Assembly: GCF_947623445.1 (NCBI RefSeq)
Contig: NC_135244.1
Location: 13,950,860 to 14,014,859, forward strand
Reading direction: 5' to 3'
Source of the DNA: Clavelina lepadiformis
Lineage: Eukaryota; Chordata; Ascidiacea; Aplousobranchia; Clavelinidae
Length of the DNA stretch: 64,000 bases
Below, piece after piece: positions 1 through 64,000 of this stretch (the first letter of the stretch is position 1; every line of letters starts with the position of its first letter). The notes under the pieces were generated by a model. It searched no databases, had not been told where the DNA came from, and worked only from the letters and a program-made list of their open reading frames with translations. A program made the position numbers and the translations under genes.

Positions 1-566
1 GAAATTTTGTTAGAACCAGTGTAATGACGCCATTTCCTGCATACACAATCTGTTGACACTGATTTCTAACTACTCTATTGATATCTAAATTGTTTTATTA
101 ATCATTATGATGATGTGAAGTTTGCAACCTCGATCCGAAAGTTTTTTTCGTATTTAAATATTTTCCTTTCATAAACTCCATGCAGTTCTTTGTAGCTATT
201 GAATGTTATTATACTGTACTGTATGAACAGTATGTACAGTATACTGCGCTCCAAAAATATTTGTTTTTCTTAGATTTGAAAGGAAGATATTGAAATAGAT
301 TCAATGTCAATCAGCGTTATTGTGTATTGGTAGGTGAAGCAACTTTTTGTTACAGAACGTAAACTAGTTCCAGTCATTTCGCTTGGGAGCTTTTATAAAG
401 CGCATTTGTAGCATTTGTTTGACGGCAGCCAACACAATAATGTAATGATGTGTAAGGTAGTAAAGCTCGAAGTTTTGTGAAAATTTATATACAGCAAGAT
501 GTCATTGCAGATATGTTAGTTGAAATAAGTTGTTAATTTTTGTTAAATGTGTCCAGTTTGAACAAA
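1..566. other. Non-coding upstream flank of receptor gene 1
   Basis: No coding exon is recognisable. The stretch is AT-rich and should contain the promoter and 5' untranslated region of the receptor gene starting at 567, but I cannot point to a specific core promoter element. Confidence 0.5.
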
Positions 567-2842
567 ATGAAAAAAGATGAAGATTTTCCCTTTCAAAATA
601 ACAGTTGTTTCAATCTTACAAACTCAACATGCCAGTCATCGCATCGACATAGTATGACACTTCAGGTGCTTATTCCACTGATCAGCATCATTGGAAACGT
701 CATTGCCATTGCTGTAATATGCAAAAATAAAAGAAATAAGAAGCAGGTATAAGAAAAAACATTACTACATATTACAGTACTAAATATTATTACTATTAAA
801 AATTTAACCAACTTCGACTTTTTGCTTCGGTAAAAGCTTTACAATTATTATATGAAATTTTGTTCGTTTTTATTTTGCTCTATGATTCGTTTAATTGCAT
901 TTCTTTTTTTGCAGTCAATATTTTACACCCTTGTGATGACGCTGGCAGGCGTGGATTTGCTGAGCACTCTTTTAGTGTCATCTCTCACTCTGATATCACG
1001 CGGAACAGGAAAATCAGTGAGTAATGACTAGCGGGAGCTTTGGGAATACAAATTTAATTTTAAATTGGTTTTACACATCCCACTTGACAACAATATGGCC
1101 CTACTCTTAAGTTTGCTGTAGATGATTGACATCTGAACATGCGTATTCCATACATCGAAGGATACCGTAGAATCGTAGATCCTGTCGACATCAAAATATA
1201 TCGGTTAATATAAAGCATCTTTTTTGCTTAATTTCTAGAAGCGAATATTCTATACGCCGTATTTTTGGCCTCCACTTTAATCATGATAGATTATACAGTC
1301 TTTCCATTATTTTTCAGTTATTGGAATTAGGAGGAAAGGCCCTATGTGATTATTCTGGATTTATAATGATTTATATTGGCGCTGTTTCAATGGGAATACT
1401 TTGTACTATGGCAGTTGATAGGTTGCTCGCGTTGCGGTTTGCCTTCTTTTACCAAGTAAAGTTACTTCATAGGCTATACTTGGCAACTGTTGAAACCAGT
1501 AATATGTATATGCGTTTACTTGATGTTACAGTCATAAGCAATGAAATATTATGAAATTTCGTAATTTGTTGCAGAGAAACGTCACAAATGGAAAAGCGAA
1601 GGTGGTTATCTTTGCTGTGCTAAGCCTGTTCTTTATTCTTTCTGCTTTGCCATTGTTTGGATTCGGAGAAATCATACAGCAATCACCCGGTACTTGGTGC
1701 TTCATTAACTGGCACGCGTCACAAACAAAAGACCAAGTATGTGACTTACCTTTTATTGCCATTGGTCAATTTCTTTCTACCTTTTTTATCTTTTTCATTT
1801 GAGTACATACACCGCATTTTAAAAGCACTGTTATTCTCTTAAATGTTTTTGAATATCTTTTTTAAGGTCTACAATATTATGTTTGCTATGATAGGAAGCA
1901 TAATGATGCTGGTTGTCATATTTTCTAATATCTTTGTGATAAATGCAGTTGTCAAGAAAAAAAGGTAAATATTTCATTAAATCAATGCCAAAAATACTAT
2001 CGATTAAGCATAAATATATCTTTATGTAATGCTGTTTATCTTCCTTTATATTTTTTCTACGAAACCAACACCATAATATTTTATTTATGTATATCTTGCA
2101 GAAAAATGCGGTCAAGAAATGCATCTATGAGAATAATGACAAAAGGTCGAATTCGCCGAATAACACTGCAGGAAACGCAGATGATGGTCCTACTTGCTCT
2201 GATGACGTGTGTCTTTATATTTTGCTACCTTCCGCTTTTGGTAAGTGCGCTTTCGAAACATCAGGATATTCCCCCGAAGGTTAACATCACCACAGAATTC
2301 CTTCGCAAAAATCCTTCTTGTAAATGATGATTGTTATTTATAGCTACGCATTTTGATCAATCAAATCGACGAAATTGGTCAAACTCGAACGCACTACAGT
2401 CCAAAGTGGGATTTATTTGCAGTGCATGCTGCCGCTATTAATCCAGTGTTAGATCCTTGGGTAAGCCTTTTAGTATTCTTTGTATGCAATTTCATCTCTC
2501 ATAATCTCTCATTCGTAACGCAGCAGTGAACTTACATGCAGGTATATATTTTATTTCGCCGGGAGACATTAGAAGGATTATTGCGCTGTTTTAAGTCGAC
2601 AATAACGTGCAAATGCTTTGTCGAAAAGAAGTCGGAAACAACTTACACTAATTGTCAAACCGAAAGGTAACTTTAGTCAAAACTTTACCAGAAAAAAATG
2701 TGCACATGTAGACTGTTTGTTCAGAAAAACTTGCCTTTTTTATTTTAGAGCATTCTTTTCCAAAAATACAAAATCTCGGGTCACATTGGATAATTCAAAA
2801 GCAACTACACTTACATGCTGTTCGTCCATAAAGTCTGTCTAG
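567..2842 (+). CDS. Prostanoid (EP4-like) G-protein-coupled receptor, paralogue 1
   Basis: Rhodopsin-class seven-helix receptor of the prostanoid family. Nine exons join in frame: 567-746, 915-1016, 1318-1455, 1575-1736, 1867-1964, 2102-2240, 2344-2460, 2542-2666 and 2749-2842 (384 aa). All introns are GT-AG. The start is the first in-frame ATG. The N-terminus carries three N-glycosylation sequons (NNS, NLT, NST), TM1 has GNVIAI and TM2 LAGVDLL. TM3 ends in MAVDRLLAL (D128-R129, the family's modified DRY). The second extracellular loop has the family hallmark PGTWCFINW near residue 178. TM6 is preceded by ETQMMVLL, and TM7 ends in NPVLDPWVYIL, followed by a Cys-containing tail. These match vertebrate EP4-type receptors (known family features). 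Odd: the TM7 arginine five residues before the NP motif, which binds the prostanoid carboxylate, is His301. G-protein coupling and ligand are inferred only. Confidence 0.9.
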
Positions 2843-5529
2843 TATGCCTTAGTAGCCATAATGCTTCTTGCTTATAGGTTTTAATGACATATTACTGTAC
2901 TACGATAATATATACTGGCATTATCTTATCTTAGCCTATTATCATTCAAACCTTCATATGGGTGTGCCATTGCCACCTGCTCCAGTATAATGTCGTACTC
3001 ACTTTATGATAACATTGCATAAAAGTATGCAAAATAATATACCTTGCAACATTAACACGCGTTTTCTTCAAGATGTGTTTGCTGGAACCTTTCTGTAGTC
3101 TTTCTTCTTCCATACTTCATTACATGTTATTTTTACATTTTTAACTTTTCGCTTGGATTTTTTTCTTTGATACCATTCTTATACTGTACATGTCGTGTGT
3201 AAGTAGAATCAAAAAAATTAACAAAAATTAGCAGGTCATGTCTCTTTTGTCTACAGTGAGTTAAGTTCAAGTTGGAATTTGATTTTTTGCAACCAAAAAG
3301 TTTCATAATTAATGATAATATAATTTTGGTTTTCTGTAGATCCCATAACAACTTGCATCTCCACGTTCTTGTCATAACTACTCGTCCTTGCATTCAATTT
3401 ATTTCTAAAAGTTAATTTACTAACAAGTTTTGTCGATATGAATTAGATTATGTCAATATAAATTAAATAAAAAACTGTTACAGCTTTTCCCAGGTGTTCG
3501 AAAAACACAAAAGCCCTCATTAGTGAGAGAAGGCTAAATTTTGCAAGTTGAGTTTTTTGTCCACAAATACTTCTTGATGTTATCGTTATCTTAAGGGTAA
3601 CCTATGTCTAAAATAGTTTCAGTTTCGGATGCAAAACGTGTCAAAGAAAACAAAAAGATTAGTTGCATGGCAAGACCAGCCAAATGACAGTTTTACAATT
3701 CCCTGTAAAGCATGTTACAGTATAGTCATAGATTCTAGAAGCGGAAGAAGCCCAATCTTGCATAACACTTTGTTTATGTGTTTGGAATAGCGGCAAAAAT
3801 GCAATAGCACAGCATGAAGTAAGTTAGAGAGTTAGAAGGAAAATAGAATAAATAGATAACTAAAGATTAATGTGTCGAAAGCATTTAGCTTAACCATTTT
3901 CGTTTAACTTTTATTAACAAACTCATTTTCTGTAACCGGTTTGAAAGCTATATCCATACTGCATCAGTCAAGATGAATTGCATTTATTGGTATCTTGTCC
4001 AGCTAAATGTATTTGTACTTTTTTATTTAAGCAATGTGCACTATATGTCAAGCAAATGCCGTATTTCGCTTTAGTTTTTTTGAAACTAGTTGTATTTTTT
4101 GGTTTGATGTACATATTCAAAAACAATCAGGGCTGGCATACAGAACTACTAAAAATATTAACTAATCGTTTATTATTTTACAAGGAACTTTGGATCGCAG
4201 CTTTCGATAAATTGTTTTTTTTAAGTTTGTGCACAGTGGGTATACTAACAATTTTGAATAAGAAGTTTCTGGTAAAGTTATAAACTTGTTTTGAACCAAT
4301 ATTACTAAGAAAGGGTTCCATTACACTGTTTGCAGTTCATTGAATCACAAAAATGAAACTAATAACTGCTAAGTTTTGAACAACTAAAAAAATATTTATG
4401 TATACAATATAGGGCATACGCTTATATACGTCGCCTTTAAAACCAACATAACATCAAACGGAGTGTGTAAAGCACAAACAAACATACTATAGTTTTTTAA
4501 TGTTTATGTGGATCGATGATAGGTTTCCTAACTTGCCAGAAAGAGTATTCTACCGATTTTTATAAACTGAAGTGCTTCTAATAAAAATGAGTGTATGCCG
4601 GTATCGCTAGTTAATAATTCCGGATGTTAAATTTTCAATTAGCATTTCTTCTCGGTTTCAATTAACTTGTCTTTGTTGGCAACAATGAGATGTACAAGCG
4701 TGAATAAGGGAAGGCCGCGGGCACATAATAATCATTTTCAAGTAAAAGTATTTACAGTCATGCTGCTGCTATACATAGCTCTGGCTTCTTCACATTCGAT
4801 GAGGATTTTTTCAACTGTTTTGTTTTTTAAATTAGAAATAAATTCGGAAAAGAAAATAGGGATCGTTTATTTCAATAATTACAATCTTGCCTTTAGGTAT
4901 TCCAATATCATTATACAGTTTGCGAAGAGTAGACTATATAGTTTGCTAATTGCAAGCCGAACAGCGTAGGCCAAGCTATGTAGACAATGCGCAACATCAA
5001 GAAAAAAAACGGCTGAAGGTAAGGTGCTGCTATGGTAGCCTATTACAGGAAATGCATATTTATTCAGCCCTCAGTAGCTTAGTTTTGTACTTAGCTCAGT
5101 ACCTTTTGAGTGGAACAATGGGTCAAAATAATTGAACTATAGGCTAGTTGTAGGTCGCGTGGTATCATCTGAAAAAAAACACGATTGTTCTTATCGAAAT
5201 TAACCTTTTTAATTGGTTCTAATAAAGGAACTGTTAATGTATGGAACAACAAAACGATGTCAAGATAGCCGTGCGACTCGCGTAGTCGCGTAAACTGTCT
5301 GGACTCCAGTTGTACTTCGGTATTGATCATTCTTTTATTAATTTCATTAGCTGTAGCATGTATGCAATACCTTGCTACGTAAGCAAAGATCAATATACAT
5401 TCCATCACCATTAATTGCTTGGGTTACATAGTTTAATTCACAGCTTTAGAATCAACGGAAAGCATAATTCTTGTTGAACGTAATTGAATTACAGCGGCGT
5501 AATGTGAAAGACTGTAGACGCTACTTAGC
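2843..5529. other. Intergenic DNA between the two receptor paralogues
   Basis: About 2.7 kb without a supportable gene. The open frames here (for example 3978-4283 and 4667-4969 on +) are hydrophobic or low-complexity translations of AT-rich DNA with no recognisable domain. An AATAAA near 3461 is a possible polyadenylation signal for receptor 1. Confidence 0.5.
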
Positions 5530-8265
5530 ATGATTTTCTATTCAATTTTGTTTTACGTTGACTTAAAAGCTTGCAAAGGTGCTATAGGGAAGCCAGTCTT
5601 GCAGAGACACCAGACGGGAAACATGCATTTATTGCGGATAGCAATTGCTTTATCTGTGCTACAATTTGTATATGCTGACATAAATGTTACATCTGAGGCG
5701 GTTTCACCTGGAAGAATTCAGCATTTAACGGTCACAAATATGGCCGCACCGTTAGGCACGGCGATCACGAGTATAGTAGGAAATGTTATCGCAATTTTTG
5801 TGATATGGAGAAATCAACGTCGGTCAAATAAACAGGTGTAATAACTATGTACCGTAACGAATAGTAATTTTTAGCGCAAAGAAAATAGTTAATTTTTTTA
5901 ATTGGATCTGCTCGGTGACTAACATGTTTGTCGATTCCTATTTTTTATCACAGTCTGTATTCTACACATTGGTGATGACGTTGGCCTGTCTTGACTTCAT
6001 AAGCACCGCAATGACGTCACCAATTACGTTCGTCGCTTACAGCACTGGAAAGTCTGTACGTAAGACATATTTTTATAAAAATATTTTATTCGCTATTTTC
6101 ACGTTAAAAATTTTGATTTTTTAGCATGAAAAGTTGCGCTTTACACAAATTAAACTCTATGTGCTTTACGTGTTACAGTAGTCAGTCAATGACGCGTTTT
6201 TATAAATGCAGAGCTATTTTAGCATGTAACTATACTTGTAAAATAAAATCTATAAACGATGTGATAGCATAAGTTAGTAGATACTATGTACTTACAGTTG
6301 ATTGATCTCGGTGGCGTGGCGTTGTGCTTTTATTCTGGAGTGGCAATGGTTTACTTTGGAGTGGTTTCCATGGCGATCGTTTTTACTATGTCCATCGAGA
6401 GGCTGATTGCAATCAGATTTGCCTTCTTTTACCACGTAAGCAATAACAGGACGACACAATAGTTTTAGCTTATTTTGTTGTTTTTTATTCTCGCTATTAG
6501 TTTTCTAAAACTATACAAAAAAGAGGCATCCGGTAATAATGTACAAGCATAGCAGCGCTGTATTGTTTTGCGTTCTTCCTTTACTTATTGCCTCATAACT
6601 TTCAGACGAAGGTCACGGCATTGCGGACAAAAATAGCAGTTATAGTAGTGTCAGTGATTTGCTTACTGCTGGCCGCTCTACCCCTCGTTGGTTTCGGTCA
6701 AATTCATTTACAACGACCTGGTACATGGTGCTTCCTCAACTGGAAAGCGACGGAAGCCAAACATCAGGTATATAGGCTTTTCATCATGATCCTATATGTA
6801 AACTAAAATTGAAATACAATGCGAAATATATGTAAATACGATATTTGTTCTGCAGTTATCACTCATCACAATTTCATGAATTTGTGCTGACATAAATGCG
6901 CGTAATTTTTTTTTGTGGATTTAGGCATTTAATCTTCTGATTGCTTCATTGGGTATCATTATGATGATAGGAACAATATTTTGCAACTTTTATGTTGTAA
7001 CAAGAGTTATTCTCAAAAAGAGGTAAGTTCTGACGACTTACGCAGTATATTACCTTTATAAAGTTTTTGCTTGGCAAGTTGGTTTTTGATTGATTGTGAC
7101 AACATTTAGATTGAGTTCCGCGAAAATCGCCAGGATGTAATTTTATCGTTTGAAGCATGTGTGTAAAATTGGTTGATTTATGGCCAAAGCATTTGGTGGC
7201 TATAGGCCTATAGCTTTGACTAATTACCAAATTTGTTTGCAAAGTGGATAACCTTTGTAAATTGAACCAGTGCTGTTAACGAAACAGCTTGTAAGATCAT
7301 TCCTTGTCACATCAAAAGGAAAATGAAAATCAAGAACTCAACATTACAAGTAATGAGCAAAACTCGTCTTCGAAAGATTGCTTACCAGGAAACTCAAATG
7401 ATGGTCCTTCTTTTTTTAATGACGTGTGTCTTCATTCTATGCTACCTTCCGCTTTTGGTAGGCTCATGCGCATAACATTCTCATGATATTAGCTTGTAAT
7501 TTGTATTCAGCGCAATATAGGCCTACTTAAATTTATAGTTCTATGCTTAACTGATGATAGGCCTAACCTTTGTACAGTGTAGTTATAGTACAACTTTGTA
7601 TTAAAATGACAAAGCTTTTGCAATTAGGTGAGAATAATAATAAATCAAATAACCGCAATGAACAACACAACTGATCCCACGGCGTCTTGGAACTTATTTG
7701 CCGTTCACATGGCAGCAATCAACCCCGTATTAGATCCTTGGGTTGGTATAAGATAGGGGCTTGGTCTTAAATTTTAAACTCATGCTAAACTTCATCGGAT
7801 TAAATAATCTATGTTAAAAATGTTTTATCTAGGTTTATATTTTGTGCCGTCGAGAAACCATTGTGGGATTTTTCAATGCATTAAAACTGCTGGTTACTTG
7901 CAAATGTTCCAAACAAGAAGTTTCGCAGATGTTTTCCAGCGGACGAAAGTTTAGAAGGTTCGGATCGTTGGCAATTTTTCCTGTTAATATTAACTTTCAA
8001 TGCCGTTTCAATTGATAAGTGACAGATGTTGTTTTGTAGCGGGAGTTTTAACGCGACTTATTAATCAATCTTGTTTAACATCTTCAGTCAAGCTTCTACA
8101 CAGAGTTTTAAAAACACTACACGCTCTATGATTGGGAAAAAGCGGGATTCTACAATAAAAAGAGAGGATATAGAAAGAAAATTTGCCCAAAAATGGATAC
8201 GTCGTGTTGGCCAGCAAAATAGCGGACAAATGTTGACGCAACTTGCTGAAAGTCCTCCGTCTTAA
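5530..8265 (+). CDS. Prostanoid (EP4-like) G-protein-coupled receptor, paralogue 2
   Basis: Tandem duplicate of the upstream receptor. Exons 5530-5835, 5954-6055, 6298-6435, 6606-6767, 6925-7022, 7319-7457, 7628-7741, 7833-7957 and 8088-8265 join in frame (453 aa from 5530, or 422 aa from the ATG at 5623). The ATG at 5623 begins MHLLRIAIALSVLQFVYA, which looks like a signal peptide, so it may be the true start. Internal exon lengths equal those of paralogue 1 (102, 138, 162, 98, 139, 125) except one codon less before TM7. TM3 ends MSIERLIAI (ER, as in vertebrate prostanoid receptors), loop 2 has PGTWCFLNW, TM6 is preceded by ETQMMVLL, and TM7 ends NPVLDPWVYIL. The donors after exons 7 (GTTGGT) and 8 (GTTCGG) are weak but lie exactly where paralogue 1 has strong ones. 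The basic tail differs completely from paralogue 1. As there, His replaces the ligand-binding TM7 arginine. Confidence 0.88.
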
Positions 8266-9677
8266 CCAGGTTTAAATGAATGAGACCAATGTTTGGCGAA
8301 CTATTTTCCGTTTTCGAAAAGTTGCCTATCCAAGGAGTTTTGTCAAAATGTTTCATGTAATTGAATTCTTTTATGTTGTTGGCGTGAGATGGTAATTTAA
8401 AGCGTATAGTATCTTCATAAGTTGACGTTTGACTTATACCAAATATAATCGATTTGAAGAAAATATTTGAGGGATTTTGACTTTCACAAAAAATAAATAG
8501 TAGCAGTAAAAGTTTTCAATGATGTCACCTCGACAGGAAGCTGAAAAAGTTTCACAGTAATATAAATTGCTTCCGCTTTGCATCTTTAACACACACATAT
8601 ACATGTATATATATATATGGTTCCTAATGATATAAGCTATTACCTATTTTTTATCTAATATGTAGCTGCGCTGCATCTATTAATCGGTGTCACATTCAAT
8701 CAAAGTTTATTAAGAAGCACTAAAATGTGACAAACAAACATGATATTTGCTCTATTTAGCATGGAAAAACACGCAACCCCTTTAGATCTTCTGAATGTGA
8801 TTATTTGCACACATGATATGTCAAAAAGGGTTTTTGCTTTTGACAAAGTTTACCCGTATATATACGTTATTGTTTATTGTTTGGCCGCAATTAGTCGTTC
8901 ATTTCTGGAAAAGGTTTCTTTTATAAAGGTTTCTTTCTTGTGGATTTGACGAAATTTGTGACATTTCGATCGTCTTGTGACCCTTGACAAACCAACGAGT
9001 GAACAAACGAAACACAACGTTATAAATGGAATTTATTAAAAAAATTTTCTAGTTTTTCTGTTAACATGCTTGGATTTGTCATGACTGCTGAAACAAACTA
9101 CGTCAGCGTAAATAAAATGATGTAAATACAACGTCAAAGATTAAAAAGTTTAGTCAAAGCCTGAGAGGAAGAAACGCCAAACAAAGACAAAATTTAAAGC
9201 ATCATAATGGAAATCGACACTTTATAAACTAAAAAGAAGTTGAAGCCTTTTTAAAAACCTGTGTAAGGTTATATCTAATATTGAAGATTTCATCGTTAGG
9301 TTGAAGAAATACCATTTTCAAAGAAATATTATTAAAGAAGTACAATTTCATTTGCACAAAAAGAAAGAAGATTGGCATGAGAGCTCATTTGTCGATGAGT
9401 TTAAGTTTAAGATGAAATTCATAGCACAATCAAGAGATAACTGCAAGTTGGAGAAGTATTCAACTTCCAGGCTCGTGTAGCAAGCAGTGGCAATTGGCAG
9501 CTTTGATTGCACAAACGAATATATCAAGCACAATGATTTATTATGACTGTAGCCTTTCAATAGACTTGCAAGGTTTGGAGTACGATTAAATAAAGCGGCT
9601 ACCTTGCGTACTGAAAACGAACTTCGAGAATGGAACAGAAATTGCGGAGGAACTTGAGAAAGTGGCTCGGAGTTGGT
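8266..9677. other. Intergenic DNA between convergent receptor 2 and ZSWIM genes
   Basis: It holds an AATAAA near 8490 (possible poly(A) signal of receptor 2), a short CA/TA microsatellite at about 8589-8618, and on the minus strand AATAAA-type signals near 9536 suited to the ZSWIM gene. No coding exon was recognised. Confidence 0.5.
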
Positions 9678-20415
<10,738 letters not shown>

Positions 20416-23400
20416 GATAAGAACATTTCTTGGAAAGAAGTCAAACAAAACAACCTTAAACCTGTACGTCTCTACAATACCAATAACAAAAGTATTTAGT
20501 ATAACCTATAACTGTAATCATCAAATATAAGGAAATGTAATGCGGCAAAATTGTAACCTAGCAATCGTTATTCTACAAATTTTCTCAAAATTTAAATTTT
20601 ATTCCCACTCTCCTGATGTAGTTAACCCAAATGGGTTAATGAAACGTCGGCAGAAAAGGAAGTTTTGTTTTTCACCAGTTTAGCCTTATATTTGATGATT
20701 ATTGTGCCTGGTGGCAACTACAGTATATATTTAACTATAACGTTTCTATGGCTGTATGATATTGATGATAACCCATAGAAACTTTTACTGCATCTAACCC
20801 TTCAGTACTCCCGGACACTGACCTAAACATCTATCAATAAAACACACTGAAAGCAAATAAGTAATAAAACTATAGGAATTCATGAGTTTAGAAAGATTGA
20901 ACTGCTTTAAACCTAACCTAAAGTAATTTCCGTCTTTTCTGCTCATGGTCCTTACGCTACATCTCCCTTTTAACAACAAACTAGTGCAAATATATACCAA
21001 GCGTTAAAAAAGCACCGTGGCAAGGAAAAAAGAAAAAATAGCACTGCCCGCTGAGATATACAGCGATGACAATAAATTGGGTTTTATTAGCCCACAGGCG
21101 CCTTGCAGCGGTGATGGGTTGCAGACCGAGTTCCAACAGCGTGACTGTGTATTAAAACTGGTGAAAAATAATTAACGCGTTATATGCTGTATAGTCTTAT
21201 TATTAAATTGGAGTAAAAATAAAACAAAGAAAACAAAAATGAAATGTTTCACGCGTCTCACCACTGCGTCTTTTGTGATTGAGGCACGGTGCTGCGAACC
21301 TCAACAAAACAGGTGGCACTTTGGTTGATGTCCTCTAATGAGTTTCTTACCCTGCTTATCAAAATGAATGGCATGAACCACGTTGACGACAGGAAGCTAG
21401 TTCGATTTCTGATGATGTTGCAAAATGTAAAAAATAATGAAGTAATATTAACAGTATTTACGTATTGTCACGTTACCCCGGCAGAGAGTTATTGTAAGTT
21501 GTTTCCATACGTCATGCTCGACTTAATTTTCCGTTAGGCTGCGGCTCGGATTTTCGGTAGAGCGTGAACATTCTGTTTTCCGGCGTCATGTCTTTGTCTA
21601 CTTTTACTGATTTCTCATTTGTTGCTAATTTTTATTGCAGACTTCAAACTATTGAAAAATTCACACTGTTTCAAAACATCTCAATATTTTAAGAAACAGT
21701 TTACTGGACATTCTGATTGAGAATGTTGACTATCACATTATGGCAACATAACTGCAACGCGTGGGGGTTCACCGTATACGGCAAATGAGGTTTATAACTT
21801 ACGCCTACGCAAAAAGGAAATGAATCTATAAACTACAGTTAACCTATGATGCGTCAACGCAATGTCCTAAATGCTTTTCAAATTAACTGTTATTAAAACG
21901 AAGGCAAATTAAATTGCGAATTGGCTTCTACCACGCAATATGCTTTTCTTGACAGCGCATGAGCAAAGCACTTTATGGCTAACAGGAAGTAACGGTGAAT
22001 CCAGCACAAATTCCTCATCAGCGTTTGTTACGATTGTTTGACCTAACTAGTGAGCCGATTACGTTAAATAAACGTAAAATCTGTGTGGAACGGACCGAAC
22101 TCTTCTTCCTTCCTCCGTATTCTTTTCATTCAACACATTTTTTTCCAAACGTCCTTTGCTGTTGCGATTTTGTTTTTAACATGGTTATGCAGTTTTTCGG
22201 TCCGTTGGCTAATTGATACAGCATTTTAACAATGAAACCGAAAAGAGATCAATTTTGAATTAAAACTTATTCTAGTGATGATATTATTTTGTTCTTGATA
22301 CAAAATATGATATGTACCATTATTTTTCTTGTGTTTCCGTTGTTATCAAATTTGATGCAGTTTGATTAGAAAACACCTTGAGATCGCAATGCTTACCGCA
22401 CATACTGTACAAGTGTCTTGTACATAATAACCTAGATAATTTTTGTAAAACATTTTCTTTATTAAAGATTGGCAGGTTAAAATTAGTTTTGAATGAAACC
22501 AAAGTTTGAGGTGAAAGAGTTTGTAGAAGAAAATATTAAGAACTTTACGTATAAAGACATTTCAGCGTATAAATTATCTTATATTGTCTATTCTTCAGCT
22601 ATGAACTAGGTTTATGTAAACGATTAAAATGTGTTTTTACAGATGGCAGGCAATAACCTTTTTCCCGTCATTGTTTTCTTTGCCCATTTATATCGGGCTC
22701 GATAGAAAAGTGTGTATTCATCACAGAGATGTACAGTACCAGCTAGGCCTACTATAGAGGCAAGACCTAATCAAACAAAACTTCTTTTTGCTATTGTAGG
22801 AAAATAGTGAATGAGACAAAACATATTCAATAAACTACGCAATAGTAGCACTGAATATATTGCAAAGTGTCTGCCGACTCGTCTTCTAGTTTACAACTTA
22901 TTGATGTGAAGTAGCATGTAACGCGTAAAGGCAATTTATCTCTTCCATGAAAACAACGACGAGTTATTTTCTTCGTTAGTAACATAACTTTGGGCAGTAA
23001 TTGATTAATTCACGGAAATGCAGCAGTGAACAGAACAGGGTGAGGAGTAACACCAGTAACAGGACAGGGTGTTGAATTGACGTGGAATAACCACACAGGA
23101 CAATGCCTATTTACTGTACTCTGCAATCAAATTGGAAGTTTGAAAGTTGAAGTGAATGAAACAAAGGCAAGGTTACGTAAATATTCTGGCAAATTACTCG
23201 GCAAATTTCTGTATATGTAGCTTGTATCCTGCAAAATGCACACAGTATCTTAACCATAACATTTATATACGTGATGGTATTATAACGACTTAGGTTAAGG
23301 GTGGTTTTGAAAGTTTTCGGCATCACGTTACAGCTTTAAGATGTTGTAATTGAAAAACGAGCCCTCTCCTGTTTGTGCGCAATTTACTATTGATTTATGT

Positions 23401-23967
23401 TTGCGCAGGATGACAGAAGATATGACAGTGGTGAATGCCCACTTCAAGTTAGCTCTGGTACTGGTTTTAGATGTAAATTGGCGTTATGACACTTCGAGTT
23501 CGCTATGTCATGCTACAAAACAGGAAAATAATTTTGAAAGGAGTGACGTGAATAGTATTGTGGCAGGGTGTCGTGTTTAAAGCACTCATGCTTACCGCGA
23601 AGAATTGGCGGTTTCGTTAATACCATAGTTACCTCTCCTTAGGTATTGTTGCAAACGGCTATCGTTATGCGTTTATATGCGGTTTGGTTTTTGTAGCTGT
23701 CAGTAAGATTTTAAACAGCAAAACTGAGGCAGTATTTCTCTTTCATGTTTGAATTGAAAAGTGTTATGTCAGCCCATATACAGGAAAAGTAAGGTATATG
23801 GGTGAAACTTTGATGGTTATTTTATCTTTGTATTTCATTTGTCCTTCTTTGAATTAATCTTTTGTTTTCATCAGTGAGTGTCAGCGGGATGAGCTTGTGA
23901 ACGAAATCCCAGCGTTTGTTACGTATGTAAAGTTTTTCATTTACAGGTGGCTATCTGATTCTAACCC
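20416..23967. other. Intergenic DNA between divergent ZSWIM and unknown gene
   Basis: About 3.5 kb separating two divergently transcribed genes. Open frames at 21289-21537, 21995-22216 and 23350-23580 show no domain or paired splice signals. The promoters and 5' non-coding exons of both genes probably lie here. A likely 3' splice site at 23945-23946, just before the ATG at 23968, suggests that the downstream gene has at least one upstream non-coding exon. Confidence 0.45.
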
Positions 23968-26900
23968 ATGTCTTTATCTGCGACTTCTTTGCTTCGTAAA
24001 TCTGGATACAATCATAATTTCTCGTCCGGAAAACGTAGCAAAAGTGGCTCAAATCACCGTGGAAGAACGTCAAGGCTGAGGTAAGATGATCTACCAGCAC
24101 TTTGCTTGACGATAGCAAAGGTAAAATCCTTAAAATATGTTGGTGTTAATTAAGATAACCTTATGTTTTGTGGATTTTGTATAAATTTATACAATTGTTT
24201 AAATATGCAAGGTCGCCTCGAAAAGGTTCGAATACAAATTTAATAGGCCACCTTTATCTGTGACTGGTGTCAAACTACCATTCAAGCGACCTTTTAAACG
24301 CCCTTGTTTAACAAGCATATCGCTTGTTATGAACAATTGCACGAAACATTACACCTTCTTGCTGATGAGATAGTTACTTACGTTTCGCCACACGACAGCT
24401 AGCCAGTCATCTTTGTAGTAGGCTACATGTAGAAGAGAGGAATTTCTATTTATAAAATTAATATACAACGCCTAATAAACTTACGCTTATATCAGCTTAT
24501 CAAAACACTCATAACCAGGATGTAAATACTTTCAATACAATTTGAGACGCTGTTTGACTTTCTATATTCGAAACGGAGTTCAAGATCTATTCTAGAGTTA
24601 TTTCTGAACAATGGCTTTCATACTTTATAAGTTATCAAAATATGCAACACTTTGAAAACTATATCACAATATTTTGGATAAAAAGATTTTCCTATTATGT
24701 ATGCAGAAAGAAAAAATCTTGGGCCCAATTTTCGAGATGGAGTGTGGACGATTTCAACGACGATGATTTAGGTAAAATGATTAATTCTAAACCTTTTTCT
24801 TGACGGGAATAAGTTCTGCAATATCAAACCATATTTACTCATAGCGGTGTGTATAAAAAGATTATGCTGATGCTTGAGCTTTATAACCTATTTCTCAGTC
24901 TTGAAAAAAAAACATAATTAAACAATTAACGCCTTAATCCCATAATCTATTACCTAAAGAATTCCAGTAATTCTTGTTTACATATAACGGTTATTTTTTC
25001 AACAACTATTGTTTATGACGTAACCGTAACTCATAGTTTGGATCGAGTGATTGTGTATGATGAGTGCTGAAAACTTGTTACAGAGCTTCTTCAATTTTGT
25101 CAAAGTCGAGGACTTACCCGAGCTACAACCGCTCCTGTAATTAGAACTCAAAATCAACAAACAACCAGCGCTTCCAAAAAAGGACAACAAAAGAAAAATT
25201 CTATAGGGATCGAAGTGAGCAACGAGAAAACTCTTCGTGATGATCCAAGATACATCACTCACCTCTGTTCTTCATTGAAAGACAAAAAGAAATTTCTACG
25301 CGATGCAGAGGGACTCACAGATGAGGATGACTCGGTTAAAATTCAAAACAAGGGACCATTTATAAAGCTTACAAAGCAAGATGACAAAGGAAAGCAGAAA
25401 CAGCAAAACACAGTCAATAAGGACGAGACAGGAAAGACGGAAAAAACAAACCCAAGGGCAACAAGTTTTGCTGAAAAAGCTTCTGATGTCAAACCTACAA
25501 CAAACGCGAAAGACAATAACCCCAAAGATGATATAAAAAGCGCAAGACAAACTCTTCCTAATCTTAAGTTTGACGACTCTGATGAGTCAAAACACTCTGT
25601 CAGTCCCATAAGCGTTGCTTCAGTTAACAAACATGGATCATGGTCCCCGTTTTCAGGGGAGACACCTCGAACGATTCCCTTGAAAAAGACAACAAGAGAG
25701 TGGAATGCAGAAGTTGAAAGTAACATCATGAGACTTTACGAATGCAGTGGACCCGGAGCAGGCTTGCCTCTTTTAGACTCCAAACCACATCCACGTGGAC
25801 TCGCTAATGTTAAAGAGCAAGTGGAAACAAAAGTTTCTAATGCTGATCATACTCCAAGCTATGTGCTAGCTTTGGCAAATCTTTTCCGACGACGTATGCA
25901 GGTAAAGGCTCTTTATAACATCCTCAAATCACACATATTTTGTCTAGATGTTAATGACATTTATACTGTAAGTAGCCTATAAGTAAATTGGGCCTAATTT
26001 ATTGTAAAAGATATTGTAATGCGACACAGAAATTGACGTAATAATATATAGGTTATTAGTGTTACAGTACAGTATAGTAAACGAAAGTGTTTTCAGATCC
26101 GAAAGGAATTCAGCCAAGTATCAGGAGATATGGTAGATACCGCTTTACAAGGCTCATCGATACCATCAACATATTGCAAGACCAATGTTTTTCCTCAGCA
26201 AACTTCCAAAAGTGCTTACAATTCCAAACACCAAAGTTCAAGCGGTAACAAGAAAACTTTTTATTTTGCGTAGTTTAGAATAGTTGTGTCACTGAGAGAA
26301 CGGATGTGCGTATTATTATGTATTTTACAGCTTAAATTTTTCATATTCCGCAGCTGAGGGTCACAATAAGTCGGTTTCACTGAGGTACCACCACGTATCC
26401 AGCGAACAGGCAAACGGGAAAACGTCTTCTCTATCAACAAGCATGCCAGCTGATAGTAAGTCGTCAAACATGACCTTTTACTCCATAGCTTCTCCCATCT
26501 TGACTCCTGTGAAAATCCCAGAGACGATACAATTAGTTGTTTCCGAAGGAAGCAACTCAGCACGTCAGCATCAAAACGCAACGACATATCTCCGTGAAAA
26601 GAAGTTGCAGAAATTGGATCGTGAGGAAAGCAAGGCGGACGTCACACCAAGAGCTAGACTACCTTTTGCAACGGAAGAGAAAAAAGGGTCAAAAGAGGAG
26701 AATTTAGATGCCTTACTAACCGTTTTTCCGAAACCACCGCAATTTAAGTTCTCTGGTATACAAAAACTCGGGAATTCGTCTGCTGGAAACAACCACCAAG
26801 AGAACAAGCCCTTAAGCTCGGAACACAACGGTATTATCAAAGATCTAAGAAATCAACCCGCAAACACGATCCAAAATAACGCCAACGAAATTCTGGTGAT

Positions 26901-27441
26901 GTCTTTTAATGCGAGTGTTCAAAAAAGCAAGAAATTGATAATGTCAGACAAACTGCGTGCTAGTGATTTGCGAAGAAAAGCGGATCTTATTGCTGTAAAA
27001 TCTTCTAATTCAAAACGCCAATGCTCTTCAGCTGCGCAAACACTCCAAAACGCGCTGAGCGCTTCGTCACCATTAATAAAACAAGAGCAGCAAGCAAGTT
27101 TTTACACAAACCCCAAAATCGAACAAGACGGAAAAGCGAATGTTGTAGTTATTGATAAATATCAGCAACTTGACAAGGACGTAAGCATAGCACTGGTTCC
27201 TATGTCTAAGGTGCGCTGGTCGGGATCATTGGGGACACTATACACTAAGTCAAAACCGGGTCCAGAATCTAAAGTTGAAATTCCATCCTCCGAATCAAAG
27301 CTTGTGGCTGAACAATTACCAAATGCTTTGGACAAAGCTTCGAAGAAACTTGTTGAAAGTAAGGATTTCAGTAGACAGCCACCAAAAACAGATTTGATGA
27401 CCGTTTCACCTATTGAAAAACGAAGTGCTATCGCAAGTTAA
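23968..27441 (+). CDS. Unrecognised, largely disordered 743-residue protein
   Basis: Five exons join in frame: 23968-24080, 24707-24771, 25084-25901, 26097-26244 and 26354-27441 (743 aa, all GT-AG). The start is the first ATG after a 3' splice site; upstream codons in that frame are stopped. I do not recognise the family. Visible features: a basic Ser/Arg-rich N-terminus, then an acidic-aromatic segment KKKSWAQFSRWSVDDFNDDD at about residues 38-58. A long Lys/Ser/Asn/Gln-rich region without hydrophobic stretches follows, with repeated short acidic patches (LTDEDD, KFDDSDESK). There is one probable helix, VLALANLFRRRMQIRKEF, at about residue 299 across an exon junction. No signal peptide, membrane helix or zinc motif is seen. 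Composition suggests an intrinsically disordered cytoskeletal or nuclear protein, which is a guess. In-frame splicing over five exons makes a real gene likely. Confidence 0.7.
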
Positions 27442-28544
27442 TAGCATATTTAAGGGGGTCAAATAATACTGCAGTCAAAAGTTATTTTGAGATTGTGAAA
27501 CGTGTTAAATGTTTTTGTCGTAATAACCTGCTATGTTCAATTTTCCAGCGTCTGTTGTTTGTTTGCTCTGTTCGTTATTACTATATATCTCTTTTTTATG
27601 TAAAGTCTGATTTATTGCTGCCTCCGTCATGGAGGTTACGCGTGTCAGTACGGAGTTTGTTTGTTAGTATGTCTGTCTGTAACAGAATTACTGTAAAAGT
27701 ACCCGTAGTATCAACGGCCTTTGGTAAAAAGTTGTAGAACATATAGCTAACCAATGATTCAAAGTATAATACTGAGCTTATTTTAGGGTGAACCGAGTCA
27801 CCTCTTATGATCTATTTAAGGTCTTCCTTTTCTGAGTACTTTTAAATTAGCTTGTTGTAAGGAATTTATTGATTGAATATATATGCCTAACTTTCCTTTG
27901 GAGAACTTTTGCATAAAAATCTTCATGGGTAGTCAACTTTTCTTAACATGCTTCATGTTTCAGTCGTTTTGTTAACTCTTTGCTTGTAGTCTAATACGTT
28001 TTACACACTTTCCTCCTTCCCTGACTTGGCGCTGCTCTGTGTTATCGTAACACAGAAAGTAACTTTCAACAACAATCTCAGAAATATGTTGTAACAAAAA
28101 AAGTAAAGTAGCCGACGCATATGGTACATTTTTGTTGGCTGTAGGGCCTATAATACCATTTTAAGCAGTTTTGAAACGAGAATCTTTCGAGAACAAATTG
28201 AGAAATAACATTATAATTCGCGCAAAATAAAAGCTAAATTGTTAATTTTGCTTTACTACCAAGCAGCGTGGGCCCAATTCAGTTGCATCCCTTACATTTG
28301 CCAAAGGCCGGCCCTGATCACGAACCTTAGAAGTAAAAAGGCGAAAAGCATCTCTATCCGGTAATCTAATTGGAAAGATTCCGCATACTGTATTTGTGTG
28401 TCAAAGATAACTCAAAACACAGAGCTTATTGGTTGTTGTTTGTTACACCAAAACACCTTTGAAAACATTAGAAAGCAAAGAAAAACAGAAACGTATTACG
28501 GTGAGTTATGTAGCAATGCGAGACAAGAATGCTATAGTCTACAT
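27442..28544. other. Non-coding DNA with a dispersed repeat fragment
   Basis: It holds the 3' flank of the unknown gene and no recognisable exon. Around 28267-28340 is a GC-rich segment starting GGGCCCAATTCAGTTGCAT that recurs in diverged form near 40617-40690. Confidence 0.4.
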
Positions 28545-28884
28545 CAGCGTGGTCCAACTTCTTTTCATCGCGGGCCAAAATCAGAAAATTTTTTTATCTT
28601 GCGGGCCAATGTTTTTAAATTAGAAATGAAGAAATGTGAAATTAGAACTGAAAAACAATGTGACATTGATATTAGAACTGAAAAAAGTTCTCTTGTTTCA
28701 TTAAAACTGAAATTAGAATAGTTCAAAATTTAGCTATTAAATGCTGATCAATGTGACATCTGCGGTCGAGGTTCTTCCTCGACTATACAGTAGCGACTAT
28801 CAAAGCTGACTATCAGTTCGCGGGCCAAAAAATCGGTGCTCGCGGGCCAACTTTGGCCCGCGGGCCTGCAGTTGGACCACGCTG
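28545..28884. mobile_element. Non-autonomous hAT-type element (340 bp)
   Basis: It begins CAGCGTGGTCCAACT and ends with the exact 15-bp inverse complement. It is flanked by the perfect 8-bp duplication GTCTACAT (28537-28544 and 28885-28892). The 8-bp duplication and CAG...CTG ends are those of hAT transposons. Inside the ends lie several copies of the GC-rich word GCGGGCCAA, which stand out from the AT-rich core. There is no transposase frame, so it must be moved in trans. Confidence 0.9.
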
Positions 28885-29747
28885 GTCTACATGGCTAGAT
28901 GCCTAAGTTGCAAGTATGAAGTATCCTTGCATACTTAGGGGTAATAGCAGTAAATAACTGAAAATAGATAGGCTATATCCCGAAATCACTGCATCCAATG
29001 ACAAGATTTGTACACAACATTTCTTATTGTAGATGTTACCGTAGCGTAAAATTAATTCGAAGATTCTGGGATTCTTTAGTTATAAACATCATATTTTCGA
29101 AATAGTGAGCCTGAAAGTTTTCTGAAAGGAGCTAACATTACACAATGAACTTCAGCGAAGACACGGTCTCCGACGAGTGCAAGTACGCTCTTTATACATT
29201 TCGAAATCATTTCAACGACTTTAGCTTTAAGAAAGTTTTGCGTTGTTTGCAAACCCGTTTTTGCTTTCTATATCACCCATTGCAAGCTCTAGCGTAACCT
29301 GTAAGTAAAAAAAAACATCCATTTCACACAAAATGAGGATTTCTTTGTATTACCCAACAGTTCAATATACTGCACATTTTAATACGGACTGCATAGCGAA
29401 ATGGCTGCGTTCATTAAGAAACAAAATTAAATATATTGCAACAATTACAATATCGACAAATTGTACGTAAAAATCAATCATAAAGAATGCATTGGCGCAA
29501 TAAGCGAATCTGGCAAAAAGATAACACACAATACTAACACAAAATTTATGGTTCACCCTGACACAACTAACAAAAAACACAATTATTGAAAGCATTTGGA
29601 TACGATAGTAATAGCAGGGTTCAAACAAGCAACAAATTTGCAATAATAAATACGAGGTTTCAATACAAATTAAATTCAGACGATTTGTTTTCAACATCAG
29701 GCCTATCTCCAACACAATTATTTTCACAAGTACCTTAAACATTCCAG
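28885..29747. other. Non-coding DNA
   Basis: No gene was recognised. Short open frames on the minus strand (for example 29362-29742) translate to Cys/Tyr/Leu-rich low-complexity peptides with no domain. The segment includes the 3' flank of the minus-strand dehydrogenase gene. Confidence 0.4.
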
Positions 29748-32680
29748 TTACTCATTCAATTTGAAAACAGCCTTAGTGGCATTTCCTGATTTCAAACTAT
29801 CTATTGCTTCCTTGTAATCAGCCAATGGAAACTCTTTAATGCCCAACTTCTCATAGGACAGGTAACCTTTGTTTGCCAGATTTTCAAGCAAGGGTATGGT
29901 GTCAACAAAACAGAAAGGATTGATGAATGAGCCCACTATCTTCAGCTCCTTCCAGTATATTTGAAAAGGTTCAATTGAAATCTTTTTACCAGCAGGACAA
30001 CATCCAAACACACAGATTTTCCCCCCACGGCAGGCCAAATCAAATGCCTGTTATATTCCATAATAAAATGATGTTTAGGGTTATTAATCAATCTAGTATT
30101 TATTTTCACTGTAAAAAAAATTCTGTTGAAAGTTATAACTGTAACTGTGAGATTTCACAAAAAAAACTGCACATGAAACGATTTTAGTATTCTATTACAG
30201 TACAAATTCTTCCAGTATATCTTTACACACAATTTTTTACAAGCAAAACTGACACTACATTGTCTCCATAGACTCTTGGTTGATAAGTCGCAGAACTTCA
30301 TGCCACACCATATTATATACCTTTTCTACCGCGGATGCATTTCCAGTACAATCAATGATCAATTCAAAGCCATGCTGATCCATATCATTTGCAGCCATTT
30401 TAAGTAAGATCTCTTGCGGATGCACCACATCAAATCCAAAACCCGAATCTGGTGTTAAATGTTTGCGTTAAAACAACAACTATACTTGTAACGACCCAAA
30501 CCTGACTTGCAAATGGAATATGAATTAAGACAACAATTAAAACAAACTTTATAATGAGTAGCAGTAACATAAATTGGTTGACAAATACCACAGCCAGGTC
30601 ATCTAGCCGCCGGTGACTACATCAAGATAGTAAGCTAGAGAGGTGAAAGTATACACAACGGATTAGAATAATAAAAACAATAATTCTAAACATACTAGAA
30701 CACAGTTTTCGGCGTTCTTCACTAGGTTCAGAGATCGTGACATTACTGTATCCATTGTGATGAAGCACGGTGCAAAAAAGTATGCCAATGATGCCACCTC
30801 CTTGAACTAGAATCTTGCAATCTTTCGGTGGTAGTGGCTCAATGTGCTTCCATCCTCTTAGCACGCAAGAATATGGTTCAGCAAGTGCTCCCTGCTTAAG
30901 ACTTACAACATCTGGCAGCTTATGCACCTTTGAATTAGAAAAACAGGTAAACTAGAAACGACAAATAAATTAAACACAAAACAGTTTAATTTTATTTTAA
31001 CAAATAAGCTTGTATAGAAATTGCACTAAATGTATTTTCAAACTATTTCATCCATCCAACCAATGGCAATTGGTATTTGAACGAACTTAAACAATATTTT
31101 TGGTTAACATTTATTACTCATTGCTGGTAACACTACTCAGGGATGTCATATTGACAAAAGATAGAAAGTAAGGTTCCCTTTTGCGTCAATCATAGTTGAA
31201 GATAAGTTGACCAACTTTGCTTTAGACGATAAACCAACAACGAGACCAGTTTTAATTGGTCTCAAATGTAATCGCATTATCATTGTACAATACCTTATTT
31301 TCAGCAACAACAGAGTATTGGGCCCATCCACCATCTGCTTTTACTCCTACACTTTTCATGGTGGTGCAGAAGTGAGGGCAACCCTTTTTCCACCAGGAAC
31401 ATTCTTTACAGCACATATTTGGATCGACACAAACTCTATCTCCAATCTACATATATAGCTGACATAAAATTAAATAACCATAATTATCAATTAATCTATT
31501 TATTTTTCGTACATAATTATCTGGATCCTAGTTTGATCAATTAGTTATTCGCAAAATGAAAATGGTACTACTATAATGATGTAATATAGTATTTTTTTCT
31601 AAAAGCCATGTTCTATGTGACAAAATTGAACGAATTTCATTAAGCTATATGCCACATTATGTCTGCAAATTGTCTTGCAGTAGCAAACATGTTAAAATTC
31701 ATTTATAGTAATGACACTGATGAAATCGTTGAATTTTTCTTTTCTTTTTCCCCATCACATTACCTTCCTCCAGGATTGATCAAAATCATTTATAAATTTG
31801 ATACCTTAAAACGTTTTGCTGCTTTCTCTCCCACTCCAACAACAGTTCCAGAAAATTCATGTCCGAGAATCACACCGTCATCTTTGGCAGCAAACTTTCC
31901 CATTTCTCCTTTCATGTAGTGGAAATCAGATCCACATATGCCTTGGTAACAACACTGACATTTAAAATGCGTAGCATAAATTGCAAATAACTGTTACAAT
32001 TGCCATTATTTTGGGCATTCACTGTTACATTCATGATATTGGTGTATATTCTTTTAACATACTAGTTTGCAACGAAAGCAAGAGAAATTAACAATGGGAA
32101 ATTGACTCCCATCACATTTTACAAAATAATGTTTCCTGTAATACCACATTCACACCAGTGCCAACAAAACAATTTTATGCCTTGCAAACAATTTGAGGGC
32201 TAGCAATAAGCTTCAATAGTATTTAAACACTTATGTGAATTCTTTGGGACGTTTAAAGAAAATAATATTAATTTCTAACAAAACAGTAGTATGTGACATT
32301 ATGACGCATTGCTGGTAACTATTATGACCAAGTGGAAATAGGATGAGTCACAAGGCTGAATGTCAAATAAAGTTATGGTTAAACGTACATTTTTCAAGAA
32401 TTGTTGCTTCAATAAAAAGCTACGACATTTAACGGCTACACTCATGATCCTAACTCATATCATATCACCAATGATTATGAACCAATTTTGCTCGTTTTGA
32501 TGACAGGAAAGATTATAAAACATATTAGTTTTTAACTGTTTTCTTTTGCATGAGCTCTTTAATTATACCTGAATATGCAACCTTTATTTTTACATCTTCT
32601 GGGTCATAGGGTTCTGGTAGTTTTTGCTTTTCATTGAAGGTTAATTCTTTCACTTTTCCGTGCCACCAAAGTGCTTCCAT
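29748..32680 (-). CDS. Zinc-dependent medium-chain dehydrogenase (polyol/alcohol type)
   Basis: Six exons, 32680-32569, 31941-31805, 31446-31294, 30927-30696, 30448-30321 and 30047-29748, join to 353 aa, the usual length of the family. Seen: the catalytic-zinc cysteine in GICGSDFHYM (about residues 38-47); the zinc-ADH signature GHEFSGTVVGVG (about 66); a structural-zinc cysteine set CCKECSWWKKGCPHFC (about 95); the Rossmann glycine motif VQGGGIIG (about 176); and a C-terminal segment with VFGCCPAGKKISI and YKEAIDSLKSG. The enzyme should oxidise an alcohol or polyol with NAD(P) in the cytosol. It resembles the sorbitol/threonine/arabinitol dehydrogenase branch, but the substrate cannot be read from sequence. 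The start ATG is the first codon before the conserved EALWWHGKVKELTF block. All introns are GT-AG. Confidence 0.92.
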
Positions 32681-34542
32681 ATTTATTAAATTTGAACAGA
32701 AAGTTTACACCAAAAATACTATTACTCAGGAATTATGACAAACCTTAAGAACATAAAGTATGCACATTAAACAGTAACATAAATTAAAAAGTTTTAAATA
32801 TACAACATGTAAATGCTGAAATTTTGCTGTGATACAGAAATTCCGATGCACAAAAAAATTTAGGTACTTATTTTCCTTGGTTAAAATTTTTAGGACCTAC
32901 CTTTTTTCTACATCTAAAATTTTACTAAGATAATGTTGACCTCTATATAGGCCTACTGTACAATCAACTTTAGCTAGTCTTTGTATTGGAAGCATTAGAT
33001 ATTTCCATACTTAAACAATAAAAAAAAACAGCACCATGAACTTGGTAAAAGCAATCAAACTGCAGGCAGATACATAATTTTTTTGGCTAACCAGTTTTGC
33101 ACAGTAATAAGCTTGGTTAAATATTTTTCTACAATCAGCTACTCGGTCTCCTTGTTCTTCTTCAATTATTGGAGAAACTAATGTAGCCCACCGGCCCAGC
33201 CAACAACAACAAAACACTACACCAAAAGTTTAAAAGTTAGATGAAAATGTTCTTGCAACAACTGCTGTTGTAACTTTCTTCACTCATTGTGAAATATTTA
33301 TAAAAAAAAACAGAAGAATAAATCTACTACATAATGGCTTGAACGTTTTATGGTAAAACTAATAAAAACAGTATTAAGAGTTGTAAATCACACAATGGAA
33401 AGAACTGTCCTTAAGCACCATCCTTATCTAACCTACCTAGAGCTCAGAGTTTACCATTGCCCAAAGATGGTACCGTAAGTTACTATAACACAATAGTTTG
33501 ATAGATTTTTACATTGTTCATTTCCTTTCTGTGCTTGGTACAGATATATTAAAGTGTATTAAGTCTATGTCAGCCTTACTAACGAAATTCCTATGCAGTT
33601 CAAAATTAGATAAAAGTTTGTATTCACATTTGGTAGAAATTATTGGCTGATAACTGAAATGTAACTTTGCATATGTTTTCACTCATCATCACGTTTCTTC
33701 TTGGGCAGCATACAAATGTGGCCTTTATAAGCACCTAATCTAGCACCAGTTATTACTTATTTGTGTGTATCAAAATGATCGGTAAAAAAACTCTTGTACG
33801 ACATTGACAATGCATAAAAGACCAATGATATCTTTAGTAGCTGAAGTTTCAAATTTTCTGGCCAATAAAAAACAAAACATCATTTCGTTCTGCCAGTAAA
33901 AATGAAATCTTTTTCAGAGAAAATTCTACATCTATGTGAACTACTTTACAGTGTAACTTTGCAAAAACTACTTTTTGACTGAGCAACGCTGTACTTATTG
34001 TAACGACTTATCATTTGTTGTGACTTGCATGCACTTGAGTTCGGCTAATAAAGAATTTCATTTCCTTTAGTACTGATGTTATTTAGCTGTGTGACTGGGA
34101 AGGAACCAGGATTGAAAAATGTTTTTATATTTTAAGTACCGCTAGTCAAGAAACACCTCATTACACAGGAAGACATCTATTTCGCTTCTTTTCCGATAAG
34201 TTATTAGAAATTAGTTTTTTATTGATGTTAATCTCTATCTAGTCTACTCAATGTTGTACCAACGTTTTCAATGACATTGGTTGATCCAACCAGTTATGCT
34301 GCATTTTATTTAAGCTCAACTTCCTCTGCGATCAGGAAAACGTTCCCTGGCTTTAAACATACTTCTTTACACTTTGCAAGTCCTGTATGACATCATATTT
34401 ATCACAACTTAAACAGAAAAAAATTAACTTTTTACGTACATAAACAATACGTACGGTATTATTTTGCAAACAAAAGTAACAAATACAATAATGACCCAAA
34501 AGCAAAGCTATTAAAGCAATTATAAAATATCAGTTTTCATGT
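32681..34542. other. Intergenic DNA between PDCD7 and the dehydrogenase gene
   Basis: About 1.9 kb without a gene. Its right part is the 3' untranslated region of PDCD7 on the minus strand; AATAAA signals on that strand at about 34305-34310 and 34215 could end the transcript. The left part should hold the dehydrogenase promoter. A minus-strand open frame at 33011-33217 has no support. Confidence 0.45.
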
Positions 34543-34562
34543 AAAGGATACAAAAAGGATAC
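34543..34562 (-). promoter_or_regulatory. Tandem U12-type 5' splice-site motifs in the PDCD7 3'UTR (candidate U11-binding element)
   Basis: On the minus strand the sequence reads GTATCCTTT-TT-GTATCCTTT, two perfect matches to the U12-type 5' splice-site consensus RTATCCTTT. They start 35 bases after the PDCD7 stop codon. In vertebrates the genes for the U11-48K and U11/U12-65K proteins carry such tandem pairs (called USSE), which bind U11 snRNP and activate an upstream 3' splice site to give unproductive mRNA. The gene here encodes the U11-59K protein, so an equivalent feedback element is a strong inference. No matching downstream U12 3' splice site is needed for that role. Confidence 0.7.
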
Positions 34563-34596
34563 AATGAACAATAAATCTTTCCAAGTCCTGATGCTA

Positions 34597-37500
34597 TCAT
34601 GAAACCAGTTCGCCTGACAGTGGGTATTCCTTCACAGAGTCTTCTTTAACCTGATATATTTCCCAGTCTTCCGAAGATGGTTCAAATGGTTCAACCCAAC
34701 CAGTAGGAATGGCAGTGCCATCCTTGTGCAAAAATTGATCCCATTGATGCCTATTAAGATGCTTTAGGGTAAGGCTTCTGGATTTGATTTAACTTTTTGT
34801 TCTGTCACACTTTGACAACATTATCGATTTCAAATTAACAGTACTGTTCGTAATTTAAGTTTCAATATTTGTTCAGCCAGCATGTAGAGAAAATACCTGC
34901 ACTCCACAAGGTTCTGAAGACTGGCATTAGCTTGATGATGTAGCTGTTGCACTGGCCATAAAGGATCAAAAGGATCCCTTTTAACTGTATTTTAAATAAT
35001 ATCAATAGTTTTAGTTTTGCAACAGAAATTAACGGAAAAACTGTGATTAAAAAAACTGAACCAGTAGCTTTGTGTAAAAATAATGTATAGCCAACAAAAA
35101 TAAACATTAGATTAGAATACCTACACAGATATGGTTTACACAGTTCAATATAAAGTTAAGCAGTTATCATTGATCATAAGGTCATTGACACTTACCTTCT
35201 TTGCCAAACAGTGATATTTTTCTTTTCTGCTCCCATGATTTTCTTTGCACATCAATCATTTTCTTCTGCCTCTTTTCCATGGAAAGCTTTGTTTGTTTTT
35301 GGTTTGTTTCAATGATTTGAGTCAAGGAAGCAATCTTGTCAGCACACAATCGCTTGTGTGAAAGCAAGACAGCATTCACATTTTTCACAGTTTCATCGAA
35401 TCCATCAACTACTGAATACTCTGAGATGTTTAAGTAGAAAAAATCATGACATTGCATTATTTTAACAGCATGAAACATAGTTTAAAAAGAATTTTAACAT
35501 ATTATAATAATTTCGCCTATCGGTTCCAAAAGCACGTATCAGTGACGTCACTTCATCAGTTGATATTTTTAGGGTAGATCAAGAAAACAAAAAAAAATTA
35601 ACAAATATATATCACATTTTGTTATACATGTTTGCACTTCAGGATAACTAGCATTTGCATCATTTAATTACTTTCCAAGCAGTGTTTGCACAGGGCACCA
35701 TTTTGAAGACCAAGAAAGAAACACAACCAAAGCAGGACCTAAACGTACATAGGCCTATATGAGGCTGAAAAAGATTCAAATCGATGATTCAACAAAAATA
35801 TTAAATATTAACTTTAAATTTTTTGCTATTACTCTGTCGTTTGGTCTTTTGGTCAAGCTTTGACCTTACTGCATACTTGGTTTTCTGGTGTTTGCACATT
35901 TACATCTCAATTTACATCTAGTATGTTATTAAAAACCTTTTTCTTTTGCAGAATTAACCCGAACCGTTCTCAGTTTGGCAATAGCATTGATGAACTCCAT
36001 AGCTTTACCAAAGGTGGTTTGCTCTTTGCGAAGTTCATGTAATGTGTTATCCATCTGTTTTTTCATCTCCTCATTCTAATATGTAATTCATAAAATAGAG
36101 TGGGTAGAGTCGAAATACGTGTTACTCATGTTTGTTACTTATGTTCTTCTTCAGATCAACTGTTTAAATAAATGCATGATATCAAATTGTTGTCTGTCTG
36201 TCAAATGCAGACTGTATCGTCTGCATAATCTCATTATTGTATAAGTCTGGTATGGTTTATTTCACACATGTGTCTGGCACATTGTTATACCTTATCTATA
36301 GTAACCTCAAACGACTATTGTTGTTTGATTGCACCGTGGACTTTTCATTTGCGACAACTTCCGAATGAAGCCCTTCTAATACTGTAACAATTTGATATCA
36401 TGCATTTATTTAAACATTTGCTATGATAAGAATGTTCGAGACTAGTTGGCCAATAAAATTATGAATCTGCCTGCAGTTTGTTTGCTTTTAGCAACTTCAT
36501 GGTAATTCATAAAACAGGAAACGATCAAGATTTAGTTCAGATCAGTGACTTGATTAGCCAAAGACAATAGAAAAGACAAATTCACAAACTTACTTGTAAC
36601 TGTTGTTGAAATTTCACTTTTTCTTGTTTCTGCCATTCAGCAATGTGCATGTTTCTCTCATCCATCCTTATTTTTTCAAGTACTTTATGTTTATAATAAG
36701 TTTGTCTGCATTTCTTTCTCCTTGCACGGGCCTTCTTTCTCTTATTAAGCTTGAGTTGTAAATCTTTTATGACATCAGGAGTACTGAGTTGAGACAAAAT
36801 CTTCTGCAACTCTTCCTGCATTGGCGAAAAGAATGAGAATTTAACAAAATTTGAGTTTAAATAACTGTATATTTCACAAATATCAAAAACATTATAACTT
36901 TAAAGAAAGTGCTTACTAACTGTTGCAAAGGTAATCACTAGGGCGATTATTTTTTGACCTAAAAATTGAAAATTTTGACATTAAAAAACTTTTTTTTGAC
37001 AAATTTTGAAGTATGAATATTTCAAGTAGTTAAATTACCCATTATTGTACAAAAAGTTGAAATTTATTGTAGTAAAGAAGGGCAAAAATCTGAACACAGA
37101 CCTAGCCTATTCTGAAAAGGGAAATGAGCTAATTACAAATCACTGCCAAAAAAAACTGCAACTAAAACACAACAAAAAATGTTCAATACATTTGTCTAAA
37201 CCAGTGATTCCCAACCGCGGCTCTTAGAGCCGCATGCGGTACCAAGCTAGCCTTCTTGCGGCTCTCATTGACCCCTGAAAATCCCTCAAAAGTTATAAAA
37301 AATCTATTTATAATAATCAGGGCGATTATTTTTTGACTTGTCAGTTGGAATTGGAGTCAAGTTGGACATTAAATCGATTTGTGTTATTTTTCTTGTTAGT
37401 GTTGCTATTCGTTGGCACATGCTGTCATGCTTTAAAATTTTCGTTCTAATTACTTGAGTGTTTTCATGCGGCTCCATACGTACTCTGAAGTTTGAAATTC

Positions 37501-39625
37501 GGCCCCGACACCAAAAAAGGTTGGGAACAACTGGTCTAAACAAAAGATACGTGAAGTATCTAAAGCAAAACCGAAGCAAGAGCTGATTCACAAAAAGTAG
37601 ACAATGGGCCATTTACAATAGTATAAAGTAGGCTGCAAGGTGTACAGTGTAAAATGACAAGTTCACATACAGTGCAACCTCTATGACACCACGAAAATGC
37701 AGTTTGTAAGCAATTTTGACTTTTTAAAAAATTTTGACAATTTTTGACCTAACGCTGTAAATTTGAAAAATTTTTGACTTTTTTTGACAAGTCAAAAAAT
37801 AATCGCCCTAGTAATCACTAATCAGTACAAGCAGTTTGATAAACTTACAAGTACAAACTAACTCGTCAAAAAAATGCACATTCTAATACCAGATACTAGA
37901 AAACAACTTAACACTGAACAGGTCAACAACGTAACGCACAAATGAAGGAAGAAGACCAACTCATGGAAGTGTGACATTAAGTAACTACCTCAGCAGTGAA
38001 GAGTTAAGGTGCCTGCACACTGGATCTGATTCCATAAAAACCGTTATTAGTAATGACTTGCAGAAGCTTGCGTTGCGATCACATGCAATTTTGTCTGTAC
38101 ACTGTATGTGATTGCCACACATCAACGCATTCGCAAGCAACTACACTGATAAAAATATGTTTGTTTTTTTTCCGCATCACCACATGCCATTCAAGATTAT
38201 ATACTTGACATACTGGTACTGTACATTGGTTGCATCCAGTATACAGGCACCTTAACGAAGATTTATACATGGACAGATAAAGAAGACACTATAAGTACTA
38301 CATGGTAGAATTAAGAGAAACAGCAGCAATAACAGAAAACCTAACTAAAGTTAACAGCATGGAACTAAAAACTAACATTAACAATAATGAAAAAAGGTTT
38401 GATGTATTAATGGATAAAAGTGTAATAGATGAATCAAATCAAAGACAATATTATAGGCAAATATCAACTATTATTATTGTTATTCGAATCTTGGGATTCA
38501 AGCTGAATCCTTTAATTTATAGAAGGTAACAATTTAATACAAGAGCGTTCAAGTTTTGATAGTGATAAAGATAGTGTCATGGTAGTGATAATTATCAATA
38601 AATTCGTATAAACGAAAAACAGATTGATTTGTTTCTTTACCGAACAAGATGACAAGTTTAAAAACCATTTCCTTGCTCATCAGACACCTTGGTTACGTGA
38701 AATGATCAATGATACCAGATTTGGAAATGCACGAATAACAAAACCTATTATTTGAGTTCTCACCAATCTCAGTGTCTAGTAGTAACTGACTAAGCAACTC
38801 TATCTTGTGCAAACCAACCTTATCAGTGCCACACTCATTCCAGTTGAATAAAATGATAATTGGACAAAATAACACAACAAAAATTACCCGTATTTTTTTT
38901 GATTCATCACTTTGGAAAAAAGTTTCTGAGGCACCTTCCAAGGTAGACAAAAGTGATCTTGCTCTTTGATGCAAGTCTTTGGCTTCACAAATCTATAGGT
39001 GGTAAATAAATGGATACAGATATCAGTTCTGATATAACACTTATGTACTAAAAAGATTTAAAATTACCTTTAGTGTCAAGTTACTTGATTCTTTTTTATT
39101 GGTTGACATTGAAGCGGGTAAAGCTTGGATGTGGTTCATGAATTTTCCACGTTCTTTTAAAAAACGTTCCACAACCATCTTATCATTTGCATTATTATGA
39201 TTTAGATTTTCACATGCTGTCTTCAACCCAACTCCAGGTTGGTGAGGTTGTCTTTCGTTCTTGTAAAAGGCAGCATGTGGAGGATGAAATGGCTGATGTG
39301 ATGACATTCCATAAGTTGATGCCCAGGGTGGTAAAGGTGGACATGGTGGTCTAACATGCTGCCACAGTGGTCTTGGCACGCGAGGCGCTGCTGAGAAGGG
39401 ATTTCGAGGAGCATGAAAAGGGCTAAGACAGTTGGAACCTTGATGAAACACATCTGAACAATACTGCCCTTGAAAATTTGAGTGAAAATTGGTTCCAGGA
39501 ACATTGGCAGGGTTACTAACAATTGGAGGTTGGTGCCATGCAAAAAAATTTTCATTTTGTTGATTTGAATTCCAACCCATAACTTCAGGCCTAGGGTTGG
39601 ATGTGTTTCCAAACTGTTTTGCCAT
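34597..39625 (-). CDS. PDCD7: PDCD7, U11/U12 snRNP 59K protein
   Basis: Minor-spliceosome component that bridges U11-48K to the U11/U12 particle (known for the family). Exons: 39625-39068, 38992-38888, 38818-38764 (left edge may be 38803), 36811-36594, 36075-35937, 35420-35196, 34984-34897 and 34750-34597; about 513 aa. Exon 1 encodes a Pro/His/Asn-rich N-terminus (PPCPPLPPW), as in human PDCD7. The middle is a Lys/Arg/Glu-rich coiled coil (KLNKRKKARARRKKCRQ; ELRKEQTTFGKAMEFINAIAKL). The C-terminus has SLFGKEVKRDPFDPLWPVQQ and RHQWDQFL...GTAIPTGWVEP, collinear with human LFGDPDEFPLAHLLEP and RHDWDQYL...VPQGWVLP. Weak points: exon 3 is short, and frame requires the second AG (36812) for exon 4. 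The donor after exon 5 is GTTTTT. The 1.9-kb intron 3 has filled with three transposons. Confidence 0.88.
36939..37810. mobile_element. hAT-type element in PDCD7 intron 3
   Basis: Ends TAGGGCGATTATTTTTTGAC and its inverse complement, 20 bp perfect, flanked by the 8-bp duplication GTAATCAC (36931-36938 and 37811-37818). Subterminal DNA is rich in TTTTTGAC words. No transposase frame is seen. It carries a second element at 37202-37533. Without that insert it is about 530 bp. Confidence 0.88.
37202..37533. mobile_element. Small hAT-type element nested in another hAT
   Basis: Begins CAGTGATTCCCAACC and ends with the inverse of CAGTTGTTCCCAACC (13 of 15 matching). It is flanked by the 8-bp duplication GTCTAAAC (37194-37201 and 37534-37541). 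Its ends resemble the widespread CAGTGGTTCCCAAC class of hAT repeats. At 37318-37337 it contains a copy of the outer element's terminal sequence. Confidence 0.87.
38008..38251. mobile_element. TTAA-flanked miniature inverted-repeat element
   Basis: Inverted ends GGTGCCTGCACACTGGAT and GGTGCCTGTATACTGGAT (16 of 18) lie between TTAA at 38004-38007 and TTAA at 38252-38255. TTAA duplication is the mark of piggyBac transposons, so this is probably a non-autonomous piggyBac-like element. It has no coding potential. Confidence 0.7.
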
Positions 39626-42600
39626 GACAACAATAACTGTTAATTTCAACAGTAAAATGTTAATTCATCTTGAAGAAATATATAAGCCCTTGTATTACTA
39701 TAGAAGTTCTTAGATTTATTACCCAATAAAGTTTCATTATTAATTTTAGTCAGTCCTGACTGACTTAAGCATTTCTGCAAAACAGGGTTCCAGATGGCCT
39801 ACTGCACTATAATTGAGATGATAAAATATACTGTTAATTTACATGCATATGTAACGTACATGAAAATATAATAATTCTTACTTACATAATATGTAAGTTA
39901 TATTTAGTTAGTGAAAAATTTTATTTTATTAAATTCGCCTACTTCATGTTGATTAGTTTCTATCTAGGGCTAGGCTATCATTGCATTTTTACCAAAGATA
40001 CTTTTTTAAAGCTGATGGAGAGTCTGCATTTAATTAGAATGGTTGTGAGTTTGTAATAAGGTACATCACGCATAATAATAAAATGAATGCACACAAAACC
40101 TACCAGACAACAAGAAGTTATAACCACACAAGGCCAAATGTCACTATTAGCCTATAGGCCTATATGCATAACTTATATAGTTTTAAAGCATGATTTGGAA
40201 CACTTAAAGAAATTCCAAGTAGTTATTTCATAGATATCAAATGAAATCCAATGCAGTTGCTGCAGGCTGACTGGGTACACCCAGGCCAGTGTAGAGGAAT
40301 TTAGATGGGTCAGTTGGCCCGACCTTACAACTTTTAACTGGACCTATTATTTGCCAATCACATTCAACTTGTAAATTTTGTTTATTTTCTGTTTTTGGGT
40401 TAATGGCCGTGCAGCGCTGTTAGTTATTATCAGCAATCAGCAAAGTAATACAATCAGTATTTTAAAGCACTCTTCAAATTCTGTTACTCCTTCCCTGCGC
40501 AATAGCGCAAGCCATAAAGAACTATTCAGTAGTGATTTTAATAATAATAACGTAAAGTAGTAAACTAATTAACATGTTTGTGCAAATCAGCTGCCAGCAA
40601 AGATTTTCTTCAGATTAGGGCCCAATGCAGTTGCATCTCTTGCACTGGCCTAAGGCTGGCTGTGATTGGTAGTAATCGCCTTTAAGATGGAGAGACTTTC
40701 AAAAGCTGGAGCAAAGTAAAGTGAGCACACCAAGTCACAGAAGTTTTTAAACAAAAAAGTTTTAAACAAATCAAAACAAACAAGTGTAGTTGTATTTTCC
40801 TACTTCTGTAAACGGCGGTGTGTAAAAGTGTCTACTTCGCCGATCGCCGTTTATCGAAGTAAGAAAACACCAAAATATTATGCGGAATCGGAGAACCGTT
40901 TACCGAAGTAGCTTTTTTCAAATTACGGTAACCGGCAGTCGGTGAAATACACGCTGCTTTTTGACTTTTGTTTGATATGGAATTAAAATTATTGCTATGC
41001 ACGGCCCTGGGTACACCGTAAGTATAAGTTAGGTGCAATGGCGGGATTGGGCATGTTCTGTTGTTACTTTTATCAACATATCTGTCAGGCACATCATAAG
41101 CAAGCTTCCAACAAAGGACTAGACAATAGACACCTTGGCCTAACAGGCAGGTAAACACTGAAATGCTGTAACACTATGTATGTATGTACTATGTACTAAC
41201 GTCTGTAGGCTATACTTGGCTACTTGCCACGTCTGCATCTTGCACGTTACGTAGCTGCAACTGTGTATCAGGCATTCACAAACAGGTCAAGTCAAATGCA
41301 GCAATGCCGCAATATCTCCATGAACATCTTAAACTGTTGTAGTTTCGGTCACAGTTATTGCTTACATCAAGGTGGTCCAAACACTGGCGCTCGGCCCGTG
41401 GACAGGTTTTGTACTGCCCAGGGACACTTTCGTTACACCCTATTTTCCAGTGCAAAATCAGCGGTTGTTAAAATACAACTACGTTTCATTTAAATGCATT
41501 ACATTAGCCCGCAGCCCGAGATAAGTCGCACATCAATGAAGTGCAAGACAATATGTAATTATTATGGAGTAACGATCCTTTTTTACGGCTAACGTCACAG
41601 TATTGTGTGACGACATACACGTATGCTATGGCGATAACGGGGACTCTATTAATGTTTTTGGATGACATAAAGCCAAAGGCTTTAATTGTTCTTTTAGAAC
41701 TCCTTTTGTCTATTTTTTTTACTCCATTGCTTATGCTATCTCTTATTGTCTCTTTAAATCAGCACAACCTTCCTAAAGTCCAAATCCTTATATTCCAAAA
41801 TGTAGTCGTAATTACATCAGAAGAAATTATCATGTACCATTTCCAAAAACATACTTTTCATAGAGACCTTTCTTAAGCCCAGATTTTTACCCGAGACATT
41901 TTTAAAAGAGAATTTAGCCAAGACTACTTTCTTTTTTCATAGGTTTTTGTCATAGCCAATCAAAATAGGCTACACAGTTCTACATATCGATGTGTCACCG
42001 AATATTTCCATTGTAACAAATAACATTCTTACAACACTTTTACGTGACAATGATATTGTCAACAAAAACACGTCTAAATTCGTTACACTCTAATTGTATT
42101 ACAAGCACTTGAAAAGTAGGTTATTCTACCACACGGATACGTGCCTTAGTTAAACTTGACAGCAATGTATAGCTACGTAATACAACACGCGGATATTTTA
42201 AATGACACATTTTTCCTAGCCAGAGAACACATAATCGCTTACTAAAAACGCCAATTATCTAAATCTAAATTATTACATATCCCTATCAAAATTACCATAA
42301 CGCGATGATTTTTGTTCTTCATAAGAGTAAGACGACCAAGCAGGTTATCCGCGAAAATGTTTAAAAACAAAGAGAAATTGATTAATCGATAGCGTTTCAA
42401 GATTCATAGTTTCGAGTATCTCCATTTCTACATTTCAAATATTTGATAAGATTCATTTATATTTACATTGTGATGGTTACGTCACGAGTCATGAGTTGTT
42501 TTGTAAATGCTGAAATTTTATTTAGAGATCTTGCAATTCAGTTGTTGACCGGACTTGAATTCTCCTTAATGACGTTCAGATACATTACCTCGCTTGAACT

Positions 42601-42857
42601 GATGTGCCATATATATACCGATGTACTGTTTGCAATCCTTCTTTTTTACGTGATCGATTTCAATGTGTTGCGTATACTAAACACGGCCGAAATATATTAG
42701 CACTTGCTGTTGAACACACGAAATAAAACACTAATAACTTTATAATATCATCCAATCTACACAAGAATTCCGTAATAAGGGCTAAATATACCAGTAAAAC
42801 CAAGAAAAAAACGAGAAAAACGTAAAAAATTCATCAAACCTAATGTTGGTGAATACT
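39626..42857. other. Intergenic DNA with repeat fragments
   Basis: About 3.2 kb upstream of PDCD7 without a recognisable gene. A segment near 40617-40690 resembles the repeat at 28267-28340. Near 41368 a fragment reading GGTGGTCCAAAC followed by GCTCGGCCCGTGG resembles the GC-rich hAT end at 28545. Open frames at 41607-41876 and 42443-42700 are hydrophobic and unsupported. Confidence 0.45.
40617..40690. repeat. Dispersed GC-rich repeat, second copy at 28267-28340
   Basis: Both copies share GGGCCCAAT followed by CAGTTGCATC and, after about 15 bases, a CTAAGGCTGGC/CAAAGGCCGGC block. Ends like GGGCCGGCC occur in many small TIR elements, but I could not find matching opposite ends or target duplications. 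The class is therefore unknown. Confidence 0.4.
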
Positions 42858-43090
42858 CAATAGGGTAGGGTTACCATATTTTCGTGGCCTAAAATCTGGA
42901 CACTCTTTAGTGCCAACTAGCGGTTTTTTAAATGAGGTATGAACACATTGTCTGTCAATATGACGTCACACTAGCAATGCTTTGCCTATCCATTGTATAC
43001 CGGAGTGGATTTTTGAACATAGTGTCGTGAATTCACTAGGCTATTGGGCCATCTCTGATTTGACCTCTGGTGATCTCTAGGCTAGGGTTA

Positions 43091-44055
43091 GGGGAGACCG
43101 GGGTTAGTTGGTTAAAATTTTAGGAAAATTTAAACCACCAAAATTCAGAATGATCTTCGAAACATTTATCTAGTCTGGCATAATGACTACGCTGGTCTAC
43201 AACTTATTACAAAAGACTGACCAGAAATTGTTACAGGTTTACGCACAAACTTTATTTTTTCAGACATCAGTCACATTTTTCAACTAACCCCGAAGCCGGG
43301 GTTTGTTGGAAAACCACACGGGGTTAGTTGGAAAATATATCAATTTGTTATATACAGTATTCAAAAGTGTCTGTTCTTTGAATGTCAATCAATCTATTGT
43401 GGATTGTAGCCCGACAAGTCAACAGGGAAGACAAATTTCTGCTGACAGCGTTTCGTTGATCCGCGTAGATCCACGTTGAGTTTTGCGTTTATACTCGCGC
43501 ATACTTTCAATTAAAAAGTGTAGATAGGCCTATTTATCGATCTGTATCAAATAACAAGTTCCAACTTAACTGTACGAGGTTGTATAAGTAAAAAATATGA
43601 ATTCCATCAAGCATTAATAAAATAAATTTTTACTCATATGATTTTACATATTCCAACTAACCCCATTCAAAATTTTCCAACTAACCCCGTATGCACATGG
43701 GAGAGAAAACTTACTTTTTATGTAGCCACTAAACCAGGTAATTTAATTGCCTCTGCCTTTTCTGGTACCATGGCACCTACGGTCAATATAGACTAATGAA
43801 CTTTCAATAGTCTCTCTAGAGCACTATGTTACACTATATTTACCAACAAGCTCGAATTTTAGTTCAAAGTGTAAAAAACAGAAAAACGTGTGCCACTTTT
43901 ATGCTTCTGCTCTGAGACCAATAAAATTAACATGGCGAATAGATAACATCGTTATCAATCACTAAGGGGCAGTAAAGATTTACAAAGATGTTCGGGGAGT
44001 ACTAAAACTGCGATTTTTCAACTAACCCCGCTGTCCAACTAACCCCGGTCTCCCC
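43091..44055. mobile_element. TA-flanked element with ends GGGGAGACCGGGGTTAGTTGG-type
   Basis: Near-perfect inverted ends of about 20 bp (left GGGGAGACCGGGGTTAGTTG), each bordered by TA. The word CCAACTAACCCC, or its complement, recurs at least six times inside (around 43098, 43282, 43319, 43652, 43677, 44019 and 44035). Length is 965 bp and no transposase frame is present. The TA flank fits Tc1/mariner or another TA-targeting superfamily; the class is not settled. Confidence 0.75.
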
Positions 44056-44521
44056 TACTATATTTGATAATGCGCAATCCATAACAAATTTACCTCAGTT
44101 GCATTGACCATATTTAGAATATTACCAAAGTACATTGCCGCCATTGCTTTTTTGTGAAAGAAGGATAAACACGAAACTATACACAGAAAGCAAAGAAATG
44201 TTGTATTGCAATACAAGAATGCAAATTCTCTTCTAAACAGTAACATTTATGAAAACGAAAATTAGCATAGAATTTTTTACAAAATACGCTCCAAGCATTA
44301 AACAAACGACAATTTCCTTGGTATTCTCATTTGGTCTGCAACTTCTTGCGTCTGACTTCTTGTTGCACTATTTTTCTACTGCTTTATAATTTTCTTCAGC
44401 GAATATACGCTCTTATCGTTTCAGACATGTTCTAAATTTTGCAATATCGACCAAGATATAAGGCCTTCAGCTACTAGCCTAGCTCCACTCATCCATGTAT
44501 CATTGTATCCCAAATGGTGGT

Positions 44522-44868
44522 CGGACGATTCAACCCACGGACGATTCAACCCCGGACGATTCAACCCACGGACGATTCAACCCAGGACCATTCAACCCAG
44601 GACGATTCAACCCACGGACGGTTCAACCCGCGGACGATTCAACCCGCGGACCATTCAACCCGCGGACGATTCAACCCACGGACGATTCAACCCGCGGACC
44701 ATTCAACCCGCGGACGATTCAACCCGCGGACGATTCAACCCACGGACGATTCAACCCCGGACGATTCAACCCCGGACGATTCAACCCGCGGACGATTCAA
44801 CCCACGGACGATTCAACCCACGGACGATTCAACCCAGGACGATTCAACCCACGGGCGATTTAACCCAT
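44522..44868 (+). repeat. Left minisatellite array of the MULE
   Basis: About 22 head-to-tail units of GGACGATTCAACCC plus a 1-2 base joint (C, AC, GC or A). Variants GGACCATTC and GGACGGTTC alternate with the main form. No plus-strand stop arises in the unit, so long open frames appear in all three frames; they are artefacts. Confidence 0.95.
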
Positions 44869-44905
44869 TTACAAAAACGTCTACGCAGTTCGTTATCAGG
44901 CACGG

Positions 44906-45703
44906 ATGCCGCTTTTACCACTATACCAATACACATCTATAGTCCAATACCATATAGTTTACTTTCTCTTGCCCAACAAGTCTCAAGAAACGTATACAAA
45001 GATGTTGCAAGCCCTTAGGATTATACGTCCAATGGCACAGCCCGATAAAATTCTTTTGGATTTTGAAATCGCTGCTATAAATGCATTTAGGTCTGAATAT
45101 CCTTCAGCAACCGTTTCCGGTTGCTATTTTCATTTGGCTCAGTCCGTTTTAAGAAAAGTAAACGAACTCGGTCTGAAAGCCAGGTATGAAACCGACAGCA
45201 TCTTCCAAATGTTAGTGAAGTCGCTGTCTGCATTGTCTTTTGTTGCAGTCGCTGACCTGGAGAGTATTTTTGAACAACTTGCCAACACATTTCCAGACGA
45301 GGTTGCCTGCAACGATCTTTTAGTTTACTTTGAAAGCAATTATATCCGTGGTTCAAGAACAGGACGCCATCAACGACAGGCTAGATTTCCCCCTTCGTTG
45401 TGGAATCATTACGACGACGCGATACTTTGCGAGCATAAAACAACAAATTGCACAGAAGGGTTTCACAATGCCCTCAAATCACTATTTCTGTGTTCTCATC
45501 CGAACATTTGGTCATTTCTGGACGGTATAAAACGCGATATCGCGATACAACGGCTCGGTGCTCAAAACGCAGCAGTTGTTAATTTGGACCAACCACGAAG
45601 GAAATACACGCACCTGGCTCACAGACTTTCGGCAAAGGTTTGCACTTATGCAAATGAGCCAGATAAATTGATGTATCTGCGTGCAATCGCTCATATGTGC
45701 TAA
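44906..45703 (+). CDS. Mutator-like (MULE) transposase, N-terminally incomplete
   Basis: From about 44961 the frame reads as the catalytic half of a metazoan MULE transposase: VYFLLPNKSQETYTKML, then the second catalytic Asp in ILLDFEIAAINAF, the C-x2-H pair in GCYFHLAQSVLRKV, and the conserved Glu in TTNCTEGFHNALK. The part upstream of VYFLLPNK (a DNA-binding domain such as FLYWCH or WRKY and the first catalytic Asp) is absent; array and unrelated sequence lie there instead. This copy is therefore unlikely to make a working enzyme unless exons further upstream are used, and none was seen. The stop is at 45701. Homology is confident; activity is not expected. Confidence 0.85.
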   Translation: MPLLPLYQYTSIVQYHIVYFLLPNKSQETYTKMLQALRIIRPMAQPDKILLDFEIAAINAFRSEYPSATVSGCYFHLAQSVLRKVNELGLKARYETDSIFQMLVKSLSALSFVAVADLESIFEQLANTFPDEVACNDLLVYFESNYIRGSRTGRHQRQARFPPSLWNHYDDAILCEHKTTNCTEGFHNALKSLFLCSHPNIWSFLDGIKRDIAIQRLGAQNAAVVNLDQPRRKYTHLAHRLSAKVCTYANEPDKLMYLRAIAHMC

Positions 45704-46257
45704 TTAATTACCGTTTGTAGTACCCTTTTCAGCTTTGTGTTTTATACGTGCTGTGTTTGTGTTCAGGTTCATGTTCTTAAGCTTGCCTGTAAATAAAACA
45801 ACTTTCTTTCTAATTAATCGATGTATAAACAGGTGTCTATAAAAATATCTGTAATTTGTGTACATGCAAAAAAATAAATACACACATTTACGTACGTGGG
45901 TCGAAAGCATTTTGTCTTTTCAAAAACTTCAAAAATGTTAACTTAATGCTAAAAGGAGAACATTTTATATAATAACCGATCTACACGGGTAAATACAAAA
46001 AATAATAGCTGGCGTAGACAGAAATGTACGCAAAGTACTGTATAGGGCAAAATAACAATATTCAAGGTTTTACTGGAAAGCAGAAAACAATAAGTGTTTT
46101 GATGTACAACCAATGCTAACAAGAAGTGGTAAAAGAAAAAAAAGGAAACACAAAAAGCTTTATATTAGCTTAGGCCTATATATTAGCTTTATTTAGCTTA
46201 CATAATATTGGCTACAAAGTAACTTGGTGATAACCTAAGCCAATAGTACGTGAAAGG

Positions 46258-46572
46258 TCCGTGGGTTGAATCGTCCTAGGTTGAATCGTCCTGGGTTGAA
46301 TCGTCCGTGGGTTGAATCGTCCGCGGGTTGAATAGTCCGGGGTTGAATCGTCCTGGGTTGAATCGTCCATGGGTTGAATCGTCCGCGGGTTGAATCGTCC
46401 GCGGGTTGAATCGTCCGCGGGTTGAATCGTCCGCGGGTTGAATGGTCCGCGGGTTGAATCGTCCGCGGGTTGAACCGTCCGTGGGTTGAATCGTCCTGGG
46501 TTGAATCGTCCTGGGTTGAATCGTCCGCGGGTTGAATCGTCCGGGGTTGAATCGTCCGTGGGTTGAATCGAC
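46258..46572 (-). repeat. Right minisatellite array of the MULE (inverted)
   Basis: About 20 units of the same 15-16-bp sequence in opposite orientation to the left array (reads GGGTTGAATCGTCC on the plus strand). It has the same mix of GGACCATTC and GGACGGTTC variants. The two arrays together could form a long imperfect hairpin. Confidence 0.95.
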
Positions 46573-46777
46573 CTGGAACCATCCCAAATATAACGCTGTA
46601 TTGTCGTTTATGACGTAACAATGAAATTATTACCCATCACGCAACAAACAATTTTAAAAAATTCCGGACATTTAAGCATATTTTAGCATTTCCTCCCGGA
46701 CGCAGTTTGAACACTAAAATTCCGGACATGTCCGGGGAAATCCGGACGTATGGCAAGTTGGCAACCCTACAATAGGG

Positions 46778-47153
46778 CAAAGAGATTTAAACACATGAGT
46801 AGAAACTTCTCTTTTGCGCATGACGTCATGTTTGTTTCTTTTATTCTCTTGGAGCATATTCTACTTTCTCCACGGTCACGGTTCACTACATAACAATAAA
46901 CATGCAGACGACGACAATGATTTTCAGATCTGTTTGCTGCTGGAACAGATTAGTCTTATTATTAGGGTGCAGTTATTGGGATCCATTGGGTGTTAATTTT
47001 AATTGAAATTAATTATTGAAATCAGGTGAGAGTTTTAGGTTCAGCAATTAACTTAGTTTCAGTTCCTTGAACTGATAATGCTGCTGTTTTGTATCAAGGC
47101 ATGGCTTAGCCTACTTGAGTTGCGCGGGAAGATTTTTTCGTTCACCACATTTA
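46778..47153 (+). repeat. Left terminal inverted repeat of the P element
   Basis: It matches the inverse of 52639-53013 almost throughout; differences are single bases and small indels (for example GCAGTTATTGGGATCCATTG against GCAGTTGTTGGGATCCAATA). Homology ends shortly after the word TTCACCACATTTA. Confidence 0.9.
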
Positions 47154-47239
47154 TCTTCGACCAGGCAATTAGCAACTAAACTCATTACTCATTAGCATAG
47201 GCCTTATGTTGCAGGTGTTGTGTCATTAAAATAGGCTAC

Positions 47240-47335
47240 TGAAAGTCTGATTTCAGATCTTGTTATTGTGGTGCAGTTGTTGGGATCTAATGGATGTCAA
47301 CTTGAAGTTAATTATTGAAATAGATTGTGACCCAG
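47240..47335 (+). repeat. Degenerate partial copy of the P terminal repeat
   Basis: This segment repeats the stretch of the left repeat around 46920-47025 (ATTTCAGATCT, TATTATTAGGGTGCAGTT-like, GTTGGGATC, TTAATTATTGAAAT) in the same orientation with clear divergence. The first ATG of the plus-strand gene (47290) falls inside it. Confidence 0.65.
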
Positions 47336-48499
47336 AAGACGATGCAGCAAACTTCATGTAAGATACGATATGCCTATTAATCAATTAGCCAACTGCTGTT
47401 GAGCTTGTCCTGTATGGCGGTCACCCAGAGTGTACGTTCTCGCCAATTTATAATAAACAGCCAAGCAAAACAACAAATTAATGTAAGTCGTAACGAGTAT
47501 TTGAAGTAATACTGTACTGATATATTGATGTCATTTAATCTGATAATGAAAATATTTATTTGCAGATGTGGACAATGTTTGCATAACTGCACAAGTAATG
47601 AAACTTTGCTGGCTCATCAAAAAACTGCTCACGGTATATTTGTTTGAAACTTATTTCATTTTGAGCTCTATCATTGGCAGATTCCGATTAAAAAAATCAA
47701 ACAAACTTAATTTTACACTTGTCTTGCAGAATCTTCTTGCAATAATGTTACAAGAGAAAAGCTGATGGAATGGTGGGAAACAGTGGGTGGCGTTAAAACA
47801 GATCTAACTGCAGATGCGGTTAACTATTTTATGAAGCTATTTTCTTCGTACAGTTCACCGGATGAACTGTTTCATAAATTCTCCTGTGATGGAATTACGT
47901 GCATCCCATCACTATTTTTCTTGCCAAGAAAATTGTCACTATGTTTAACACGAAAATTGTTTGATGTATTTTTATCTCACGTTACCACTGTTGCACACAA
48001 CAAAAAGGGGAAACACTTGACATTACACAAGTTAACCCGAGACGAAGAATTCATAATTCAGTACATAGGTGGTTACATTTTGCAGAAACTCACTAAGCGC
48101 TGTATAAATCCGAGAGAAATAGATCTATTGTCTTGTTTAACTGATTATAGTAATGAAACCACTAATAGTTCCTTGATTTCCGCTTTAAATAATAACAATT
48201 ATGGACATCTTACAGTTCCAGCGAAATCACTAGTGAAATTGTTGATGTATGTAGAAAGTGTCTTTAGGAAACAAGACATAAAGGAGCACATCATGGAAAG
48301 TTGCATGTCTTCTTTGAGTGTTTGTAACATAAAAGATATATTTGAAAATCTTGTTTTTGATGAATGTTTGCAAAAATTGTGCATGAAAATATGTAAATTT
48401 TACGTGAAGATTAGATGCTATCAAAAAGCCAATCATTTAAATTCAGTACTGCATGTAACCTCTGATCAAAATGTAAGTCTGAGAAAATCATTAAAATGA
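47290..48499 (+). CDS. Second P-element gene: C2H2 zinc finger plus YIGGY-type domain
   Basis: Three exons, 47290-47357, 47566-47633 and 47730-48499, join in frame to 301 aa. Seen: an acidic start (IDCDPEDDAANF), a single C2H2 finger CGQCLHNC...HQKTAH at about residues 24-45, and WWETVGGVKTD. Then, at about residue 153, comes EEFIIQYIGGYILQKL, a motif recalling the helical YIxGYxxxK segment found near the C-terminus of THAP9/P-like and some other transposases. There is no catalytic triad. The gene points towards the transposase gene and ends about 100 bases from its stop. It may be an accessory factor or a split-off part of the transposase; both are inferences. The short 5' exons are less certain than the long one. 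Confidence 0.7.
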
Positions 48500-48606
48500 A
48501 TGTACATTACATAGTTGTCTTCTTACATGTACTTCGTCAGTTTTAGCTCAAGAAGGATTAAGTGTTACTGTATTGTAAGCAGACTGTCAAAACACTCGAA
48601 ATCAAG

Positions 48607-51600
48607 TTATTTTTTTCGCTTCAGCATTGGATCATCGCAAACATCACCATGTTTCCAGTCAATAACGTGATTTACATTTGACCCCTTAAGTGACTTGATA
48701 TTCTTTTTGCACATTATCACATTTTCAAATTGTGCATATTGGTGAATATCAGGCACTTCATTTCGACGGCCAGTTTGTCTCATATGACCGAAATAGGCCT
48801 CCAATGGGTCTTGGTTTAAGCGCTTAGTTAAGACGTATGAACCTTCTGGGCTGTTCTCCACCAAGAATTTCACCAATTCAGCAATGGCCATGGATGTGGA
48901 AACTAAACCGTCGTAGGTTTGATGGCTCAGAAACTGCTTTGACTGTTCGGAAACGGACCCAGTTAAACTGCTTTTCCATTGTTTTAACTCTGAAAGGAAT
49001 GTATTAAGCCATTTCAGACGAGGATCATCAATCGTTGTATATGGTTTTAAGTCAGGGTTGTATGAATAATTTAATCTGGTGTTCATGAGGTCAAACCACT
49101 TATTCATCAAACCAGCAAACCACGCACTCATCTTCATTTCTTCTCCACCACGACTCTTCATTAAACTGGAGACAGTTCCAGAGAGCAATTGTGCGACATA
49201 GCAAACCCGCATTTTTGCGTAACTCTTATGGGAAAAATGGCCATCAGTCAACTTGCAACTTCTCAACTCTGAACTTTCAAATAGGTAGGGAACATGGCAA
49301 AAATGCTTCCACAAAATGAAATGTTGATTGTACTTCATCATTCTAGCTCCACCTGGACGGCAGGATCTCACACAGTTACAGGCTGTCTTCAGCAAGTGTG
49401 GAGGGTCACTAATCAAATAAATAGGCATTTCTGGCTGATAAACATTAATGCACTTGTAGGGGACGGTCAAATTGGAATTATTGAGCAATTGGAACAATTT
49501 TCGATTGCAGGATGCACCATCAGCAACAAGTGCTAAGACTGTAAAACCACATCCGGCCAAGGATTCAACCACTTCCCAGAACATGCTAACCAAGTGAAAT
49601 GCCTTTGTATTCTTGGTGGCATAAAAAACAATAGGCCGGAAAAAATTGCTGAGGATACTCCTACCATAAAATTGTAGGGCATGTGTGGCAGGAGCTTCAT
49701 TATTGTATTGTCTGTCGACACCCAGATCAACAAATCCTATTATTCGGTCTGTTGCTGCATTATACACAATATTTTCTTTCACTGTAAACAAAATAAGCAA
49801 CAGGTTATATCTTGTGCATATACAGTTAATAACTTGTGTCATTGTTTTGTCATAAAGCATGAATAAGAATCTTACACAGTGTGATTAATAGTGTTAAAAA
49901 TTCCAAGAAAAGTTTCACCTTTCATTTCATCGATTGATATAACGAGAAATCGTTCATGTGATGCTAGACTGAGACTTTTGGATTTCAGTTCTTCTAAAAC
50001 ATTATCTTGAATGCCAGGTGCAGTGCAGTAAACGTTTCTGAAAACAGTACAAAAGTGAGCAAGTGAAACAATTGCTCGTAGTTAGCTTGTAGTAGCCAAA
50101 TTGCAGAGAACAGAACCCATACGCTACCAATAGTCATTTAGGGTGCGTGAGCTTGGTAGTCGTAAAATGCCACTTTGTCGTAATTCTTCATAGGCGCTTT
50201 TACTTTTAGCAGCTAGACTCAAACAGAACCTATAAAGAAAATTGCAAGGGTTGATTTTAGCACGCTTTTACGAAATAAACAAAAATTGAGGTCAACTGAA
50301 CTTAGTTACTCAGTAGTAGTTCAGTTCTGAACTTAGTAGTTATTCAGTAGTTTATTACTCAAGGAGACCTAAACCTACTTTATTAACTCAGGGTGATATC
50401 TTTCCCCATTTCTTTTCATACTATTTAGCTTTTGCTGCTCTTTCCAAAAGATTGAGTAGAAGTTATCAATTTTATCCTCATCTTGAGCTAAAAAAATGTA
50501 TGATATTAACGTAAACTTCACAAAAACACACGACACAAAAAGACTGAGTTATATGCATTGTGTAGGTGCATCACATTACATTTGTAGCTTCATTAGAATA
50601 GTTATAAGTAACATATTCTGGATTACCAGCTTTGTAATCGGTATGATACCTGCTTTAACAATGGCTGTCATGTCATCTGACATAATTTTATCTACCTCCA
50701 CTTGCACCGTATCATCAGCTAACAGAGTCGAAACCTTAGCTTCTAATTCTCTAATGCTAATAAAGAATTACTTCATAACAACAAGACTATCTTAAATAAT
50801 ACTGTTTTATTTCTATCTTCTGGCATTGCTCAATCTACATATAGTTAAGTGTAAAAAGCACAGCTACTGACACTGACAATCTTGCGAATGAGACTATTAC
50901 TAATAGGATTACGAAGTGCAATATCACCAAATTTCATTAGCAGTAAAGGTGGAGGTAATTCGAGATGGTAGGTTAAATGTTGGCTGCGCTGATCGTTTTA
51001 AAGGTTGATCTTTAACCATATGGTAATAATTTAGCCTTTTCTGGTTGAGCCGTCCCTCCTTTTCATCTACACTACAACAACTCCTGCACTGACCACTTTC
51101 CTTGAGAAAAAGTTCACAACTTGCATTTCTAACAACAAGAAATTTGGTTCATTTAACAAGAAAAGTCACAAAATATGCCTAAGATACTGTGTACACTTTA
51201 AGTGCAATGCATTATCAGTGTTACCAAAAATAAGTAAGTATATGGTCACTAGCAGCATGCCATATTGACCCGTTACCGACATACACATAGGCTTATACAT
51301 ATGCTTGTTAACAACCAGTTCGCAGATGTCATTAAAATTCCAAGAACCGGTTCGCACGAACCGGCTGAATCCCACCACTCTATATGATTCATTCAATGTT
51401 AAATAATGATAAATTTCATTTATGTAACAAATGCAATAGGCACAATTGAAAAACTAGTTTCACCTGTATGCAAGTTTCCTAACCGTTGGTGCATTTTCAG
51501 AACTGAATGGTGTCATAGATTTGGTGGTCATGTGTGGCAGGCCACTTCCAGAACTATACAATCCAGAACATATTGAAAACGATTCAATATCTTTTATGGT

Positions 51601-52456
51601 GCCGTGTAGTGTTTGAGTAGTTATATCCAGGGAGTAAATACAACTTGAGCGAGGTGCTTTCCAGCCATAATAGCATATCCTTAATGACATGTCATATAAT
51701 ACTCCAATCGAGTATTTAGGTTGATCACAGCCATCATAAAAAGAAAAAACAAGATTTTTGTTTTCAAATGACCTCTGCCAACCTTTCGGCAAGCGAGCAG
51801 ATTTCAAGGACGCAACAGATTTGAAATGTAATTTTGTTTCAAAGATACGCTTCTTCGGCGGCTTTCTTGAATGTACCTGCGCCAAAGTCAGCTTAGGCAA
51901 AGACAAAGTGGGTACTGCTCCTTCACGTAATTCTTTACGGGAACCCTCTGCAAAAAAACTCTTATTTGTGCATACATGAACATTTTCAATTTTGATACTT
52001 GTAATGGTACATATATTAATCTGAAACCACAGTGAAGGTTTGCACTAATAGCTTGTCGCAGATGCAGTGTTATGCTGTGCTCACTCGCTAGTAAATTTAA
52101 TGAAGTTCTGCATCAAACCATCTCATGGAAAACAAACACTGCATCAAACGCTAGATATGCCATTACATTAAATATCTTTCCTCAATACACTAGTTACACT
52201 GCATGTAAGTCTATGTAGAACAAATTTTACTTAAAACAATGTCAGATCTTTCAAAATGCACTTCACACATTTTCACAGCATCTCGAGCAAATAGATTTTT
52301 TATGTGCTCGTCGCTTCTGCAAGCCAGCACGATACACTCCAACCTTTCTGCCCAGCTTTCCTTCTCCTTTTTTACAAATTTTCTCGAAGGTATCTTAAAC
52401 AGAGTCACGGCAGGTGACCTGTTGTTGCACATTGGTAAACAGCACAAATTTGCCAT
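48607..52456 (-). CDS. THAP-domain P-element transposase
   Basis: Exons 52456-52231, 51947-51464, 50756-50650, 50487-50388, 50229-50128, 50037-49919 and 49781-48607 (about 770 codons). Exon 1 encodes a C2CH THAP DNA-binding domain (CCLPMCNN, W in ESWAERL, CEVHF), followed in exon 2 by the GAVPTLSLP block usual after it. Exons 3-4 give a coiled coil and FWKEQQKL...RYHP, and exon 5 gives LPSSRTLNDY. Exons 6-7 carry the RNase-H-like core: SIDEMK, GFVDLG, LVADGASCNRKLF, ISDPPHLLKTACN, and the C-terminal DPLEAYFGHMRQTG. These are hallmarks of P/THAP9 transposases, which cut and paste the element. Odd: the natural junction of exons 5 and 6 gives a stop codon (TG|A), so this copy may be inactive or the splice site misread. 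One intron carries a foreign palindromic repeat near 51340. Confidence 0.88.
51290..51385 (-). repeat. Palindromic transposon end inside a P-element intron
   Basis: On the minus strand it reads GTGGTGGGATTCAGCCGG followed by TTCGTGCGAACCGGTTC, a short hairpin (CCGGTTCG/CGAACCGG). Such AGTGGTGGGATTC ends with an inner GAACCGGTTC palindrome occur in hAT-like repeats of other animals (recalled). No matching second end or target duplication was found. Confidence 0.45.
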
Positions 52457-52638
52457 TATTTTAGACTATTTAGCTTATTTCAATAACTTAAAGCCTGCAA
52501 CATAAGACCTGTACTATTGAGTCTTAATCTGTAAAGTTTTTATTCTGCACGTGGAGCGAAATTTTATGCGCAGATGAAACAATACAATATGACTCGGTCT
52601 ATCTAAATTTTTCATCCATTCATTTTATTTTTCACCTT

Positions 52639-53013
52639 AAATGTGGTGAACGAAAAAATCTTCCCGCGCAACTCAAGTAGGCTAAGCCATGCCTTGATAC
52701 AAAACAGCAGCATTATCAGTTCAAGGAACTGAAAATAAGTTAATTGCTGAACCTAAAACTCTCACCTGATTTCATTAATTAATTTCAATTAAAGTTAACA
52801 CCTATTGGATCCCAACAACTGCACCCTAATAATAAGACTAATCTGTTCCAGCAGCAAACAGATCTGAAAATCATTGTCGTCGTCTGCATGTTTATTGTTA
52901 TGTAGTGAACCGTGACCGTGGAGAAAGTAGAATATGCTCCAAGAGAATAAAAGAAACAAACATGACGTCATGCGCAAAAGAGAAGTTTCTACTCATGTGT
53001 TTAAATCTCTTTG
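52639..53013 (-). repeat. Right terminal inverted repeat of the P element
   Basis: Inverted counterpart of 46778-47153. The transposase start (52456) lies about 180 bp inside it, so the repeat probably contains or borders the transposase promoter. The left copy stands in the same relation to the plus-strand gene, which would give both genes nearly the same upstream DNA. Confidence 0.9.
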
Positions 53014-53020
53014 AATAGGG

Positions 53021-53822
53021 CTAAGTAAACCTGTTGACACCAAATTTGTGACGTCACATTAAGATTGTGAGTTTCCGTGTGAGTCCTATATTAGGGGAAT
53101 TACCGTTGTATACCGTACGAACTATTTTTAAATAATTTGTACAAGATCAGCTCAGTGTAGCGTTATGGCCACTGGTAGCAGTAGTTGAGTAGTTCATTAA
53201 CTTAAATCTTCAAACTGGTATCGTTTATTTGTCGCCATTGACTGTGGAGCGAAAAAGATGGTGCTAGCCTCTACAGTGTAATAAAACAAAAATTTACTCG
53301 CACAGAAGCTTAATCTGTAGCTTTTATATTTTTAGCTTTGGCATTTCAGTGGTCAATTTTAGCCTAAATTCAATTTTTTAAACTGTTCGTTTGCCGTTTT
53401 GGACGAATTAATCAAATACTTTTTCAAACACGTTTAGGGTTTAGGTTAGGCCATTAATAAGGCTATTCTTTATCAATGTAGCCTATATAGCCTATAACGC
53501 AAGAAAATGCCAGTGTTCTTTTGTGATAGGCCCCATATAATATGCAAACAGATAGAAAAAATTGACTTTGGTTATTTATGGTTTAATTAAAGTTAGATTT
53601 GGCTTAGCCCAAAAAGAAGATCTGTTCACGTTTAGGTTTTTGTTGGTACCATATGTTATGACATTTAAAAAGACACTAAAAAAAACTTCAAAGTTAAAAT
53701 GTTTGATTTTTGCCAGTGAAATAGTCACAGCCTCTATTTTATTATTAGAAAACATGTGCCGAAGCTCAGACATAGCTTGTTGTGGAGAGGCATTTCCAAA
53801 GTGTGTCTATATACCAGATTAC
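53021..53822. other. Non-coding DNA right of the P element
   Basis: AT-rich sequence without a recognisable gene. It includes the frequent word AGGCCTATA-like (TAGCCTATA) seen throughout the window. Confidence 0.4.
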
Positions 53823-54162
53823 CAGACTGCAGAGTATGGCAGTTTTGGCCAAGATTTCGGTTGTGCAAAAAGCAAAATTCCGAAGTGCAAGGAAGCAGCT
53901 GGTGTGCACTGTGACTCGTGGTCCAAGACTGTCCGGCGTTTTTGCAGGCAAGGTGCGACCCTATACAATAGAAATCGGGGGAAAAATCAGTGTTTCTCAT
54001 TTTTTTAGAGATATTACTTTTAAACACTAAATTTGCAGTATAAATTAGAGAAAAAGTTAGTGTCTTGTTTTTTTTTGTTTTTTAGAAATTGGTTTGCCCT
54101 AGTGTGCAATGCCATTTTAGAAAAAAAATCTTGGGTTTGCTCTTGCCATACTCTGCAGTCTG
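53823..54162. mobile_element. Non-autonomous TIR element (340 bp)
   Basis: Left end CAGACTGCAGAGTATGGCA and right end its inverse (TGCCATACTCTGCAGTCTG), about 19 bp. ACCAGATT follows the right end and also occurs two bases outside the left end, an almost clean 8-bp duplication. Overlapping open frames on both strands here are incidental. A related, longer copy lies in the RPS28 intron. Confidence 0.65.
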
Positions 54163-54796
54163 ACCAGATTGGAAAGTTTGCTGTTGTTTGGGTGAGAAAT
54201 CTCTCGTGCAACAACATGAAACAATAGGTATTACGTACATGCGCAATTAATTTTAATCCCCCACGCACTTAGCAAACTTTTCAATCTGGTGTCTGGATGA
54301 TAATTTGAAGTATGCAAATTATAAAAAAATTAGTAATGATCACAATTACTCTTACTCTGAACATTAAAATTATTGAAGCGTTCTTTAAGCTATTTGCTGA
54401 TTTTCTTGATGAATCAAGTAAGTTGCCAAATTTTTTGCACAGAGAGCATATTTACCACACAAGCCAAACTTAATAGCCTAATCTGTTGTGTTTAAACAAC
54501 CACCTTTGTTAGTCTTTTATTTTAAATTGGCGTATATGTAAAATAAAATTTTAGCATGCATTTTGATCAGTCTCGTGCCTGAAACGATTTGATATAAAGT
54601 TTGCAACTTGCATGTATTAAAGTCTCGGTCACAGACATAAGATGTGCAACGTCTTACATACCAGTGCATTATGTACGAACGTAAACAGACTGGTTTTCTG
54701 AAAGTATGATTTAAATTTTTTGCTTTAGGTTTTCAAAATTATGTGATTATTTTCACGCAATTAGCCTGATAAATTTTGCAAAACCCATACAGTCCT
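54163..54796. other. Intergenic DNA upstream of the C19orf44 homologue
   Basis: No coding exon was recognised. It should hold the promoter and 5' untranslated region of the gene starting at 54797. Confidence 0.4.
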
Positions 54797-57700
54797 ATGT
54801 CGTACTCGAAATCAAAAGCTCAGCAATCATTTGTACAGTCTGGAAGAGGAATCAAAGCAGGTTAGTATGAGAAATATGAACATTGTTTTGTAGTGTTGTG
54901 ACAATTTGAACTTTGTATGCCGATAAGACTATATATTTACATATATGCAAAATCTTTGATATAATTTAACCATTTATTGTAAAAGTGTTTCTAATTTCCT
55001 TGTTCTACTATGTAGTAAAGCAATTACTCAAACATTGTTGCATTAGATGGCGACACGATTAAAAATTTGTGTGAAAATGGCTACGGCACATTTTTATAGT
55101 TTTCAGTCACAATTTCACCTCAGTTATACATGCAACTGTGAACTCTTTTACACACCTTCGGTTAGGTTAATTACCAGACAAAAACACAACCACAACCATA
55201 CTGACCATTATAGGTGTAACAAAATATTTAAAACCGTGGTGTTAAAGTCAAACTCTTTTATAATTACATTCAGGATTTCATGGGTTTTTAAAAGCTCATA
55301 GTTTTGTGCTAGACTTAGTCACATATTTTTGATTTTTGGAGATAAATGTGAGACAACAGTGCTAACATTGGCAACGCACTGTATGTGCTCTTGCTTTGTA
55401 TACATTGCAACTGATTTGTGTTTGCTTATTTTATATTTGCTTCATCACTCAGCTTTGATACCAACGAGGGAGTACTCATTTTTGGAAGAATCATCCAGTG
55501 AAGAGAATTCTTTTTCTGCATCTAATTTTCTAAAAAATATTCCGAGCAGTGAAGAAAAAAAGAAACCTACAAAAACCTTCAAACATTCTCAAAGTCCTTT
55601 AAGGTCTTACAACTTTTAATGGTTTTATATCAGTTTCACTTTTCTAAATGCAGCCAGTGTAAAACTCTGTCTACCGTAACATAAGAAGTAGAAAGGATGG
55701 ACTCACAACCTCTTTGCTCTGTGGTGTTAATTTTGTTATTTGTTCAAGTTTTTCCTTATATTTATTTTTGGAAAATGTACATTATATACTGTAGATACCA
55801 AAATTGATATTTTTGTTATGGTGAATACTGAATGGAAATATATTTCGCAAGTTTTAATTTTTTTGCGAGTTATGCCAAAATTATGTTGTCACACTCACAA
55901 TCCATTTTGAGTCTAAGTGATTTGCTTTTTGATGTATTTGTGATGTATAAGACAATTGAATGATTCAATTTCGCGAGAATTTCTTATATTCTAAGTATTG
56001 CAACATTGCTTCCAATAGCTCTTTAATATATTTTCTTATATGTAATATTTTGGTATGTGATTTCTACAGCAAGCATAAAAGTGAATATTTTCGACCTAAA
56101 ACTTCTCACGGATTGGTTGGTGAGGACGGAATCAGATATAAAGGGAGTTCAGCCCTTAGTCGGTTTGCAGCATTGGAAAAACGCATCAAATCAAGGCAAA
56201 TTGAAACCACGTTGGTGAGTATTTTTCGATCAATAAATTTCATTAACTTTTTTCATCTCTTGGTTGGTCATGTAGTATTTGGATATTACTCCCTCTACCT
56301 TTGTTAATTAAAACACTTGTTGTCACAGAAAGCTTCATCTTCTTTTTCTGATTTGGACGCAAGCTCAGAATCTGAAGCTCAAGCATCAAAGTAGGTTACA
56401 ATTTTATGTGTAATTTGTGTAAAAAGGGCGAAAGCTCCTAATCAGTAAAAATATTTATCGTGGTGTCATCCATAAATAAAGTTTTGCAAACATCAACGAG
56501 CATTTGATAGGAAATTGATGTTTGTTTAAAACAGTGTGCCCTAACCTTTTTCAATCAATTATTACTTTTATGGTGATCCAACAAAACTTTCCACGTACCC
56601 AGATTATATGTCAATCATAGTAGTATTATCATAATAATTTACAGACCTGTTTGTTTTTGTAGAGTTTGCTGTGGTTAGATTAATTTTCATGGACAAGTAT
56701 CATTACTTAAATTATCATATTAATGATATTATCAAAGAATTAGTAAACTGATGCAACAGAAATACTGTTTGTAGAAAAGAAAGAGTTGAACATCCCGAAC
56801 ACCGCCTAAAAAGAAATGACATTCATTCATCTTTTACTAATGAAGTAAATGTTTTCATAAATACTGCCATCCATAGTAAATTGTGTTAAAATCACGATTA
56901 TGCTCTTGAAGCATTGTGGTAACTTTTTCTATGCTATTTTATATATATATTATTTCTAATGTTGGTACATCTATGATAGGACGAAAAGAAAAATCCACGA
57001 AAAATAAATGACGAAGACAAAAATATTTCTAAAAAGAAGTCTGTTGTAAGTTGCCTGAACTGTTGATTTTGTAATTTCTTGGATATCATCCATGAATACA
57101 AATTGTTTTGTAGTCTTTTGCTAATCACCTGGTGCAGAGTGAACCCAGTGCTTCTGATGTGTCTCTGGATAATTTTATGCCTTACCATCCGAGTGATGAC
57201 GATATCAGTCTAAATGACATGTTTTCAACTCCAAAACTGCAAAATGTGATGTCGCTTGATGATTTGATTTCAGCTTCAGATACAACTGCAGAAAAGGTCA
57301 AACCAAGCATCATAAAATCTTTGTAGATCATTCTTGCAGTTTCGATAGATTACACTGGCCAACAAAAAAATTTTGGCATAGAAGGTAAGAACGATTTTAG
57401 AGTTTATCAGGGGCTCTGAGCTCGAAAATGCCATTAGTTTTTGCAAATTGGCTCTAGTTTTTAAGATATTAGCGAATTTTGATATTTTTGGTACCTTTTA
57501 ATTTTGAAGCTAGGTTGCATTTTATCTTAAGGAACAGCCTTTATTAAATGTTGTTGTAAGTCTGTCAGCACTAAAACCACAAGAATGAGCAAAAGCTAAA
57601 GACACAGTGAGATTAGCTAAATGAAGAAGTGCTGCATAAGTCTATTCTTTTCCATATATTCAACACAAAAAATGCCCCTTTTATTTGTATTTTCAACAGA

Positions 57701-60700
57701 TTCTCCTAACATATTGCAATGTGTGAGACTAAGCTTCTAATACCACATTAAAACTTGCTTGAAGTGAACAATAAATAGCAGTAATTTGGTAATAACAAAC
57801 CAAATTTGTAAAAACAGACGAAATAAACAAGCAATCAATTTTTTCATTTGCCACGGAGTATTCAAAGCAAAACACTATACGAAGAAATATACCTATCTCA
57901 GGATGTGCATTAATGAAGTTCTTAGATGCACTCTAGTTAATTACTCTAATTAGCTTAAAGTCATCTGCAGGAAAGTATATTTTGTTCGACTTTCGCCTGT
58001 AGTTTTGTTGTGGACAGCTTCGCATTAGGCACCAGCAGTAATCTGCCATCATGTGAGTATCACATCTACCTTGATATCTCTCTTCCGTTAAATTGATATC
58101 TTGGTGAAACCTTTCAACTTGTTCCTCACTCATATTTCCGAGGTTTTCTGGGAAGCGATCCAAGTGACTCAATAAATAGTGAACTTTTATGCTCATCCTT
58201 GATCCAAGAGCTTGAAAGTTTGTAAGCTTTACTTATGTGAGATCCACATAGTTGCTTGCTTTTGTGTTTCCAAGAAATCCTTTTACAACTGCAATGAAAG
58301 AGTGCCAGGCTGCCTTCTCAACTTCAGTCATATGTGATGGAAAAACTTAATCTTAAATTAATTTTCGTATTTGTGGTCCATCAAAAATTCCTGCTTTCAG
58401 CTTTTCAATACTAAGACCAGGAAATACTTTGCACAGGTGATCAAAACAAGCACCATCTTTATCTATAAACGCCTTGACAAATTGTTTCATCAAACCCAAT
58501 TTGATGTGCAATGTGGGTAAAATGATGCGATCACGGCTGACCAAAGGTTCATTTACAACGTTTTTATCTTCATGCACAAGCTGTTCACGTATGGGCCATT
58601 CCTTTTTAATCCAGCGTTGATCAGTGGCCCGACTATCCCATTAACAAATAAAGCAGGGATACTTGGTGTAGCCGCCTTGTTGTCCTAAGAGAAAGTTGAA
58701 CATTTTGAAATCAACTCATATCTCCCAGTTATGCTCAGTATAAGAAAGTTTCTTCAAGATCATCTTTACACTTTGGTAGTGTTCCTTTAAAACGAATTGG
58801 AACACAGGCAAACTTATTTTCGTTGTGAAATAGCACGCATTTCAAGCATTTGTTTGGAGCTGTCAATGAATAACCTCCATTTTTTTGGTTTATACTCAAA
58901 TAGACCTATAGATGAAAGAAGTCCTTCGATGTTTTTACAGTACACAAAATTATCTTCTTGAGAGAAAAATTGCATTAACATTTCTTCTCTGCCCCGGTAA
59001 AACGTTATTTTTGTTTCCGAATCAAGAATGTTATGCTATGTGTTGATGTTAAGGCGTATGTTAGTGCTTGATGGGAGATGATATAAACTAATCTAAGGTC
59101 TTATTTACCTCCCAAGCGAGAAATTTGTGCAAGACAACTCAACATTTGCGCAAAACTAAATAGCTGCTTCACATGGCTTCAGTTTTTGTTAACCTATGTT
59201 ACTCACTAGCATACATTTTTAACTTTTCATGGCATATTAAGGAAAAAGCAATATCTCAAAAACTAGAGCCAATTCAGCAAAAGTAATGGCATTTTCGGAC
59301 TCAGCGCCCCTGATATACCCCTAAATCGATCTAACATATCATGCCTTTTGAAAAAAAAATTTTTATGAATTTTATTATATAAGTTATTTCATTAAAATGA
59401 TCGTTAATAGGAAGATTATGGAGTGGGCATTCTTCAACTACATTCTGTCGATGAACTTCTTTCTACTGCAGAAGATGAACAACTTTCCTTCCAAGAAAAG
59501 TTAGTTGTTTATCAACGCTGTAAATTGTTTGTAATTCTGTGAGCATTTGGGAACGTAACAACCAATATTATACTGCAATATTATTTGTTTTGTAGATCAC
59601 ATTCTTCATCGTCAACAGACTCCAACAGCAATTTGTTTAATTTACATTCACTGGAAGAACTGGAGCAAGCACCAGCTCTTTCACCCATTCAACAGAAAAA
59701 TGACCATGAGAACTTCCCAGGAAATATTTTTCAGCGTGATAAAACAAGATCGCCAGAGGTGTTTAAAGGAACTGGAACTGACAAGGGTAAAATGCAGTTA
59801 ATTTGCTCTCAGTACATCCAATACCCCTTCCAATATAATTAATATTAAACTGTAGGTCTTTGTTCCACCAAGGTTGTACCTCAAAAAGTTCTACCTTGGA
59901 CTGAAAGAAAATTTTTAAATTTACACATTGCGATTAATTTTCCCAATTTTTATCTGCTGGGTTGCAAAACTCTCGGATTATTTTTATGGGCCGCACCAAC
60001 AAGTAATAGTGCTCACTCGTCTCAGGTTAATTAGAAATTGTTTGGATTGAATATAACATTTCAGACATGAAAACTTCTAGTACAGTAAATAACAACATGA
60101 AATTAAACTAGACAAAATTTATCCTACAGGATAATAACAAAAGGGAAGTTATGTTGATTGGTAAATTATGCTTTGATATTAATTATCATCTGTCAGATTT
60201 TTAAAAGTCTCAGCTTCCTCTCGCCTTTCACTTGCTACATAAAAATATTGTAAGATGAAGATTTTAAGAAAATATAACAAATTCATATTGTGTTTGAGTT
60301 GTCCATTTCTATTACTAGTCGGTTTACTGTAGCATGTAGTTGCAGACAAACCTATGACCTCAGGAAGCAATGATTATTCTTCTGATTTCCACTCTGATTC
60401 TGAGGATACATTAAAAGACACTGATAGCATTATGGAAGATCTAAGTGAAAGTAAATAGTTTGTTGTGCCTTGTTTGATATCAGAGGTCTGCTTAATGGTA
60501 ATCTCAGGTTGAAATTATTTCAATTTTGCTAAATCCTGATGTTGATAAGGTTATTTTTGGTGGTAAAATAGTGATTTTAACTGGTTTGAAACTTTACACT
60601 ACTAGTCCATTCAGTCAGGTAAATAGTTACAGTAGTTAGTGTTACAATTTTGTTTTTCAGAAAGTATGAAAACAGAATCTTCAGTTAAAACTGCAACTGT

Positions 60701-61355
60701 ATCTTTGCAAAGTAACTCAACTGTTGCAGAATCTATTGAAAAAGGGACCTCCTATTCAGAGTCTTTTGAATCTGTTTCTTCAAGTTGTGCAACAATACCT
60801 TCAACTGTACAGAAGAAATCGGTTGCACATCTTGAGGCATCTGTACAAACAGATCCTGTGAGGGTATTGGGTGCTAATGGTGTTACAGGTTGGCTTCCAT
60901 TAATAGGAAGTTGCGTTCAAGTGTCATTTTATAACTACAATTTTGACTACTGTCTATTGTGTATAGATTTTGCAAGATCAGACAAAACATTTTTTTCACC
61001 TTCCCCGATAATTTCCAATGAAGCACTTGTAGTCTTAACATCTTATTCGCCAGGTGTGCTGGCACTACATGAAATGCTGAAGCAGCAATTGGTCCTCACC
61101 AAGTAACATATCCTTCTTTAAATAAATGTTGACTTTAAAATGCTCTTATTCAAAGATATACCCTACCGGTATTGTTTTTTGTACAGGAATTTCATTGAGC
61201 GTTCAGAAAGATTACGCAAAACTGCTGCTGAGTCACTTGTTGCAGACTATCAGTATGCCTCACTGCAAGAAGCAAAAGAGTTGATTGATCTACGTCGACA
61301 ACGGCTCTCTTTGCCAGCAAAATATTCCGAGATGAAATCAAAAATCCGATCATAG
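54797..61355 (+). CDS. C19orf44: C19orf44 homologue (DUF4614 protein)
   Basis: Thirteen exons join in frame to 544 aa: 54797-54860, 55453-55603, 56070-56214, 56329-56390, 56775-56844, 56980-57045, 57138-57296, 59411-59499, 59596-59786, 60346-60450, 60661-60888, 60967-61102 and 61187-61355. The N-terminal two thirds are Ser/Lys/Glu-rich and probably disordered. They contain repeated short motifs VMSLDDLI, LHSVDELLS, LHSLEELEQ and a coiled-coil piece (SALSRFAALEKRIKSRQ). The C-terminus has DYSSDF, SVQTDP, then EALVVLTSYSPGVLALHEMLKQQLVLTK and YASLQEAKELIDLRRQR. This matches the human C19orf44 end with its LTAYSPAVFALNDML-like and LEEAKEFI-like blocks as I recall them. Molecular function is unknown in the family. 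Donors after exons 2 (GTCTTA) and 7 (GTCAAA) are weak; intron 7 (2.1 kb) holds a transposon. Confidence 0.8.
57352..59375. mobile_element. Degenerate DNA transposon in intron 7 of the C19orf44 homologue
   Basis: Inverted repeats of about 100 bp bound the segment. Both sides share ATCAGGGGC, CGAAAATGCCATTA and TTGGCTCTAGTTTTT. The left end starts ACACTGGCCAACAAAAAAAT, while the outermost right bases have diverged (boundary uncertain by about 15 bp). The CACTGG start would fit the CMC/Chapaev group, but that is a guess. Minus-strand coding remnants lie at 57950-58680. Confidence 0.7.
57938..58690 (-). pseudogene. Remnant of a widespread transposon-borne protein
   Basis: Pieces in the minus strand read WDSRATDQRWIKKEWP, EPLVSRDRIILPTLHIKLGL, KVFPGLSIEKLKAGIFDGPQ and, further on, MSIKVHYLLSHLDRFPEN, SEEQVERFHQDI, ERYQGR and MMADYCWCL. 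The same series (WDSRA..., LPPLHIKLGLMKQFVK, FPGLSEEKLKAGIFDGPQI, RFPENLG, GERFHQDI, RYQGRWD, MADYCW) recurs in many invertebrate genomes as an uncharacterised multicopy protein (recalled). A stop after GPQIRKLI and missing sequence between the pieces show that this copy is broken. Its position inside inverted repeats indicates that it belongs to a DNA transposon. Confidence 0.75.
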
Positions 61356-61915
61356 AATCATTTTCATAGAATACTCAGTATATATATTATCTATTTTTGT
61401 AAGACTTAATAAAAAAAATTGCCACGAATTGTCTGAAACTTTCTGTTTCCGGTAGTTCAGTTTTGAAACACTAAAACTACACTGAATATATAAATAAATG
61501 CAGTTTTATTCACCAGTTCCCCAGTTTCATCAATGTTCTTCACATCTACTACAATCAAATACAGGAAACATATATGCCACTATTTATAGCAACGAAAAGC
61601 ATTTTACAAGTGTCTTCAAGCTCATGTGGGTGTATTCTGAAGCACCAGAAAATCCCGGTGGATTTGTAGATTGAGGCATCGCGGTTAGTTGCGAATCTTC
61701 TACATTTGAAAGTGCGATGACAAGGTACAAGGGAACTGGTTGCATTTCTATAAACAAAAGAAGCTCAATATACTTTTTGCTCCTGCACAACTCCTACCAA
61801 TTTATAATATAAGCCCTAAAAGGATTTCACTATTTAAATATTAAGTTTGCTATAGTGCAGAAAACTGTTAATCTGAATTGGCTAACAATATAAAAGCCCT
61901 TACATGGTTTTATAT
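61356..61915. other. Short intergenic gap between convergent genes
   Basis: 3' flanks of the C19orf44 homologue (AATAAA near 61408) and of RPS28. No further gene was recognised. Confidence 0.5.
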
Positions 61916-63707
<1,792 letters not shown>

Positions 63708-64000
63708 CTACATAAACCAAGATGTTTTGTATATTTTGGGCTTTATATAATAAATACAAATTCTGTAAATATCAATAAAGCAAAAATTTTAGATTAGTAG
63801 CCTACAGTGTAAAACATGCTTGGACTATAGTAACATTTAACAACACTGATTCCATGATACTGGGTCCGACTGGAAAATATGTAGCTTTCAACATGAGTAA
63901 ACCAAAGGCAGAACTTCTAGCTTGAGGACATAACTTAAAAATCTTAATTTTTTTTAATGCACGCTAAAAACTTCTTGTTTTACACCAGATTTCTGCTCGA
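63708..64000. other. Start of RPS28 first intron
   Basis: Sequence upstream of the 3' splice site at 63708. No exon with the RPS28 N-terminus is present. Nothing else was seen. Confidence 0.6.

Follow-up and report, generated by a model that had tools for sequence, protein, structure and literature searches.

The minor-spliceosome gene PDCD7 (U11-59K) of Clavelina lepadiformis carries, just after its stop codon and on its sense strand, two perfect copies of the U12-type 5′ splice-site consensus GTATCCTTT, two bases apart. As a matter of sequence the pair is well established, its placement is striking, and a function can be suggested by analogy with the vertebrate elements known as USSEs. The reading that we favour, with a confidence a shade under even, is that the pair binds U11 snRNP, in the manner of a vertebrate USSE, within what is likely the PDCD7 3′ UTR. 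If this is real, PDCD7 would be a new gene for an already known kind of element.

The tandem motif and its position

Copy 1 lies at 34562-34554 and copy 2 at 34551-34543 of the minus strand of the window (the whole stretch of 64,000 nucleotides that was analysed), both identified as sequence matches and separated by two T; the strand around them reads ...TGATAGCATCAGGACTTGGAAAGATTTATTGTTCATTGTATCCTTTTTGTATCCTTTACATG.... Both copies are contained in 34543..34564, where the 11-mer TTGTATCCTTT stands twice in direct succession without a mismatch. An earlier note, made from the letters of the window, had reported such a pair, two bases apart and just downstream of the stop codon of a U11-59K gene, and both observations are borne out, with 34 bases between the stop codon (34599-34597) and the first copy. 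The host gene is PDCD7, as seen from a match to Pfam PF16021 at 1.4e-30 and to the PDCD7 chain 8r7n_D of the PDB at 8.3e-15.

Since the stop codon lies upstream of the pair and the first AATAAA, at 34310, lies downstream of it on the same strand, the pair likely falls inside the 3′ UTR of PDCD7. It stands 188 nt after the start of exon 7, for which there are two candidate acceptors, 188 and 215 nt upstream of the pair, and ~230 nt before the first AATAAA (34305..34310), which is followed by a second at 34218..34223, both of these being signals only. Predicted RNA folding of the 121 nt around the pair was no better than that of shuffled sequences (z +1.24).

The PDCD7 gene

The PDCD7 model, on the minus strand, has seven exons with GT–AG joins and a single open frame, comprising exon 1 from the ATG (39068..39625), exon 2 (38888..38992), exon 3 (36594..36815), exon 4 (35937..36075), exon 5 (35196..35420), exon 6 (34897..34984), which has 88 nt so that its skipping would shift the frame, and the coding part of exon 7 up to the stop codon (34597..34750). 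None of the introns has a U12-type start. A family search of the genome places PDCD7 only here (two matches, both within this gene), and a DNA search of the assembly gave no second copy of its 3′ end.

If exon 7 begins at the 34750 acceptor (TTAATAG), the protein has 496 aa, and this shorter form fits both the human PDCD7 chain and a 495-aa Clavelina lepadiformis protein (P0001), to which it is 96% identical. The 18 differences from this other C. lepadiformis protein all fall at residues 16-219 (exons 1-2, window 38888-39625), and exons 3-7 code for protein identical to that record. A candidate acceptor 27 nt upstream (AATCCAG at 34777), proposed from sequence, would extend exon 7 in frame over 34751..34777 and lengthen the protein by nine residues, SLTLKHLNR, inserted ahead of the conserved HQWDQFL; its use is thus predicted to give an in-frame insert and no dead isoform. 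This acceptor looks unused and is the only one in the gene with a weak pyrimidine stretch (five pyrimidines in 16), while the acceptor at 34750 (nine in 16) is not weaker than the gene's others (8-12).

Two smaller observations concern this end of the gene. Exon 7 contains an exact 9-bp tandem, TTGAACCAT twice, at 34677-34694, which codes for EPFEP, and none of the three ORFs of the next gene downstream of PDCD7 has a Pfam match.

Rarity of the pair

The exact 20-mer occurs once in the 209,060,895-base genome and not at all in the reversed control. A looser pattern, TATCCTTN{0,20}RTATCCTT, was found at 37 or more places, genome counts of repeats being lower bounds, against 44 for the reversed control; because the looser pairs do not exceed the control, they are not in genome-wide excess and only the location of the PDCD7 pair is unusual. 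Among the 37 looser pairs found, the PDCD7 place is the only one with two full RTATCCTTT copies, a comparison for which 30 of the places were checked by locus, five from the printed match letters and two individually. Two copies of TATCCTTTTTGTATCCTT on C4 were dismissed as coincidence: they lie in two near-identical stretches and, on the other strand, were judged by eye to form the end of an apparent coding exon.

For a gene of 5.3 kb such as this one, the probability that a looser pair falls by chance on the sense strand is 37/(2 × 209.06 Mb) × 5336, i.e. ~5e-4, where the 37 pairs already include ones made by duplication; for a set of eight similarly sized U11/U12 protein genes it becomes ~4e-3. 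Some coincidence is to be expected, as the finding was picked after reading. When the window was shuffled, a looser pair appeared in one of 100 shuffles, and two copies of GTATCCTTT anywhere in the window appeared in 14 of 100, with a mean of 0.61 GTATCCTTT per shuffled window; it is the closeness of the copies that is rare, and not the presence of two in a window. Markov simulations of 150,000 sequences of 307 nt gave 1181 sequences with a single site and one with a pair at the composition of the 3′ UTR, and 1354 and one, respectively, at the composition of the gene.

The earlier note had held that a perfect repeat of this kind is unlikely by chance, and had named as a refutation that tandem motifs be equally common in random DNA. 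On the first point, the place of the pair in this gene is indeed improbable by chance, at ~5e-4 even for a looser pair. The second applies in part, the looser pairs showing no enrichment (37 vs 44) and the strict pair being found nowhere else. The interpretation given in the earlier note is supported in part, by the identity of the gene, the form of the motif and this improbable place.

Relation to known USSEs

USSEs have been described in SNRNP48 (U11-48K) and RNPC3 (U11/U12-65K), as tandem U12-type 5′ sites that recruit U11, remain unspliced and switch on an upstream acceptor (PMC8329584, PMC3584512, PMC5473595). The naming of these two genes in the earlier note agrees with a 2019 review, in the relevant part of which they are the only ones where USSEs are said to have been identified (PMC6865273). 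A literature search, covering mostly titles and the first lines of abstracts, gave no report of such an element in PDCD7, and the main text of a 2021 paper with 48 mentions of PDCD7 does not contain USSE, feedback or autoregul- (PMC8034651).

In form, the sequence in PDCD7 matches the known USSEs, being a tandem U12-type 5′ site in what appears to be a non-coding part of a U11/U12 protein gene. RNPC3, likewise a U11/U12 protein gene, has its tandem U12-type 5′ sites in the 3′ UTR as well, where they follow a U2-type acceptor and are not used as donors (PMC5473595, PMC8329584). The present case differs in the gene, which is PDCD7, and in the upstream acceptor: known USSEs turn on an alternative isoform, whereas here the acceptor is the one normally used for the coding sequence, and no known isoform avoids the element. 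SNRNP48 shares the tandem U12-type 5′ sites, with the difference that U11 pairing is known there and assumed here, and that its USSE drives a poison exon (PMC5473595). A further parallel is the cross-regulation of U1C and U1-70K within the U1 snRNP, where snRNP protein levels are likewise tuned via alternative splicing (PMC3798272); it concerns U1 and not U11.

A candidate U11-binding element and its rivals

The proposal of a U11-binding element draws directly on the sequence, gene, orientation, position and genome rarity of the pair, and on a U11 snRNA gene in the same genome (RF00548, 103.5 bits), whose 5′ region reads ACAAAAGGGCU with AAAAGGG near the 5′ end. Predicted duplexes between U11 and the two sites have energies of -5.7 and -5.2 kcal/mol. 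The 3′-UTR sites do not stand out by pairing energy, since other parts of PDCD7 are predicted to pair better with the U11 5′ end, the best at -12.6 kcal/mol (39425-39428).

We envisage that U11/U12 di-snRNP, when plentiful, would pair with the two TATCCTTT sites, and that contacts of the exon-definition kind, made with U2AF on the acceptor of exon 7 (188 nt further upstream), would keep it in place. The output of PDCD7 would then be lowered by nuclear retention of the message, by bypass of the poly(A) site, or by both, as reported for human 65K mRNA; in human cells, the 65K element also retains the mRNA in the nucleus and is linked to read-through (PMC5473595). The opposite, positive effect, in which U11 would help to define exon 7, is also conceivable, and negative feedback is the direction that we favour. 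If such feedback operates, PDCD7 would be the third gene with an element of this kind, after the two known ones, and its protein is a binding partner of 48K as well as of 65K (PMC3584512, table).

The main rival, whose probability we place somewhat below one half, is chance, by which one GTATCCTTT would have arisen in a T-rich 3′ UTR and would then have been doubled by a short tandem duplication, with no role. Slippage is a serious contender because the two copies repeat a single 11-mer exactly, so that one chance site would suffice, and because another exact short tandem, that of TTGAACCAT in exon 7, lies nearby; the near-tandem GATCCTTTTGATCCTTT in exon 6 is a further short repeat at the same end of the gene. 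A single GTATCCTTT is in any case expected 0.61 times per window, and neither the looser pairs nor pairs of the core ATCCTTT, discussed below, exceed their genome controls. Many minor introns have been lost in tunicates (PMC10639083), which also favours chance, and USSEs are absent from Diptera, which are also poor in U12-type introns (PMC3584512). What chance accommodates less easily is the placement, with the probabilities of ~5e-4 and ~4e-3 given above and a strict pair found once, and then in just the sort of gene for which it would be meaningful.

Two further explanations give the pair a different role. Reading it as two UGUA sites for the cleavage factor CFIm, which would tune the choice of poly(A) site, seems to us very unlikely. 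UGUA is the binding motif of CFIm, and TGTA does occur at 34563 and 34552 and, over the 317 nt that follow the stop codon, five times, where 2.75 are expected from composition; this reading leaves the repeated TCCTTT unexplained, and a distance of ~230 nt to the first AATAAA is far for CFIm sites, which usually lie closer to the poly(A) signal. Still more improbable is that a minor (U12-type) intron within the 3′ UTR actually starts at one of the copies. Both copies are perfect as U12-type 5′ sites and a branch-point-like sequence with one mismatch to TTCCTTRAY (TTTCTTGAC) is found at 34153, with AC 9 nt further on, yet the implied GT–AC intron would run past both AATAAA signals and the AG there is just 3 nt away. 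The next branch-point-like match is at 29421, and a count of six over 12 kb shows that chance readily produces them.

A second, weaker pair in exon 6

Another pair, at 34960..34975 (minus strand), lies in the coding sequence of exon 6 and consists of two ATCCTTT cores within the codons for DPFDPL. ATCCTTT corresponds to positions +3 to +9 of the U12-type 5′ site, and the U at +2 is lacking here; the 48K protein contacts +1 to +3 of the 5′ site (PMC7367187). Between 40000 and 28000 the sense strand has the core at five places, four of which form the two pairs in PDCD7, i.e. those in the 3′ UTR and in exon 6. Genome-wide, 13 pairs of ATCCTTT with 1-5 bases between them were found, against 35 in the control, and two of the 13 are in PDCD7; once one such pair is present, the probability that the gene also holds another is ~1.5e-4. 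As the core and the range of gaps were chosen after the exon 6 pair had been seen, we treat this pair as a lead only and do not accept it as a demonstrated second USSE. Protein coding partly explains it: given the peptide DPFDPL, the codon use of PDCD7 itself would yield the pair with a probability of ~0.06. The prolines at both places are common to starfish and eel, and the human chain is without DPFDPL.

Minor-spliceosome genes elsewhere in the genome

Matches to four other proteins of the U11/U12 di-snRNP were found in the genome, namely 48K (C1:14799041), 65K (C8:5522233), 35K (C3:22653038) and 25K (C5:20484450); the genes for 20K, 31K and ZRSR2 were not located. The 37 looser pairs are all more than 2 Mb distant from the 48K, 65K, 35K and 25K matches, the nearest being 2.3 to 6.4 Mb away. 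The 21.9-kb region of 65K has no pair even when one mismatch is allowed in each copy, and its sense strand has a single RTATCCTT, ~2.5 kb past the 65K stop codon. In the 19.8-kb region of 48K, where the 5′ end of the gene was not located, the sense strand is without RTATCCTT, and allowing each copy one mismatch gives no more than three pairs. A degenerate pair in the 48K region (C1:14797781), with a single mismatch per copy, was considered and rejected, as its CC core is broken.

The 48K and 65K genes of this species thus seem to be without the element, and if PDCD7 carries it, the design of the feedback would have been kept while its gene changed; the importance of this design for minor splicing could be tested by comparing tunicates. 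A more far-reaching scenario, which we regard as unlikely, is that in this tunicate lineage the point of self-sensing moved from 48K and 65K to 59K with two U11-complementary pairs. The one at the start of exon 6 would let U11 mask the acceptor and so cause a frame-shifting skip, and the one in the 3′ UTR would define exon 7 and hold the message in the nucleus.

Other observations

The 65K match is a single open frame of 554 aa (L043 3857-5521, on C8), and the coding part of 65K may be intronless in this genome. Ten matches to PF05253, all on C5, were tried as candidates for 48K and discarded: none is the 48K place, and they are paired CHHC fingers. These ten zinc-finger matches form five double units, at 15.9 Mb and 22.9-23.1 Mb of C5 (L032-L039), and represent a local expansion; the paired fingers resemble those of GTSF1.

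Within the window, CGGACGATTCAACCCA and its reverse complement, the two orientations of a 16-bp unit, are repeated in ~22 copies at 44514-44867 and ~20 copies at 46251-46582. The two arrays are inverted arms ~1.6 kb apart and probably belong to a mobile element with tandem-repeat arms, and a translated stretch of L063 on C8 seems to contain this unit too.
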